Origin: Nitrospira sp.
GTDB lineage: Bacteria; Nitrospirota; Nitrospiria; Nitrospirales; Nitrospiraceae
Assembly (NCBI GenBank): GCA_029194665.1
Contig: JARFXO010000003.1
Location: 744,001 to 808,000 of the forward strand
Reading direction: 5' to 3'
Length of the DNA stretch: 64,000 nucleotides
Shown here: one piece after another, positions 1 through 64,000 of the stretch
Layout of the letters: each line of letters begins with the position of its first letter
Numbering within the stretch: position 1 is the first letter of the stretch
Position numbers and translations under genes: made by a program
The notes under the pieces: generated by a model
Databases searched by the model: none
Seen by the model: the letters and a program-made list of their open reading frames with translations, nothing else
What the model was told of the DNA's origin: nothing

Positions 1-1
1 C

Positions 2-385
2 GTCCAGATTGCTCACAATGTCACAGTGGGAGAGCACAGCATTCTCGTCGCGCAGGTGGGCATCGCCGGCAGCACAACCATCGGCCATCATGTGGTAATC
101 GGCGGTCAGGCCGGGCTTGCCGATCACCTCACCATCGGAGATCAGGTCATGATCGCGGCCAAAGCCGGAGTCAATCGGAGTATTGGATCCAACCAGATGG
201 TAGGCGGCATCCCGGCAATGCCGCGTGAAAAAGCACTGAGAGTTCAAGGCACTATTTTTCAGCTCCCAGAGTTGAAACAACTCGTGCGGGATTTGGAACA
301 GCGTGTGGCGGCCCTTGAAGGGCAGCAAAAACGTTCGTCAGGTCGAGGGCCTCGATTAAGAGCAGCTCGTTCTAGAAAGAGCTAA
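2..385 (+). CDS. lpxD: UDP-3-O-acylglucosamine N-acyltransferase LpxD, C-terminal part
   Basis: The reading frame is open from the left edge, so the start lies outside the window. The visible part consists of left-handed beta-helix hexapeptide repeats (for example [25 protein letters not shown]) followed by a short helical tail. These match the C-terminal half of LpxD, which adds the second 3-hydroxyacyl chain to UDP-acylglucosamine in lipid A synthesis. The IAHN stretch holds a histidine at the place where LpxD and LpxA carry their catalytic histidine. The last 30 residues are basic ([21 protein letters not shown]) and extend beyond the usual end of the family. The gene shows that the host makes lipid A. 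The next gene is convergent. Confidence 0.88.
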
Positions 386-389
386 CACT

Positions 390-929
390 TCAGCCCTGGG
401 TTTTTCCTACCTTGATCACTCTCCGCCACAAGAACAGCCTTGCCCAATAGAATCCGGCCCAGGGCATCAAGAGCGCCGGAACTATATTCACGCTGCCGTA
501 GACATACGCCGCAATGGTCCCTCCAATTAAGATGATCGCGCCCAGCAAATATGCGAGCGGAACGAATTGACGCCCCGGATGCTTGATGGTCGTCGCATCC
601 GACCTCTTCTTGAGCGTGCCTCTCTGCCGATTCAGCCCTTCTTTCATCCGGGCCGCCAGAACTTCCGGGAACTCCCGCAAGAGATGCCGTTGATAGAGCG
701 TCTGCAATGCTCCCAAGCTTACGCCCGATATGAACAACCCGGAGCTCTGATACAAGGTACCAAAGGTATAGCCGTCGGTTGAGAGCCACTGGTATCCCAG
801 ACCTCCGATCGCGCCGATCATGCAGATGAGGCCTAGAAGACCGGACGGCATGAGGATGTACGTTTTGACGTACTCCTGGGCCAGCTGTATCGCCTGCTGT
901 GGATGATGAACGTTGATGAGCTTCGGCAC
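390..929 (-). CDS. Hypothetical membrane protein
   Basis: I do not recognise this 179-residue protein. It has hydrophobic segments near residues 27-48 and 58-75 and two more near residues 125-165, so it is probably a four-helix inner-membrane protein with a basic central stretch (RMKEGLNRQRGTLKKRSD). The start is a GTG preceded by AAGAGAATAAC. It lies convergent to lpxD, only a few bases away, and downstream of the HD-GYP gene with about 120 bp between. No catalytic motif is visible. It could be read through from the chemosensory operon, but nothing in the sequence ties it to that function. Confidence 0.6.
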   Translation of the reverse strand: MPKLINVHHPQQAIQLAQEYVKTYILMPSGLLGLICMIGAIGGLGYQWLSTDGYTFGTLYQSSGLFISGVSLGALQTLYQRHLLREFPEVLAARMKEGLNRQRGTLKKRSDATTIKHPGRQFVPLAYLLGAIILIGGTIAAYVYGSVNIVPALLMPWAGFYWARLFLWRRVIKVGKTQG

Positions 930-1049
930 GTTATTCTCTTTACGATCGTCAAGACATATCGGAGAGGAAGCACGCTATTATAACCATCCGGATGTCTGCT
1001 GGAAAGAATAGAACGAGGGGGGCCCTTCGATGTCGATCTGCTACCGAAA

Positions 1050-2132
1050 CTAGCAATCGATCCTCGTCATAGTACCGATATCGGTATCAAGATCTGGAGG
1101 CTTCAACGAGGTTTTCTTGGTGTCCACCACGCCTTGCAGTGTCAACGCAACCGCGTCAAGGCTTTCGAGCAAGGACGTGAAGGAATCAGAAACGACGGTC
1201 GGCACAACAGCCGTTAACGATTTGGAGGGTGTTTCCGAAAACGTGATGCGTCCGACGACAGGAGGCTGTAGAATCTCCGCGATCGATATTGCTGGCGCGC
1301 GGCTCAAATCAATCTCACAAGCACCACTTACTTCATATTCCTGCCGACCATCCATCCGCACGACCGGGCGAAGGGGATAACGGCTATTCACGTTGGTCAC
1401 TGTTCCTACTCCTCCGCTCGTCAATCGCACTGTCGTCCCAAGCGGGTACACCGAAAACTGCTCGACGAGCGCCTTCAGGACTTCTCGAGGAAAGGTTTTT
1501 CGTTCAGCAACCAGGAGTTCCTTGATCGCTTCGTGCGGAAGAAGGCGACGGCGATAGGGACGCTCGCTCACCAATGCATCGAATACGTCGACCACACCCA
1601 AGATCTGAGCCATTTCACTGACCGCTCTTCCAGCGAGTCGATTGGGGTATCCCTGCCCGTTGAAGCGTTCGTGAGCCTGACGCGTCAATTGTGCTAACCA
1701 ACGATACGTTGGTCCGCACTTCTCGATAACTTGATAGCCCAGCTCAGGATGCCTCTCAATGAGTTCCCGCTCTTCCTTGGTCAATCGGCCGGACTTGCTG
1801 ATCACGTGTTTCGGCACGGCAAACAATCCAATATCGTGGACAAATCCCGCCAGTGCCAACCGGTGTAGCTCTTCCCCATAGTACCCGAGGCCGATTCCGA
1901 CCTTGGTTCCGAGTATGGCCACATTGATCAGATTGGTGATGAGTGGTGATCCGGGCGCTCCCGCTAGGGCATGTACGACGAGCTCATCGTTGCGCTGCAG
2001 CGATGACACGACGCTCGTCGCAAGGGTTTCAAGTGGTTCGAGTGATATGGAACGGTGTTCCAGAACAGCGGCCGCTATCCCGCCCAACACCTGTCCTGCC
2101 TCTTGATACCAGGTCGTCAAGGCATTACCCAT
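1050..2132 (-). CDS. HD-GYP domain protein, putative cyclic-di-GMP phosphodiesterase
   Basis: The 360-residue protein has an HD-GYP domain at about residues 60-220. The motifs HDIG, RHPELGY and HERFNGQGYP are in the order expected for cyclic-di-GMP phosphodiesterases. Two positions differ from the usual HD-GYP consensus: HDIG is followed by L rather than K, and the HHExxDGxGYP motif reads AHERFNGQGYP, losing one histidine and the aspartate. Activity may therefore be altered. The C-terminal 130 residues have no recognised domain. There is no receiver or membrane segment. The start overlaps the end of the upstream AAA ATPase gene by 16 bp, so it is part of the chemosensory operon and may be its c-di-GMP output. 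Confidence 0.85.
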   Translation of the reverse strand: MGNALTTWYQEAGQVLGGIAAAVLEHRSISLEPLETLATSVVSSLQRNDELVVHALAGAPGSPLITNLINVAILGTKVGIGLGYYGEELHRLALAGFVHDIGLFAVPKHVISKSGRLTKEERELIERHPELGYQVIEKCGPTYRWLAQLTRQAHERFNGQGYPNRLAGRAVSEMAQILGVVDVFDALVSERPYRRRLLPHEAIKELLVAERKTFPREVLKALVEQFSVYPLGTTVRLTSGGVGTVTNVNSRYPLRPVVRMDGRQEYEVSGACEIDLSRAPAISIAEILQPPVVGRITFSETPSKSLTAVVPTVVSDSFTSLLESLDAVALTLQGVVDTKKTSLKPPDLDTDIGTMTRIDC

Positions 2133-2995
2133 GCGCCGGGACTGTGATGTCGATGTAGCATATCATTCGCAACTTTTTCCACCAACGAGCGTTTGATCTG
2201 GCGCGCTTCCGAAACACGCCCGACGTGGAGACACAGGTCGCACAGCGAGTTGATCAATCTGCATACACCACCAGTGCGATGATAGACAGAGGAAATCGCA
2301 CCCGGTGAGAATATCGGCAACTCGCCCCCCGCAGCAGCGAGACGAGTCAGAACATAGGCTTTCGTTTCGGCGCGATTCAAATATTCGATATGGTATTGAA
2401 CAGCCACCCGTTGAGCAAGCTGCGGAATACGCGCGATACGATCCCGCAGTTCCGGCTGTCCTACGAGCACGAGGGTGATGAGAAACCGATCATTTAGCTG
2501 GAAATTGCTGAGAAGGCGCAGCTCTTCAAACAAGCGGTCGTGTTCGATGGCCTGGGCTTCATCCACCACTACAACCGTGTCCACTTCTCGATGGTAGTTG
2601 GCAAGCAGTTGATCGTTCAAGCGACGCAACTGCTCCACTCGTGTCCCGTGGAAATCCAATCCGAGTTGAAACAAGATCTCGCCGAGAAATTCATTCCCTG
2701 GGATAGTCGGATTCGATACCAGTCCGATCTCATAGCGGGATCGGGGAAGCTTGAGAATCACGGCACGACTGAGGAGTGTCTTCCCACTTCCGATCTCACC
2801 GGTAAGCATCACGATCCCTTTACGGGCATGGATCCCGTACAGCATCCGTTCCATTGCTGCATCATGTTTGACCGATGGGACATAAAACTGCGGATCCGGC
2901 ACATTCTCAAAGGGGCGAAGACGCAGTCGCCAATAAGACTCGTAGGCGGAATCTTGAATCAGACTATGATTTTGTATCGCATCGACAAGCGGCAC
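2117..2995 (-). CDS. ExeA/GspA-type AAA+ ATPase
   Basis: This 292-residue protein opens with the WRLRLRPFENVPDP segment typical of ExeA-like ATPases. It then has a Walker A motif GEIGSGKT (about residues 66-73), a Walker B motif VVVVDEAQ (about 142-149) and an arginine-rich sensor region. Relatives include ExeA/GspA of type II secretion and TniB/MSHA accessory ATPases. It lacks the C-terminal peptidoglycan-binding domain of full ExeA. The start is a GTG with AAAGGAC upstream. It sits between an Hpt-like gene and an HD-GYP gene, so it may link the chemosensory pathway to assembly of a pilus or secretion machine. That link is an inference. Confidence 0.85.
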   Translation of the reverse strand: MPLVDAIQNHSLIQDSAYESYWRLRLRPFENVPDPQFYVPSVKHDAAMERMLYGIHARKGIVMLTGEIGSGKTLLSRAVILKLPRSRYEIGLVSNPTIPGNEFLGEILFQLGLDFHGTRVEQLRRLNDQLLANYHREVDTVVVVDEAQAIEHDRLFEELRLLSNFQLNDRFLITLVLVGQPELRDRIARIPQLAQRVAVQYHIEYLNRAETKAYVLTRLAAAGGELPIFSPGAISSVYHRTGGVCRLINSLCDLCLHVGRVSEARQIKRSLVEKVANDMLHRHHSPGAWVMP

Positions 2996-3058
2996 TGGTA
3001 TGTCCTTTTTCGTTTCGGCATCTCAGCCGGAGGGACGCTTCGGATAGATGGGGTTCAT

Positions 3059-3997
3059 TCAGTGGGGCAACACGCCTTGTATCGCCATGCGCTCCACCCG
3101 ACCGCGTTCTGCCCAGTCCTCAATTCCCTTCACGCTCTGGTCCAGACGTGACTGGACTGCGTCATAGTTGTCTGCGCTTACCATCACACGATGCTGCATC
3201 ACGACGGTGAGGAAGCTATGCAATCCCATAAAAAATACCATCGCATGAGAAGCATTGACCTGCTGAGCGGCAGACCAGAGCTGCGCGGTACGTTCAACTG
3301 CATTATGGAGGGCGGAAGACAATCGGCCAGGGGCGACGCTCTCATGCTTGAGGGTCTGAAGCACAGCCGTCAGATGAGGAAGTTCTTGCCGAACGGCTTG
3401 GAGAAAGCCTTGATCTCCTTCGGCTGACCGGTCAAGAAATTCCCGGATGGAAGTCACATTGCATTGCTCCACCCCGCCCCCCATCAATCCCTCCGTCTGG
3501 GCCACCATCGTCTGAACCACATTGCGATGGAATGTGTCGGATGCTGTGCATTGATCCTGAAGCCCACGGAGCAATATCAGCAACTCTTTCGTAGCGATCA
3601 TTCTTGGAGAGCCTTCGCCGTAAGCCGGTACCTGTTCCTCCTCAAATGCCAAACCTGTCGCTCGAGTCAGGGCTCCATGGACATGCCCCAGCTGTTTGCA
3701 CAGGGCGATAAAGTCATCGGTTGAGATTGGTACGGAAGGGTCTTGGACGGCTTCAACGAAGGGAAGGGCCGCGAAGCTAGCTCGCTCGACATCGCACAAG
3801 TTGACAGTGGCTGCAGATCCGCCGAGGTTCGTAACGCCGACCTTGATTGTCTGAGCCAAGACACGATGGCGATCGGAAGGCGGAGTTTGCTGTAGTTCAT
3901 CGAGTGCGACGTGAATTTGCTGGAGCCATTCTTGTGCCTCTTGAACGAACAGTTCAACCAGTTCTTTCTGGAACGCACTTTCGCTTTCAACGGACAT
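3059..3997 (-). CDS. Hpt-like protein lacking the phosphoacceptor histidine
   Basis: The N-terminal 100 residues follow the layout of a histidine phosphotransfer domain: LVELFVQEAQEWLQQI, then a core reading GVTNLGGSAATVNL. In true Hpt domains the core reads AHTLKGSA, with the phosphorylated histidine. Here that histidine is absent, so the domain probably cannot carry phosphate and may act as a binding or decoy module. The rest of the 312 residues is helical with no known domain. The position inside the operon, between the coiled-coil regulator and the ExeA-type ATPase, resembles that of FimL-like proteins, which are ChpA relatives with degenerate Hpt domains. A specific FimL assignment is not claimed. 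Confidence 0.7.
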   Translation of the reverse strand: MSVESESAFQKELVELFVQEAQEWLQQIHVALDELQQTPPSDRHRVLAQTIKVGVTNLGGSAATVNLCDVERASFAALPFVEAVQDPSVPISTDDFIALCKQLGHVHGALTRATGLAFEEEQVPAYGEGSPRMIATKELLILLRGLQDQCTASDTFHRNVVQTMVAQTEGLMGGGVEQCNVTSIREFLDRSAEGDQGFLQAVRQELPHLTAVLQTLKHESVAPGRLSSALHNAVERTAQLWSAAQQVNASHAMVFFMGLHSFLTVVMQHRVMVSADNYDAVQSRLDQSVKGIEDWAERGRVERMAIQGVLPH

Positions 3998-4050
3998 TGG
4001 TTTCAGCCATTCGACAAAACCACACTAGAGTTCAGGTGACCGGCTCAGGA

Positions 4051-5397
4051 TTATCCCCTCCCATGTCCGAGTTGGGAAGCCAGTCCTGCAATCTCGCTTA
4101 ACTTGCGCGCCATTTCCTCGAGTCGTTTTGTGGCGCTGTCAGCGGCTTGTTCGGTTTCAACGACTTGTCGAGCGAGTATTCCGTTGCGATCTCGTTCTGC
4201 GACCAAGAGCCCTTCCATTTCCTGAACTCTCGTCGCCACTCTCTCCAATTCTTGAAGGTGTCCCATCGTCTCTTCTCTCTTCCGTCGTTCCGTCGAAAGT
4301 GCTACTTCGAGGTCACGAATGTTCTGATGAAGTTCGCCATTCTGCTGTTCTGCATTCGTGAGTCTTGTTTCCACGTCTCTTGCCTTGATCGACACCTGCT
4401 CCAACTCAACCAGTTGTTGCACGAGTTGCTCCGCCGCCGACCGTTCAGCGTGTAGAGCAGACTCCAGTTCTGCAATTCGAACAGAAGTTTTTTGCCAGTT
4501 CACGGCCTCCTGCTTGAAGGCTTCGACCGCATCCTTCTCCGCCTTCAGTGCCGATTCCAGCTCAGGGATTCTTGATAGTTGTTGCTCGACTTTAGCGAGT
4601 GACTCCTGCAGGTCGTCGGCGCGTTTGCGCTCGGTCATCAGCTGCGCCTCGGTTTCTTTGGCGCTAGCAAGCTGCGCCGTAGACTCAGCCAGTTGCCTGG
4701 TCAGTTCCTCTGACCGAGCCCGCTCTGCCTGGAACTGTTCTTCAACCTTTGCGAGTGACTCCCGCAGATCGTCGGCGCGTTTGCGCTCAGTCACCAGCTG
4801 CGCCTCGGTTTCTTTGGCGCTAGCAAGCTGCGCTGTAGACTCAGCCAGTTGCCTGGTCAGTTCCTCTGATCGAACCCGCTCTGCCTGGAACTGTTCTTCA
4901 AACTCTTCGGGTTTGCCGCTCACCCGGCACAGACTCTGTTGCAGTTGGTCAGACATGGGCATCATTCTCTCAGCGGGAGCCGCCGCGAGAACGGAAACAG
5001 GCTCGGCGACCGCGGCCCCCGCTGGTTCCTGCCGCTTTGCTATCAGTTCGAGGACTCGATCCTTCAGAGATGTGCCTTGAAACGGCTTCTTCAACACTCC
5101 ATTCGCGTGGCAAGACTCGGCCTGCCTGGTCACTTCATCGTTCACGATTCCTGAGATGAGCAGTACGGGCGTCGCGGAGAGGGTTGCGTTTCCACGGACA
5201 AAGGCACAGACCTCATATCCGCTCTTATCCGGCATGATGACGTCTGACACAACAACATCCGGCCGTTCCTTTGCCAAATAGGCCAATGCTTCCTCTCCGT
5301 TCGCGGCAAGAGTGACGCCGAGGCCAGCCTCGGTCAACAGTCGCTCCGCAACTTTACGAACTGCGATGCTATCATCGGCTATTAGGATCTTCGGCAT
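4051..5397 (-). CDS. Response regulator with long coiled-coil tail
   Basis: The receiver domain spans residues 1-120: the start MPKILIADDS holds the acidic pair, VVVSDVIMPD the phosphorylated aspartate, and GVLKKPF the conserved lysine. The remaining 320 residues are a long coiled coil rich in Glu, Gln and Arg, with no DNA-binding or enzymatic domain. A 52-residue block occurs twice in tandem within it. The start at 5397 was chosen because GAAAGGTG lies at normal spacing and the family begins at MPKILIADD; an upstream in-frame start at 5439 would overlap the CheW gene. The architecture suggests a phosphorylation-controlled scaffold or localisation factor. Confidence 0.85.
   Translation of the reverse strand: MPKILIADDSIAVRKVAERLLTEAGLGVTLAANGEEALAYLAKERPDVVVSDVIMPDKSGYEVCAFVRGNATLSATPVLLISGIVNDEVTRQAESCHANGVLKKPFQGTSLKDRVLELIAKRQEPAGAAVAEPVSVLAAAPAERMMPMSDQLQQSLCRVSGKPEEFEEQFQAERVRSEELTRQLAESTAQLASAKETEAQLVTERKRADDLRESLAKVEEQFQAERARSEELTRQLAESTAQLASAKETEAQLMTERKRADDLQESLAKVEQQLSRIPELESALKAEKDAVEAFKQEAVNWQKTSVRIAELESALHAERSAAEQLVQQLVELEQVSIKARDVETRLTNAEQQNGELHQNIRDLEVALSTERRKREETMGHLQELERVATRVQEMEGLLVAERDRNGILARQVVETEQAADSATKRLEEMARKLSEIAGLASQLGHGRG
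4590..4901 (-). repeat. Tandem 156-bp repeat inside the coiled-coil regulator gene
   Basis: Two adjacent units of 156 bp, each encoding 52 residues (units begin FQAERVRSEE and FQAERARSEE), differ at only a few bases. The near identity at DNA level, including silent positions, points to a recent duplication that kept the reading frame and lengthened the coiled coil. Confidence 0.85.
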
Positions 5398-5435
5398 GCC
5401 TGCACCTTTCGTCCGTCCCGGAACACGGGAAATCG

Positions 5436-5882
5436 TCACACAGTCGACCCAAGTCGTGACAGCGAGAGAATCAGGATTTCGTCCAAGCCGTTGGTATAGC
5501 TGCCTTCGGCTGGCAAATCATTGCCTTGGTATGTTTGAAGCGCGGCAGGATCAAAAGTATGAAGCACAGGAATCTCCTCATCAATGCGCATCGCCATTTC
5601 TCCGAGGGGATGCTTTACCCTCAGACACAAGGGACTGCTTCCTTGCACGACAAGATGAAGGAACCTAGCCAGATCGAATACCGGTAGCACGGTCTGCCCC
5701 TGACGAACCACTGCCGTGACAAAAGGTGTTCGACCGGCGACCGGGATAGATTCGCTCCACTGCGAAATACCCGAGACCTCCAATGTCTTGACTGCCAATC
5801 GTCTCCCTCCTACTGAAAACACCAGCAGCTGCCAGGAATGACGTGCTCTTTCCCGATGATGCTTTTGACCGGTTCTCAGCAT
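5436..5882 (-). CDS. CheW-like protein
   Basis: The 148 residues form one CheW-like SH3 fold: WQLLVFSVGGRRLAV at the start, the pair PFVTAVVRQGQTVLPVFDL in the middle and a C-terminal strand region. CheW proteins couple chemoreceptors to the CheA kinase; this one lacks other domains. The gene overlaps the upstream CheW-like gene by 7 bp. It is the third CheW-type protein of the operon and may serve as an alternative coupling protein or as a brake such as the ChpC-like proteins of Pil-Chp systems. Confidence 0.75.
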   Translation of the reverse strand: MLRTGQKHHRERARHSWQLLVFSVGGRRLAVKTLEVSGISQWSESIPVAGRTPFVTAVVRQGQTVLPVFDLARFLHLVVQGSSPLCLRVKHPLGEMAMRIDEEIPVLHTFDPAALQTYQGNDLPAEGSYTNGLDEILILSLSRLGSTV

Positions 5883-6406
5883 GTCCCGCCATCGTTCACC
5901 GAGACCTTCGGAGCCGCCAGAAGCTCACAAGTGGGTTCTGCCCCGCTATTGCCTTCTAAGCCCGACATCCGCTCATCGAGAACCCACGTTGTGTTCAGAA
6001 CCAACGCAATGCTTTTTGAGAATAGGATCATGCCCCGGTACCAGTACCGTTCCGGTCCACGGAACAGCATTGGAAGCGGCAGGACTTGAGATAGTGGGAA
6101 TTCAAGAAGTCCCTGCACCGCAGTGACTCGAATGCACCCACGAGCTTCTCTTTCAGAAAGCAGCACGACACGCCTGTTCGGCCCATCCTGATCATTCGGG
6201 ACTCCCAATCGATCGGCGAGATTGATGGCACGGTACACCCTGCCATGAACCGTCGGGTTTTCAACATTGCCGATCTCCTCGAGAGTCATTACCCCACAAA
6301 TAGATTCGGCACTCAACGCCAGATACCTTTCGTCTACTGTCACGATGAGAAATCGTGATGGACTGGCCGGCGACGAAATTCCCGCCATCAATTCCCGAAC
6401 GTCCAT
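5876..6406 (-). CDS. CheW-like protein
   Basis: This 176-residue protein has a divergent CheW domain: FLIVTVDERYLALSAE, then VHGRVYRAINLADRLG, with a C-terminal extension rich in Pro, Ala and Gly. The start has AAGGACTTGGC just upstream. It overlaps the next CheW-like gene and follows cheA by about 70 bp. The LRG motif before the central hydrophobic strand in typical CheW proteins is replaced by HGRVYRAINL, so binding to receptors may differ. It is probably a second coupling or adaptor protein of the same array. Confidence 0.7.
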   Translation of the reverse strand: MDVRELMAGISSPASPSRFLIVTVDERYLALSAESICGVMTLEEIGNVENPTVHGRVYRAINLADRLGVPNDQDGPNRRVVLLSEREARGCIRVTAVQGLLEFPLSQVLPLPMLFRGPERYWYRGMILFSKSIALVLNTTWVLDERMSGLEGNSGAEPTCELLAAPKVSVNDGGTC

Positions 6407-6476
6407 GCCAAGTCCTTCTTGCCCATTCTCAGCAACAAGTCACATTTCGTCAATTGATACGAGTATTTCCGCAAGG

Positions 6477-9400
6477 TTACTTGCGCAGCGCCGGAGCCTT
6501 TCCGATCCACCGTTCAACCTCATGCAGCAACATCCGCTCATCTACCGGCTTGGAGACGTATGAATTGGCACCGAGGCTCATCGCCATCTGGCGATGTTTG
6601 TCCCGTGCCCTCGTCGTCATGACAACGATCGGCGTTTGCCTAGTTTCCGGACCACTTCTGAGGGCTTGAATAACTTCGAATCCGTTGAGCTTCGGCATTT
6701 CAAGATCGGTGAGGATCATCCGATAATTTGTCGTCGATGCCTTTCGGAGCCCGTCTTCGCCATCAACGGCCGTATCGAACGGATATCCGGCCGACTCCAA
6801 CATCCTTCCGACGAACTTTCGAATGCTTAACGAATCATCTATCAAGAGCAGGCGGGCCTCTTGGGACTTATGCGACGATATCTCTTCTTGTAGTAAGGAC
6901 GGTTCTTGAAGTGGTGTGGTCTTGGGAAAGGGAATACGAGCAGTCGATTCCTTCGTTCCTCTCGACGTCAAACGGCTGGGATCGATAACAAGAACTATCC
7001 TTCCTTCTGGATCGACGGTCGCCCCTCCGAACAACGAATGCTCCAACAGTTTCAGTGGTCCGAGCGGCTTGATGACGATTTCCTGGCGACCCAACAGTTC
7101 ATCGACCGCCAGGCCCATAGGACCAGCAGCGGTTCGGACAATCACGACCGGCATCGTCCAATCGCCGCCTCCTGGTTCACGGCGAAGAAGGTGATGGAGA
7201 GATTGTAATTCAACAACTTGTTCGTCGAGCTGTAAGAGCTTATGATTACCTTCCTCCCGTACTGCGGATAGAGTCGGCATCGTCACTTCCTGAATGCTCA
7301 GCAATGGAATCGCATATTTTTCGGTGCCGACCCGCACGAACAACGCGGTGGCGATGAGGAGGGTGAGAGGTAGATTCAAAGTAAATTTGGTGCCGACACC
7401 GGGCTCAGACTCCACCTCAATATGCCCGTTCATGCCTTCAATGACTCGCTTGACCACGTCCAGTCCTACACCTCGCCCTGCTTGCTCCCCTACCTTGTCG
7501 ACTGTTGAAAAACCGGGCATGAAAATCAACTGGAAGAGGTCTCCATCCGACATCGCCTGTGTCTGGCGGGATTGGGCAACTCCGATCTTGATGGCTTTTG
7601 CCCGTATTTTCTCCAGATCCAACCCTGCTCCATCGTCTTCCACCTCAATGACGACCGAATTCCCACGATGAGCCGCGTGGAGGTAGACCGTTCCGACAGC
7701 CGGTTTCCCCGTCGCGATTCGATCGGCCGCCGGCTCAATGCCGTGATAGACAGCGTTCCTGACTAAATGCACCAATGGATCCACCAATCGTTCCACGACT
7801 CCGGTATCCACTTCCGTCTGCTCGCCCGATGTGACCAAGGACACTTCCTTGTTTGAAGCCCGAGCAATTTCTCTCACCGCTCGACGAAACCTCGTGAACG
7901 GTGTCCCGATCGGAACCATGCGGGCACGGGCAATTTCGTCTCGCATCAATAGCGTCAAGTGTTGCAGTCGGGTCATCTCGTCATGGGCGCTTTGGATGGA
8001 TCCATCCAACTGCGACATCGACTCACTGATATCGGTGGTGACCTCGGCGATGCGGCGAGACAGGATATTAAAGTCATCATACTTATCGAGTTCGAGGCTT
8101 CCGAAATCGCCGAATACGGGAAGTCCTTGACTCGCAGACGCGGTTGAACCACTCGATGTGTCCTGATAGCTAAAGGTGTGCTTGTCGGCGAAGGATTGGA
8201 CGGAATCCACTAGACGACTCTTGAACACCAATACTTGTTGTGACAGTTCCTCAAGGACTCGCAATCGTTGTTCCAATCTTCCGCGTCCAATGACGAGTTC
8301 TCCAACGAGGTTCATCAATCGCTCCAGCCGGGCATGACTGACACGAATGACCTCGCGTTCCTCTCGCGATTTCTCGTTGGGAACTCCATCATCCTGAGAT
8401 CGAGACACGCCATCTCCGGGCTGACCTGCGTTCGCTGAACGGGAGGCGTCAGCTGGTTGATGTGCCGGCGTCGTCGCTCTTCCTGCACCCTGGTCCAATC
8501 GTCTCAGCTCTGTTCGCGCAGCCTCGAATCGTTGCCCCGTGCCATCCACCTTGCTGAGGTCTCTTCGCATGAGTACTCGTACAACATCGATGGTCCGAAG
8601 CATAAGATCCGTATGTCCGGGTAACACGTTGAGGCTCCCGTCTCGCACCGACCCCATGAAGTCTTCGACGTGATGGATAAGATCACCGATCGATTGAAAA
8701 CCAACCGTATAGGCTGAGCCTTTCAACGTGTGAGCCGTCCTAAAGAGCTGATGGATCAGTTCTCTGTTCAGAGGCTCCTTGTCCAATCGTAGGAGATTGG
8801 CTTCTAAGAGCTCCACATACTCTTGCGCCTCAGGGATAAAGTAGGAAAACACCTCCGGATCCAAATCCGGGATCAAGTAGCTATCGGATAACTCCGCGGT
8901 CGGCCCTGCTGCTCTGACAACGGGCTCACATTGAACAGGAATCGGGCTATCCCTGACGGGGCCGTCGGATGGAGTTGTCGGTGCCGGTGCGGCGGCTGTA
9001 CTGTCTGCCACCTCGCTAAAACGATTGAGAAGAAGCGGCAGATCGTGCCGAAGTAGTTGCACATTCGCTGGTTCATGACGAAGGATGAGACGAATCAATT
9101 CTCCGGCCTTTGCAAGCATGCCAAGAAGGTCATTGCTGAGAGGAAGGCGATGTTCCTGAACCGCGACCATGCAATCTTCCATGGGACGAGCGACATCTCC
9201 AATGATTTGGAAGCCTACGGTGTACGCTGAGCCTTTCAGGGTATGTGCCGCACGAAAGAGCCGGTAAATCGAGTCTGCATCATCTCGCTTCTCGCTAAGG
9301 ACACGAATCAGCTCGTCCATGGTGCCGAGATACTCCTCAGCTTCGGGTATGAAGTAGGATAAGATTTCGGCATCGAGTACGGGGAGCAGATAGGCGTCAT

Positions 9401-9836
9401 CGATTGTCGGCGCGGAGGACATGAACGCTGCCTCATCGCCTGGTTTTCCCTCTCGTTGTTTTATCGACGCCCAACTGCGTTCTACGGCTTCTGCATCTTC
9501 GACTCCGCCTTGTCCGATGGCTCGAACGATTCCCTGAAGGCTTTCCGTGATGGTCCGCATCGAACCTACCGTTCGGTCCCATTCCGCTGAAAGAGTCGGT
9601 GTCGCTCGTTCAAGCAGCATCTCCAAGTATTCAGCCAGCTGCGCGACTCCGCTGAAGCCATACAGCGCAGCGGCTCCGCAAATACGATGGGCGACAATGT
9701 ATTGGTCGGCAAGGTCTTGAGGGGTGGGCACGGCACCGTCGGGAGGGTGCAATGCCTTAGTCAGGACATCCAGCCCATCCGATGCCTCAAGGACAAAAAT
9801 GCTGATGAGATTCTGCCGATCGAACTCCGAGCTCAT
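6477..9836 (-). CDS. Hybrid CheA kinase with three Hpt domains and a C-terminal receiver (ChpA/PilL-like)
   Basis: The 1119-residue protein is a chemotaxis-type histidine kinase. Hpt1 carries VAHRICGAAAL at about residue 50. Hpt2 and Hpt3 each carry AAHTLKGSAYTVGF or TAHTLKGSAYTVGF, near residues 200 and 365. A Pro/Ala-rich linker leads to the dimerisation and ATPase domains (HLVRNAVYHG, DDGAGLD, GRGVGLDVV), a CheW-like regulatory domain, and a receiver (LLLIDDSLSIRK, MILTDLEMP, YVSKPV). The layout matches ChpA/PilL of twitching-motility Chp systems, with fewer Hpt domains than Pseudomonas ChpA. The start has GAGGGACCG upstream. Hpt2 and Hpt3 are strongly alike and probably arose by duplication. 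Confidence 0.95.
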   Translation of the reverse strand: MSSEFDRQNLISIFVLEASDGLDVLTKALHPPDGAVPTPQDLADQYIVAHRICGAAALYGFSGVAQLAEYLEMLLERATPTLSAEWDRTVGSMRTITESLQGIVRAIGQGGVEDAEAVERSWASIKQREGKPGDEAAFMSSAPTIDDAYLLPVLDAEILSYFIPEAEEYLGTMDELIRVLSEKRDDADSIYRLFRAAHTLKGSAYTVGFQIIGDVARPMEDCMVAVQEHRLPLSNDLLGMLAKAGELIRLILRHEPANVQLLRHDLPLLLNRFSEVADSTAAAPAPTTPSDGPVRDSPIPVQCEPVVRAAGPTAELSDSYLIPDLDPEVFSYFIPEAQEYVELLEANLLRLDKEPLNRELIHQLFRTAHTLKGSAYTVGFQSIGDLIHHVEDFMGSVRDGSLNVLPGHTDLMLRTIDVVRVLMRRDLSKVDGTGQRFEAARTELRRLDQGAGRATTPAHQPADASRSANAGQPGDGVSRSQDDGVPNEKSREEREVIRVSHARLERLMNLVGELVIGRGRLEQRLRVLEELSQQVLVFKSRLVDSVQSFADKHTFSYQDTSSGSTASASQGLPVFGDFGSLELDKYDDFNILSRRIAEVTTDISESMSQLDGSIQSAHDEMTRLQHLTLLMRDEIARARMVPIGTPFTRFRRAVREIARASNKEVSLVTSGEQTEVDTGVVERLVDPLVHLVRNAVYHGIEPAADRIATGKPAVGTVYLHAAHRGNSVVIEVEDDGAGLDLEKIRAKAIKIGVAQSRQTQAMSDGDLFQLIFMPGFSTVDKVGEQAGRGVGLDVVKRVIEGMNGHIEVESEPGVGTKFTLNLPLTLLIATALFVRVGTEKYAIPLLSIQEVTMPTLSAVREEGNHKLLQLDEQVVELQSLHHLLRREPGGGDWTMPVVIVRTAAGPMGLAVDELLGRQEIVIKPLGPLKLLEHSLFGGATVDPEGRIVLVIDPSRLTSRGTKESTARIPFPKTTPLQEPSLLQEEISSHKSQEARLLLIDDSLSIRKFVGRMLESAGYPFDTAVDGEDGLRKASTTNYRMILTDLEMPKLNGFEVIQALRSGPETRQTPIVVMTTRARDKHRQMAMSLGANSYVSKPVDERMLLHEVERWIGKAPALRK

Positions 9837-9889
9837 CGGTCCCTCGTTACACCAGAAGGCTCTTCTCGCTCAGTGGATGAGGACGGTTC

Positions 9890-11779
9890 TCAGGCCAGCT
9901 TAAACTGGGATACCGAGGTAGTCAGACCTTCAGCCAACGTCACCATATCCTCTACCGTCGCACGTGCCGAATCGGTGGCCTTTTGTGTCGCTACGGCACC
10001 TCCGGTAAAGTCCTTGATTGAACGTCCGACCTGGTCGGTCGAAACTGATTGGGCAGCCGCCGACGCCGCTATACTTTGGGCAAGTTCTGCAGACCGTTGA
10101 GCAATCGTCGAAATTTCCTTAAACACATCGCCCGTACGCAAGGCCGAAGCCGACCCGGCCTCGACCGCTTGAGTTTCGTGCTCCATGGCAACGACCGCAT
10201 GCTGCGTTTCACTCTGGATGACCTTCACCAGGTCCGCGATCTCGCGTGTCGCCTGCGTCGAGCTTTCCGCAAGCTTCCGCACCTGATCCGCGACCACGGC
10301 GAAGCGCGCTCCGGCCTCACCTGCACCGGCGGCCTCAATGGCAGCGTTGAGGGCCAACAGGTTGGTTTGATTGGCGATATCCCGAATGGTCGATACGATT
10401 TGTGAAATTTCCAATGAACGGTCGCCGAGTGCCTTGATCTGTTTCGACATCCGTTGGACTGTCAATTGAATACGCTGCATATCTTGAACCGTTTCCTGCA
10501 CCGCGAGCCGGCCGGATTCGGTGGCCTGTAAGGCTTGGCGGGCCGCTTCGGACGACGCTCCCGCGGTCTCGGTCACTTGGCGCATCGACGACGCCAGTAG
10601 TTCGACCGCACCGAGCGCCTTGATCGATTCGTCAGCTTGGTGTTTGGCGGTTCCAGCCATCAGCCCGGCATTGTCCCTCAGCTTGCTCGCAGAGGTATTG
10701 ACACGTTCCGCTGCCTGGCGCACTTGCTTCATCAACTGTGAAAAGCGTTGAATCATGAGATTGAATCCGTCCGCCAGATTTCCAAACATATCGGCCGTCA
10801 CTTCACCGCGCTTGGTCAAATCACCTTTTCCGACATCTGAGACCAACACAAGAAACTGCACGAGTTGTTTTTGCATCCGGTCCCGCTCTTCTTCCGTCGA
10901 AACCAGGGTCGTGATTCGATCCAACATGATGTTGAACGCCTTGGCCATATGACCGATTTCATCGTCGCTTTCCAATCTTGCACGGGCGCGCAAATTTCCA
11001 GCAGCAGCCTGTGTGGCGACGTCGGCTACATGGATGATGTCTTTTACAATGCTGCGCGCGAGGAAATATCCTATCGCGATCGCCAGGAGGAGTGCCGCAA
11101 CTGCTGCACCGAGCATGACCTTGGTAAGGTGTACAGCCAGGCGTTGCCCACCATCATTCAATTCGCTCGCCAAGTCTCGAATGAGTTGCGCCATCCATTG
11201 GAAGCGCCATATCGATCGGCCGTGCCACAAAGCCACTTCAGTTGACAGCAGCGTGAGTCCCAGCTCCCTCATCGACTGCCGTTGCTCCTCCGTGAGCGAG
11301 GGGTCAAAACTATCGTTCAACGCTCCCACCGCGGTTTCAGCGGACGCAAAGTATTCTCTCAACGCAAAAATGAGGACATCCACCTCCTGTCCGTCACGGC
11401 GGCCATCCACCGTCTCGTGCGTGGCGAACGGCCGATACGTCTCAATCGGCGTCATAGTGCGCCTCTTCAATTCGGCGAGGGGAATGATGGCCTCGTCGAA
11501 ATCACTCTTTTGTCGCTGTTCCGCAACGCTTAACAACGCATTGTGATAGAGGCTGAGGTTGGTGCTACTCACCGCGACGTGCGAAACCCCCACGGTTGAT
11601 TCGGCATAAATGGAACTCAGCTGGCCCTTCAACTGGCTGAGACCCATCAGACTGATCAGACCAATTGCCATCATGGCGACAATGATGAAGGAAAACCCGA
11701 TAAGGATCTTTTGCAGGGCTTTCAGGTTTTTAAACCATGCACGAAGCGACCATTTCCATGTCTTTCTAACCTTCGCCAT
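9890..11779 (-). CDS. Methyl-accepting chemotaxis protein (PilJ-like)
   Basis: The protein has two transmembrane segments ([19 protein letters not shown] near residue 25 and [17 protein letters not shown] near residue 225) around a roughly 180-residue periplasmic helical sensor. HAMP domains follow, then a signalling hairpin whose tip reads [20 protein letters not shown]. The start at 11779 ([10 protein letters not shown]) was chosen because AGGAGG lies six bases before it. The operon has no CheR or CheB methylation enzymes, so adaptation must be supplied elsewhere or be absent. It feeds the CheA encoded directly downstream. Confidence 0.95.
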
Positions 11780-11812
11780 GATTGTCCTCCTGCTCACTGC
11801 TCGTGATGGGGC

Positions 11813-12355
11813 TTACCTTGCCGGCACAATCGTTCCACAATATGACGCGATGGATTGGTCACTAGCCGTTCCTTCTATGGACGCCAACAGCCGTGACATT
11901 TCCAATATGGCGCTCAGTTTCTTCTCTGTTTTGAAGGACCTCGATAACAAGGGCGGTGTTTCGGTCGCAGTATGAATCGAGGGAGCCACTAGATCGTCGG
12001 AGTGGATGGTGCCAATCTCCGGTACATCCTCGACCAGTATACCGACCTGTTGAGTCGCGTGACGAACAACTACCGCATATTTCGGAAGGACGGAAACCGA
12101 TACGCCCAAGGCAGCCCTCACATCCACAAGCGGGATGATGGTTCCACGTAGATTGGTGACACCGACCAGCGAAGCAGGCATACCTGGTACAGGCGTGATC
12201 GACTCTGGCTCGAAGACCTCGAGAACTTGGCGTAAGTCTATGGCGAAGGTTTTCCCTCCCAAGGTGATCAGGCAAACCCTCAATGATTCTGTGGATTTCT
12301 GCTGTTCTAGGGCTGAGTCTGAATGAAGTTGAGGCAACTCATCTATGGAAATCAT
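11813..12355 (-). CDS. cheW: CheW coupling protein
   Basis: This is the most canonical CheW of the operon. The 180 residues contain VCLITLGGKTFAIDL, then GVTNLRGTIIPLVDVR, which is the conserved receptor and kinase contact region, and VGILVEDVPEIG. It lies 33 bp upstream of the chemoreceptor gene and downstream of the CheY-like gene. The order CheY-CheW-MCP-CheA resembles pilG/H-pilI-pilJ-chpA clusters. The C-terminal 50 residues extend past the CheW fold. Confidence 0.92.
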   Translation of the reverse strand: MISIDELPQLHSDSALEQQKSTESLRVCLITLGGKTFAIDLRQVLEVFEPESITPVPGMPASLVGVTNLRGTIIPLVDVRAALGVSVSVLPKYAVVVRHATQQVGILVEDVPEIGTIHSDDLVAPSIHTATETPPLLSRSFKTEKKLSAILEMSRLLASIEGTASDQSIASYCGTIVPAR

Positions 12356-12385
12356 CGCTTCGCGGTTCCGGCAGTATCGGTTTTC

Positions 12386-12748
12386 TCAGCGCAGTGCAAG
12401 TTTCACCGCTTGCAGAAGGTCTTCTGATTTGAAGGGCTTCACCACATGTCCATTGGCCCCCTGTTGCTGCCCCCAGAACTTGTCACTTTCCTGTCCTTTC
12501 GAGGTGCAGAGCACGATCGGAATGCTCTTGAAGCGGGCATCGCTTTTCAAATCCCTACATGCCTGAAATCCGTTCCGACCAGGCATGACCACATCCAAAA
12601 CGATGAGGTCCGGTTTTTCAGAGACCACCTTCTCCTCCAACCCATCCGCAGTTGTGAACGATACAACTGTGTGTTGGGCAGCTTTAAGGTACGACTCGAT
12701 CAACTGCAGTTCCGCGTACGAGTCATCGACAAGCATGATTTTGCTCAT
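12386..12748 (-). CDS. CheY/PilH-like single-domain response regulator
   Basis: The 120-residue protein is a stand-alone receiver: MSKIMLVDDSYAE carries the acidic pair, LIVLDVVMPGRNGF the phosphorylated Asp, and HVVKPF the conserved Lys. It resembles PilH/PilG more than flagellar CheY and has no output domain. A purine-rich GAAGGGAAGAGG lies before the ATG. It is the first clear gene of the chemosensory operon. It probably shuttles phosphate from the CheA to a pilus motor or acts as a phosphate sink. Confidence 0.92.
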   Translation of the reverse strand: MSKIMLVDDSYAELQLIESYLKAAQHTVVSFTTADGLEEKVVSEKPDLIVLDVVMPGRNGFQACRDLKSDARFKSIPIVLCTSKGQESDKFWGQQQGANGHVVKPFKSEDLLQAVKLALR

Positions 12749-13133
12749 ACACCTCTTCCCTTCCCTTCAACAGATGTTGCCGCTGTCCTCAATGCAGCGC
12801 CATCACCCCACCGATTGCACAGCCGGTTCTCCTCCTTCTCTTGTCTGTTGTGCATGTCAGCCGAGGCGTACACGCTGCTTTGGTTCTTAGGCACACCGGT
12901 GTGCGGCATCAGCGACATTCTCGCGTGCGAGCATCTCTCCCTATCCCTGCATTGCCGATTCGCGCTGTTCTCAAGCAGTGTAACCACTTGCTGATAGTTG
13001 GCAAGAAAACGGTGAATATCGGCACTCCTTTGGAGAAATTGGAGCAGATACCGGCGCGGGAATCCGTGGAACCATGCTGGGAAGGAACGAGACGACAAAT
13101 GTCGAGAGGGGTTACTTTGCTTCCTGCCGGAAA
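12749..13133 (-). other. Gene-free stretch upstream of the chemosensory operon, with a 14-bp palindrome
   Basis: These 385 bp separate the end of cobQ from the CheY-like gene. Frames of about 110 codons are open on both strands, but their products have no recognisable domain and neither looks like a real protein. A perfect palindrome GCACACCGGTGTGC sits at 12891-12904. The stretch probably holds the promoter of the che operon; I could not identify convincing -35 and -10 boxes. Confidence 0.45.
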
Positions 13134-14675
13134 TTATTGGTGGAGATATCCGATGAGGCGGGTCAAATCGAGGTTATGAGCGACGTGATCAGCCCAGCGA
13201 TCAAGTTCACCCCGTGATCGTACCGTGACTGTCCTTGAGACGAGCTCGTCGAGAGGCGGAAGCCCTTTCCTCACACGAGCACGATTGAGCCAGACTCGGC
13301 GAAAGCCAGGCTCATCAAACACTCCATGGATATACGTGCCCCACACAAGGCCGTCTTTTCGAACGGCTCCATCGAACTCTGCTTCGCTCGCGGGGATCAA
13401 TAGGCGGGCTTCCTCACCCAGTACTGAATGGCAGCGAACACTAAAACATGGAAGTTCGTTCACCCGTCGCGTGACGCCCATGTGGATCTGATACCCACGG
13501 ACCACGATCTTCTTTCGCGCGAAGACGCCCTCCGCGCTTGCTTCGACTTGTGTGGTGCGCTTGACTTGCTTGAGCTCAGTTTCGGTATTCAAGTAGCCCA
13601 ATCCACAGCTTGTACCGCCTTGCTCGACCTCGTGAGGATCTGAAATCCAGCGACCGAGCATTTGATAGCCACCACAAACACCGATCAGTTCGCGACGACT
13701 CTGTAGATGGTTGTCCAGCACGGGGACATATCCTGCTTCCTTCAAGTAGGAAAGGTCTGCCAACGTATTCTTGCTCCCTGGGATCATCACGATGTCGGCT
13801 TCGGCCAGCATCGAGGGTGAAATCACATACTTCAATGCGACATCTGCTTCAGACGCCACAATATTGAAATCGGTAAAGTTGCTCATATGCGGCAGTACAA
13901 TGACGGCAACATTGAGTCGGTCGGATGCAAAGCCTACTCGTAAGTTCCGATCGAGATCGAGGCTATCTTCTTGATCGAGCATCAGATCGCGGAGAAACGG
14001 GACAACTCCCAAGACGGGCAGCCCGCTTCGTGCTTCCAAGAACTTCACCCCATCAGCGAATAGCCTGGCATCACCACGGAATTTATTGACGATGATCCCC
14101 CGAACCCTGGTGCGTTCGTCCGGGTCCAGCAAATCTAACGTTCCAAGAACTTGCGCAAACACCCCACCCCGATCGATATCGGCAACCAGTACGACCTGCG
14201 CATCAGCCAATTTGGCAACCGGCCAATTGACCAGATCATGCGCGCGGAGATTGACTTCCGCTGCACTCCCGGCTCCTTCGATGACGAGCACGTCGTACTG
14301 ATTTGCCAATCGAGCGTAGCTTTCTTCGACCACAGACCAGAGCCCTCGTCGTCCGTCGAAGTACGTCGATGCCTCACGTTTCCCACACAGCTTTCCCAGG
14401 ACAACCACCTGTGAGCAGTTGTCGGATTCCGGCTTGAGGAGGATCGGATTCATGTCAACATGTGGTGGAATACCGCACGCCGCTGCTTGCAGAGCCTGAG
14501 CTCTACCGATTTCGCGGCCCTCAGGAGTGACAAACGAATTCAACGACATGTTTTGGGCTTTGAATGGTGCGACACGAACACCAGTACGATAAAGCAGACG
14601 ACAGATTGCGGCTGTGATCAAACTCTTCCCCACATCTGAGCCGGTACCGAGGATTGCGAGCGCTCGCGCCTTCAT
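13134..14675 (-). CDS. cobQ: Cobyric acid synthase
   Basis: The enzyme amidates the b, d, e and g side chains of adenosylcobyrinic acid a,c-diamide using glutamine and ATP. The N-terminal P-loop-like dethiobiotin-synthetase fold reads LAILGTGSDVGKS, and the C-terminal class I amidotransferase domain has the catalytic nucleophile in IGVCGGYQMLG and a histidine in YIHGVFD. The start at 14675 (MKARALAILG) overlaps the stop of cbiZ as ATGA, which favours it over the longer frame starting at 14726. Length (513 residues) is normal for CobQ/CbiP. It is the last gene of the cobalamin operon. Confidence 0.95.
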   Translation of the reverse strand: MKARALAILGTGSDVGKSLITAAICRLLYRTGVRVAPFKAQNMSLNSFVTPEGREIGRAQALQAAACGIPPHVDMNPILLKPESDNCSQVVVLGKLCGKREASTYFDGRRGLWSVVEESYARLANQYDVLVIEGAGSAAEVNLRAHDLVNWPVAKLADAQVVLVADIDRGGVFAQVLGTLDLLDPDERTRVRGIIVNKFRGDARLFADGVKFLEARSGLPVLGVVPFLRDLMLDQEDSLDLDRNLRVGFASDRLNVAVIVLPHMSNFTDFNIVASEADVALKYVISPSMLAEADIVMIPGSKNTLADLSYLKEAGYVPVLDNHLQSRRELIGVCGGYQMLGRWISDPHEVEQGGTSCGLGYLNTETELKQVKRTTQVEASAEGVFARKKIVVRGYQIHMGVTRRVNELPCFSVRCHSVLGEEARLLIPASEAEFDGAVRKDGLVWGTYIHGVFDEPGFRRVWLNRARVRKGLPPLDELVSRTVTVRSRGELDRWADHVAHNLDLTRLIGYLHQ

Positions 14676-15397
14676 TGGTGCAGCTTCTGCCACTTCTTTG
14701 CCATGGCTAAGCCGCGGGAGACACAAGCGGAGACCGCTCTTCCGACCAGCGCGCCGAAAATCGTGTGGGTCCCGCTGTAGGTATGCAGCGGTCCCTCACC
14801 GCGCAGGCAGCACGCAATGACCACCGCATCGGTACCGGTCCCAGTCGCAAGGTCTCTCCCTTTCCAACTCGGTATGGCATGGTCGCGCAAGACGCCTGTC
14901 TTTGTCTCCGTGGCAACCTGCACCACTCCAACCATGGCTGAAGTTGAGAGACTACCATTCGTGATGAGGATGAGATTGATCGTTCCCATTCTCGCCGAAC
15001 GTCTGTCCTTTCGATGAACGAGATACTGTGGCCACTCTCCGGCACGGACCGCATTCGTGACGCCGACCGTGGCAAAACATTCTACCCAGAGTTCGTCTGC
15101 CGAAACTCGGGACGTGACCAGCTGTGTCATCGGGACGGCGGTCATGAGTCCGACAGTGCAGGATCCGACCTTGAGCTGTGAAGCCAGCTTTCGTAAGCAA
15201 CGAGCTGGATCGGGGAAATGCCCATTCATACCAGGGTTCGCATCCACTTGATGATTGATGATGTGTGAGGCAGACCTGAATCCACCACCTTGCGGGGCGG
15301 ATGAAAGGACACGCCTCCGACCTCCGAGATTGATCACGAGCGTCTGTCCGATCACTTGATGCCGAGTGCTGACCTGAGTGGTAGCTTCCTTCATCAC
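14672..15397 (-). CDS. cbiZ: Adenosylcobinamide amidohydrolase CbiZ
   Basis: CbiZ hydrolyses the aminopropanol side chain of adenosylcobinamide to give adenosylcobyric acid, so that salvaged corrinoids can be rebuilt with a different lower ligand. Family features seen include NLGGRRRVLSSAPQGGGF, LMTAVPM, the central GVTNAVRAG and the glycine-rich TGTGTDAVVIA. Length (241 residues) is normal. It overlaps cobD upstream and cobQ downstream by a few bases each. Together with btuB, btuFCD and bluB it indicates corrinoid remodelling rather than simple uptake. Confidence 0.9.
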   Translation of the reverse strand: MMKEATTQVSTRHQVIGQTLVINLGGRRRVLSSAPQGGGFRSASHIINHQVDANPGMNGHFPDPARCLRKLASQLKVGSCTVGLMTAVPMTQLVTSRVSADELWVECFATVGVTNAVRAGEWPQYLVHRKDRRSARMGTINLILITNGSLSTSAMVGVVQVATETKTGVLRDHAIPSWKGRDLATGTGTDAVVIACCLRGEGPLHTYSGTHTIFGALVGRAVSACVSRGLAMAKKWQKLHQ

Positions 15398-16506
15398 GAC
15401 GCTTCGTGGTGAAGCAGATTCGACAAAACTTGGATGAGCCTGTCATTCTCTTGTGGGGATCGTACGGCAAGCCGGATCGAACGAGCGTTGCATCCTGGAA
15501 CGGATGAACAATCGCGAATCAACAGCCCCTCATTGCGCAACTGCCCGCTCACTTCACGCGCGTTTCGGCCACGAGGCAACTCCATAAGGAAATAATTGGC
15601 GTGCGTCGGCATCACTGAACAGCCGGGCAAGGCAGCAAGCAGTTTTCCAAACCGTTCTCGTTCTTTCGCCATAAACTGCATGCTCTTTCGAGCATGGGTC
15701 GAATCCTCCAAGGCCGCGAGCGCGGCTACCTGCCCCAGGGCATTTACTGACCATGGCGGTACTTGCCTACGTAACAACTCGATCACGGGAGGCTGTGCAA
15801 CTGCGTATCCGATCCGCAAACCTGGTAAGGCGTAGAACTTGGTCAGGCTACGCAAGATCACGACACGCGGCCATGAGGACGCTTGGGGAATGAATGACCG
15901 TTCTGGGCAATAATCGACAAACGCTTCATCGATCATCAACCACAGGCCACGTCGTTGAACGACTCGTGCCAATCGCCGAACCTCATCGACAGAGCATGCT
16001 TGCCCACTAGGACTATTGGGGTTGCAGAGCATGACTCCATGGAAGGCGTCCGATCCATTCCGCTTCTGCTCTATCAGACGGCAGAGGCCATCGATCGGTT
16101 GCGCGTATTGCTCGGCGCGCACAGCCGATACAGCGCTGATACGCCCACCGATTCGTGTCATCGCTGCTGCATACTCGGAAAAAGTGGGTTGCACTACTAG
16201 GAGATGTTGTATCCGGAGTGCGCGAGGAAGCGCATCGATCAATTCCGTCGAGCCGTTTCCTACAACAATGTGCGCCGGAGATCGTTGCCACAACCTGGCA
16301 AGCGCCTGACGTAGTTCCCAACAATCCGGGTCTGGATAATGAGTCAGGAGGTGACGAGCGTTAGTGATGGCACGCCGGACGCGTGGGGATGGCCCCAGTG
16401 GATTGATACTGGCACTAAAGTCAATGAGCTTGGTGAGGTCTCGGCCAAGTTCACGCGACGCTGCGTAAATATTGCCGCCATGCACTTGACGCTTCAGACG
16501 AGCCAC
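15394..16506 (-). CDS. cobD: Threonine-phosphate decarboxylase (PLP-dependent)
   Basis: This class I aminotransferase-fold enzyme makes (R)-1-amino-2-propanol O-2-phosphate, the linker between corrin ring and nucleotide loop. Seen are HGGNIYAAS, FSASINPLGPS, CNPNSPSGQ, the aspartate motif MIDEAFVDY and the pyridoxal-phosphate lysine in LRSLTKFYALPGLRIGY. A GTG at 16506 (VARLKRQVHGGN) fits the family N-terminus and has TAGGAAC upstream. It overlaps the end of cbiB by 13 bp. The longer frame from 16593 would overlap cbiB by 100 bp and adds a cysteine-rich stretch with no counterpart in the family. Confidence 0.92.
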   Translation of the reverse strand: MARLKRQVHGGNIYAASRELGRDLTKLIDFSASINPLGPSPRVRRAITNARHLLTHYPDPDCWELRQALARLWQRSPAHIVVGNGSTELIDALPRALRIQHLLVVQPTFSEYAAAMTRIGGRISAVSAVRAEQYAQPIDGLCRLIEQKRNGSDAFHGVMLCNPNSPSGQACSVDEVRRLARVVQRRGLWLMIDEAFVDYCPERSFIPQASSWPRVVILRSLTKFYALPGLRIGYAVAQPPVIELLRRQVPPWSVNALGQVAALAALEDSTHARKSMQFMAKERERFGKLLAALPGCSVMPTHANYFLMELPRGRNAREVSGQLRNEGLLIRDCSSVPGCNARSIRLAVRSPQENDRLIQVLSNLLHHEAS

Positions 16507-17450
16507 GCCGTTCCTACCGCAAGGATGACACCCAGAAGACAGGCGACAATCATAATCCGAGATGCGATCGTAAGATCCATCAAAACAAGCCAACGAGTGC
16601 CTGTTCCGATCACTGGCCGTTCGTGAGGCACGCCATCATAATAATTGATCCCTCCCAATTGAATGCCCAACGAGCCGGCCATCGCTGCCTCCGGCCGTCC
16701 GCTGTTCGGACTAGGATGTTTCCCGCCGTCACGCCACAATATATGCCATCCCGTTCTGATAGGCGCACCGCCGCCCATGACCAGGCCGGCAGCCAGGAGA
16801 ATAAGGACGGCAGATAGACGGGCTGGGATCCAGTTGGCCACGTCATCCAACCGAGCGGAGGCCCAGCCGAAATCGATATACCGTTCGTCCTTGTGACCGA
16901 TCATAGAATCCATTGTGTTCACCGCTTTGTAGGCAAGCGCGAGAGGCGCTCCACCTACGACAAGATAAAACAACGGCGCAATGATCCCGTCATTCGTGCT
17001 TTCAGCCGTTGTTTCAATCGTTGCCCGAACAACTTCCTCTTCCGATAACCGCTCAGTATCCCGCCCGACAATCCTAGTGAGAGCGTGACGAGCGCCAGTG
17101 AGGTCGCCCTGTTCAAGTCGCCTCCTTACCTCACGAACGTGATCCCACAAATCGCGACCGGCAAGTGTGGTCCACCCCATGGCGATCGACAAGAGGCTTC
17201 CGAACCACCAGGCTATACCCTCAGCCATGGTGACGGCTTCGCGAGAGAGAGCGAACACACCCAATGGCAAACCGAGAGCCAGCAAGACACCGTATGCACG
17301 TAAGGCGTAGGAATAACGACAGACTTTTCTGGCGTTTTTATCGCACCAGGTAATCACTGTCCCCATTGCGCGAACGGGATGGGGAAACCATTGAGGATCC
17401 CCTGCAACGGCATCGACACCTGCTGCGAGGAGGAGCTCGCTTCCTGTCAT
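16494..17450 (-). CDS. cbiB: Adenosylcobinamide-phosphate synthase
   Basis: An integral membrane protein that joins aminopropanol phosphate to adenosylcobyric acid. Motifs include LAAGVDAVAGDPQWFPHPVR at the N-terminus, TIETTAESTNDGIIAPLFY and AYKAVNTMDSMIGHK, all typical of CbiB (called CobD in aerobic nomenclature). About five hydrophobic segments are visible. The start at 17450 (MTGSELLLA) overlaps the cobS stop as ATGA and is preferred to the frame beginning at 17555. Length (318 residues) is standard. Confidence 0.94.
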   Translation of the reverse strand: MTGSELLLAAGVDAVAGDPQWFPHPVRAMGTVITWCDKNARKVCRYSYALRAYGVLLALGLPLGVFALSREAVTMAEGIAWWFGSLLSIAMGWTTLAGRDLWDHVREVRRRLEQGDLTGARHALTRIVGRDTERLSEEEVVRATIETTAESTNDGIIAPLFYLVVGGAPLALAYKAVNTMDSMIGHKDERYIDFGWASARLDDVANWIPARLSAVLILLAAGLVMGGGAPIRTGWHILWRDGGKHPSPNSGRPEAAMAGSLGIQLGGINYYDGVPHERPVIGTGTRWLVLMDLTIASRIMIVACLLGVILAVGTAWLV

Positions 17451-18211
17451 GACAGGACGAGCACCAGCGGAACGATGAGCAAGAAAAGGATCTCCACAAG
17501 TTCGTTCGTCGCCCCTAACGTATCCCCCGTAATCCCACCGAACAAGGTTCGACAACCTGCTTGAACCATAACGATCACGGCGCTACCGCCAACAAGTATT
17601 GCTACTGTCCCGGAGATACCGAACGCCAGCATGAGCGCTGTGGCAAGTACCAATGTCGATCCCAGCACGTGAAGGAAGGACAAATGAACGAGGAACGGCG
17701 CCGCCAAGCCTCCCTCTGTCCTTGCATAAGGAGACAGCCAGGCCAAGATGACCATCGCCCAACGGCCGAGCGCCGGCATACAGACAAGAGCCGGCACTCG
17801 GAGGGGATGTGGGAGGGCCATGAGCGCTGCATAGCGGAGGATCAACGACAAAAACAGGCCGGTCGCTCCGATCGCCCCGATCCTCGGGTCACGCATGATA
17901 GCGAGGCGAGCAGCCGATGTTCTGCCACCGGCAATCCCGTCAAGCGTGTCAGCCAGGCCGTCCTGATGTAACCCTCGAGTGAAGGCAATGAGCAGCACGA
18001 TCAATAATACATTCACGACTTCTGACGCAAACAGCTTCGTCAGCACCGCGTCCGCCAGTGCTAATGTCCCACCGATCAGAAGACCGACGGTGGAATACCA
18101 GGCCATCGATGAGGCCAACTCCATCGCCGTTGGCTCGTGATGGCTCCGACTGAGCGGAACCGCAGTCAAAAAGTGCCATGCGAAGAGGAACGGCCGAACC
18201 AGGGTCGTCAT
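17447..18211 (-). CDS. cobS: Adenosylcobinamide-GDP ribazoletransferase (cobalamin synthase)
   Basis: A membrane enzyme that joins adenosylcobinamide-GDP to alpha-ribazole to form adenosylcobalamin. The conserved motif FTRGLHQDGLADTLDG, followed by RLAIMRDPRIGAIGATG, is diagnostic of CobS. Six to seven hydrophobic helices follow. Length (254 residues) is normal. It overlaps cobT by 4 bp and cbiB by 4 bp, so the genes are translationally coupled. Confidence 0.95.
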   Translation of the reverse strand: MTTLVRPFLFAWHFLTAVPLSRSHHEPTAMELASSMAWYSTVGLLIGGTLALADAVLTKLFASEVVNVLLIVLLIAFTRGLHQDGLADTLDGIAGGRTSAARLAIMRDPRIGAIGATGLFLSLILRYAALMALPHPLRVPALVCMPALGRWAMVILAWLSPYARTEGGLAAPFLVHLSFLHVLGSTLVLATALMLAFGISGTVAILVGGSAVIVMVQAGCRTLFGGITGDTLGATNELVEILFLLIVPLVLVLS

Positions 18212-19263
18212 CTGTTGCGCTCCGACACGCCTGCTTCATCGAATGTCGCCATCTCCGTATAGATCTTGATCGCGGCACAGACCAGATCCATCCCCAAACA
18301 AGCCCCCGTCCCTTCCCCAAGACGCAAGTCGAGATCCAACAGCGGTTGCAATCTCAGATGGTCCAAGACTATACGATGGCCCCGCTCGACCGAGCGATGA
18401 GAGGCAATGAGATACTCACGACACAATGGCTGAAGCCCGACAGCGATCAACGCCGCTGCACCGGCAATAAAGCCATCCAATACGACAGGCACCCGCGCGC
18501 CCGCTGCACCAAGTATCAGCCCGGCCAATCCAGCGATTTCTAGGCCCCCGACCTTCGTCAGGACATCGAGCGCGTCATCCGGGTTCGGGCGATGCAGGTC
18601 CAGCGCCTGCTGGATCACCGCCACCTTGCGTAGAACGCCTGACTCGTCGATGCCGGTCCCATGTCCAGTCGCTTCTGCTGCAGGTCGACCGGTCATTACC
18701 GCCGTGATAGCGGCGCTGGGCGTCGTATTGCCGATACCCATTTCACCTGTCCCAATCAGGCCGAATCCTTCTCGCGCTACCTCAGTCGCCAGCTCGACCC
18801 CGACCATCACAGCCTGTTCCGCTTGGTTGCGCGTCATCGCCGGCTCGATCGCTAGATTGTGCGTACCCTTCATGACTTTCCGATCAAGAAGCCCGGGCAG
18901 GGCGCCGAACTCATAATTGACTCCGATATCCACGACCCTCACGTCCACACCGGCATGCCGTGCCAACACATTCACCCCTGCTCCACCTCGTAGAAAATTC
19001 CACACCATTTGAGACGTGACTTCCCGGGGATAAGCGCTCACCCCTTCCAGAGCCACTCCATGATCAGCGGCAAAGGTAAAGACCACAGCGCGCGGAACGG
19101 TTGGCTTCAGCTCGCCCGTGATGGCGACGTAGGACGCCACCAATTCTTCCAGGCGCCCGAGGCTGCCGGGCGGTTTGGTCAACCGATCCAATCGATCTTT
19201 TGCTTTCGCATACACACCTCTATCGAGCGGCTGAATCAGACGACACAGGTCCTGGATCGACAT
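18208..19263 (-). CDS. cobT: Nicotinate-nucleotide--dimethylbenzimidazole phosphoribosyltransferase
   Basis: CobT activates the lower ligand by moving phosphoribose from nicotinate mononucleotide to dimethylbenzimidazole. Seen are LTKPPGSLGRLE, FAADHGV, the strongly conserved GEMGIGNTTPSAAI, and GLGYLD-type C-terminal motifs replaced here by GEGTGACLGMDLV. Start choice is uncertain: AAGGGAG lies five bases before the ATG at 19263, an ATG at 19266 is adjacent, and a GTG at 19281 overlaps the cobU stop. I chose 19263. BluB in the same operon supplies its substrate. Confidence 0.93.
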   Translation of the reverse strand: MSIQDLCRLIQPLDRGVYAKAKDRLDRLTKPPGSLGRLEELVASYVAITGELKPTVPRAVVFTFAADHGVALEGVSAYPREVTSQMVWNFLRGGAGVNVLARHAGVDVRVVDIGVNYEFGALPGLLDRKVMKGTHNLAIEPAMTRNQAEQAVMVGVELATEVAREGFGLIGTGEMGIGNTTPSAAITAVMTGRPAAEATGHGTGIDESGVLRKVAVIQQALDLHRPNPDDALDVLTKVGGLEIAGLAGLILGAAGARVPVVLDGFIAGAAALIAVGLQPLCREYLIASHRSVERGHRIVLDHLRLQPLLDLDLRLGEGTGACLGMDLVCAAIKIYTEMATFDEAGVSERNR

Positions 19264-19277
19264 CATGGCTCCCTTAC

Positions 19278-19838
19278 TCACTTCAAACGAAGCGATATTC
19301 CGCTGACAACGAGATGGACTTCATCCGCTCCGACGGCAATTTGCTGATTCACCCGCCCGGCAAGATCACGAAATGCTCGCACCGACGGCTCAGCCGGAAC
19401 TAGCCCGAAGCCCAACTCATTGCTGACGATGACGACCCTCGCAGCTACGGTCCGCATCCTCTGCAAGAGTGTTCCAACTCGGGCGAGAACGACCGATTCC
19501 TTTAGGCCGGTTCCGACCAAATTACTCAACCACAGGGTGACGCAATCGAAGAGAATCGTCCGGTACCGAGGCCCCTGCTTGGCAAACCAGGCATCCACTT
19601 CAAGGGGCTCCTCAACGGTCTCCCAATCCCTCGACCTTGTAGCCTGATGTCGAGTGATTCGTGCCGCCATTTCATCATCTAAGCCCTGCCCCGTGGCAAC
19701 GAATGCGCGTGGACCTCGTGAGCCGGCTAGCTGGAGAGCTGCCTCACTCTTTCCTGACGACGCTCCACCAAGCACAAGGATGATGCGGCCTTTTGCTCGT
19801 TGCGCGGATCGACCGTTACTCGGTTTTCTTTGCGACAT
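19278..19838 (-). CDS. cobU: Adenosylcobinamide kinase / guanylyltransferase
   Basis: A bifunctional enzyme that phosphorylates adenosylcobinamide and transfers GMP to it. The P-loop reads ILVLGGASSGKS, followed by the family motif RAFVATGQ, and the catalytic histidine stretch RITRHQATRSRDW. The C-terminal VVSNELGFGLVP is also typical. Length (186 residues) is normal. GGAGCGCG precedes the ATG, and the gene overlaps the adenosyltransferase gene by 23 bp. Confidence 0.95.
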   Translation of the reverse strand: MSQRKPSNGRSAQRAKGRIILVLGGASSGKSEAALQLAGSRGPRAFVATGQGLDDEMAARITRHQATRSRDWETVEEPLEVDAWFAKQGPRYRTILFDCVTLWLSNLVGTGLKESVVLARVGTLLQRMRTVAARVVIVSNELGFGLVPAEPSVRAFRDLAGRVNQQIAVGADEVHLVVSGISLRLK

Positions 19839-20415
19839 CGCGCTCCCATAAGAACTCCGGTTCTCCCTGCGTCTTCGCCACCCAGCGACCCAAAACGAAC
19901 AGCGTATCGCTCAGTCGATTGAGGAACTTGATGATCGTCGGATCGACCGGCTCCGCTTTTGACAGAGCTATAGCTACCCGCTCGGCCCTGCGGCAGATCG
20001 TCCTCGCTTGATGGAGAAAACCGGACACTTTTCCTCCTCCAGGCAGAATGAACTCTTTGAGCGGCTCCAAATCCTTCTGACAGCGATCGATCAGTTTTTC
20101 CAAGCGCACAACATCCTGCGTCGCCACCTGCGGCATGTTCTTGAACGTCTGTCCCGGCGCCGTGGCAAGAATGCTGCCGACGTCGAACAGTTTGTTTTGC
20201 ACCCAGCGCAACTCTGCTTCGAGTTGCCGAGCCGCCTCAACTTCTTCGTTCATGTCGGCATTGATGACCCGTACCACACCGATCGAGGCATTGAGCTCAT
20301 CCACCGCCCCGTAGGCTTCGACGCGCAAGCTGTCCTTCCATACTTGCTGTCCACCGGCCAATCTCGTCTTCCCTGCATCGCCGGTTCTGGTATAGACCTT
20401 GGTAATCCGCATCAT
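19816..20415 (-). CDS. pduO: Cob(I)alamin adenosyltransferase, PduO type
   Basis: This enzyme transfers the adenosyl group of ATP to cob(I)alamin, making the coenzyme form required by later enzymes. The N-terminal ATP-binding motif KVYTRTGDAGKTRLAGG and the C-terminal motif ICRRAERVAIAL plus FLNRLSDTLFVLGRW are diagnostic of the PduO family. Length (199 residues) is normal for the single-domain form. The start overlaps the bluB stop within ATGATG. Confidence 0.94.
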   Translation of the reverse strand: MMRITKVYTRTGDAGKTRLAGGQQVWKDSLRVEAYGAVDELNASIGVVRVINADMNEEVEAARQLEAELRWVQNKLFDVGSILATAPGQTFKNMPQVATQDVVRLEKLIDRCQKDLEPLKEFILPGGGKVSGFLHQARTICRRAERVAIALSKAEPVDPTIIKFLNRLSDTLFVLGRWVAKTQGEPEFLWERDVAKKTE

Positions 20416-21095
20416 CGTTTCCCCTTACGCTCAGTCAGCGTCTGGCCCCAGGATTCATAGTGAATGAGATGGTCCAGCGGAATCCGCTCTCGCCATCCGG
20501 CACGTTCCAAATCCGGCTGAGTCGCAAAGTTCGATACGTACCCCAGACAAAGATACGCCAGTACTTTGACCGACTTAGGCACGCTCAAGACGCGTTTCAG
20601 GGCGCTGTGATCAAGAATGCTGACCCAGCCCACTCCGATCCCTTCCGCACGTGCGGCCAGCCACAGGTTTTGTATGGCGCAGCAAGTGCTATAGAGGTCC
20701 GTGTCACGCACCATGGAGCGACCCAACACATGGGCCCCTCCCCGCTGACGGCTGCAAGTCACGCCGATGTTGATCGGAGCTTCCTCGATCCCCTCCAGCT
20801 TGAGGTTTCGGTAGAGCGTAGCGCGTTTTCCCTGGTACCGTGTTGCGGCTTCGGCATTGGCTTGCTGGAACAATTTTTTCACCGCACTCTTGATTGTGCG
20901 ATCCCTGACTACCACAAAATCCCAGGGCTGCATGAATCCAACCGACCCGGCATGGTGGGCAGCGGTCAACACACGCTTCACAATGTGATCCGGAATCGGC
21001 GTCGGCAGAAAGTTGCGGCGGACATCACGGCGCTCGAAGATCGCGCGGTACACCGCTGTACGCTCTGCATTCGAAAACCGGCCTTCAACCCGCAT
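20412..21095 (-). CDS. bluB: 5,6-dimethylbenzimidazole synthase BluB
   Basis: BluB cuts reduced FMN with oxygen to give 5,6-dimethylbenzimidazole, the lower ligand of B12. The nitroreductase-like fold begins with FERRDVRRNFLPTPIP and continues with AAHHAGSVGFMQPWDF, both characteristic. The C-terminal ARAEGIGVGWVSILD and LCLGYVSNF segments also fit. It is distinguished from ordinary nitroreductases by the lid region and by the operon context. Because BluB needs oxygen, the host probably lives at least in part aerobically. Confidence 0.93.
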   Translation of the reverse strand: MRVEGRFSNAERTAVYRAIFERRDVRRNFLPTPIPDHIVKRVLTAAHHAGSVGFMQPWDFVVVRDRTIKSAVKKLFQQANAEAATRYQGKRATLYRNLKLEGIEEAPINIGVTCSRQRGGAHVLGRSMVRDTDLYSTCCAIQNLWLAARAEGIGVGWVSILDHSALKRVLSVPKSVKVLAYLCLGYVSNFATQPDLERAGWRERIPLDHLIHYESWGQTLTERKGKR

Positions 21096-21124
21096 TACTC
21101 AGGACACTCCGTGACACCACTCGT

Positions 21125-21319
21125 TCATGATGGGCGAATCCCTAGCTCACCGGTCGCGATTTTTCCCAAACAGACGGGACAGAGACATTCCTTATAGCGT
21201 GTTGCGATCCAAACCATCTGCTGCTCGGTAATGCCGATCTTGCCACACCAGCACTGGTAGCCGCCGCACTCAAACGCTTGTCCGCAGTGCTCACAGGTTT
21301 TCTGGATCGGTCCTCTCAC
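21125..21319 (-). CDS. Small cysteine-rich CWC-type protein
   Basis: The 64-residue protein contains CEHCGQAFEC, CWCGKI and CLCPVCLGK, nine cysteines in all, a pattern matching the cysteine-rich CWC family. Members probably bind zinc, but their function is unknown. The start is a GTG at 21319. It lies in the cobalamin operon, 29 bp downstream of cbiA's direction of reading and just before bluB, so it is probably cotranscribed with corrinoid genes. A role as a metal-binding accessory in corrinoid handling is speculation. Confidence 0.75.
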   Translation of the reverse strand: MRGPIQKTCEHCGQAFECGGYQCWCGKIGITEQQMVWIATRYKECLCPVCLGKIATGELGIRPS

Positions 21320-21383
21320 AATTCACGCCCCGGCTGTGCTTTGATGCCTCTTCGGAAGGGATGCTTCCCCTGCCGCAACTCAC

Positions 21384-22796
21384 TCACGCGATCGGCTGCC
21401 ACGATTGCCCCCCGCTAGACATTCGACCGGCAGATTGGCGAACAGCCGTCACCAGCGCTGTCCCGACCTGTGGCTGACTGGCAAAGTGCAGATGGGTGTA
21501 GAGCGCCAGCACGTTGCCGACCGTGAGCCCATCCTGTCCCTTTGAAAGTCCTTCGGCATCGCTCAGGGCGCAGGAATATTGCAGCGACCCCCTCGGAACC
21601 AACGCGGAATAATGGAACTCATGGCCTCGTGCCGTGACGCCGACGTCACCAAGCATGCAGCGTCGTGAACATTCCACCGTTCTATATCCCAACGTGAGGC
21701 GTTGTTTCTGCATGACTGCTTCAGCCGGAAAGATCCCGACCATCCCATGCGAGCGGCCATTGAAATCGCGGATCGATTCCGTGAGATACATCATCCCGCC
21801 GCACTCCGCATAGACCGCACCGCCGCGCTCGGCAAACTGCTTGATGGCTGCCCGCATGGCCGCGTTCTCGGCCAGAGCCTCGCCATGCAATTCCGGATAT
21901 CCACCGCCAAGATACAACATCTCGACGTCCGGCAACAGATGGTCGTTCAACGGAGAAAACGTCACGATTTCAGCCCCGGCAGCCTCCAGCAACTCAAGAT
22001 TTTCCGGATAGTAAAAACAAAACGCTCGATCCTGTGCCACGCCGATTCGAACCGTACGACCGTCGCTCTTTATGACCGACGGAGACGCTGTTGACGAAAA
22101 CGTCTCGCTCGAATGGGCAAGGGCTTCGATACGATCAAGATCGACCGTTTCCAGTGCAACCTTCGCTAACCGCTGGTAGAGCCGATCCTCGCCTTGCTCA
22201 CTTGCCATGACAAGCCCCAGATGGCGATCGCGAATAGTCAGAGCGGGATCCGAACGCAAATATCCGACAGGGACCACATCCGTCGCCTGTTCTACCGCCG
22301 CCTTCAGTAATTGGTAATGGCCTTCACTTCCGACGCGATTGAACAACACCCCCGCCACATGAATCGCCGGGTCGAAACGCACGTAACCAGTCACCATCGC
22401 CGCAGCGGAACGGGCCATCGCACTTCCGTCGACAACGAGCAGCACGGGGGCATTCAATTGCTTCGCCAATTCAGCCGTGCTGCCCACCTCGTTCACCGGC
22501 GAGCTGCCGTCAAACAGCCCCATCATACCTTCGATAATGGAGATATCCGCATCGGTTGCGGCACGAGCAAAGGTCGAACGATTCAGGTCCGCCCCCAGCA
22601 TCCACCCGTCAAGATTTCGAGACGGGCGGCCGGTGGCCGACCGGTGATGACTCGGGTCGATAAAGTCCGGTCCAACCTTGAACGGCTGGACCAGGCGGCC
22701 TCGCTCATGCAAGGCCGCCAGAATCGCCAATGTCGCCGTCGTCTTGCCGACGCCACTCGACGTACCGGCAATGACCAATCGTGGGTAATGTCTCAT
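21384..22796 (-). CDS. cbiA: Cobyrinate a,c-diamide synthase
   Basis: CbiA (CobB in aerobic nomenclature) amidates the a and c side chains of cobyrinic acid or its hydrogenobyrinate relative. The N-terminal P-loop reads VIAGTSSGVGKTT and the glutamine amidotransferase nucleophile lies in YAECGGMMYLTES. The motif LYLGGGYPELH is diagnostic. Length (470 residues) is normal. The ATG is 6 bp after the btuB stop. Its presence with cobQ shows that late ring amidations are encoded here, although no ring-forming methyltransferase genes are seen in the window. Confidence 0.94.
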   Translation of the reverse strand: MRHYPRLVIAGTSSGVGKTTATLAILAALHERGRLVQPFKVGPDFIDPSHHRSATGRPSRNLDGWMLGADLNRSTFARAATDADISIIEGMMGLFDGSSPVNEVGSTAELAKQLNAPVLLVVDGSAMARSAAAMVTGYVRFDPAIHVAGVLFNRVGSEGHYQLLKAAVEQATDVVPVGYLRSDPALTIRDRHLGLVMASEQGEDRLYQRLAKVALETVDLDRIEALAHSSETFSSTASPSVIKSDGRTVRIGVAQDRAFCFYYPENLELLEAAGAEIVTFSPLNDHLLPDVEMLYLGGGYPELHGEALAENAAMRAAIKQFAERGGAVYAECGGMMYLTESIRDFNGRSHGMVGIFPAEAVMQKQRLTLGYRTVECSRRCMLGDVGVTARGHEFHYSALVPRGSLQYSCALSDAEGLSKGQDGLTVGNVLALYTHLHFASQPQVGTALVTAVRQSAGRMSSGGQSWQPIA

Positions 22797-22802
22797 GGTG
22801 TG

Positions 22803-24827
22803 CTAGATCGGAAGATCGTAACTCATGCGCAGGCCGCCGAAGATCGAATGGATCGGTGTGCCGAAGTAAAGGACCTCTTCATACTTTTCATTGAAGATGT
22901 TGTCGAAACGCAAGTAGGCTTGGATCTGTTTCGTGACATCGTAACTTGCGGACAGATTCCAGACCAAAAAAGCCGGGATCGATCCTTCATTGCCAACGCT
23001 GTTAAATCGCTGGCCAAAGTAGCGTCCCTCCAGATTGGCGCGCAAACCATCAATGGGCTGATAGCTGATGATCGTCGAAACTTGATTAAGCGGCCATTTG
23101 GGAAGACGTATATCGGGACCACTGCTGAGATCCTGGGTAGCCGCGTAGGTATACTGAACAAGCAGATCCAAGTTTTTTATCCACGGTTTGTCGCGAAACA
23201 CTTTCAGCTTCGTGGTCACTTCTACCCCTTGAGCCCTAGCCAACCCCGCATTCTGAGCACAGAAGCCGAACGAATTAGGAGCCGTACACTCGGTCGGATC
23301 GAACACCGACAAGATAAGGTTACGATAGCGCGTCCAAAAATATCCGACACTGATGCTGCCTCGATCATGAGGCAGCGTCTGTTCGATGGCAGCATCCAAC
23401 GACTGACTTTTTTCCGGTTGCAGATTCGGATTGCCGAATCCCGGGAAAAACAGCTGGTTGATCGTCGGCGCACGAAATCCGGTGGCATAGCTCCCGCGCA
23501 GCTTTGTGCCGGTTTCCTTGACCAGGTACCCACCCGTCACACGATAGGTTGTGGCGCTTCCGAAGACGTTGTAGGCGTCATACCGAACACCGGCGGTTCC
23601 GAACAAACGATCCCAGAGATTCAACTGAGCTTCTCCGAACCCTGCTTGGCTACTGAGTGTCTTATCCGAAAAGGTAGCTGTCTGCGTGAGCAGATCCATA
23701 TTGCTGCCCTTCTGCTCCCGAAACTGATAGCCTGCCGTTAACAACAACGGTTTGCCGACCTGGATATTGTGCTGCCATTCAATCCGGTTGCTCGTTGTCT
23801 CAATTTGAGACATAAAGGGAAACCCGATCGGTCCTGTCGCTCCGGTCACGAGGTTACGTTCGACCGTTCCCCCGTTGCTCACAAGATTGTCGGTCGCTCG
23901 TGACAAGGTCAGCTGTTGCGACCACCAGGTGGTCATCGGTTGCACATAGGTGCCTGCGTAGACGTATTGCGTGCTTTGTGATCCTGCTCCCAACACATCC
24001 GCCGGATCGGAGGCAAAGGTGACTGGATTAAACGCAAATCCGTCAAAATTCACGATGCCGTCCATCCAACGGAAACTAAAATCCAGCCTTCCATCCTTTG
24101 GAAGGTCGGCACCGAATCTCACGGATCCTTGCCAGTTGTGATATCCATCGCGCTCAGCCGCCCCACGCCGATAATTGATCGCCGAAAAACCGGCCGTATC
24201 CCAGCGGGTGATTGCCCCAGAAAAATCTATGGGGCCCTTCTTGCCGACTAGATTGGCCCCTTCTCGAAGCGAGACGAACGAGCCGTACTCGGCAAAACCG
24301 GAGATGTTGGGCTTGCCACGGCCCCGCTTTGTTGTGATGTTGATCACGCCCCCCATGGCATCCGATCCCCACAGCATGCTCTGACTTCCTCGCAAGATCT
24401 CGATCCGCTCAATGTTGTCGGACGTGAGGTTGGCAAAGTCATACGTGCCGATCGTGGCACTATTGACGATCGCCCCGTCGATTAAAACCATCGTCTGCTC
24501 CGGCGTCCCCCCACGTATCCGTACATCCACGACCGTGCCGGGCCCACCGCTCTGGTTGACCGATAGTCCTTGTGCCCAGCGGAGCACCTCTGCAACTGTC
24601 CTGACCTTTCGCTGCTGCATCTCTTCGCCGGTGATCACCTCCACGGCGCTCGTGACTTGTTTGGCAGGCATTGGGGTTTTGGTGGCGCTCACGACGACTT
24701 CCGGAACTTCGACCTCCGGTTGGTCGGCCATCGCAATCTCCTGAGCCGATGCAGGATAGGCGAGAGCGATCATCCATGGAATGAGAGCACAGGCACGGAA
24801 CCAACGACGGGCTGAAAACCGCAACAT
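22803..24827 (-). CDS. btuB: TonB-dependent outer-membrane cobalamin receptor BtuB
   Basis: The protein starts with a signal peptide ending PASA (about residue 29), a TonB box region EVVVSATKTP, a plug domain (VLRWAQGLSVNQSG, VDVRIRGG, IERIEILRGSQSMLWG, MGGVINI) and a long beta-barrel ending in aromatic-rich strands with LPI at the C-terminus. The start at 24827 is supported by GGGAGG at the right spacing; the longer frame from 24938 would run through the riboswitch. BtuB imports cobalamin or cobinamide. The cobalamin riboswitch directly upstream, and the B12 genes downstream, make corrinoids the likely substrate. Confidence 0.94.
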   Translation of the reverse strand: MLRFSARRWFRACALIPWMIALAYPASAQEIAMADQPEVEVPEVVVSATKTPMPAKQVTSAVEVITGEEMQQRKVRTVAEVLRWAQGLSVNQSGGPGTVVDVRIRGGTPEQTMVLIDGAIVNSATIGTYDFANLTSDNIERIEILRGSQSMLWGSDAMGGVINITTKRGRGKPNISGFAEYGSFVSLREGANLVGKKGPIDFSGAITRWDTAGFSAINYRRGAAERDGYHNWQGSVRFGADLPKDGRLDFSFRWMDGIVNFDGFAFNPVTFASDPADVLGAGSQSTQYVYAGTYVQPMTTWWSQQLTLSRATDNLVSNGGTVERNLVTGATGPIGFPFMSQIETTSNRIEWQHNIQVGKPLLLTAGYQFREQKGSNMDLLTQTATFSDKTLSSQAGFGEAQLNLWDRLFGTAGVRYDAYNVFGSATTYRVTGGYLVKETGTKLRGSYATGFRAPTINQLFFPGFGNPNLQPEKSQSLDAAIEQTLPHDRGSISVGYFWTRYRNLILSVFDPTECTAPNSFGFCAQNAGLARAQGVEVTTKLKVFRDKPWIKNLDLLVQYTYAATQDLSSGPDIRLPKWPLNQVSTIISYQPIDGLRANLEGRYFGQRFNSVGNEGSIPAFLVWNLSASYDVTKQIQAYLRFDNIFNEKYEEVLYFGTPIHSIFGGLRMSYDLPI

Positions 24828-24861
24828 GAAAACCTCCCTTTGACTCGAAGGGTGTCGATAA

Positions 24862-25062
24862 TCCCGGCAGTCGGGTCTCCTGACTTGCGGCTCGTCGTTT
24901 CTCTGCGCCTTCCCATGCGCCAAGGCACACAGTGGCACGTTGCAGAGTCACTCCCCGCTTACAGTGGCGGCACCGTGATGGATTTGCACCATCTTCCCCG
25001 TCGCTGTCGGTGTGGTCTTAAAGCATCCCCCAGAATAATTGTTGTGCACCCAGTTTCCCATG
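24862..25062 (-). promoter_or_regulatory. Cobalamin riboswitch upstream of btuB
   Basis: Read on the minus strand, the leader has the B12-box core GCCGCCACTGTAAGCGG (near 24960-24975), a second CCACTG element, GGGAAGGCGC, and the 3' motif GTCAGGAGACC (near 24875-24887). These are the hallmarks of adenosylcobalamin riboswitches. Just after the aptamer, CCCTT (24848-24852 region) can pair with AAGGG that runs into the Shine-Dalgarno GGGAGG of btuB. This suggests control at translation. No U-run terminator follows. Confidence 0.92.
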
Positions 25063-25124
25063 CAGGAGAGGGGTGCCTCTCTTCCTGCCCTTTACAATCT
25101 GTCATGCATTCGAAAGCCCTCGCC

Positions 25125-25895
25125 TCAATTTCGGACATAGTCGACGGCATATCGTGGAGAACGCAGAGCCATGTTGTCGAAATCCCAGCTGAACGTCAGC
25201 ACGGCGGATTTCTTGGACCGATGGGTGAGGAGCCGCCTGCCGTCCTTCACGACAAGACTCGGAGCGTCCCAAAAATCCAGCGTCTTCTCTGCGCCCGTTC
25301 TATTACAAACGATCAACGGAAGTCCTGTTTCATAGGTCCGCTGCTCCCATTCCCCATTCGGACCGTGAACCCCCGGGCCCCATGAGGCAGGAGACACGAA
25401 GATCTGCGCGCCTTCAAATTGAAGTGCACGGGCAATATTCGACGTATAGACATCGCTGCAGACAAGTACGCCGACCTTGATCCCATCACACTCGATCGGA
25501 GCGGCGCTGTCACCGGGACTCGACCATGACAGCGAATCGCTTATCACGTTGATCTTGCGATGTTTACCAAGGATCTCGCCGGTCGGGCCGATGACAAACA
25601 CCGAATTGTAGAACCGCTTGCCGTCGCGCTCCGGGCACCCCAGAAATACGGTTCGTTTCAATGTCTTGACCAGCTTGCAGACCTGTTGCATCCAGGGGTC
25701 GGGCTGCGGCTCTATCCAATCTGAACCGACGACCTGTGCGAATTGCAGTCCGCAGACCGCAAGCTCAGGGGTCACGATCCAGTCGGCCCCGTTCCGGGCA
25801 GCATGCTTGATAGCCTCGACAATCACGTACCGGTTCTGCGTGACTGCCCCGGGAACCGTCTCCAAATGAAGCAGTGCGATCTTGCCCCTTCTCAT
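25125..25895 (-). CDS. Carbon-nitrogen hydrolase (nitrilase superfamily)
   Basis: The catalytic triad of the nitrilase superfamily is visible: Glu in VTPELAVCG, Lys in LGKHRKINV and Cys in VGVLVCSDVY. The 256-residue protein therefore hydrolyses an amide, carbamide or nitrile. The substrate is unknown. The ATG at 25895 begins one base after the btuD stop, so it is the last gene of the btuF-btuC-btuD operon, under a cobalamin riboswitch, and ends just before the btuB riboswitch. That context suggests a role in corrinoid side-chain or lower-ligand processing, but this is inference; a generic amidase is equally possible. Confidence 0.88.
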   Translation of the reverse strand: MRRGKIALLHLETVPGAVTQNRYVIVEAIKHAARNGADWIVTPELAVCGLQFAQVVGSDWIEPQPDPWMQQVCKLVKTLKRTVFLGCPERDGKRFYNSVFVIGPTGEILGKHRKINVISDSLSWSSPGDSAAPIECDGIKVGVLVCSDVYTSNIARALQFEGAQIFVSPASWGPGVHGPNGEWEQRTYETGLPLIVCNRTGAEKTLDFWDAPSLVVKDGRRLLTHRSKKSAVLTFSWDFDNMALRSPRYAVDYVRN

Positions 25896-25896
25896 G

Positions 25897-26820
25897 TCAC
25901 GTCCTACCGGACAGAGCACGTCCCGGAACTGTCACCCGAGGCAAGCCGGTACCAGGATGCCGATCCACCAATACCCGGCATCGGTATACGGCTTCCAATG
26001 TCCCAGGCTCAATGACCTCAGCAGGAGAACCGAGCCGTGCCACTCGTCCGCGATCCAACAACAGAATTCGGTCGCAATACTGACTCACAAGATTCAAATC
26101 ATGAGAGACCAACACAATGGTGAGCCCTCGTTCTTCCTTGAGCTGTCGTATGACCCGACAGATGTCGATTTGGTGCTGTAAATCGAGGAACGCCGTGGGT
26201 TCGTCGAGCAACAGGACCATCGGAGATTGAGCCAAGGCGCGGGCGATGACGGTCCGTTGCCGCTCGCCGCCGGAAAGATCGGGTACCAGACGCTTCGCAA
26301 GATGGGCAATGTCGACTGTGGCCATGGCCTGCGCGGCAACGGCAATATCTGCCTCGTCTTCCCAACTGAAACCTCCAGACCACAAGGTGTGCCTCCGCTG
26401 AGCGAATCGTCCCATCATGACCGTCTCCGCGACGGTAAACGGAAAACTCTGTTGGGTATCCTGAGGAACATGGGCGATGAGACGAGCCATATCTTGTGGC
26501 ATCAAGGCTGCCAAGTCGTCCGCAAACAAACGAACCGTTCCTTGGTGCGGGCTGAGGATGTTTGCCAGTATTTTGATCAACGAGGTCTTTCCTGACCCGT
26601 TTGGCCCAACGATGCCGAGAACCTCTCCAACGTTGACCTGAAAACCCACGCCATCGAGAATCCAGTCGGCACCATCCGCCGATCCTGCATGGTAGCGAAA
26701 TCGAACGGACTCGATTTCATAGGCGAACCGGGACGCGCCATGGGCGATCCCATTGGCCGAAGCTTCCGATGCGGTCTGCCGCTGATTCGAGCCGATCACA
26801 CCAACTGATCCTTTCGCCAT
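25897..26820 (-). CDS. btuD: Corrinoid ABC transporter ATP-binding protein BtuD
   Basis: An ATP-binding subunit of a FecCD-type importer. Walker A is GIVGPNGSGKTS, the signature LSGGERQRTVIARALAQ, Walker B MVLLLDEPTAFLD, and the switch His in LVSHDLN. The N-terminal 35 residues precede the ABC fold and are not conserved. The ATG at 26820 lies within the end of btuC; a GTG at 26799 that overlaps the btuC stop, with AAAGGA upstream, is an equally good start. Assigned to corrinoid rather than iron uptake by riboswitch and operon context. Confidence 0.9.
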   Translation of the reverse strand: MAKGSVGVIGSNQRQTASEASANGIAHGASRFAYEIESVRFRYHAGSADGADWILDGVGFQVNVGEVLGIVGPNGSGKTSLIKILANILSPHQGTVRLFADDLAALMPQDMARLIAHVPQDTQQSFPFTVAETVMMGRFAQRRHTLWSGGFSWEDEADIAVAAQAMATVDIAHLAKRLVPDLSGGERQRTVIARALAQSPMVLLLDEPTAFLDLQHQIDICRVIRQLKEERGLTIVLVSHDLNLVSQYCDRILLLDRGRVARLGSPAEVIEPGTLEAVYRCRVLVDRHPGTGLPRVTVPGRALSGRT

Positions 26821-27944
26821 AGCAGCAGGTAGAGAAACATCGGGCCACCGGTGAGAGCCGTGACAATCCCCACTGGAATTTCGCTCGGTGCCAGGATGGT
26901 GCGGGCGACCGTGTCTGCCGCCACGAGAAACATTCCTCCCGCGAGCATCGAGGCCGGTAACAGCACGCGATGATCGGACCCGACCAGCATGCGGACCGCG
27001 TGCGGCACGACCATGCCGACAAAGCCGATCATGCCGCTCACCGATACGACCGCTCCCGTCAACAGAGCAGCGAGGAAAAACAATTGTTTTTTTACTCGTT
27101 CAGTCTCAACACCCAATGAACGCGCTGTCTCCTCGCCAAAAGTCAGGATATTCATGATCTGAGCCTTCTGCAGAAGGAGAGACGCTCCGCCCACCACATA
27201 CAGTGCGAACATCGACAGGATGCCGTAGTTCGACACCATCAGGGAGCCCATCAACCACGCGATGAGTCCGGCCGACCGATTGGGGTCCATAATCGATGTG
27301 ATGAACATGATCAACGCGGTCAGCATGGCATTCAGAATAACGCCGGCCAACAACATGCTCTGAATCGGCAAGCGCCCCCGCGAGCGAGCCAATCGATACA
27401 TCGCCCCCAGGGATAATAACCCTCCGATAAACCCGAAGAGGGGCAGCGCAGGCAGAAACGCCAGTGTCGTGCTGATGCCGAACAGCATGGCTAACGACAC
27501 TCCCAACGCTGCTCCGCTTGAGACGCCAAGGACATAGGGATCCGCCAAGGGGTTTCTGAGGAGGGCTTGCAGCGTCACACCCACTACCGCGAGACTGCCT
27601 CCGACGAGAAAACCGGTCAAGACACGGGGCAGACGAATATGGAGCATGATCACGGCGGAGGTATCGGTTCCTGCCTTATCGAGCGCTCCACTAGCTGACC
27701 ATCCACTCAACGTCGACAGAACGGTTCCCATGTCAAGCTTTGTCGCTCCGAACTGAAGGCACAACAGGCACAGAGCCAAGCTCACCACTAGTAGACTGCC
27801 GATGATCGCGATCCACCGCTGAAACGTCAGGATCGCTCCGCTGTTCTTCCATTGCTGCAGCTGCTCAACCCCATCTTTCGTCAACGGGGGAGAAACGATC
27901 GGGGACGAATCGACCGGCGCGAGTTGCGAAGTCGGTATTGCCAT
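26796..27944 (-). CDS. btuC: Corrinoid ABC transporter permease BtuC
   Basis: A FecCD-family permease with about ten membrane helices. Family motifs include RLPRVLTGFLVGGSLAVVG, NPLADPYVLGVSSGA and GMIGFVGMVVPHAVRMLVG. The N-terminal 40 residues before the first helix are cytoplasmic and slightly extended. Length (382 residues) is at the upper end of the family. It lies 9 bp after btuF and overlaps btuD by 25 bp. It carries corrinoid delivered by BtuF across the inner membrane. Confidence 0.92.
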   Translation of the reverse strand: MAIPTSQLAPVDSSPIVSPPLTKDGVEQLQQWKNSGAILTFQRWIAIIGSLLVVSLALCLLCLQFGATKLDMGTVLSTLSGWSASGALDKAGTDTSAVIMLHIRLPRVLTGFLVGGSLAVVGVTLQALLRNPLADPYVLGVSSGAALGVSLAMLFGISTTLAFLPALPLFGFIGGLLSLGAMYRLARSRGRLPIQSMLLAGVILNAMLTALIMFITSIMDPNRSAGLIAWLMGSLMVSNYGILSMFALYVVGGASLLLQKAQIMNILTFGEETARSLGVETERVKKQLFFLAALLTGAVVSVSGMIGFVGMVVPHAVRMLVGSDHRVLLPASMLAGGMFLVAADTVARTILAPSEIPVGIVTALTGGPMFLYLLLWRKDQLV

Positions 27945-27953
27945 AGGACCCCC

Positions 27954-28955
27954 TTACCGATTCACCGACGAGGACAGATCCAGCTCCGGATGCACGATCT
28001 CCGCTAACATCCGTAGCGCCTGCACGATACGCGGTCCTGGGCGGTTCACAATACTGGAGGGAATCTGGCGCAGCCGTCCTGCTTTGACGGCAGTCATCCC
28101 GGTCCACTGCCGCCATGTTCGCTGTTCACTCTCGGAAATGCCTTCCGCCTGCCCCACCGGAAAGATCAATACCTCAGGGTCTTCCAATAACACCGTTTCC
28201 ATGCTTAAACGCGGATAGGGCGCGGCACTCTTGGCCGCGACGTTGACACCACCGGCGAGTCTGATCAACTGATCGATAAAACTTCCCGGGCCCACCGTAA
28301 TCAGCGGCTGACTATTGAGGACATACAGCACGCGGATCGGCGGTGCTTTCTCCATCCGTGACTTAATCCCGATGAGTTCCTGTCTCAGATTCATCGTCAA
28401 ATCGTTTGCCGCAGCCGGATGACCTAACATCCGGCCGAGTGTGCCGAGATGAGCCAGAATATCTTCGATCGTTGTCGCGGCCATCACAAACACCGGCACC
28501 TTGAGTTGCTCCAACGCCGCGATGATATCCGGCCTGAGAAATTCCTTCGGCGCCAAGACAAGGTCCGGTTCAAGCGCCATCACTGCTTCGAGATTGGGAT
28601 TGGAGTAGCCGATTTTTGCTTTGGCTGCCGCTTCGGGCGGGAAATCACAAAAATCCGTGACGGCGACCAGCCGGTCTCCTGCGCCGATGGCAAACACCAT
28701 TTCGGTAACGCTGGGAGCTAAGGAGATAATCCGGACAGGCGGCTTCGCCAAATAGATATTCCTTCCGGCATCGTCCACAAACGATCGCGATGACACATGC
28801 GCCATGAACGGCATGCCGGTGAGAATTCCCTGTTGCCGTCGCTTCATCTCACCATAACCTCCTTGCGCGCATTCAGCTGCCTGTGTAAGAAACACAGACA
28901 GCACCACCAGCAGCCATATGCTCACGACTGGGCGATATCGATGCCATTGACTCAA
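27954..28955 (-). CDS. btuF: Corrinoid-binding periplasmic protein BtuF
   Basis: A helical-backbone metal/corrinoid receptor: RIISLAPSVTEMVFAIGAGDRLVAVTDFC style N-terminal lobe (seen in pieces RIISLAPSVTE and AVTDFCDFPPEA), then DLVLAPKEF and a second lobe. A signal peptide (VSIWLLVVLSVFLTQAAECA) follows basic residues. The open frame can be extended to a GTG at 28997, but that start lies on the 5' arm of the terminator hairpin; I prefer a TTG at 28955 just after it, with GGGGA upstream, or a GTG at 28925. It is the first gene of btuFCD-nitrilase. Confidence 0.88.
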   Translation of the reverse strand: MSQWHRYRPVVSIWLLVVLSVFLTQAAECAQGGYGEMKRRQQGILTGMPFMAHVSSRSFVDDAGRNIYLAKPPVRIISLAPSVTEMVFAIGAGDRLVAVTDFCDFPPEAAAKAKIGYSNPNLEAVMALEPDLVLAPKEFLRPDIIAALEQLKVPVFVMAATTIEDILAHLGTLGRMLGHPAAANDLTMNLRQELIGIKSRMEKAPPIRVLYVLNSQPLITVGPGSFIDQLIRLAGGVNVAAKSAAPYPRLSMETVLLEDPEVLIFPVGQAEGISESEQRTWRQWTGMTAVKAGRLRQIPSSIVNRPGPRIVQALRMLAEIVHPELDLSSSVNR

Positions 28956-28993
28956 AAGAAAAATCCCCAAGGCCTGAATAGACCTTGAGGATT
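28953..28993 (-). terminator. Intrinsic terminator, probable expression platform of the btuF riboswitch
   Basis: On the minus strand, AATCCTCAAGG pairs over 11 bp (one G-U pair) with CCTTGGGGATT around a 10-base loop and runs straight into TTTTCTTTT. It lies about 60 bp after the riboswitch aptamer and before the probable btuF start. It should end transcription when cobalamin is bound. Confidence 0.85.
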
Positions 28994-29049
28994 GCACCCG
29001 CTTCTCATCCTCACCAGTTCCCCAGCCTCGAGGGAACGACGGTCAATTC

Positions 29050-29292
29050 TCCGAGCAGGTCTTCTGGCTCATGGTTCACCCTACTCCCCGGCCTTCCCAT
29101 CCGAAAACTGTTGTGACGAGTGATGGGTGATGGGCAATGAGTTAGAACAACTGGAACCTACTCATCACTTGTCACCAATCACTCTTCACTGCCTTTCAGA
29201 CAGTGGTTCTCGCGGGTTTCGTCCCCATTGACAGCGGCGGGACCACGAGGGATTCACACCCTCTTCCCTTACTCAGGAGTGATAGTGTTGAG
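29050..29292 (-). promoter_or_regulatory. Cobalamin riboswitch upstream of btuFCD
   Basis: On the minus strand the order is GGTGTGAATCCC, CCGCCGCTGTCAATGGGG, CCACTGTC, GATGGGAAGGCC and GAGCCAGAAGACCTGC. These are the conserved blocks of a cobalamin aptamer with mild divergence in the B12 box (CCGCTG for CCACTG). A 77-nt extended hairpin (29113-29189) is inserted between the CCACTG element and the GGGAAGG element. The aptamer is followed by an intrinsic terminator, so it acts at transcription, unlike the btuB copy. Confidence 0.9.
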
Positions 29293-29379
29293 CACAATAG
29301 GAGAGACCGCCAAATCTTGTCAAGTTCGATAATGCCCGGCCTTTATTATGCCCCGCTTCATCACAAAGGGGTCTGGCGC

Positions 29380-29409
29380 TTGTGAGCATCCAGTAGGCTA
29401 TGGTACTAT
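29380..29409 (+). promoter_or_regulatory. Candidate promoter of rpmB
   Basis: TTGTGA (29380-29385) and TACTAT (29404-29409) are 18 bp apart on the plus strand, about 110 bp before the rpmB start. The rest of the 29293-29517 gap shows no gene. Confidence 0.4.
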
Positions 29410-29517
29410 CCGCACGCAACTTCGATTTCATCCACCTACGACGAGATGTCGCTGGAAACTCAACAGAGTCACGGCTGTAAGGCTGTGGGCTCCACTCAGT
29501 GGAAAGGAAGTACGACT

Positions 29518-29709
29518 GTGGCGTTACAATGTGAAATTTGCCAAAAGAAGCCTGTATCCGGCAACAATGTCAGTCACGCGAACAATAAAACCAGGCGAGT
29601 GTTCAATCCTAATATCCAGACTGTTCGTGCCATGATCGGCAAGACCCATCGGCGTATTCGGGTGTGCACCCGATGTTTGCGTTCAGGGCTTGTCCGTAAA
29701 GCGGTCTGA
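29518..29709 (+). CDS. rpmB: 50S ribosomal protein L28
   Basis: The 63-residue product has the L28 pattern: a [21 protein letters not shown]-like N-terminus (seen as CEICQKKP and [10 protein letters not shown]), then RVFNPNIQ and [15 protein letters not shown]. The two pairs of cysteines (CEIC, CTRC) indicate the zinc-binding form. The start is the GTG at 29518, with GGAAAGGAAG upstream. The longer frame beginning at 29446 adds residues not found in L28. It stands alone between oppositely directed genes. Confidence 0.95.
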
Positions 29710-29732
29710 CGGCTTCTTTTCTCCACAAGAGG

Positions 29733-30047
29733 CTACGGCGCCTCCCAGACAATCCGACCTCCTCGCTCGACCAGTTTGATGACTGACCGTTCATCAGGAG
29801 AGAGAGTCAGGGTACGGTTGCCGTCCTTGCTCTTCAGGACGAGCCCGACTTCGCCGTTCGCATCCAACCCAAGACCGGCTCGAGCTTTCCCCTTTGCATC
29901 CAACAGTAAGAACTCCTCGGCGTTCACCCCATTTGGCTTCTGCGCCTCAACCGGTCTTGGTGAAAGTAACTGAGTACTAATCACACCACCGAATGTCCCA
30001 CCGATGAATGCCATTCCGCAAAGCACAATCATCTGCTTGTGCCTCAT
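29733..30047 (-). CDS. Hypothetical exported or membrane-anchored protein
   Basis: I do not recognise this 104-residue protein. It has an N-terminal hydrophobic segment (MIVLCGMAFIGGTFGGVIS) and then a small beta-rich domain with repeated LDAKGKARAGLGLDANGEVGLVL-like turns, seen as LLLDAKGKARAGLGL and GLVLKSKDGNRTLTL. The Asp/Gly/Lys turns suggest a beta-strand repeat. The start at 30047 has GAAAGGGG upstream; the frame from 30092 is less likely. It is convergent with rpmB and shares no clear operon. Confidence 0.65.
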   Translation of the reverse strand: MRHKQMIVLCGMAFIGGTFGGVISTQLLSPRPVEAQKPNGVNAEEFLLLDAKGKARAGLGLDANGEVGLVLKSKDGNRTLTLSPDERSVIKLVERGGRIVWEAP

Positions 30048-30248
30048 GATTACCCCTTTCGTGAAGTCAACGCGACGACATTGATGCAACATCGGAGGAT
30101 CTTATGCGAGGTACCGCCCAACGGCAACCGACCCGCCCAGGATCAAACAAGCTGTCGCTCTGGCAGGTTTTGATGGGGAAGGATCGAAAACTGAGATCGA
30201 AGCGGAACCCGACGCCAGAAGAGAGCGTCCTGTCTCGCGCGCTATCGA

Positions 30249-31031
30249 TTACGACCTCGTACCGATAAACACAACTCCGTTCGTCTTGTCACTATTCAAT
30301 GCGGCGCTGTAGAGTTTTCCTGCATGAAAAAATCCAACTCCCTTCACAGTAGCGGTTCCGTTGCTACAACCACCCTCTCCATTGAATGTGATGGTCACAT
30401 CAAATACATTTCCATGTGCTCGCGGCTTAAATAAGCCGCTGAACGTGCATCCGGTAGGAGAGAGATCAGTAATAGAGCGACCAGTGATGGCTCCAGTGGC
30501 GGATACGGTAACGGACACGTTTTCACCTGCAGCTACCGGTCCGATATAGGTTCCGGCCGCAGCATTGATATCCGGAGCCGACTCATAATCACTACTGTAT
30601 GTCGTCGTAAATGAGTCTTGCGGCTGCGCGTTGTTCTGATAGACAATCGTGCCGTCCAAACGTTGCTTCATCGTATAGGTACCATCGACCGTAGCATTGA
30701 GTGTTGGTGCTGTTCCTCGCTCCACACTGAAGTCCGTGGCGTTTGAAGACGTCAGGACACCATTTTGTGAGCTGCTCCCCCCTTGGACTACACCTGCGAT
30801 GAACGAGGGGTCGCCAACCATCGAATACAGGACCCAATAGACGCCGTCATCGAGTACAACCCCCGTCACAGTACGGTTGGTGTTGGTGGTCCCGGTCCAA
30901 AGCCCCTCTGCAGGGGATGCAGGGGGCGCTGTAGCAGATGGGGTCGATGTGTCACCACCGTCGCCACAAGCAGAAAGGCCGACGAGAAGCAATAAGATAA
31001 GAACGTGATCCTGAATCCGTTTCAATTGCAT
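30249..31031 (-). CDS. Hypothetical lipoprotein
   Basis: The 260-residue protein begins with a lipoprotein signal (ILLLLVGLSACGDGGD; lipobox LSAC at about residue 22), then a Ser/Thr/Pro-rich linker. The body is low in charge and rich in Thr, Ser and Gly, with repeated short beta-strand motifs (GLWTGTTNTNRTVTGV, GTYIGPVAAGENVSVTV). It is probably an outer-membrane-anchored beta-sandwich. No catalytic motif is seen. It is a single gene; the 30048-30248 gap on one side and 31032-31246 on the other hold nothing I can identify. Confidence 0.7.
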   Translation of the reverse strand: MQLKRIQDHVLILLLLVGLSACGDGGDTSTPSATAPPASPAEGLWTGTTNTNRTVTGVVLDDGVYWVLYSMVGDPSFIAGVVQGGSSSQNGVLTSSNATDFSVERGTAPTLNATVDGTYTMKQRLDGTIVYQNNAQPQDSFTTTYSSDYESAPDINAAAGTYIGPVAAGENVSVTVSATGAITGRSITDLSPTGCTFSGLFKPRAHGNVFDVTITFNGEGGCSNGTATVKGVGFFHAGKLYSAALNSDKTNGVVFIGTRS

Positions 31032-31246
31032 ATGTGTCTCCCTAGGTGAAGCCAGACCTGAGCCTTGTAAAAGTAGCGAGGCATTGCTACCAGCCTGTAC
31101 AGGAAAACTCCAATCCTTCTTAAGATGGGGTCAGGAGAACTGGACTTTTCATAGCTGGTCTAAAATTGGATGGGATGGCCGGATTTCCAACGGAATCGTG
31201 ACGGAGAAAGTTATGGCGGCGGAGACTGTACGCAAAGTTTCTGAAA

Positions 31247-31274
31247 GTTTGGAGCGGGCGATGGGATTTGAACC
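31247..31274 (-). repeat. tRNA-Gly 3' fragment (28-bp direct repeat)
   Basis: These 28 bp repeat exactly 31421-31448, the 3' end of the intact tRNA-Gly including T-loop, acceptor strand and encoded CCA. The D-arm and anticodon arm are missing here. Such 3'-end copies are typical attachment-site remnants of tRNA-targeting elements. No integrase gene is nearby. Confidence 0.8.
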
Positions 31275-31322
31275 GCACTCCGTCGCCGGTTCAGCCCTGA
31301 ACCTTGCTTCCCGGCTCCTGCA

Positions 31323-31374
31323 GAGGGGGCCAGCCCCCTCGCACGCTCCCCACGAAAGGGGCTCACCCCTTTCG
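31323..31374. repeat. Two adjacent perfect GC-rich hairpins
   Basis: GAGGGGGC and GCCCCCTC (31323-31340) form one stem; CGAAAGGGG and CCCCTTTCG (31353-31374) form a second around CTCA. They lie between the tRNA fragment and the intact tRNA. Neither is followed by a clear U-run, so they look more like a palindromic repeat than a terminator. Confidence 0.6.
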
Positions 31375-31423
31375 AAATCCCCTTGTCCTGGGTTCAAATC
31401 CCGCTGAAGGACAATGGCAGGTT

Positions 31424-31498
31424 TGGAGCGGGCGATGGGATTTGAACCCACGACAACTAGCTTGGGAAGCTAGGACTCTACCACTGAGCTACGCCCGC
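31424..31498 (-). tRNA. tRNA-Gly, anticodon CCC
   Basis: A full cloverleaf is visible on the minus strand: acceptor GCGGGCG paired with CGCCCGC, D-arm GCTCAGTGGTAGAGT, anticodon arm CTAGC-TTCCCAA-GCTAG giving anticodon CCC, and T-arm GTGGG-TTCAAAT-CCCAT. CCA is encoded. It reads GGG glycine codons. Confidence 0.96.
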
Positions 31499-31678
31499 TC
31501 ACTGGATCGCATCCTACGCGGGAAATTCACCGCAAGTCAAGGAACAGAAATCTCGCTCGTTATCGACGATGCAATTGAGCCCAATGACAATGATTCCGAA
31601 CGTCAGGGCCTTCTAAAAAGACTCCCGGTACAGTTTTTCTCTAAAGCGACTCGCGCTCTCCTGCAGCATGCCGATTCT

Positions 31679-32065
31679 TTACTCAACCGGGTCCATCTTG
31701 TTCCATGGACTGTGGCCTATCCAGCGCTGAATCAGCTTGACGACTTCTGCTTCCTATTCGGGACGGAGACTGACATACCATTCGGACGCCTTAGGCAACA
31801 CCCGCTGCATCGTGCGTGTGTGTTCTGCGCGGTGGCGCTCTATCAGTTGGGCCACCTTGGCCTCATCCAGCCGGTCGCTTTTCACCCGAGCGATGATTTC
31901 TTCCATGGCGACCCGACGTTCCTTCTGCGAGTCGGCACGCCCGGCCAACATTTCGTCCTTCGCGATGGTAGTCACCTCTTTCATGGCGAATATCGTCACC
32001 TCTGCTTGTGCTGTACATGCTACCCGCAGACCTATCACGAACCGTTCCAGTTTTCGGATGTCCAA
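31679..32065 (-). pseudogene. Decayed copy of the Spy/CpxP-like lipoprotein gene
   Basis: Translated on the minus strand, this matches the C-terminal half of the Spy-like gene at 33974-34429: KDEMLAGRADSQKERR against KDELLAARAEAQKERR, then SEWYVSLRPE against SEWHASLRPD. Where the intact copy has CAG (Gln) after SLRPD, this copy has TAG, an in-frame stop; the homologous WIGHSPWNKMDPVE continues beyond it. About 200 bp carrying the signal peptide and N-terminus are deleted, and the leader is fused directly to the middle of the gene. The upstream leader, including paired inverted repeats, is conserved between copies. Confidence 0.88.
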
Positions 32066-32158
32066 CAGAGCTATACGTAACCTATTGAATCAAGAGCGAA
32101 TGAGAGGAGGGGTCGGGTGCAGATGATGCATCCAAGTCGTAGTGGTGACGATGCAGAG

Positions 32159-32194
32159 TGACGACGATTTCGTCAGGTGACGAAATCGTCGTCA
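32159..32194. promoter_or_regulatory. 36-bp palindrome upstream of the Spy pseudogene
   Basis: TGACGACGATTTCGTCA and TGACGAAATCGTCGTCA are perfect reverse complements separated by two bases. Each half also contains its own TGACGA/TCGTCA inverted pair. The same TGACGA half sites occur before the intact Spy gene, so this is probably an operator for the same regulator. Confidence 0.65.
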
Positions 32195-32299
32195 TCGATC
32201 GAGGTCTGTCGTCTTGCGGAACAGCGTCAACTGCAACCCGTTGTTAGGTTTTCCACAATCTTCTACGATCACATCTCTCGTCTTTGTGTTGCGTATGGC

Positions 32300-32938
32300 T
32301 TAGAACTTCGTCGCGGCACTTACGAGCTGACCGTCGTAGGTATTTGTGGTGGCAGCCTCGAGCATCACCCATGCCGCATCCTCGTATGAAACGAACGGGC
32401 CGGCGTCGCGGTTGATCCGCACCGACCTTCGCACGTCCGGGCTTCGCCAGCCAGCGCTGTCCATGCGGCCCGGGCAGAAGATCACATAGTTGATATCAGC
32501 CTGACGAATGGCATCGATACATGCACCGTGTGCGCGGTACGCGCCCTCGACCCAACTCCCCAAGTGCAGAAGCCGTTTGTAGTTTGGCGTGACGCCGTCA
32601 TCGGCCATGACATTCGTGGTGCCGCCGGGCCAACAGAGCTTCTTGATGTCGTTGCGCTTGACTGCTGCCGCCAACTCACGGGCCAGGTCAAGATCGGCGC
32701 CTCGGCCTGACAAAACCACATCGCTTCCGGGCATAGCCTCGTCTAGCACCTTCATGTGCGTGCCATCGCCCACCTTGGTCTTGCTCAGCCTCGCGAGGAT
32801 CTCTTCGGCCAATTCGGCCTCGAGCTTGGCCCGATCCCTCACGAGAACAGAAACGCGTAAGCCGCGCTCGAGAGCCTCCTGCACCATGCACTTCCCGAGT
32901 CCACCCACGCCGACGATCAGTACTCTCAACGGTTGCAT
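32300..32938 (-). CDS. NmrA-like NAD(P)-binding protein
   Basis: The 212-residue protein begins MQPLRVLIVGVGGLGKCMVQ, an N-terminal Rossmann dinucleotide motif (GxGGxGxxxxxxA type), and has the general pattern of atypical short-chain dehydrogenases that bind NADP (VLVRDRAKLE, VVLSGRG). The YxxxK active site of classical SDRs is not evident, so it may be a redox sensor or isomerase-like reductase rather than a dehydrogenase. The start at 32938 has GAAAGGAGAAG upstream; the frame from 33016 is less likely. It stands downstream of the ABM gene beyond a strong terminator, so it has its own promoter. Confidence 0.8.
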   Translation of the reverse strand: MQPLRVLIVGVGGLGKCMVQEALERGLRVSVLVRDRAKLEAELAEEILARLSKTKVGDGTHMKVLDEAMPGSDVVLSGRGADLDLARELAAAVKRNDIKKLCWPGGTTNVMADDGVTPNYKRLLHLGSWVEGAYRAHGACIDAIRQADINYVIFCPGRMDSAGWRSPDVRRSVRINRDAGPFVSYEDAAWVMLEAATTNTYDGQLVSAATKF

Positions 32939-33144
32939 TGCTACTTCTCCTTTCGGCTTGTTCACAGGCCTATCCCAAGAAGATAGGGACAAAGGAAGGG
33001 CGGGATGCCGGCCCATTCCGGTTACTTCCTGAGCACTAGCGCGTCTTGGATCCCCGTCTCGCTGCTCGCTCTCGGTCAGTGTTTCTGCAGATGTGCGTTA
33101 AGGTGACTGGCATAGTCACTGCCCTCCCTTATCTTTTGGAGTAA

Positions 33145-33172
33145 AGAGCCCCGCCCTTCCGGGCGGGGCTCT
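33145..33172 (-). terminator. Strong hairpin terminator after the ABM gene
   Basis: AGAGCCCCGCCC and GGGCGGGGCTCT form a perfect 12-bp stem around a 4-base loop. On the minus strand it is followed by TTTACT, a short T-rich stretch, and it lies 58 bp beyond the stop of the minus-strand ABM gene. It could also work weakly on the plus strand. Confidence 0.75.
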
Positions 33173-33229
33173 CAAATGCAATCTCTCGTAAGCATCCGCT
33201 CATTCGGAATGACGCAGTCGCAAGCTGCA

Positions 33230-33526
33230 TCAGTACTCGAAAAGGACGTTATAGAGCGCCGGCGTCATTTCAATGTTCAGTTGCCCCAGCATCGCTTTCA
33301 TGGGTGTAACGCTCTTCTCATACGCCTTCCAATAGACATCTTCATTTTCCCAGAGCGCAACGTTGATAAAGTTGAATTTGCTGTCGGGCTTGATACTTTT
33401 ATGAAACTTGCCGCTGATATAGCCCGGTTGCTTGGTGATATCGACCTTTATGTCTTGCCACCACTTCACAAATTCGTCCTCTTTGGCTTTCGGGACCGAA
33501 AACACGTTGATCAAGGTAACTGGCAT
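33230..33526 (-). CDS. Antibiotic biosynthesis monooxygenase (ABM) domain protein
   Basis: The 98 residues form a single dimeric alpha/beta barrel: MPVTLINVFSVPKAKEDEFV at the start, the helix FVKWWQDIKVDI, GYISGKFHKS and NFINVALWENEDVY. This is the ABM fold found in small monooxygenases, haem-degrading enzymes and stress proteins. No haem or flavin ligand motif is obvious, so the reaction is unknown. AAAAGGAGA precedes the ATG. It follows the STAS gene and the two share a recent tandem duplication. Confidence 0.82.
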   Translation of the reverse strand: MPVTLINVFSVPKAKEDEFVKWWQDIKVDITKQPGYISGKFHKSIKPDSKFNFINVALWENEDVYWKAYEKSVTPMKAMLGQLNIEMTPALYNVLFEY

Positions 33527-33752
33527 AGCGCATCTCCTTTTTATCTAATTAGAGTTTCACTTCTCTAAACTACCTCCCTGGGGTCCTGTAATGTCCTGCA
33601 ACACCGTCTGTATAGAGCAACCACTCAAATCAATGTGACCGACATGGCACACCTCCTTTTTTGTCTCAATCAATTTTCATTCCTCTAAACTACCTCCCTG
33701 GGATCCTGTAATGTCCTGCAACACCGCCTCGATATAACAACCGCTGGCCTGC
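33513..33752 (-). repeat. 120-bp tandem duplication spanning the STAS end and ABM start
   Basis: Two units, 33513-33632 and 33633-33752, repeat with a 120-bp period. Each holds the last 20 or so codons of the STAS gene, the spacer with a Shine-Dalgarno, and the first few codons of the ABM gene. The inner unit begins MSVTLI then stops, against MPVTLINVF in the real gene, and its STAS tail reads CSIQTVLQDITGPQGGSLEK. The units differ at about a fifth of positions outside the conserved core. Confidence 0.85.
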
Positions 33753-33964
33753 AGGTCGGCGCCTTCCTGCCACATCGTTGCCAAGAGCAGCCTGCCCTCA
33801 GGATCAATATGCGACAACCCGGTGAGATCCACAGCGAATGGGCCATCTGTCTCCCGAGACAAGCGCTGCCAGACTTGTCGTGCTTCGTCTACCCACGGGC
33901 CGGCTAACGTGCCTTCCAAGACCATTCTGGCCGGCTGCCTGGCCTGTACCGTGACCCTCAGCAT
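33677..33964 (-). CDS. STAS-domain protein
   Basis: The 95-residue protein is a STAS (anti-sigma antagonist-like) fold: VQARQPARMVLEGTLAGPW, then FAVDLTGLSHIDPEGRLLLATM. In anti-sigma antagonists the segment after DLTGLS holds a phosphorylated Ser or Thr; here it reads SHIDPEGRLLL, so phosphorylation is uncertain. It may bind a partner through the same surface. It lies 9 bp after the Spy-like gene and before the ABM gene, in one probable operon. Confidence 0.78.
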   Translation of the reverse strand: MLRVTVQARQPARMVLEGTLAGPWVDEARQVWQRLSRETDGPFAVDLTGLSHIDPEGRLLLATMWQEGADLQASGCYIEAVLQDITGSQGGSLEE

Positions 33965-33973
33965 GCTGATTCT

Positions 33974-34429
33974 TTACCCAGCCGGGTCCATCTTGTTCCA
34001 TGGACTGTGGTCCGTCCACCGCTCGATCAGCTTGGCGGCTTCGGCTTTCTGGTCGGGACGGAGGCTGGCGTGCCATTCGGACACCCTGGGCAATACCCGC
34101 TGCATCATGCGCGTTCGCTCTGCTTGGTGCTGCTCGATCAGTTGGGCCAGCTTTGCCTCATCCAACCGGTCGGTTTTCACCTGAGCGATCACTTCTTCCA
34201 TGGTGCCCCGGCGTTCCTTCTGCGCCTCGGCGCGCGCGGCCAATAGTTCGTCCTTCACGACTGCCAGTTTGGCCTTCTGTTGATCATTGAGGTCTAGCTG
34301 CCTAGCGATCTTTCCCGTCACCCAGTCAGCCCGTTCCGCCGGAGTATGGTGGCGGAAGCAAGCCGACGTCCCGAGCAGGCCAACCAAGACCGCTATGCCG
34401 ACCGCAGCTCTCATGAAATGTTTGTTCAT
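33974..34429 (-). CDS. Spy/CpxP-like periplasmic lipoprotein
   Basis: A lipoprotein signal (VGIAVLVGLLGTSAC) is followed by a helical domain with the family pattern LDLNDQQKAKLAVVKDEL, then EEVIAQVKTDRLDEAKLAQL and SLRPDQKAEAAKLIERW. The LTxxQ-like repeats mark the Spy/CpxP/heavy-metal sensor group, which bind misfolded proteins or metals in the periplasm. The start at 34429 has GGAAGGAG upstream. The upstream gap of 190 bp ends in two inverted repeats at the end of the sigma-54 activator gene, which probably controls it. Confidence 0.85.
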   Translation of the reverse strand: MNKHFMRAAVGIAVLVGLLGTSACFRHHTPAERADWVTGKIARQLDLNDQQKAKLAVVKDELLAARAEAQKERRGTMEEVIAQVKTDRLDEAKLAQLIEQHQAERTRMMQRVLPRVSEWHASLRPDQKAEAAKLIERWTDHSPWNKMDPAG

Positions 34430-34622
34430 GACCCTCTCCTTCCGTCTGTAAACATGATGGTCGCCTCTGCTTGTACCCTGCATGCTACTCACACAGCTAT
34501 CACGAACCGTTCCAGTTTCTGGATGTCCAGCAGAGCTGCACGGAACCTATTGAATCCAGCGCAAATGACGGGAGGGTTCGAGTGCAGATGGTGAATGCAA
34601 GTCGTAGAGGTGATGATGCAGC

Positions 34623-34660
34623 GTGACGAAGAGTCGTCACGTGACGAAGCGCATCGTCAC
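34623..34660. promoter_or_regulatory. Two tandem inverted repeats, candidate activator sites
   Basis: GTGACGA-4-TCGTCAC (34623-34640) is followed directly by GTGACGA-6-TCGTCAC (34641-34660). The second overlaps the stop codon of the sigma-54 activator gene. They lie about 200 bp before the Spy start, as expected of upstream activator sequences. The same half sites occur before the Spy pseudogene. A convincing -24/-12 promoter was not found by eye. Confidence 0.65.
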
Positions 34661-36735
34661 CCGAGAGGGCGCGAAATCCCAAGCTTCTTCAGCTTGGAAC
34701 CAAGGGTCGTCCGCTTGAGGCCGAGCTTCACCGCAGCTCCGTTTGGACCGCCGATGACCCACTTTGCTTCTCGTAAGATACGTAGGATGTGTTCACGCTC
34801 GGTGCCCTGAAGAGTTTCTGTGGCAGCGTCACTTGAGCCGCGTTCGAGTCGGAGTTCCCCGAGCGGCACCTGTAACGCCGTGCCTTGGGTGAGAATGACG
34901 GATCTCTCGACAAGATTCTCCAATTCGCGGATGTTGCCGGGCCAATCGTACTGTGAGAGTACATCGAGCGTCTTGGCGGGAATCGTCTGAATGTTCTTGT
35001 GCATGCGAACGGCATGGCGCTGCGTGAAGTAGCGGACTAAGATGGGAATGTCTTCACGGCGATCCCGAAGGGCCGGCATCGTGATCGGAAAGACATTCAG
35101 TCGATAGTACAAGTCGCTCCGAAACTCCTTCGCTTCCACGAGGCTCTTGAGATCCCGGTTCGTCGCGGCAACCAAGCGGACGTTTACGCGAAGCGTTTTC
35201 GTACTGCCCAGTCGCTCGAATTCCTGTTCCTGCAGGACTCGCAGCAGCTTGGATTGCAGCTCCAGCGGAATGTCGCCGACTTCATCGAGAAAGATGGTGC
35301 CTTTGTCCACCAGTTCGAATCGGCCGACCTTTTGGGAAATGGCGCCGGTGAAGGCGCCTCGTTCGTGACCGAAGAGTTCGCTTTCCAACAATCCACTGGG
35401 AATGGCCGCGCAGTTGAGTTTTACGAACGTTTGCCGGCTGCGACTGCTGAACCGGTGGATCGCGCGGGCGATCAGTTCCTTGCCGGTTCCGGTTTCGCCC
35501 AAGATTAACACGGTGGAGTCGGTCGGCGCGACGATCTTGACTTGCTTGAGCACCTGCTTTAAGGCCTTGCCGTCGCCGATGATCTCTTCAAACCCACGTT
35601 CCGTGCGAATTTCTTCTTCGAGATAGAGTTTTTCTTCGGTCAGTTTGTTCCTCAGTTGCGTGATTTCTTGATAGGCTAAGGCATTGGCCACGGCCAAGGC
35701 GATCTGCCCGGCGACTTGCGTAAGAAATTCGATGTCCGATTCGGCGAAGGCCTGTTCCTGACGAGACGCGAGGTTGAGACATCCCATGGCGCGATCGTGG
35801 GCGACGAGGGGCAGGCAACAGAGCGACTGGAAGCCCTTTTCAATTAACATCCGAATTACTTGATGTCCATAGCGCTGCAGTTCCTCCAGGTCGTTGATCA
35901 CCACTGGCCGCCTTGTCCGTAAGGCAAGGGTGGCCGGCGTGGCTGCGTCGCTCCCCACAAATCCTTCGAACAGCAACCCGGGATTATCTGGAAAATCCAA
36001 CGCATGCAGGCGGAACAGCTGGTTGACCTCGTCGTAAAGGATCAGAGAGGCATATTCTTGTGGCACGATCTCTCGCAAGCAGGCGCTCACTGCTTGCAAC
36101 ACCTCGGGCAGATCCAGCTGTGAGACCATAGCGTTGGTCATCTTCAGGAGTAGGTGGAACCGATCCCGCTCTCGCTCCGTCTCCTTCTGTGACAAGGATG
36201 CCGCTTCGCGGTTCAGCACGTTCTCGACGGCCACCGCCACCTGCTTACCCACGTGCAGCAAAAACCCGATTTCGCATTCGGAAAAAGCCTGCTTGCGCAC
36301 ACTACTGAAACTCATAGCCCCCAATTGGCGCACTGCGGTGGTCAAGGGGACGTAGCAAAACGAATTGATGCCGTCTTTCCGCATCAGCTGGACTACCTGG
36401 GGCCAGCGCGACTCCTGCGAGAGATCCGGTACCAGCAAAGGTCGTTGCGTTTGCCAGACAAGCCCGGCTGGTAACTCGTCCACAGAGAGAACATGACCTC
36501 CGGTAATGTCGACAGGGACATTGGCTTGCAGGGTATGGAGGCGCATGGCGTGACGTTCGGCGTCGTACAGGGACAGGCCCACGAAATTTGCGTCGACCAC
36601 ACGGGGCAGCAACATCGCGAGGTCCCGATAGAGGGAGGCCAAATCGCTGTGAACGGAAATTGATTCCGCAACATCAAGCATCGTTTCGAAGTGAGACTGG
36701 TATCGGGATTCGAGATGTGGCGACTCGTCAGCCAT
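34657..36735 (-). CDS. Sigma-54-dependent transcriptional activator with two GAF domains (FhlA-like)
   Basis: The 692-residue protein has two GAF domains (about residues 20-170 and 190-345), a coiled linker, then an AAA+ domain with Walker A ILGETGTGKE, the sigma-54 contact loop ELFGHERGAFTGA, Walker B GTIFLDEVGD and the R-finger region. A Fis-type helix-turn-helix (AAVKLGLKRTTLGSKLKKLG) ends it. Such proteins activate sigma-54 promoters when GAF domains sense a ligand or redox state. The ATG at 36735 follows a frame start of TTG at 36753. Target sites are probably the inverted repeats at its 3' end, and the adjacent Spy-STAS-ABM operon its target. Confidence 0.93.
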   Translation of the reverse strand: MADESPHLESRYQSHFETMLDVAESISVHSDLASLYRDLAMLLPRVVDANFVGLSLYDAERHAMRLHTLQANVPVDITGGHVLSVDELPAGLVWQTQRPLLVPDLSQESRWPQVVQLMRKDGINSFCYVPLTTAVRQLGAMSFSSVRKQAFSECEIGFLLHVGKQVAVAVENVLNREAASLSQKETERERDRFHLLLKMTNAMVSQLDLPEVLQAVSACLREIVPQEYASLILYDEVNQLFRLHALDFPDNPGLLFEGFVGSDAATPATLALRTRRPVVINDLEELQRYGHQVIRMLIEKGFQSLCCLPLVAHDRAMGCLNLASRQEQAFAESDIEFLTQVAGQIALAVANALAYQEITQLRNKLTEEKLYLEEEIRTERGFEEIIGDGKALKQVLKQVKIVAPTDSTVLILGETGTGKELIARAIHRFSSRSRQTFVKLNCAAIPSGLLESELFGHERGAFTGAISQKVGRFELVDKGTIFLDEVGDIPLELQSKLLRVLQEQEFERLGSTKTLRVNVRLVAATNRDLKSLVEAKEFRSDLYYRLNVFPITMPALRDRREDIPILVRYFTQRHAVRMHKNIQTIPAKTLDVLSQYDWPGNIRELENLVERSVILTQGTALQVPLGELRLERGSSDAATETLQGTEREHILRILREAKWVIGGPNGAAVKLGLKRTTLGSKLKKLGISRPLG

Positions 36736-37084
36736 CAGCAGACACGAGCACAAGAGACAACGGCTTTACCTCAGACTGGGCCTGCGGCCACCACTATAGC
36801 AATCATACTGGGCTCAATGCATCTGTGGGTTGGCGGAAGATCATTGGAAACTCCGCCGACTCGCAGTACCGGGGATGAAGGCTTTTACAATCGGCAGCGA
36901 TGTCGCTCCACGCTCGGCTATCGGTTCCTCACCGAGTTCGAGGCAAGGGGGGCTGTCGCGTAACGCGGTGTCGGCGAAATTGAGGCGGAGGCACACTAGG
37001 ACACTGTCACTAAGCTAAGCCCGCTCGCTGGAACGGATCGAGCGCCGGCTTTTCATCACAAGTCAAGGAAGTGACGCTTTCGCT
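36736..37084. other. Gene-free stretch between the activator and tyrS, containing a tRNA-Gly remnant
   Basis: No gene is supported here. From 36997 to 37070 the sequence aligns without gaps to 31471-31544, that is the 5' half of the tRNA-Gly gene (D-arm and acceptor, GCCCGCTC) plus 45 bp of its upstream flank, with about a third of positions changed. It is a degraded copy in the same orientation as the intact tRNA. Confidence 0.6.
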
Positions 37085-38308
37085 TTAAGGTCTCAATTCC
37101 GCAATAGCGAACTTTTTCTTCCCAACCTTAAGACGGCGCTGTTGATGAAGTTCAAACGTGATTAACTTATCAGGATTTGTCTCCTTCACGCCGTCTACTT
37201 CAATTCCACCTTGAATGATCAATCGCCTCGTTTCACTGCCGCTAGAAATCAAACCAGTTTTCACAATCAACTTGCTTAGCCTGATCTGACCGCACGCTTG
37301 ATCTTTCTCCTGCATATCATTCAGTTGCAATACTACGTGCACATCCGGCTTATCTGGAAACTCCTTAGCTTGAAATTTCTGTTGAAACTCAGTTCGTGCC
37401 TGCTGCCCGGCTTCTGTTCCGTGATAACGCGCGACGATCAGTTCAGCGAGCGCCTGTTTGGCTTCCATTGGATGGATGGCTTTGACTCGGTCCAGATCTT
37501 CCGTCGTCAGCAGTTCGTAGTACCGATACATGAGTGTGTCGCTGATGGACATGACTTTTCCGAACATATCGCCCGGCTTGTCTTCCAGCGAGATATAGTT
37601 TCCGACGCTCTTGCTCATCTTCTTGACGCCATCTGTTCCTTCCAGCAACGGCATCGTAATCACGACCTGGGATTCCTGGCCATGGTCCCGCTGTAATTCA
37701 CGCCCCACCAGCAGATTGAATTTTTGATCCGTGCCACCCAGCTCCACATCGGCCTTGAGCACGACGGAATCGTACCCTTGCACCAGTGGATATAGGAATT
37801 CATGGACGCTGATCGGCTTCTGTTCCTCATAACGTTTATGGAAGTCGTCCCGTTCCATCATCCGTGCGACTCGATAATGCGCGGCCAGCTGAATGAGCCC
37901 CTCCGCCGACATTTCCTTCATCCATCGACTATTGAACTCAATCAGGGTCTTTGCCGGGTCGAGAATCTGGAAGATCTGCCTCTGGTAGGTCTTGGCGTTG
38001 TCCTGCACCTGCTCCTTGGTCAACGCTTTACGAGTCTCGGATACGCCGGTGGGATCGCCGATCATGCCGGTGAAATCGCCGATGAGGAAGATGACTTGAT
38101 GACCGAGATCTTGAAAGTGCTTCAATTTATGAATCAGGACCGTATGTCCAAGATGAAGATCCGGAGCCGTTGGATCGAATCCCGCCTTGACGCGCAACGG
38201 GCGACTCTCGGCAAGGGCCTTCTTGAGCTTCGTTTCCAACTCGACCTGCTGAATAACCTCCACAGTGCCGCGCTGGATCAGTTCTAGTTGCTCGTTTATC
38301 GCCTTCAT
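37085..38308 (-). CDS. tyrS: Tyrosyl-tRNA synthetase
   Basis: The enzyme charges tRNA-Tyr. The HIGH-type signature is [11 protein letters not shown] and the KMSKS motif is [11 protein letters not shown]. The tyrosine pocket [20 protein letters not shown] and a C-terminal S4 RNA-binding domain ([23 protein letters not shown]) are present. At 407 residues it is the normal bacterial TyrRS. It follows the ComEA-like gene by 23 bp. Confidence 0.96.
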
Positions 38309-38331
38309 CGTCTAGGTTTGCTCCGTCACTA

Positions 38332-38787
38332 CTAGAATTTTTCCGTCGAGACGGCCACTAAGGGTTTGAGGCGATCAAATGTTTTTGCCCCAATCCCTTT
38401 CACTTCACGGAGATCTTCAACCGTACGAAAGCCTCCGACTGATGTGCGAAAAGCAACCACCCGTTGCGCCATTACCGCTCCGATTCCTGGCAAGGACTCA
38501 AGCTCATGAGTACTCGCATGATTGAGGTCGAGACGGGAATGGATCGCTGCTTTTGATGGCTCCCTCTGTGCGACAGCCTTCATGCTCGGACCCTGTACAT
38601 TCCGATCAGACGAGCCGGCAGTCCTGTTTCCCCGCGCTTCCAATTCAGTAGCTTGAGAAGCGACGATCGGGTTCTCGATTCCTGGTGGAATGTCTTGAAC
38701 CGTCGGGTATGGAGCCCATCGGACCCAGATAACCACACCGATGGTCATGGATAACATACCGAGTTTCAGAAGCAGGGATTTGATCAC
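38332..38787 (-). CDS. ComEA-like helix-hairpin-helix DNA-binding protein
   Basis: A membrane-anchored protein of 151 residues. A hydrophobic N-terminus (LLKLGMLSMTIGVVIWVRW) is followed by a linker and two helix-hairpin-helix motifs: LNHASTHELESLPGIGAVMAQRVVAF and LREVKGIGAKTFDRLKPLV (shown in parts LESLPGIGAVMAQRV and VKGIGAKTFDRLKP). ComEA proteins bind double-stranded DNA outside the inner membrane during natural uptake. No other competence gene is in the window, so the role is a family-based guess. Confidence 0.85.
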   Translation of the reverse strand: MIKSLLLKLGMLSMTIGVVIWVRWAPYPTVQDIPPGIENPIVASQATELEARGNRTAGSSDRNVQGPSMKAVAQREPSKAAIHSRLDLNHASTHELESLPGIGAVMAQRVVAFRTSVGGFRTVEDLREVKGIGAKTFDRLKPLVAVSTEKF

Positions 38788-38982
38788 ACACCTATCCTTT
38801 TCCGAATAAAGTGAACGGCACGAGCCTCAACGTCTTCCACCGCTCCATCATACATACCCTGAGCAAGTGTTGGATGAGCATGAAGTCTTAGGTGAGCATG
38901 ACACAGAATGCCAAATGTGGAAGTTCAGGTTGAGGGTGAAGAAGCCCGTAGGGGAAGTAGGAGCTTAGTGTCAACCTGAGGT

Positions 38983-39372
38983 TCAACCTTTCTTCTGGTC
39001 GGCGAGAAATGCTTCGTACTGCGAGGCCGTCATGAGTTGATCGACTTCCCCAGGATCGGCAAGCTCGATCACCGCGATCCACCCTTTGCCGTATGGGTCG
39101 GAATTCACCACTTCAGGATGATCCTTCAAGTTGGTATTGATCCGGCTCACCGTTCCGCTTACCGGCGTATAAATCGTCGATGTCGTTTTCGTCGATTCAA
39201 CTTCGCCGATCTGTTGACCGACCTTGACCGAGATGCCCACTTTCGGCAATTCCAGAAAAACGATATCGCCTAAGGCATCCTGCGCGAAGTCGCTGATGCC
39301 CACGGTTGCTTGTTTCCCATCGAGGCGAATCCATTCATGCTCTTTGTGAAATCGCAAATCGGATGGAATCAT
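38983..39372 (-). CDS. gcvH: Glycine cleavage system H protein
   Basis: The lipoyl-carrier protein of glycine cleavage. The lipoylation lysine sits in GEVESTKTTSTIYTPVSG, at the family position, and IVFLELPKVG and VNSDPYGKGWI are also typical. Length (129 residues) is normal. No gcvP or gcvT is in the window, so the gene is separate from the rest of the system, as often happens. It may also serve lipoate metabolism. Confidence 0.94.
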   Translation of the reverse strand: MIPSDLRFHKEHEWIRLDGKQATVGISDFAQDALGDIVFLELPKVGISVKVGQQIGEVESTKTTSTIYTPVSGTVSRINTNLKDHPEVVNSDPYGKGWIAVIELADPGEVDQLMTASQYEAFLADQKKG

Positions 39373-39556
39373 GTCGGCTCCATTTTTGGAAATCAGTGAT
39401 ACAGGTTGAGGAAAGGGAACCTAATTGCTCAGCTTCAAACTTAACTTGACAGATTCTTCCGGATGGTAGTTGGGGCCGACCGACGTTGTCAAGGAACGAT
39501 CGTACCGGTCAGAGGTGGAGAACGCGAAGAGATCCTCGCGTTCTAACACAGGACGG

Positions 39557-39976
39557 TCAGTGGGAGAGCTCCATGCCGGGAAAGAAATATCCAATCTCGA
39601 ATTGCGCGGTTTCCGGCGAGTCGGAACCATGCACGGCGTTGAATTCGATATTCGTTCCGTGCACTTTGCGGATAGTCCCGGCATCGGCTTTCGCCGGGTC
39701 AGTCGCCCCCATCAAATCACGGTTCTTCTTGATGGCATTATCCCCCTGCAACACAAGGACGACTGCAGGCCCGGAAGACATGAAGGTGCAGAGACTCCCG
39801 AAAAAGGGGCGCGCTTTGTGTACGGCATAAAATCCCTCAGCCACCGGCTGAGACATGTGAATCAGCTTGATGGCGACCGGCCTTAATCCCGCTTGTTCAT
39901 ATCGATGAATAATGTCCCCAATGACGTTTTTCTTGACCGCGTCCGGCTTGATGATGGCCAATGTTCGCTCGCTCAT
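39557..39976 (-). CDS. ndk: Nucleoside diphosphate kinase
   Basis: Ndk balances nucleoside triphosphate pools by a ping-pong phosphate transfer through a catalytic histidine, visible here in FNAVHGSDS. The start [17 protein letters not shown] and the segment [14 protein letters not shown] are diagnostic. Length (139 residues) is normal. GGAGGAAATA lies before the ATG. It is a single gene, with gaps of about 180 bp and 130 bp on either side without features. Confidence 0.96.
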
Positions 39977-40106
39977 AATCGCTCTATTTCCTCCAGCTAG
40001 TTACAACATGCATTCAACGACGCGGGGCATTATAGGGGTGGCCACTTCTACCTTGCAAGCATCCGGCGGCCGTCCGGCAGTACGAGGCTTCGACGCCGAT
40101 TCAGCT

Positions 40107-40832
40107 CTACGATCGACGCTCGATCACCACGAACATCCGAAAGGCGAGAAACCGACCCACTCGTTCCAGAGCTTGTTCCAGTCGAAGTATCGGTGTCACC
40201 AACCAATCCGGCAGGAAGGACGGATGGTCGAACCCACCGCTGAGTGGGTACGCGAGGCAGGCTAGCCGCCGGGTGTGTTGGACGGAGAATCCCGGATAGC
40301 GTGACTGGAAACGAGGTTGATTCCGCTCAAACAAGATCGTCGCAACGGCTTGATTGGCGTCAAACGGTCGCCGGTCAGTCCGCGGAGGCTTGAGGATGAG
40401 CGGATCTTCCGAACAATTCGTCGGCTCTGGATGCAACCACCGATAGATCGGCCACGAAACCCATGAGAGGTACGGATCCATGACGATGATCCTGCCCCCA
40501 ACGCGGAGGGTCCTCAGTGCCTCATCGAAAAAGAGAGAGACGTTTTCAATATGATGCAACGAATCGAACAGGACCAGATTGCCCAGCGACTCGGACTGAA
40601 ACGGGAGTCGCTGGGCATCTGCAACTACGTTCAACCAGGGTAGTACCACCACATCGCTACAATAGACTCCCGGCACCTGGGCTTTCAGATTGCCCGTGCC
40701 TCCTCCGAGCTCGACCGTGCGCCCCGGCACCAACCAAGCGATGATCTCCTCATACCAGTCCTCATACAGCCGTCGGAGTTCAGGTTTCTTCTGCCATACG
40801 GCCCGATGCCGATGCAGAATTTCCTCGGACAT
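40107..40832 (-). CDS. SAM-dependent methyltransferase
   Basis: The 241-residue protein has a Rossmann SAM-binding motif TVELGGGTGNLKAQV, then AQRLPFQSESLGNLVLFDSLHHIEN and an LRVGGRIIVMDPY segment, as in type 11 methyltransferases. The ATG at 40832 overlaps the stop of the preceding fusion gene by one base (TGATG), so the two are coupled. The substrate is unknown; a lipid or polysaccharide target is likely from the partner glycosyltransferase. Confidence 0.82.
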   Translation of the reverse strand: MSEEILHRHRAVWQKKPELRRLYEDWYEEIIAWLVPGRTVELGGGTGNLKAQVPGVYCSDVVVLPWLNVVADAQRLPFQSESLGNLVLFDSLHHIENVSLFFDEALRTLRVGGRIIVMDPYLSWVSWPIYRWLHPEPTNCSEDPLILKPPRTDRRPFDANQAVATILFERNQPRFQSRYPGFSVQHTRRLACLAYPLSGGFDHPSFLPDWLVTPILRLEQALERVGRFLAFRMFVVIERRS

Positions 40833-42355
40833 CACACGGCCTTCAGGCGAAAGAATCCATGGACCGTCATCTTCAGCAACAACCACCCGTGGGCAAATCG
40901 CTGGATATTGGTGTTGCCGTAGGCCCTGGCTTGATACCGAATCGGAATCTCCACGATATGCAAATTCAGTTTCGACGCCCCGAACAACAGGTCGAAATCC
41001 CCGAACGGGTCGACGTCGCCGAAATAATCCCGATTCGCCACCAATCGTTCGTAATCGCATCGGAGCAGGACTTTGGTTCCGCACAGGGTGTCTTTGATCC
41101 GCTGATTCAAGAGCCATGAGAACGCCAGGCTGAAACATTTGTTCCCGATCAGATTGAGCAGACGCATGGCCTGAGCTTCCATGGGATAGACGAGACGACA
41201 CCCGTTGATGAACTCGCCCTTTCCGCTGGCGATAGCCTTGTAGAATTTCGGAAGAGCTTCCGGCGGCATGGTCAGATCCGCATCCAAGATCATGAGCACG
41301 TCACCGTTGGCATTGGCAAGACCTTTGCGCACGGCGTCGCCTTTCCCCTTGCCGTCTTGCACCAGCAGCTTGATATCCTTGCCCGGATACCGGCTCATCA
41401 GGCGCCGAACCTCTTCCGGCGTTCCATCGCTCGAATGTCCATCTACAAAAATGATCTGTTGCCGACCGCCGAATCGTGGAATTCGTCTGAGCGCCGCGTC
41501 GATATTTCCACGTTCATTCCGACAAGGGATAACGATCGTCGTCGAGTATGGGCGCTCCAGACTCCGGGCATGTGGTCGTGCGATCACGTAGTGGCTCAGG
41601 CATAGTGCGCGAAAGCCAGGCAAATAGGCGAGCACGTTGTTGCACAAAGTAGAAAGAATCGGAAGGCGATTCGGCAAGAGCAACCGCCGCTCCACCTTCA
41701 CCACATCAAAATCGGTCAGGTACAAGAGATTAGAGATGTCAGCCGGCGAGAGCCAACTCTGTTCAGGTTGCGGCATTTTCATGCCGACCTTCTCACAAAG
41801 CCGAAGAACCGGCTCCCACAGATAGCTGTAGTAAGACACGATGATTCGTGTGTGAGGCTTACAGGCTTGGCGAAGCCGCCCGAAGGCTGCCTCGACATCG
41901 ATCAAATGACCGACCAGGTCGGCAAGAATGATTACGTCGAACGTTTCATTAAGCTCCAATGTTTCTGCGTCCCCGACTCGAAACTCCAGCATGGGATGGC
42001 GCCGAGATGCCTCCTTGACCATCTCCGAACTCAAGTCGATGCCGACCCCGCGAACTGGCTTCAGGGCGGCGAGCAGAGTGCCCAAGCCGGAACCAATCTC
42101 CAATACGTGCAAACCTTCTGGCACGAGGAATCTGACATAGCGCGTCTGATCCTCGTAGTAAGCCTTGGCTTTCTGTTCCCAGTAGATACGCTGACCCGCA
42201 TAGGCATCAAAGTGATCGCGAATGGCCTGCTTCTTCGTATCCGTCTGAGACAGATGAAACTGACTGATTGTTTGGAACGGAGCGGTGGGCTTTGCAGAAA
42301 GTAGTTCCGACGAGGCCGAGGAAGATGAGAGTTCGTATAATGGAGCCGGTTCCAT
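40832..42355 (-). CDS. Methyltransferase - family 2 glycosyltransferase fusion
   Basis: The 507-residue protein joins two enzymes. Residues 40-240 form a SAM methyltransferase (HVLEIGSGLGTLLAALK, GIDLSSEMV, DVIILADLVGHL). Residues 270-507 form a GT-A fold glycosyltransferase: STTIVIPCRNERGNIDAAL, the DGH and DAD motifs (FVDGHSSDGT, MILDADLTMP), and a C-terminal region resembling polyprenol-phosphate sugar transferases (QARAYGNTNIQRF). The fused order suggests a sugar or lipid intermediate that is methylated and glycosylated together. No membrane helices are seen, unlike many DPM1-type partners. Confidence 0.88.
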   Translation of the reverse strand: MEPAPLYELSSSSASSELLSAKPTAPFQTISQFHLSQTDTKKQAIRDHFDAYAGQRIYWEQKAKAYYEDQTRYVRFLVPEGLHVLEIGSGLGTLLAALKPVRGVGIDLSSEMVKEASRRHPMLEFRVGDAETLELNETFDVIILADLVGHLIDVEAAFGRLRQACKPHTRIIVSYYSYLWEPVLRLCEKVGMKMPQPEQSWLSPADISNLLYLTDFDVVKVERRLLLPNRLPILSTLCNNVLAYLPGFRALCLSHYVIARPHARSLERPYSTTIVIPCRNERGNIDAALRRIPRFGGRQQIIFVDGHSSDGTPEEVRRLMSRYPGKDIKLLVQDGKGKGDAVRKGLANANGDVLMILDADLTMPPEALPKFYKAIASGKGEFINGCRLVYPMEAQAMRLLNLIGNKCFSLAFSWLLNQRIKDTLCGTKVLLRCDYERLVANRDYFGDVDPFGDFDLLFGASKLNLHIVEIPIRYQARAYGNTNIQRFAHGWLLLKMTVHGFFRLKAV

Positions 42356-42549
42356 TGTCGCCTCGACACACTAGCTACACTGTGCATCACATGGTATCAC
42401 CGGATCGACAGGGCTGCACATAATTCCTGGCACTTAAGCATCCACTCGATAGAGCGGATAGACTGAGGATCACCAGGCCAGGCCGGTTAAGGGAGAAGAT
42501 CTGCGCACCGGAAACGATAGACGCATTCAGAAATATTAGCCCTGCGATA

Positions 42550-43059
42550 TCAACGATCGCATTCGAGGCCATATTGCTTCTGAATCGATTCTGCGACGCC
42601 TGGCGGTTCCTTGGTAAGGAGCGCGCAGGTGGTGAAATTGCCGACAACCTTCTTCTGACTCCTATCGACATAAGTCCAATCGACGATCTCCGTCTTTGCA
42701 AATGAGTACGATTGCCCCTTCTTGACTGAGCGGATTATCGGGAGATTGTCGATCCGTCCAGACCAGAGATCTCCTTGTCCTTTCAGATTGGAAACCCACA
42801 GATATTCTTGCTTGTCGCCTTCGCTCACTCTGACCTTGACCGAATACTGATCGGTGTTCGGGGGCGGCGACCCGGCTTTTCGAAGAAAATCTTCCAAGCC
42901 GCTCCGGGCACGTTCCATGGCTTTCTGCATCGCAGGGTCCTCATCGCTCATGTCGACCGCGCTATCCTTCTTGGCCTTATCGGTGAATGATTGCGAGAAC
43001 GCAGAGGAAGAGAGAAGGAGCGTCAAGAGAGCGACACTCAGCAACACGAGTTGTTTCAT
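42550..43059 (-). CDS. Exported DUF2314 protein
   Basis: A 169-residue protein with a cleavable signal peptide (LLSVALLTLLLSSSAFS) and a DUF2314 domain, whose typical stretch is YSVKVRVSEGDKQEYLWVSNL. Related YegJ-type proteins are small and uncharacterised. The start at 43059 follows GGGAGG. It is divergent from the transglycosylase gene, with a 180-bp gap that probably holds both promoters. Confidence 0.75.
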   Translation of the reverse strand: MKQLVLLSVALLTLLLSSSAFSQSFTDKAKKDSAVDMSDEDPAMQKAMERARSGLEDFLRKAGSPPPNTDQYSVKVRVSEGDKQEYLWVSNLKGQGDLWSGRIDNLPIIRSVKKGQSYSFAKTEIVDWTYVDRSQKKVVGNFTTCALLTKEPPGVAESIQKQYGLECDR

Positions 43060-43236
43060 ACATGCCTCCCAGAGTCTCCAGCGCACCGTGAATAATGATG
43101 TGAGCCCACTGTTGTTCGGCCATATTGAGCCTGTCCTAACCGCAATGCAAGATTGTTTACACATTCGGCGTCGTAGAACTGTTGCGTCCACACTTCTGAC
43201 AGGAAGAATCGATCTGCTTTCTGTTACTCTGCGGAC

Positions 43237-44100
43237 ATGCCTCGCCGCCACCACACCCGTCCTCGCTCCCACCATCCTCATCCTTCGAGGTCGATGACGC
43301 GATTCGCCCATCGGCGGTGGCAAAATCTCTACTCGCTGCTCCAGGCCGTCGGCCGAACGCCGCTTGCGATGCAGCTGGGAATCAGCGCAACTTTTCTCTT
43401 CGTGGTCCTATTAGGAATCAATTGGGCGTATCACACGGTCTACAAACCAACGGAATTGTTCTTTCCGGTGGAGAATGCACTCACGAAGAGTCCCCGCGAA
43501 ACGTGGCAAGAATACGGCCCGTTGTTCGAGACACATTCGACAGCGATCATTACACCCGAACTGCTCGCCGCCTTAGCCCAAGCCGAGGGCTCCGGTAATC
43601 CCGTGGCGCGAACCTACTGGCGGTGGAGATTTGTTTCGTCGAATCCCCTAGAGTGGTACCAACCGGCCTCGACGGCGGTGGGCATGTTGCAAATCACCGA
43701 CGGCACGTTTCAAGAAGGGAAACGTTATTGTATCCAGAACCATATGGTCGTCGAAGACGGGCCTTGGCACAACTTCAACTCCTGTTGGTTCAACAGCCTC
43801 TACACCAGGGTCATCCCTGGTCACGCCATCGAGCTGACCGCCGCGTACCTCGACCGTCACGTATCAAAAGCAGTCGGAGAACGACCGGCGACGTTCCAAC
43901 AGAAGCAGGACCTAGCCGCAGTCATCCATCTCTGCGGTGCCGGGGCTGGCCGTGACTATGCAAAGCGGAATTTTCGTCTCCTCGCCAACCAGCGCTGCGG
44001 TGATCATGATGTGAAAGCCTACCTCACGAAGGTCAGAGCCATGCAACGTAGCTTTGCCATGTTGGCGGCCGGATCGATTCCCACCAGTATCCATCGTTGA
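43237..44100 (+). CDS. Membrane-anchored lytic transglycosylase-like protein
   Basis: A 287-residue protein with one transmembrane helix (LGISATFLFVVLLGINWAY near residue 52) and a periplasmic SLT-type domain: LLAALAQAEGSGNPVARTYW with the catalytic-type Glu in AEGS, then PASTAVGMLQITDGTF. Such enzymes cut peptidoglycan. The N-terminal 20 residues are basic and His-rich; an ATG at 43294 is an alternative start. It ends near the start of the transporter gene, which it overlaps in other frames, suggesting an operon. Confidence 0.82.
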   Translation: MPRRHHTRPRSHHPHPSRSMTRFAHRRWQNLYSLLQAVGRTPLAMQLGISATFLFVVLLGINWAYHTVYKPTELFFPVENALTKSPRETWQEYGPLFETHSTAIITPELLAALAQAEGSGNPVARTYWRWRFVSSNPLEWYQPASTAVGMLQITDGTFQEGKRYCIQNHMVVEDGPWHNFNSCWFNSLYTRVIPGHAIELTAAYLDRHVSKAVGERPATFQQKQDLAAVIHLCGAGAGRDYAKRNFRLLANQRCGDHDVKAYLTKVRAMQRSFAMLAAGSIPTSIHR

Positions 44101-44179
44101 GCCAACTAGACCAAGACGATCTTCCACTCTGCGCGCCACTCGTAGGACACGCGAACCTCAGGCGCACCGACATTCATTC

Positions 44180-45526
44180 ATGGTATGGTGGCCGCGGCAA
44201 TTTGGTCCTGTTGTACGAGGGTACGTGTTCTTGGGTTCAGACGAACCGAAACCATTGCGGAAGACGGTCTTGGCCGGTGCGATCGGTAATGTGCTGGAGT
44301 GGTATGACTTTGCCCTCTTTGGTTACTTCGCACCGGTCTTGTCTCGTCTCTTTTTTCCCGCTTCGGATCCGTCGTTGTCGCTAATCGCCACGTTCGCTGT
44401 GTTCGCCGTCGGCTTTCTCGCCAGGCCACTGGGGGCGCTACTGTTCGGATACTGGGGCGATACCAGAGGACGACGAGCGGCCTTGGCCTGGTCCATTATT
44501 CTAATGGCGTTGCCCACCTGCCTGGTCGGCCTATTGCCGACCTATGCCCAGATCGGTCTTGCCGCACCGCTCGCGCTCACAGCCCTACGCTTTCTTCAGG
44601 GCTTGTCCGTCGGCGGTGAATTCACCGGCTCGGTCACGTTTCTCGTTGAACATGCGTCGTCGACCGAGCGAGGTTACATCGGCAGTTGGGCGGGGTTCAG
44701 TGCACAGATCGGCGCGCTGCTGGGCTCCGCGGTCGGCACCGTGGCGACTGCGAGCCTCTCCTCGGAGGCACTGCAGCAATGGGGATGGCGCATCCCGTTC
44801 GTGGCTGGAAGTGTGATCGCGTTGGTCGGCTGGTATCTTCGGCAGCGCATTCCCGAGTCGCCAGCTTTTGAACGGCTGCAACAAGAAGGGGTGGTGTCCT
44901 CGTCACCGGTCCGTGAGGTACTCGCATCGCACCCTGCGCCGCTCCTACAAGTGATCGGTCTTGTCCTGTTACATGGCGTCGGGTTCTACATCTTCTATGT
45001 GTTTCTCCCCAGCTATCTGATCAAAGTCACCGACCTTCCGATGGAAACGACACTGCTGATCAACACGATGTGCATGGCTCTGTTGGCGATGCTGATTCCG
45101 TTCATGGGCAAGCTCTCCGATCGAGTCGGGCATCGATCGGTACTGGCCGCCGGTGCCGCAGGTCTTGCCCTCGGCACAGTTCCGTTCTTCGCTTGGCTGA
45201 GCAGCGGTCATCTTGCACTGATCGTCACGGCCCAAGTCCTCATTACGCTGTTCGTGTCGGCCTATATGGGGCCGTTCTTTGCCATCGTGGCGACTCTCTT
45301 TCCAGTCGCGCACCGCTACACAGGCCTCTCGATTTCCTACAATATTGCCTCGGCCCTGTTCGGAGGCACCGCACCGTTGATCGCCACGGTGATTATGGAG
45401 CGGAGCGGAAGTGCGTTTGCCCCTGGATGGTATGTCAGTCTCTGTGCCGTGCTGTCCTTGATCGCACTGTCCACGATTCGTGAGGAGATGAAAGTGGAAG
45501 CAGAGGTTCCAGCTCGAACCCACTGA
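44180..45526 (+). CDS. MHS-family proton symporter (ProP/KgtP-like)
   Basis: A major facilitator with 12 predicted helices. The family motifs are GNVLEWYDFALFGYF, FGYWGDTRGRRAALAWS, ALRFLQGLSVGGEFTGSVTFLVEH and RIPFVAGSVIALVGWYLRQRIPESPAF, as in osmoprotectant and dicarboxylate symporters of the metabolite:H+ family. The start is uncertain: ATG at 44180 gives a family-like N-terminus, while the longer frame from 44054 overlaps the upstream gene. The substrate cannot be told from sequence. Confidence 0.88.
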   Translation: MVWWPRQFGPVVRGYVFLGSDEPKPLRKTVLAGAIGNVLEWYDFALFGYFAPVLSRLFFPASDPSLSLIATFAVFAVGFLARPLGALLFGYWGDTRGRRAALAWSIILMALPTCLVGLLPTYAQIGLAAPLALTALRFLQGLSVGGEFTGSVTFLVEHASSTERGYIGSWAGFSAQIGALLGSAVGTVATASLSSEALQQWGWRIPFVAGSVIALVGWYLRQRIPESPAFERLQQEGVVSSSPVREVLASHPAPLLQVIGLVLLHGVGFYIFYVFLPSYLIKVTDLPMETTLLINTMCMALLAMLIPFMGKLSDRVGHRSVLAAGAAGLALGTVPFFAWLSSGHLALIVTAQVLITLFVSAYMGPFFAIVATLFPVAHRYTGLSISYNIASALFGGTAPLIATVIMERSGSAFAPGWYVSLCAVLSLIALSTIREEMKVEAEVPARTH

Positions 45527-45590
45527 CAGCGGCAACCAGACATACGGTATTTTTCATGAGCGCGGCGTAGGCAACATCATCGATCAGACG

Positions 45591-46994
45591 ATGTCAGCAC
45601 CAACCCTTTCCGGTCCACCGGTCTCTCGCTGGTGGGGATGTTTCCCCGAACTTCGTCGTGACACGCTCGATTTTCTCTTGCGTTGTCAGGCCTACGGCGA
45701 CGTAGTCAAGCTCCCGATGGGTCTTGTCGTCGAACTGCTGTTGCGGCAGCGTGATGCCGCCATGTATGTACTGAACCATCCCGCCGACGTCAAGCATGTG
45801 CTGGTGACGAATCAGGACAACTATCGGAAGGCTCCGGTCGCCCCGGCCGAATCGCGCATCTTCGGTCAGGGCGTGCTCCACACGGAGGGCGAGACCCATC
45901 ATCGTCAGCGGCGACTGTTCCTACCCTTCTTTCACGGAAACCATGTCACGGCCTACGCCGACCTGATCACGGGCAAGGCTCACGACCTCGTGGGACAGTG
46001 GCAAGATGGAACGACGATCGATATCGGACAGGCGATGGCACAGCTCACCCTCTCGGTGATCTGGCGTCTACTCTTCGGACTCGAAGTCGGTACTGAAGCC
46101 ACGACGATACGGGAGACCATCGCGGCCGGCCAAAGCTTGATCAAGCGACAATATGACTCTCTGCTGGCGAGTTTAACTCCTCTGTGGGTTCCGACAAAAC
46201 TTCATCGCCGGTTCACCCGTGGTTTCCGCTCGATAGAGGCGATGATACGCCGATTGATCGACGAAAGACGGACGGTAACTCGTCAAGGTAATGAGGACAT
46301 GCTGTCGCTGTTGTTCGCTGCAACAGATGCAGAAGGTCGCCCGTTGAGTGATGAAGAGATCCGTGACGAACTTGTGACGTTCTTGCTGGCCGGCCACGAA
46401 ACCACCGCTCATGCGCTCACCTGGACCTGGTTTTTGCTGTCGCAACATCAGCCGGTACGGGAGCGACTGACTCGCGAAGTGAGCGAGGTTGTCGGTGACC
46501 GCCTTCCAACCGCCGCGGATGTGCCGCGCCTACGATATACGAAAATGGTCTGGGACGAGTCGCTTCGGCTCTACCCTCCCGCCTGGACCTTGCACACCCG
46601 TGTCAACCATGGAGAGGACCGACTTCCATCCGGGGCGGTGCTTCCGCCCGGTGCATGGGTGTTCATCAGCCCCTGGAGCCTGCACCGCAATGCGCGATGG
46701 TTCCCTGATCCCGATCGATTTGACCCTGAGCGGTTTTCAGAAGCGGCTAACCGCACCCGCCCACCGTTCAGTTATATCCCGTTCGGTGCCGGTGGACGCC
46801 GCTGCCTCGGAGAGTCCTTTGCGGAGCTGGAAGGCCTGCTGATTTTGGCCACCATGGCATCGAAAATTTGTTTGCGCTCGGTCGAAGAACAAACAATCCA
46901 GCCGGAGGCAGGCATGACGTTGCGCCAGAATGTCCCGATTCTGATGACTGTCCAACGGCTCGGTAGCTCCGAACCGCATCCCGCCGTCACGTAA
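45591..46994 (+). CDS. Cytochrome P450
   Basis: A soluble class P450 of 467 residues. The I-helix reads LLAGHETTAHAL, the K-helix ExxR is DESLRLYPP, and the haem loop is FGAGGRRCLG with the axial cysteine. The N-terminus QRRLFLPFFHGN is the C-helix WxxxR region. Redox partners are not encoded nearby. Family position relative to CYP102-type or fatty-acid hydroxylases cannot be fixed by eye. It shares the plus-strand block with the transporter and lipoprotein but has a 64-bp gap. Confidence 0.95.
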   Translation: MSAPTLSGPPVSRWWGCFPELRRDTLDFLLRCQAYGDVVKLPMGLVVELLLRQRDAAMYVLNHPADVKHVLVTNQDNYRKAPVAPAESRIFGQGVLHTEGETHHRQRRLFLPFFHGNHVTAYADLITGKAHDLVGQWQDGTTIDIGQAMAQLTLSVIWRLLFGLEVGTEATTIRETIAAGQSLIKRQYDSLLASLTPLWVPTKLHRRFTRGFRSIEAMIRRLIDERRTVTRQGNEDMLSLLFAATDAEGRPLSDEEIRDELVTFLLAGHETTAHALTWTWFLLSQHQPVRERLTREVSEVVGDRLPTAADVPRLRYTKMVWDESLRLYPPAWTLHTRVNHGEDRLPSGAVLPPGAWVFISPWSLHRNARWFPDPDRFDPERFSEAANRTRPPFSYIPFGAGGRRCLGESFAELEGLLILATMASKICLRSVEEQTIQPEAGMTLRQNVPILMTVQRLGSSEPHPAVT

Positions 46995-47099
46995 ATGACT
47001 CCGATGGTCCGCCTGTAATCTGGTGCTAGGCATCGCTCAGGGGATATGGTACAAATCACGTCCGGTCGTGCCCACTGCTCGAAGCGAGACCATCCCCCG

Positions 47100-48299
47100 A
47101 TGACACCAGTGATTTCGATCTCTAGGCTGTTCGCCTTCGTGTGTGTCGCTTGTCAGATGCTGCTGTCAGGCTGTCTCTCGCCTATCACCTTGAATCGCGC
47201 CGTGATCGCCTATGATGATGCCATTACCGAGTCACAATCCAAGCAACTGCTCGTGAACATCGCCAGAGCGCAGCACCATCAGCCGATTCACTTTTCCGGC
47301 GTCTCCAACATCGCGGCAACCTTCGATTTTCGTCTCACGGCCGGCGCCACCCCGGCTCTCGCTGGTTTGGCGAGTACGCAGATCATGCCCCTCATCATGG
47401 GAACCGTAGCAGAGAATCCGACCATCAGCATCGCGCCGATTGAAGGAGAAGAGTTTACCAAGCGCTTGCTCACCCCGTTTCACGAATCAAAACTGACGCT
47501 GCTCCTACGGCAGGGCGTCGATATCGATCTCCTCCTCCGACTGATGGCCAAGGAGCTCCGGATGAAACACAACGGCGGAGTTGTCGCCTATCGGAATGAT
47601 CCGTCCGATAAGATCGGCTATGAGATGTTCCGGCGAGAGGTCCTCCATCTCTCAGCCATTCAAGATCACAACAGCCTCCATGTGGAACCGATGATGATCG
47701 AACGAAGCTGGACGATCCCCGCCGACTCGGTCACGGCGGAAGGATTCAAAGCGCTCGAGCAGGAATACCAAGTGGAGTATAACGGGCAGAACAAGACCTA
47801 CACATTGCGGAAACACATTGAAGGCGGCACGTTGATCACTAATTACGACCCCGATTCACTGTCCAAGGAAGAACGGCTCCGCTTGCAGCATGAGAACGAA
47901 CAGGGACTCGGTCACGACGTGACCTTTGATATTCGCCCGGGGCATTTTGGCGGCGAGTGGCCGATCAGAGGCGACTTTCGATTGCGAAGCTTCAACGCCA
48001 TGTTGAACTTTCTGGGGGAATCCATCGCTGAAGAGCCGGAGTACCATGTCGACAAAGATTCCCGTACTCCTGAGGTGGCGGAGAATCCCGTCAAGACGCT
48101 GGACCTGATCGTGTCGCCCTCGGCGCCGAAGGGATTGGATCTCGTGATGAAATCCCATGGGAACTATTACGCCGTCAATACGACCGGGCCACAGGCGCGC
48201 TGGAACCGCGAGGCGTTCAAGCTCTTGTCACAACTGTTCCAGATGACCGTCACCGAGGTTTCTCGTGCCGGCGTGCCGAGCATTACGATCGCCAAGTAA
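47100..48299 (+). CDS. Hypothetical lipoprotein
   Basis: I do not recognise this family, but the 399-residue protein is clearly exported: FAFVCVACQMLLSGC is a lipoprotein signal with lipobox at about residue 25. The body is mixed and rich in charged residues, with a long helical segment near AKELRMKHNGGVVAYR and conserved-looking AQHHQPIHFSG. The ATG at 47100 has GAGACC upstream; the frame from 47046 is less likely. It is the last gene of the plus-strand block. Length and absence of enzymatic motifs suggest an outer-membrane structural or assembly protein. Confidence 0.7.
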   Translation: MTPVISISRLFAFVCVACQMLLSGCLSPITLNRAVIAYDDAITESQSKQLLVNIARAQHHQPIHFSGVSNIAATFDFRLTAGATPALAGLASTQIMPLIMGTVAENPTISIAPIEGEEFTKRLLTPFHESKLTLLLRQGVDIDLLLRLMAKELRMKHNGGVVAYRNDPSDKIGYEMFRREVLHLSAIQDHNSLHVEPMMIERSWTIPADSVTAEGFKALEQEYQVEYNGQNKTYTLRKHIEGGTLITNYDPDSLSKEERLRLQHENEQGLGHDVTFDIRPGHFGGEWPIRGDFRLRSFNAMLNFLGESIAEEPEYHVDKDSRTPEVAENPVKTLDLIVSPSAPKGLDLVMKSHGNYYAVNTTGPQARWNREAFKLLSQLFQMTVTEVSRAGVPSITIAK

Positions 48300-48338
48300 G
48301 GCAGAACTTTCCCAGGCACAACTGGGAGTCGGTAAGCG

Positions 48339-48644
48339 TTATGCGTCGACGCGATCGAGATTGGGTTTCGGGGACCGTCGACCGACGAGATAGATAATGG
48401 CAGGAAAGAGCATGGTCGTACCGGGGAAAATCAATCGATACCCCCACCAAGGCAAGTTCGGCCGAAAAAATCCCAACCCAACGGTCAGCAGGATCGACGC
48501 CAGAATTCCATAGACATAGGCCGGAACCAGCGTCGTGGAATGATTTTCACTTCGCTGCCTTGACGCTGCACTGAACCCCTTGATGAGAAGATAGGCGGAA
48601 AAGATGAGACAGGCAGGCCCGTAATACGCCGCATATTCTTGCAT
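48339..48644 (-). CDS. Hypothetical membrane protein
   Basis: A 101-residue protein with three hydrophobic segments (YYGPACLIFSAYLLIKG, VPAYVYGILASILLTVGLGFF, GYRLIFPGTTMLFPAIIYLV) and a basic C-terminus RRSPKPNLDRVDA. No family is recognised. AGGAC lies before the ATG. It is convergent with the preceding lipoprotein gene. Confidence 0.6.
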   Translation of the reverse strand: MQEYAAYYGPACLIFSAYLLIKGFSAASRQRSENHSTTLVPAYVYGILASILLTVGLGFFRPNLPWWGYRLIFPGTTMLFPAIIYLVGRRSPKPNLDRVDA

Positions 48645-48955
48645 AAAACCGTCCTGGTTGATATTCCCACGAGGCTGCTGGGCAGATCATTTATAACGTA
48701 TCGTCTCTGCCCTTGTCGAGCCGGACGTCAGGCGCCTTTAGACCCTTCGGTCCACCGTTCCTGATGCAAGAAGCACCCGTTGACCGCGACGTCAGGTTTC
48801 CAGCAACCTATTTCATCGTATTGGACTCTGGGAACCCTACAGGGATACGGAAACGCAAGGCAAGAGATGGAGCAGGACAACCACGTTCCCCCCGGCAGGT
48901 TGTCTCCTTCAGGATTTGCAAGAGCACACGCAGTGCTTTAGCGTGGAGACGAGCG

Positions 48956-49024
48956 CTACGGTCTGATCTCCCATAGCAGATAGACCAAGCCGACAACTAT
49001 TACCGACACGATGACAATATGCAT
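48956..49024 (-). CDS. 22-residue single-span membrane protein (candidate)
   Basis: A frame of 22 codons starts at 49024 with AGGGAGG eight bases upstream and ends with TAG. The product is MHIVIVSVIVVGLVY followed by LLWEIRP: a short hydrophobic helix with a Trp-Glu end. Such tiny membrane proteins exist in many bacteria and are often missed. The strong ribosome site is the main evidence; no homology is claimed. The rest of the 48645-49238 gap, about 525 bp, shows no other feature. Confidence 0.5.
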   Translation of the reverse strand: MHIVIVSVIVVGLVYLLWEIRP

Positions 49025-49238
49025 GAACACATCCTCCCTAACGTTGATCGTGGAACCGTACCTCACGCCGGAAACCAGCGCTCGGATTATGGTTACGTGA
49101 GATCGGTTTTCAGGCAACTGATTTCAGGATTTTCGATGTTCGGTAAGCGGAAGATGTCGACCGAGGGAAACGACTCTCAGTATGGATTCACGTCAACCCA
49201 TTGAAGGTGGAACTGCTTCGATGGAGACATGCTGAGGG

Positions 49239-51530
49239 TTATGCGATGTGGGTGTTGCCATGCATCCGACTGAAGACGTCCCAGTCGAACTGCTTGGGTG
49301 TCACAGCATGAAGTGGAATCGGTCCGATTGATCCCCGTTCACGGTAGGCCAAGAGACATCCGACGATGTCCTCGGGTGACTCGATCAGTCGGTGCACCAC
49401 CTCATGGGCAAGATGTTGGGCCATCACCTTGTCCTCCGGTATGGGCCGCGCGCCTCTGAGCGTGTGACCAAGGATGGTGGCCTTGGTGGCGAGTGTGAGC
49501 GGATAGTGACCAGGTGAAGCATGACGCTCCGGCCATCGGGCAATCACACCGGCCACATAGTCGACGAGACCATGGACGCCGCCATCCTTGTGATGCCGGT
49601 GCGGCGTACGTTCGGCGACGACGAACAAGTGGCTCTTGTTCGGCACTCCCAATGTCCGCTTCAGCGTCCCGAGGATTACGTCATCGATATAGGCATTCGG
49701 GTCGGGATGTTCATTGACCAACAATCCCTCGGCTCTTGCCTGATACGCACAGGCCAGCGCCAGATGACCGGACCCGGCACCCATGACCTCCACGAAGAAC
49801 ACCGTGCCCATTGCGGCACTGGTGGCTTTGAGAGATTCGATCGATTGATCCGCCAACGCCACTGCGGACTGAAATCCGAGAGAAATCGTACCTTCGATAT
49901 TGTTGTCGATACTGCCCGGAATGCCGACCACCTGGGCTCCGAATCCTTCGTAAATGGCCCGAGCGCCCCGCATGCTACCGTCGCCGCCCAACACCACCAA
50001 GACGCCGTCATCCAGGTACGGCTCCAGGTGCCGCATGGCCACCTGCAACACCGTCTCTTGCTTGAATTCCTCAAAACGGCTGCTGCCGATGGGGCTGCTC
50101 GGATGGCTGCTCATGCCGCGAGTGTGCGCTTCGGTGACTCGTTCAATCCAATTGTTGGCCAGACCGAGATAGCCATGCCGGACGAAATAGACCTCCAATC
50201 CCAAGCGCTGACCGGTCACATGCAATTCCTTTAATGCAGCACCGGCTCCGGCGAAATCACCTCCGGACACGAGGGCCACGATCCGCTTGAGCGTTCGGGG
50301 CTTGAGCGTCACCCGATTTTTCCTCACATTCTCTACAGCCACCCACGTGTTGCGCACAACCCGCTCCCGCTCGGACAGCCCAACCGCCGTCGAGTAGCCG
50401 GATAAGCGGCCCTGTTCGAGCGTGAGCAGCACGACATTGTCTTGGCTTTCCTTGTAGTCGCTGAACTCGCTGAACGCTTCATGGAACGGGCGCGGATCCA
50501 AATAGATCATCAACGCCCGCAGGGTGGAACTATGGGTATAGAGACAGGCCACTTTGCCTTTTTGCGCATGGCCCAATCGGTGGAGACCATCGATTACGTC
50601 GACATAGAGGTCGAAGAAAGAATTACCACCCGGATAACAATACAGTGGATCTTTCATCAATCGCTTGGCCGTGGATGTCTCGACGCCGAACGCGCGCGCC
50701 GCTTCTTCGACCTCGAGGGACTTTTCCAATCCCGTGACCCAACCGAAATCCGACGATTCGAGAGCAGGCTCGGTGATCGGTTCGGACGGAGAGGTCCCTT
50801 GCAGCAAGGCTATAGACACCCGGTCGTATAGTTGTCTGGTATTCGGGCTACGGGTGATGCAATGAAGGAACGTACGAGGATCGAGGTAGTTGGTAAGATG
50901 CAAAAAATCGAGCTGCTGTCCCACAACGCCTATCATGCGGGCGAGCGCCGTTCCTACTGCGTCGGCTTTGGCCACGCCTCGTTCACGGTCCAATTGGTTC
51001 GGCAGGCGGCATCCGACGCGATGAGTCTTGCTGTCGACTTGCGACACCCCGTGGCGCATCGTGAAGAACAGCGTTCGGTCGCCAAGATCCCGTGGCAATA
51101 ACCAAAACCGGTCGTCGCCCAGTTCCAGGACGATGCGGCCTTCTGCCAGCGTCGGCGTGAGCTGCGTACGAGGCACAATGGCCACAGGGCGTCGATAAGT
51201 CGGTTTGACTGCTGCTCCGATCGTGGCCCGAAGTAGCGGTTGGAGCGAGCCTTCGGCAAGAAGCGAATTCCAGGCGGCAAAGAACACCAGCGGATCATCG
51301 AGCAAACCTTCGCGAGCCGACCGATATTCTAAAGCGGTTGCAAAGCCGGACTTGGAACGCTCGATGAACGAGCGGAGTTGTTCCATCTTGGCGTGGACAC
51401 GATCAACGTCCTCGCCGGAGGCTCCTAGCGGAGGAGGAACGATGAGGCCTCGCTCCGATGCTCGTTGAGCAAGGGCACGTCCATAGGTAAGGAGTCCTTC
51501 AACGGTGACAAAATCCAGTGGGTGACTCAT
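49239..51530 (-). CDS. Histidine-phosphatase-like domain fused to ATP-type phosphofructokinase
   Basis: The 763-residue protein joins two folds. Residues about 150-400 form a phosphoglycerate-mutase-like histidine phosphatase: FFTMRHGVS with the RHG motif and a second histidine in CLYTHSSTLRAL. Residues 405-763 form a phosphofructokinase: VSGGDFAGAGAAL, VVLGGDGSMRGA, GIPGSIDNN and VEVMGAGSGH. Glycines at the GGDGS and GIPG positions indicate ATP, not pyrophosphate, as donor. The MGR arginine that binds fructose 6-phosphate in E. coli PfkA is replaced by Ala, and the TIDND motif is SIDNN. The arrangement recalls eukaryotic PFK-2/FBPase-2 but in reversed order and with a different kinase. The start at 51530 is preferred over GTG at 51551. 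Confidence 0.9.
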   Translation of the reverse strand: MSHPLDFVTVEGLLTYGRALAQRASERGLIVPPPLGASGEDVDRVHAKMEQLRSFIERSKSGFATALEYRSAREGLLDDPLVFFAAWNSLLAEGSLQPLLRATIGAAVKPTYRRPVAIVPRTQLTPTLAEGRIVLELGDDRFWLLPRDLGDRTLFFTMRHGVSQVDSKTHRVGCRLPNQLDRERGVAKADAVGTALARMIGVVGQQLDFLHLTNYLDPRTFLHCITRSPNTRQLYDRVSIALLQGTSPSEPITEPALESSDFGWVTGLEKSLEVEEAARAFGVETSTAKRLMKDPLYCYPGGNSFFDLYVDVIDGLHRLGHAQKGKVACLYTHSSTLRALMIYLDPRPFHEAFSEFSDYKESQDNVVLLTLEQGRLSGYSTAVGLSERERVVRNTWVAVENVRKNRVTLKPRTLKRIVALVSGGDFAGAGAALKELHVTGQRLGLEVYFVRHGYLGLANNWIERVTEAHTRGMSSHPSSPIGSSRFEEFKQETVLQVAMRHLEPYLDDGVLVVLGGDGSMRGARAIYEGFGAQVVGIPGSIDNNIEGTISLGFQSAVALADQSIESLKATSAAMGTVFFVEVMGAGSGHLALACAYQARAEGLLVNEHPDPNAYIDDVILGTLKRTLGVPNKSHLFVVAERTPHRHHKDGGVHGLVDYVAGVIARWPERHASPGHYPLTLATKATILGHTLRGARPIPEDKVMAQHLAHEVVHRLIESPEDIVGCLLAYRERGSIGPIPLHAVTPKQFDWDVFSRMHGNTHIA

Positions 51531-51716
51531 AACGGATCGCTCGTCTAACACTCAGGATTTTTAGCAAGAACACAGAGGAGTGATTCCACACAACCTCGTT
51601 CCGATTGTCCATATAATTTTATGAATCCTAAACCGGCGCACAGAACGTAGCAAGAGGCGAAAGGCCTTGGTGTAGAGATCAAGGTAACTTGCTCTCTACA
51701 CAGCAACCGTGGCGTC

Positions 51717-51744
51717 TTGATAAGCCCCAAATCAGCAGTATAAT
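51717..51744 (+). promoter_or_regulatory. Promoter with TTGATA and TATAAT, 16-bp spacing
   Basis: The boxes match the sigma-70 consensus closely. The expected transcription start, about seven bases after TATAAT, falls on the ATG at 51750, so the mRNA of the next gene is probably leaderless. Confidence 0.75.
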
Positions 51745-51749
51745 GACCT

Positions 51750-52181
51750 ATGGACCGGATCGCCGCGTGCCTCACTATCATCATAATCGGGACTGGCTGC
51801 CCAAGCCTGTTCCTGGCCACCGCGGAAGAACCATCTCAACAGCCGAGCGCCAGGGAACGTTTGAATCAGGTATTGGGTTCCGAAGGCGGCACTCAAGTGT
51901 ACAAGGATGATCAAGGAAACGTCGAAAGCACGACCAATCTGCCTACTGGTGAGCGAATCATCACGGTGCAGCCACCGGTAAGTCCTGGGTTCAACACTGG
52001 TCCTCCCCTTCAATTGAACAATCAGACATTCGAGATTCCTTCTCCACCTCCCGCTCCGGCTCAACCACCAGCTCCAGATTTCCCTGAGCGGGCACGGCAA
52101 ACATTCGAGATTCCTTCTCCACCTCCACCTCCCGCTCCGGCTCAGCCACCAGCATCAGATTTTCCGCAGAGGGCGCGGTAG
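51750..52181 (+). CDS. Exported proline-rich protein with tandem repeats
   Basis: A 143-residue protein with an N-terminal signal peptide (CLTIIIIGTGCPSLFLATAEE; the cysteine at residue 17 is not a clear lipobox). The middle has a VLGSEGGTQVYKDDQGN beta segment. The C-terminal third is two copies of a 26-28 residue repeat, each starting QTFEIPSPPP and ending DFP-RAR, so it is proline rich and probably extended in the periplasm. No family is recognised. It has a strong promoter and no visible Shine-Dalgarno. Confidence 0.72.
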   Translation: MDRIAACLTIIIIGTGCPSLFLATAEEPSQQPSARERLNQVLGSEGGTQVYKDDQGNVESTTNLPTGERIITVQPPVSPGFNTGPPLQLNNQTFEIPSPPPAPAQPPAPDFPERARQTFEIPSPPPPPAPAQPPASDFPQRAR

Positions 52182-52200
52182 AAGATACCTGCGTGCTCGT

Positions 52201-52779
52201 CTATTCACGCTGCTGTTCTTGTAAGTTGGCCAAAGTCATGCCTCGCCCTCTTAACACATCAGCACCATTCGTATAGTCCATGATCTCAACCGCGAGCTCA
52301 GACGCGGACTTTCTGCTGGAATCAACTTCGAGGTCGTAAGTGAACCAGCGATGGACCAAATGAAATTGAGCGGCAGCCTCTCCGATCGTTCGATCCTGTC
52401 TGTTGCGTTCTCTCCGACTCAGTTCATCCAAGGAACAGTGCACTCCCACCAGAAGCACGTTGAATCCTTCTAGCCTCGCCAGGAGATCGGTCGCCTGTTC
52501 GGGTGAGGTTATGGCATTGTCGATCACCAGAAAATTGCCCATCTCCGCAAGGCGGCCCACACAGGCATTGAACGAACGAACTAGTTGCGGATAATTCAAA
52601 TCGAAAATCTCTTGGCCATGTGTCATTCTGAACAAGGCGCTGCCAGGCAACGTGTACAGAATGCTATCTATTGAAAAATTCAAATAGATCCTCGGCAGCA
52701 ACTCCTGGAGCTTGTGCGTGATCGTAGTCTTGCCGGAGCTAGATGTACCGTTCAAATAGATGACTTGCGGATATACCAT
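52201..52779 (-). CDS. Chloramphenicol phosphotransferase-like kinase
   Basis: A P-loop kinase of 192 residues: VIYLNGTSSSGKTTI is Walker A of the CPT family, FSIDSILYTLPG and FLVIDNAITSPE are typical. In Streptomyces a relative phosphorylates chloramphenicol at the 3' hydroxyl; other members phosphorylate unknown small molecules. The natural substrate is unknown and the gene should not be read as a resistance gene. AAAGGACGCAGC lies before the ATG. It sits next to a second P-loop kinase. Confidence 0.85.
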   Translation of the reverse strand: MVYPQVIYLNGTSSSGKTTITHKLQELLPRIYLNFSIDSILYTLPGSALFRMTHGQEIFDLNYPQLVRSFNACVGRLAEMGNFLVIDNAITSPEQATDLLARLEGFNVLLVGVHCSLDELSRRERNRQDRTIGEAAAQFHLVHRWFTYDLEVDSSRKSASELAVEIMDYTNGADVLRGRGMTLANLQEQQRE

Positions 52780-52862
52780 GCTGCGTCCTTTGCCCTGATA
52801 ATAACCTCGTACCTATGAAGAACCATACCGTTCTTGGAGCCGGATCACCACTGATGCACCGA

Positions 52863-53363
52863 TTACACGACGCGGGAGACAAGCTCGTCCGCAGAGCGAC
52901 AACGAATAAGCTTATGCTCATGTGGTTCGACGCATTCCATCGCACGTTCAAGATTGGCCGAATCGTACTGATGATTCCAAAGCAAAAGTCGATATAGATC
53001 TCCAAGCCCTTCATGCTTTGAAGTACAGAATCCCAATTTGCGGCAGCCGAACCTCCGCACAATTCGTAGGTCACGCATGAACACATGCGGCCGCAACACC
53101 GCGATGATGTCTGCTCGTTCAAAAACCGGCTTAAGCCATGTATGGTAAATACCTTCGATGACCCATCGTTCCTGCCGCGCAATGTCGGCAAGCTTGGCAT
53201 CCCGTTCATCCTCAGCAGCCCGCCGACCATAGCGCTGTGCTCGCACGTCCCAGAATAATCCATCTAAATCGTGAGACGGAATTTTCAGCATTCGAGATAG
53301 ATGACCAGCCGCATAGGTTTTTCCGCTGCCAGGTCCACCGATGATGTGAATACGTTGAATCAT
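52863..53363 (-). CDS. Adenylate-kinase-like P-loop protein (FlaR-type)
   Basis: The 166-residue protein begins MIQRIHIIGGPGSGKTYAAGHLS and continues with HDLDGLFWDV and WVIEGIY, the pattern of small nucleotide kinase relatives often annotated as DNA-topology modulators (FlaR) or putative adenylate kinases. The lid and nucleoside monophosphate-binding motifs of true adenylate kinase are not seen. The ATG at 53363 is preferred to the TTG at 53390. It lies about 80 bp upstream of the CPT-like gene; both may be transcribed together. Confidence 0.78.
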   Translation of the reverse strand: MIQRIHIIGGPGSGKTYAAGHLSRMLKIPSHDLDGLFWDVRAQRYGRRAAEDERDAKLADIARQERWVIEGIYHTWLKPVFERADIIAVLRPHVFMRDLRIVRRFGCRKLGFCTSKHEGLGDLYRLLLWNHQYDSANLERAMECVEPHEHKLIRCRSADELVSRVV

Positions 53364-53531
53364 ACAATGCTGATCGAAGTGGTTATGCAAAACGAGTCAT
53401 AGGAAGTGTGCTGCACAGCGTTGAGCAACTGGAGAACCAGTAGAGAGACGGCACCCGATATTTGGTTCCCACTACGCCGCACGTCACTTGGTCGTCCGTC
53501 CATCAGCAGGAGAGGGTGGGCTCGGAGATGG

Positions 53532-53690
53532 TCACGCTTCTAGTTTCAATCCTAATGCCCCGATTACTTTCAAAATCGTATCGAAGCTCGGGCTTCGATC
53601 CCCGGATAAGGCTTTGTACAAACTTTCACGAGAGAGGCCCGCATCTCGGGAGACCTCTGCCATTCCCTTGGCGCGAGTGATGCCGTCCAT
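53532..53690 (-). CDS. C-terminal HTH of an addiction-module antidote protein (N-terminally truncated)
   Basis: The 52-residue frame reads MDGITRAKGMAEVSRDAGL followed by SRESLYKALSGDRSPSFDTI and ends KVIGALGLKLEA. This is the helix-turn-helix of the HigA-type or RelB-associated antidote family (probable addiction module antidote protein). Family members are about 90-100 residues; the first 35-40 are missing, with an in-frame stop just 30 bp upstream. Its ATG begins directly after the HepT stop. It may be a remnant, or a short regulator of the adjacent MntA-HepT pair. Confidence 0.7.
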   Translation of the reverse strand: MDGITRAKGMAEVSRDAGLSRESLYKALSGDRSPSFDTILKVIGALGLKLEA

Positions 53691-53692
53691 GG

Positions 53693-54130
53693 TTATCGCA
53701 ATGCAGGCGGCAGTTTCTCAATGAAGCGCTGAACGTGGTCCAAATACAGGGGGATCCGACGGACGGCGACAGGCAAGGCTTCGTACACTCGCTCAGGATC
53801 GATGTCGTCGTATTCGTGGACAATCCGATTGCGGAGCCCTGCAGCCATCGCCATTTCTTTGGCAAGATCGGCCGCCATCACCCCGAGCGCGCTCAGGCGC
53901 ACAAAAGATTCGTGATAATCCTTGGGCGGTACCTGGCCAGACTCAGTGATCAGATGAAAATTAATGTCGATCATACGGCCGATCGCCCGTTCCAGATACC
54001 GTTCAGCCAAGGCTTCGTTGATGGAATCCTCCAAATACCGCTCGCGCGATAATTGGGACAACCGAGTTATCGCAGCCAAGTCCTCAAGAATGAGACTCAT
54101 TTTTCTGGTGATGAGATGGCGGTCGATCAT
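53693..54130 (-). CDS. hepT: HepT-like RNase toxin (DUF86)
   Basis: HepT is the HEPN-fold RNase of MNT-HEPN toxin-antitoxin systems. The diagnostic R-x4-H-x-Y motif is present as RNRIVHEY near residue 105. The helical body has SRERYLEDSINEALAERYLERAIGRMID, a typical HEPN pattern. The start overlaps the MntA stop as ATGA. Length (145 residues) is normal. The tyrosine in this motif is a known target of MntA AMPylation in other systems. Confidence 0.92.
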   Translation of the reverse strand: MIDRHLITRKMSLILEDLAAITRLSQLSRERYLEDSINEALAERYLERAIGRMIDINFHLITESGQVPPKDYHESFVRLSALGVMAADLAKEMAMAAGLRNRIVHEYDDIDPERVYEALPVAVRRIPLYLDHVQRFIEKLPPALR

Positions 54131-54558
54131 GAGCGAAAAGGCTCCGCCACCAGTGCGGACAGTCGCCTAGCGACAGACTGTCGTTCAAGCTCCAAGTAGG
54201 GCAGAAAATCTTGGTAGGTCTTGAACGAGTACAGACGAAGACGTGCGAAGTCTTGGGATGTACCGAAAAGCATCCGACAGCCCTCCATGATTTTCTTCCG
54301 GAAGAGCGGATCTGCTCGATTCAGAATCGCCAAATCAACCTCGCGCCCAGGGAACCGTGACTGCAAGGCCTCCTGCATCTCCAGAATGGTCTTCAACGAC
54401 ACGGCCGGAGTCTCGAGTTGCACCGCCAGATCCACATCGCTGCGATCATGCGCCGTTCCTGTGACTGTTGAGCCAAACTGGAGGATGATACGAATGCCGA
54501 AACGCTGGGCAAGTTCTCTCAGCCCAAGTCCCGATTCTGTGATGGGTTCCTCGCTCAT
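54127..54558 (-). CDS. mntA: MntA-like nucleotidyltransferase antitoxin
   Basis: The 143-residue protein has the minimal nucleotidyltransferase motif GSTVTGTAHDRSDVDLAV with a later third acidic residue in REVDLAIL. MntA modifies HepT by adding AMP groups and so blocks the RNase. The start at 54558 (MSEEPITESG) was chosen over the long frame from 54858, which adds 100 residues without similarity. It overlaps hepT as ATGA. The 370-bp gap upstream (54559-54930) shows no gene, but a TATAGT -10-like box at 54887-54892 precedes the next gene on the plus strand. Confidence 0.92.
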   Translation of the reverse strand: MSEEPITESGLGLRELAQRFGIRIILQFGSTVTGTAHDRSDVDLAVQLETPAVSLKTILEMQEALQSRFPGREVDLAILNRADPLFRKKIMEGCRMLFGTSQDFARLRLYSFKTYQDFLPYLELERQSVARRLSALVAEPFRS

Positions 54559-54930
54559 CCGTCTGCTCTGAGGATTATCATCCAAGCCGTAGCCTAGCCG
54601 AGACCGCGATGATTGTCTATGCGGCAACAGCTGCTCACCACGGCATGCCCACGAAACATCCTGAAATTGATCTGAAAGTAATTCCATCTTCACCTCATGT
54701 ACTCCTGTGAACGGTGCCACGAAACCACGGCGAGTCAGCCATTTCCCCGAAGATTTGATGTTCCGGAATGTCCGATCGAAAAACATTTCCAAACGCGCTA
54801 CAGTCTTCACTATCCGTAGACCTGCACGGATGGCTCTACTGCTCCCCGGTCTGCACACAATCGACTGAACTTAAGGGAGGTTATGTTATAGTGGGAGCAT
54901 CGAGAAATCTCTAGGAGAAGGAGAGTCGGT

Positions 54931-55329
54931 ATGCGACTGCTTCTGCAATGTGTGGTGATCGCGGGGGCAAGTATGGTGCTTGGAACAAGCGGTTGCACCA
55001 CCAAAGCCACGATCGACCAAATTACCGATACGACGTCCAACATCACTGGCACGACATCCGGAGCTGCCTGGTGGAACGAAGACGGTCAGATCAAGCCGGA
55101 CTTCAAGACAATGGCGTTTGTATCCTTCAATCACGCGAATCTGCAACAGGATCTGGCAGCGGGACGAGGGGAATATTTGGCCTCACTGAGCAGACTGCTG
55201 GGTGTTCCAACCGATCGACAGTCAGACTTTTTTTCTGCCGCACAAGCAGGCTATGCCAAAGCGCTCGACCAGGAACCCCTGGCCTTGCTCACGCTTCTGC
55301 GCGACACTTCTCAGTCGTTTGTCTACTGA
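54931..55329 (+). CDS. DUF3015-type lipoprotein
   Basis: A 132-residue protein with a lipoprotein signal (VVIAGASMVLGTSGC) and a helical domain with AWWNEDGQIKPDF, ANLQQDLAAGRGEYLASLSRLLGVP and FFSAAQAGYAKAL, resembling DUF3015 proteins. Their function is unknown. A Shine-Dalgarno AGGAGAAGGAG precedes the ATG. It is convergent with the lhr gene, whose stop lies about 10 bp away. Confidence 0.8.
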   Translation: MRLLLQCVVIAGASMVLGTSGCTTKATIDQITDTTSNITGTTSGAAWWNEDGQIKPDFKTMAFVSFNHANLQQDLAAGRGEYLASLSRLLGVPTDRQSDFFSAAQAGYAKALDQEPLALLTLLRDTSQSFVY

Positions 55330-55339
55330 CCTGTGGATT

Positions 55340-59764
<4,425 letters not shown>

Positions 59765-59866
59765 GGACAGGCTTCCGTATGACGATCAGCCTGCCACCGT
59801 TTCCACCGACTATCCGATCACGTGCCTATTTCACGGCCCAAATAGTTATGGCATCATACAGAGCCT

Positions 59867-60592
59867 ATGCATCTTTCCATCATTATTCCAGCCTTCAACG
59901 AAGCGCGTCTGATCGAACGATGTCTGCAATCTGTTGCCACATCAGTCGCCGCTATCTCCACACCTGGTTTCACGTCGGATGTCATCGTCGTCGACAACAA
60001 CTCCACCGACAACACCGCCGAGCTGGCAAGGCAGGCTGGTGCTCGGATCGTCTTTGAACCAATCAATCAAATCAGCCGGGCACGCAATGCCGGTGCGGCT
60101 CACGCAACCGGCGATTGGTTGCTGTTCTTAGACGCCGACAGCCTGTTGAGCCCCGGCCTGCTCGGCGACATCGAACGACTGATTCAAGATGAAAAACACG
60201 TCGGTTGCGGCAGTACGTTGCGTATGGAGGGATTACCCTGGTGGGCGAGCATGACGCTGGGATTCTGGACCGCCGTTTCGGTTCACTGTCGATGGGCAGC
60301 CGGAGCGTTGCTGGTGTGTCGGCGTGATGCGTTTGAGGATATCGGCGGATTCGACCAAAACGTCTACGCGTCAGAGGAAATCACTCTCAGCAAACGGCTC
60401 AAACAGTGGGGACGGCAGCGCGGCCTTCAATTCACCATCTTGACCCGACATCCATTGGAGACCTCGTCGCGCAAGGTTTCGCTCTACTCAGGCCGAGAGA
60501 TTGCAGGCCAAGTCTTCCGCGTCCTGCTGCTTCCAGGAAGGGCCTTGCGTGACAAGAAGCAGTTATCTGTTTGGTATGACGGCCGGCGGTGA
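59867..60592 (+). CDS. Family 2 glycosyltransferase
   Basis: A GT-A fold enzyme of 241 residues: LSIIIPAFNEARLIERCL, then VIVVDNNSTDNTAE with the nucleotide-binding DNN, and LLFLDADSLLSPG with the DxD metal motif. The C-terminal GGFDQNVYASEEITLSKRL fits TIGR04283-like transferases. The sugar donor and acceptor are unknown. No membrane helices or polysaccharide operon are visible nearby. It is divergent from lhr with about 100 bp between. Confidence 0.88.
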   Translation: MHLSIIIPAFNEARLIERCLQSVATSVAAISTPGFTSDVIVVDNNSTDNTAELARQAGARIVFEPINQISRARNAGAAHATGDWLLFLDADSLLSPGLLGDIERLIQDEKHVGCGSTLRMEGLPWWASMTLGFWTAVSVHCRWAAGALLVCRRDAFEDIGGFDQNVYASEEITLSKRLKQWGRQRGLQFTILTRHPLETSSRKVSLYSGREIAGQVFRVLLLPGRALRDKKQLSVWYDGRR

Positions 60593-60813
60593 GAAGCGCC
60601 TGCTACTTCGGCACCTTTCTCGCGAGCGCTCGTGTGGTGGTACTTAGTTAGGCAGGACAGGCAGTAGGTCTGGGATACTTGAAAGTCCTCCGCATAGAGG
60701 CTGTGTCTCGCAAAATAAAGATGCGGCTCATACCACAAACCGACTCCACCCTCGGGACCCACGTCACCACGGATTTTCTCGCAGAAACAGCAACCCGCCA
60801 CCATCGGTTTCAT
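60484..60813 (-). CDS. Small cysteine-rich protein, candidate zinc ribbon
   Basis: The first 60 residues hold two CxxC motifs, CCFCEKI near residue 8 and CLSCLTKYH near residue 52, separated by a beta-rich stretch; this looks like a zinc ribbon. The C-terminal half is Arg/Ser rich and overlaps the glycosyltransferase gene by 109 bp in the opposite direction, so it may be an overlong read. AAGGAG lies six bases before the ATG at 60813, supporting a real gene. No homology is known to me. Confidence 0.55.
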   Translation of the reverse strand: MKPMVAGCCFCEKIRGDVGPEGGVGLWYEPHLYFARHSLYAEDFQVSQTYCLSCLTKYHHTSAREKGAEVAGASHRRPSYQTDNCFLSRKALPGSSRTRKTWPAISRPE

Positions 60814-60860
60814 GATTGCTCCTTCATGACGGCGTGCATGGCCTCAACCCGAAAGACGGC

Positions 60861-61037
60861 TCAGCGACAGAGTGAGGGCTCGGCCGCACTGCGCGCCCGA
60901 TTCATCAGAATGACCGAATCAATAACCTCTCCGCACTGGATGCAACGAAATACCGGTATCCCTTCTCTGACGAGCCCGCCATCCTCGTCGCGCAGTTCAC
61001 TGAAACACAGGAGCCCATGGCATCGTGAGCAATTCAT
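60861..61037 (-). CDS. Small zinc-ribbon protein
   Basis: The 58-residue product starts MNCSRCHGLLCFSELRD and contains a second pair CIQCGEV: a four-cysteine zinc ribbon. GGAGGTGCGC lies before the ATG at 61037. It precedes the small cysteine-rich gene at 60484-60813, which lies in the same direction, by about 50 bp. Such short zinc-ribbon proteins are frequent in Nitrospira and usually uncharacterised; a role in protein or RNA binding is a guess. Confidence 0.68.
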   Translation of the reverse strand: MNCSRCHGLLCFSELRDEDGGLVREGIPVFRCIQCGEVIDSVILMNRARSAAEPSLCR

Positions 61038-61077
61038 GCGCACCTCCACGGGCTGGTGCTTGACAATCGCGATCGGT

Positions 61078-61332
61078 TCATCGAAGTACTCCCTCTTTCA
61101 CTGCCGTGAGTCTCTCACGTGACGATTCGAGAATCGGGCGGTCCGATACTTCATAGTCGAATTGGGCCTTGCGGCGGAGCACCAACGTCCCCTCTCGGCT
61201 GACGCGATCGACAACGGCAAACACCTCATTCCAAGAAAACTGAGGAAGCCGTTCGATCAAGGCACGGAGCGCACAGGGCCCGTTCCGATATAGTTCCATC
61301 CGAATGGCCGATTCAATCATCGCGGTTCGCAT
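61078..61332 (-). CDS. Small hypothetical protein, winged-helix-like
   Basis: An 84-residue protein: MRTAMIESAIRMELYRNG then CALRALIERLPQFSWNEVFAVVDRVSREGTLVL, a helix-helix-beta pattern like a small winged helix, followed by a basic C-terminus. AAGGAGG stands before the ATG at 61332; the longer frame from 61512 has no support. It lies about 40 bp upstream of the zinc-ribbon gene and may be cotranscribed with it. Confidence 0.62.
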   Translation of the reverse strand: MRTAMIESAIRMELYRNGPCALRALIERLPQFSWNEVFAVVDRVSREGTLVLRRKAQFDYEVSDRPILESSRERLTAVKEGVLR

Positions 61333-61710
61333 CACAACGCCTCCTTGTGAGATCGGCACCGTTGCGCCACATGCGACGGTGCCGCGGCGCATATTCTCGA
61401 TCATCCACTGAGAACGCATGCATGGCATGTCGATCGATCTTACAAACCAGAACCTTGTCTCTCGCATCGTGTTATAGAGCGAACATCCGTTTCCCACAAT
61501 CAATGCAAGCACAATTGTTTCGTCGTGTTCCTATATACATAGTTGTCCTAGTCCCAACGACGGGACGACCGGCGCTGGCTCGTCGAGTGCGACGTTGCCT
61601 GACTCAAGGGGCGACGGGGGTCCTCGCCCATGGGAACACAGCGCCCCACTGCCCAGGGTTGTGCAGCTCGCGCGCATCACGATTCTCATCAAGCTATTTT
61701 GAGATGGGTT

Positions 61711-62400
61711 CTAGGCAGGTGTGGAGCGGGACCGGTGGGCGTGGAGCAGGAGCTTCTGACGATTGGGCACACCGACTTTGTCGAAAATGCTCGTCATGTG
61801 ATGCCGGACCGTACTGTCACTGATCGACAACTCGTAGGCGATGTCCTTGTTCGAGAGACCTTGTTCCACCAAACGGATAATCTCACACTCTCGCTCGGTC
61901 AAGGCGTCGGGCCAGGACGGCGACGGTGGGGCGGGTTCCGCCTGTTTCGTGAAGGAGAGTTCGAGACCCATCTTCATCGCGCCATCCCGTTTCACGGGGG
62001 GCTGGGGCTTCACGGCGGCATATAGCGATTCGATCACCGCGAGCACGACTTCAGGTGGTTGAACCTTGAGGATGATGCCGTCGACCCCGGCAGCAAACGC
62101 CTCGCGCGTGCGGGCCTGCTCCTCCAGTCCGCACAACAACACGATCTTACCGGTCGGGGCGAACTCTCGAATCTGGTTGATGGTGTCGAGGACGTTGCGC
62201 TCGGTCTCCAGATCCAGGATGAATAGGTCTGGCGGGCTCTCAATGCGGAGCAGGTCAGATATCCTCCCGGGATAGCAGTGCACCACTATCGGGAGGGTCG
62301 AGCTGGTTTCGAGAATTTTCTGTAAGCCCAACCACACGAGCCACTGACTGCTAAGAATCGTGATCCTGAGGGTGAACGTCGTAGAGCTGGCATCGGACAT
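61711..62400 (-). CDS. LuxR-family response regulator with atypical receiver
   Basis: A receiver-like domain (residues 1-125) followed by a LuxR helix-turn-helix: LTERECEIIRLVEQGLSNKDIAYELSISDSTVRHHM. The phosphorylation-site aspartate is present in LFILDLETE and the lysine in IILKV, but the acidic pair that binds magnesium at the first strand is replaced by ILSSQW. Activation may therefore not depend on phosphorylation. The ATG at 62400 has AAGGAG upstream. No kinase gene is adjacent. The 62401-62832 gap before the next regulator shows no gene. Confidence 0.85.
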   Translation of the reverse strand: MSDASSTTFTLRITILSSQWLVWLGLQKILETSSTLPIVVHCYPGRISDLLRIESPPDLFILDLETERNVLDTINQIREFAPTGKIVLLCGLEEQARTREAFAAGVDGIILKVQPPEVVLAVIESLYAAVKPQPPVKRDGAMKMGLELSFTKQAEPAPPSPSWPDALTERECEIIRLVEQGLSNKDIAYELSISDSTVRHHMTSIFDKVGVPNRQKLLLHAHRSRSTPA

Positions 62401-62832
62401 AAAGTCTCCTTCGCTCTTGCAATACCCTGTCGTGGAAACGATTTTGAAGAGGTTTTTGCCAAATAGAGATGCAACCCATGGCACAAACGGGCGCCATTTG
62501 AATGGTCCATTCAACGGTTGTTTGCTCATCATGGATTGCATTTCTTAGGGCAAGGCTGTCGAGATAAAACCGAAGGTGAGATGCGCTCAACTATCCACAA
62601 CTGGTTGTGTGGCTATACATCTGGTCTGTTTTGGCGTGACGAATGCACCACTAGGACCACTCACGTCGCAAGAGGTTTTAACGGGCGGAGCAGGACGACG
62701 CTATCGATGGCAGGACGATTGTTTCGTAGTAGAAAGTTCCGTGCCCTAGTCAGGGTTTCAACGACATGATTGTTTACATGGCCCTATTCGGGCGTAGAGT
62801 CACAGGCGAGATATCGGTCCTGTGGTTAGTGG

Positions 62833-63462
62833 CTATGTGATCCCCTGATCAACCACGTAATGCATCAGTTCGGCGTTATTCTTGAGTTGGAGTTTCTCGA
62901 GAATGCGGGAGCGGTAGGTGCTGACGGTGCTCACCCCGAGGTGCATGGTCTCCGCGATTTCAGAGACGGTTTTCCCCGACGCGAGGAAACGCATAACCTC
63001 GAATTCCCGATCGGACAGCTGGTTGTGCAGCACGCTTTCCGAGCCAGGACGAAGACGATGTACGAGCTTTTCCCCGAGTGAAGCACCCACATACTGTCCG
63101 CCCGAAGTGACCTTCTTCACGGCATTAATGAGTTCCTCCGGGGCACTAGCCTTCATCAGATAGGCATCCGCTCCCGCTTTGAACATGCGGATGGCATATT
63201 GATCCTCCGGATGCAGGCTGAGCACGATGACGGGAAGGTCCGGACGCTCCGCCTTCAGCCGCTTGAGGGCCTCGGTGCCGGTGGTACCGGGCATGGAGAT
63301 ATCCAGGATAACGACATCCCACTTCCTGCATCTGACCAGTTCCAACAGATCGTGGGCGTTGCCGCATTCCCCGACCGTGACGGAATCCAGCCCGTCGGTT
63401 AACAAATCCTTCACTCCGCGTCGGAAGAGCGGAAAGTCGTCGGCAATCAAAATTCTCAGCAT
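62833..63462 (-). CDS. NarL/FixJ-type response regulator
   Basis: A standard 209-residue regulator. The receiver has LRILIADDFPLFRR, VVILDISMPGTTG and YLMKA; the LuxR DNA-binding domain has LSDREFEVMRFLASGKTVSEIAETMHLGVSTVSTYRSRI. It binds DNA when phosphorylated. No cognate kinase lies within the window. It is not in an operon with the atypical regulator, from which it is separated by about 430 bp. Confidence 0.93.
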   Translation of the reverse strand: MLRILIADDFPLFRRGVKDLLTDGLDSVTVGECGNAHDLLELVRCRKWDVVILDISMPGTTGTEALKRLKAERPDLPVIVLSLHPEDQYAIRMFKAGADAYLMKASAPEELINAVKKVTSGGQYVGASLGEKLVHRLRPGSESVLHNQLSDREFEVMRFLASGKTVSEIAETMHLGVSTVSTYRSRILEKLQLKNNAELMHYVVDQGIT

Positions 63463-63956
63463 GGACTTCGACGAAACAGTTTCAGTTCTCAGCGCTCAGT
63501 TGTCCGCTCGGCCAATTCCCTACCTCCCCATGAGAGTGAAGGGGAAGGAAAGAGGGCGCTTACGTCGCCGCCGCTTGTCAACAGGATGAAATACTCGCAG
63601 TTCGTCGTACGAGACACTTTCGTTTCCCCCCGCCTAGAGGCTCCGACGAGAAACAGCCAGAAAAGCTCCAATCTAGACCACAATAATAAGACGGTCGGAT
63701 AAATGACAGCTGGGAACTTTCCTAGGGTGGTCCTTGTGGAACATACTGAATTCCTCGATCGGCCTCTCGATGGACTGACCGCACAAGGCATCCGGTTTTG
63801 CGTTCTTGGAGAACAGGCGGCAACGCCTACGTCGCTAATACGAGGGATCAACTACATAGTCATGCTCGACATGTTTTGGGTTTGTCCCCTTCCTGCATCC
63901 TGCGGCGAGGGAAAACTCACCGCATGTCGGACCCTGTGAAAGGCTGAGAGGAACCG
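63463..63956. other. Gene-free stretch near the right edge
   Basis: These 494 bp carry open frames on both strands but none has a domain or a good ribosome site. The region contains short CTCAG-rich repeats (around 63483-63500) similar in style to those in lhr. A promoter for the last gene is probable but not identified. Confidence 0.4.
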
Positions 63957-64000
63957 ATGAAGAAAAAATACCCGCCGTTGTACCACATGTGCATTAGAAT
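63957..64000 (+). CDS. Start of an unidentified gene (cut by the window edge)
   Basis: A GAGAGGAACCG Shine-Dalgarno precedes the ATG at 63957, and the frame reads MKKKYPPLYHMCIR up to the edge. The product cannot be named. The lysine-rich start could be the beginning of a signal peptide or of a cytoplasmic protein. Confidence 0.5.
   Translation, partial: MKKKYPPLYHMCIR

Follow-up and report, generated by a model that had tools for sequence, protein, structure and literature searches.

A histidine-phosphatase-fold domain and a PfkA-type kinase joined in one conserved protein of the class Nitrospiria

In a 64,000-nucleotide stretch of Nitrospira DNA, the whole of which we call the window, a histidine-phosphatase (HP)-fold domain and a PfkA-type phosphofructokinase (PFK) domain form one conserved protein. 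This protein is established and under selection in the class Nitrospiria, and its place is in central carbon metabolism. A sequence-only reading of the window had proposed an RHG phosphatase-like domain fused to a PFK, and this is indeed what we found: one uninterrupted open reading frame that matches PF00365, with PF00300 matching 73 of 74 relatives (E at most 0.1, lowest 8e-8). The two domains follow a helical N-terminal module (Table 1), and in Pfam only PF00365 and PF00300 matched the protein, with no P-loop 6-phosphofructo-2-kinase domain. The ATG is the more likely start, because the relatives have the region MSHPLDFVT in common and diverge ahead of it.

Table 1. Features of the fusion gene and its product (window positions; residue names in brackets are those of E. 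coli PfkA).
Feature	Position	Strand	Observation
Whole open reading frame	49239..51551	-	770 aa from GTG at 51551; single frame without stop
Probable start ATG	51530	-	residue 8 of the long frame, MSHPLDF; gives 763 aa
Helical N-terminal module, residues ~10-120	51192..51524	-	predicted model; no known family
HP-fold domain, residues ~158-390	50382..51080	-	PF00300 in relatives; AlphaFold2 model; PDB matches at Z 16
RHG motif R166-H167-G168	51048..51056	-	R166 and H167 in 123/123; G168 in 74/74
R239, second catalytic Arg position	50835..50837	-	R in 78/123
S266, opposite the acid Glu usual in HP enzymes	50754..50756	-	S in 73/74
H340, second catalytic His	50532..50534	-	123/123
PfkA-type PFK domain, residues ~421-740	49332..50291	-	PF00365, 185.5 bits; 1pfk, Z 21.6
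GGDGS 522-526, ATP-type donor motif	49974..49988	-	D524 and G525 invariant
SIDNN 547-551	49899..49913	-	catalytic base D549 (D127) kept; N551 replaces D129
T583, replacing R162	49803..49805	-	S/T/N in all fusions
MGA 590-592, replacing MGR (R171)	49776..49784	-	A592 in 123/123
K690, replacing R243 (6-phosphate Arg)	49482..49484	-	K in 123/123

The same fusion, which the earlier reading had suggested looking for in other Nitrospirota, was present in 56 of 245 genomes of the phylum, in seven families of the class Nitrospiria and at 62-96% identity to the window protein, which argues against both chance and an assembly join. Wider sampling extended this to ten families of the class and 123 distinct, intact fused sequences, ruling out the frameshift or assembly join between two genes that had been named among the ways in which the proposal could fail. 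Outside the class, the 245 genomes gave only ordinary PFKs and no fusion. A profile of the HP module matched only long fused frames (41 of 198 genomes), and no free-standing copy of the module was found in the phylum at E 0.01. Nitrospira moscoviensis and Ca. N. defluvii are among the named carriers; when ~85,000 species genomes were scanned, the best 80 loci, with 36 weaker ones left aside, nearly all had record titles of the Nitrospira group, and one was labelled Nitrospinota. Both halves are under purifying selection, with dN/dS of 0.03-0.09 (~0.06) in each between the window and its near relatives. Mean pairwise identity is 77% in the PFK half versus 69% in the HP half, and the N-terminal module is the least conserved part (51%). 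The N-terminal 120 residues, searched as part of a model of residues 1-420, matched no known fold.

In two families of Nitrospirales (f1 and f2), the PF00365 matches comprised the fusion, frames of PPi-type length and a few short broken frames, and canonical PFKs of 320-385 aa occurred in other families only. The fusion thus appears, as judged from these matches, to be the sole ATP-type PFK left in the sampled Nitrospirales genomes. The genome from which the window comes also encodes two PPi-type phosphofructokinases (GGDDT, PKTIDND), ~25-27% identical to the PFK half of the fusion, one of them ~5 kb from the pgi locus. Two Nitrospira genomes that lack the fusion gene carry a frameshifted relic of its C-terminal 53 residues (L189:1621-1775 in G062 and L190:1565-1722 in G093; 62-81% identical), suggesting recent gene loss.

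The PFK half is a confident match to PF00365 (residues 423-720, against a cut-off of 30.9 bits), and it scored 170 bits against the NCBIfam PfkA equivalog model TIGR02482, whose cut-off is 371. The full-length AlphaFold model is poor in this half (pLDDT mostly 30-60 over residues 550-700), and the residue readings given here are taken from an alignment with E. coli PfkA, whose numbering we follow, and with canonical PFKs of Nitrospirota and other phyla. Asp103, Gly104, Gly124, Asp127, Arg72, Glu222, His249 and Arg252 are kept and are invariant over the 123 fusions; with the catalytic residues frozen in this way, the kinase half is probably active. In a maximum-likelihood tree it fell among ATP-type and not PPi-type enzymes, a placement that is approximate given a stem of 3.75 changes per site.

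The sugar site is another matter. The sequence-only reading had pointed to the changes MGR to MGA and TIDND to SIDNN, and both turned out to be family-wide: position 171 is Ala in all 123 fusions and position 129 is Asn in 122 and Asp in one. In addition to these, position 162 is Ser in 111 fusions, Thr in 11 and Asn in one, and position 243 is Lys throughout. The sugar site of the kinase has changed. Every canonical PFK aligned keeps Asp129, Arg162 and Arg243, and all but one keep Arg171. Among the four residues that hold the phosphate of fructose 6-phosphate (F6P), His249 and Arg252 are kept, and Arg162 and Arg243 are changed in all fusions. Apart from those of Arg162 and Asp127, we take the roles of the E. 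coli residues from general knowledge of PfkA. Positions 21, 25, 54, 185, 211, 213 and 215, which we take to form the bacterial PFK effector site, carry residues other than those of E. coli PfkA in every fusion sampled. Arg162 is the 6-phosphate and allosteric switch Arg (PMC12203962). On the aligned residues, little is left of the usual ADP/PEP effector site, and the sugar pocket and the allostery would both differ from those of textbook PfkA. Because of these changes the name 6-phosphofructokinase, which automatic annotation may assign, should not be accepted without question.

The other half is an HP-fold domain. In the window protein itself PF00300 (His_Phos_1) matched residues 252-358 with 19.4 bits, below the cut-off of 21.7. 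An AlphaFold2 model of residues 1-420, built from 74 sequences, reached a pLDDT of 81.7 and a pTM of 0.84, and VIA-align superposed its residues 159-389 on PhoE/YhfR (1ebb) with Z 16.4 and 2.6 A over 193 residues. The phosphoserine phosphatase PspA and phosphoglycerate mutases were also matched, all within ~2 Z units, and PFKFB was not among the 50 VIA-align matches listed. Foldseek returned TIGAR, PGAM1 and PFKFB2 at E ~1e-7, with TIGAR and PFKFB2 near the top and tied with phosphoglycerate mutases. Since generic phosphatases and phosphoglycerate mutases tie in these searches, the HP fold does not tell the substrate. Profile hits in the PDB were all weak, and the sole phosphatase among them was PFKFB2, through the motif Y.YPGG.S (E 0.85). 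Of the genome's own HP proteins, GpmA was aligned only weakly with the HP profile by hhalign, and the other one not at all. The same genome encodes, beside glucose-6-phosphate isomerase, an HP protein (L175:1480-2079, C2 near 560206) with Ser at the second catalytic His position (TSGHF, the usual form being SHGHF).

HP enzymes share a catalytic cluster of two His and two Arg (PMC5501728). Of the features of branch 1 of the HP superfamily, the fusions have the fold, the Arg and His of the RHG motif and the second His, and they lack a conserved second catalytic Arg. Position 239 is otherwise Glu, Thr, Lys, Ser, His or Gln among the 123 fusions, with a loop register that may be off by one, and no other Arg in the surrounding loop is invariant. 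The acid/base Glu of HP enzymes lies in the motif L.E..[FY]G. In both of two MAFFT alignments that included HP proteins of the same genome, LE-S-QDFG of the fusion stood opposite LV-E-WDYG and LN-E-RMYG, a register in which the usual acid Glu is replaced by Ser266, with Glu265 beside it. The invariant RHG motif and His340, taken with the unconserved second Arg and the apparently replaced Glu, fit binding better than turnover. We infer that the HP domain still binds phosphate with turnover that may be slow or absent, its ligand probably being a phosphorylated compound.

The surroundings of the gene point to central glycolysis. A pyruvate kinase gene lies near the fusion gene at 53 of 90 loci; counted outside the window's own clade (at least 87% identity) this is 53 of 66, several of them on truncated contigs, and within that clade it is 0 of 24. 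In N. defluvii and N. moscoviensis the pyruvate kinase gene is divergently oriented, in other cases it lies downstream, and in the window genome it is encoded on a different contig. The window itself holds, at 53693-54858 (-), a HepT-like RNase adjoining a frame that carries the motif of a minimal nucleotidyltransferase (GSTVTG..HDRSDVDLAV), which is likely a HepT/MntA toxin-antitoxin pair, and, at 52201-52779 (-), a chloramphenicol-phosphotransferase-like kinase (PF07931, 135 bits).

Our favoured reading, held tentatively and at somewhat less than even confidence, is that the protein is a PfkA-family kinase that phosphorylates a sugar phosphate and whose HP domain acts mainly as a sensor of a phosphorylated ligand. 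Here we infer the kinase activity, its substrate, the sensing by the HP domain and the coupling between the domains. The kinase, specific to Nitrospiria as sampled, would work at or near the F6P step using ATP, with a rebuilt sugar pocket and without most of its built-in ADP/PEP effector site. The regulatory role would have passed to the fused HP domain: its RHG/His pocket would bind a phosphorylated metabolite, with phosphatase turnover weak at most, and binding would be coupled to the kinase half. The invariance of the catalytic base Asp127 and of Asp103, Gly104, Arg72, Glu222, His249 and Arg252 is unlike that of a dead enzyme. Against this reading, loss of Asp129, Arg162 and Arg243 could have abolished the kinase. 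Loss of the proton donor is not always fatal to HP enzymes, either: MINPP has Ala at that position, and the phosphatase domain of Vip1 is activated by a Glu-to-Ala change (PMC11836120). At position 239 Arg remains the most frequent residue and is the one in the window protein, and Glu265 stands beside the Glu position. In addition, some Nitrospira have lost the fusion gene without replacement, and the pyruvate kinase synteny is missing in the window's own clade.

If the HP half does turn over, the protein might be a bifunctional switch in which the PfkA half adds a phosphate, the HP half removes the same one and effectors set the balance, with a kinase unrelated to PFK-2. The HP fold, the invariance of both His and of the RHG Arg, and the appearance of PFKFB2 in the PDB profile hits and of TIGAR and PFKFB2 near the Foldseek top, albeit in a tie, all speak for such a switch, which we consider possible though unlikely. 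The unconserved second Arg and the apparent change of Glu to Ser count against it, PGG.S occurs also in ordinary HP enzymes of the same genome (PGGES), and a separate class I fructose-bisphosphatase (FBPase) is encoded, scoring above the Pfam cut-off in 36 of 41 family genomes, the window's own included. GlpX was found in none of the 41, again including the window's own genome, and FBPase_3 was not found in the latter. With class I FBPase present no FBPase is missing, and the idea that the HP half fills such a need was rejected. The earlier suggestion of a PFK-2/FBPase-2-like solution accordingly stands in so far as an HP domain and a kinase share one chain; the part of it that cast the HP half as an FBPase opposing PFK is so far not borne out by the second Arg, by the acid Glu or by the fold searches, which do not single out FBPase-2. 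A switch of this kind is a possible, live option and not the default. The stronger proposal, that a single-chain bacterial PfkA-fold kinase and HP phosphatase makes and breaks a sugar bisphosphate and so reinvented the role of eukaryotic PFK-2/FBPase-2 independently, seems to us improbable; if it were true, that bisphosphate might have a regulatory function in Nitrospira.

The changes in the sugar site could instead mean that the kinase acts on a substrate other than F6P, loss of Arg162 and Arg171 and the change of Arg243 to Lys having made room for, for example, sedoheptulose 7-phosphate (S7P). Two of the four 6-phosphate residues are changed in every fusion, and PFKs elsewhere use S7P (PMC12203962), but the pyruvate kinase neighbourhood suggests glycolysis, and retention of His249, Arg252 and Glu222 implies that some phosphate site remains. 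Transaldolase-family genes, moreover, are present in 36 of 40 genomes of the class, leaving no metabolic gap that would require an SBP route, so that an S7P kinase as gap-filler is unsupported; overall we regard a change of substrate as distinctly unlikely. One transaldolase-family match (G000:C3:291137-292186) lies within an open frame of 955 aa that may encode a transaldolase fusion, with a second copy in a 602-aa frame ~12 kb from it. Least probable of all, in our judgement, is that neither half is enzymatic and that the protein, through binding of sugar phosphate and nucleotide, serves as a sensor or scaffold in the control of other enzymes of glycolysis. Both active sites are altered, and the C-terminal halves of eukaryotic PFKs provide a precedent for a PFK fold turned sensor, but the catalytic base and the ATP motif are perfectly conserved over ten families.

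Nitrospira are major nitrite oxidisers and complete ammonia oxidisers, and the control of their sugar metabolism is poorly understood. With the fusion apparently the sole ATP-type PFK in the sampled Nitrospirales, its activity would decide how glycolysis runs there. The fusion would be a new domain architecture for the PFK superfamily: we found no mention of an HP-PFK fusion in the literature searched, and a 2025 review of the superfamily does not mention a phosphatase fusion (PMC12203962).

Among known systems, the fusion resembles bacterial PfkA (1pfk) in fold, in the GGDGS motif and in Asp127, Arg72, Glu222, His249 and Arg252, at ~25-33% identity, and differs from it in the added N-terminal and HP modules, in D129N, R162S/T, R171A and R243K and in the loss of most of the effector site. 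Like PFK-2/FBPase-2 (PFKFB), it combines a kinase named phosphofructokinase with an HP-fold domain in one chain, and its HP motif Y.YPGG.S resembles PFKFB2. However, PFKFB has a P-loop kinase at the N terminus and its phosphatase at the C terminus, whereas in the fusion the HP domain is N-terminal and a PfkA-fold kinase C-terminal, and the second Arg of the HP site is unconserved. The HP fold itself is that of PhoE/YhfR, PspA and cofactor-dependent phosphoglycerate mutase (Z 15-16), and the motif H.S.LRAL...LD is like that of the genome's own GpmA; unlike the small HP phosphatases and phosphoglycerate mutase, the HP domain of the fusion has insertions, conserves neither the second Arg nor, as aligned, the acid Glu, and was never found free-standing. 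PPIP5K/Vip1 likewise unites a kinase and an HP domain with an unusual acid residue in the HP site, but with a different kinase fold, a branch-2 HP domain and a function in eukaryotic inositol pyrophosphate signalling.
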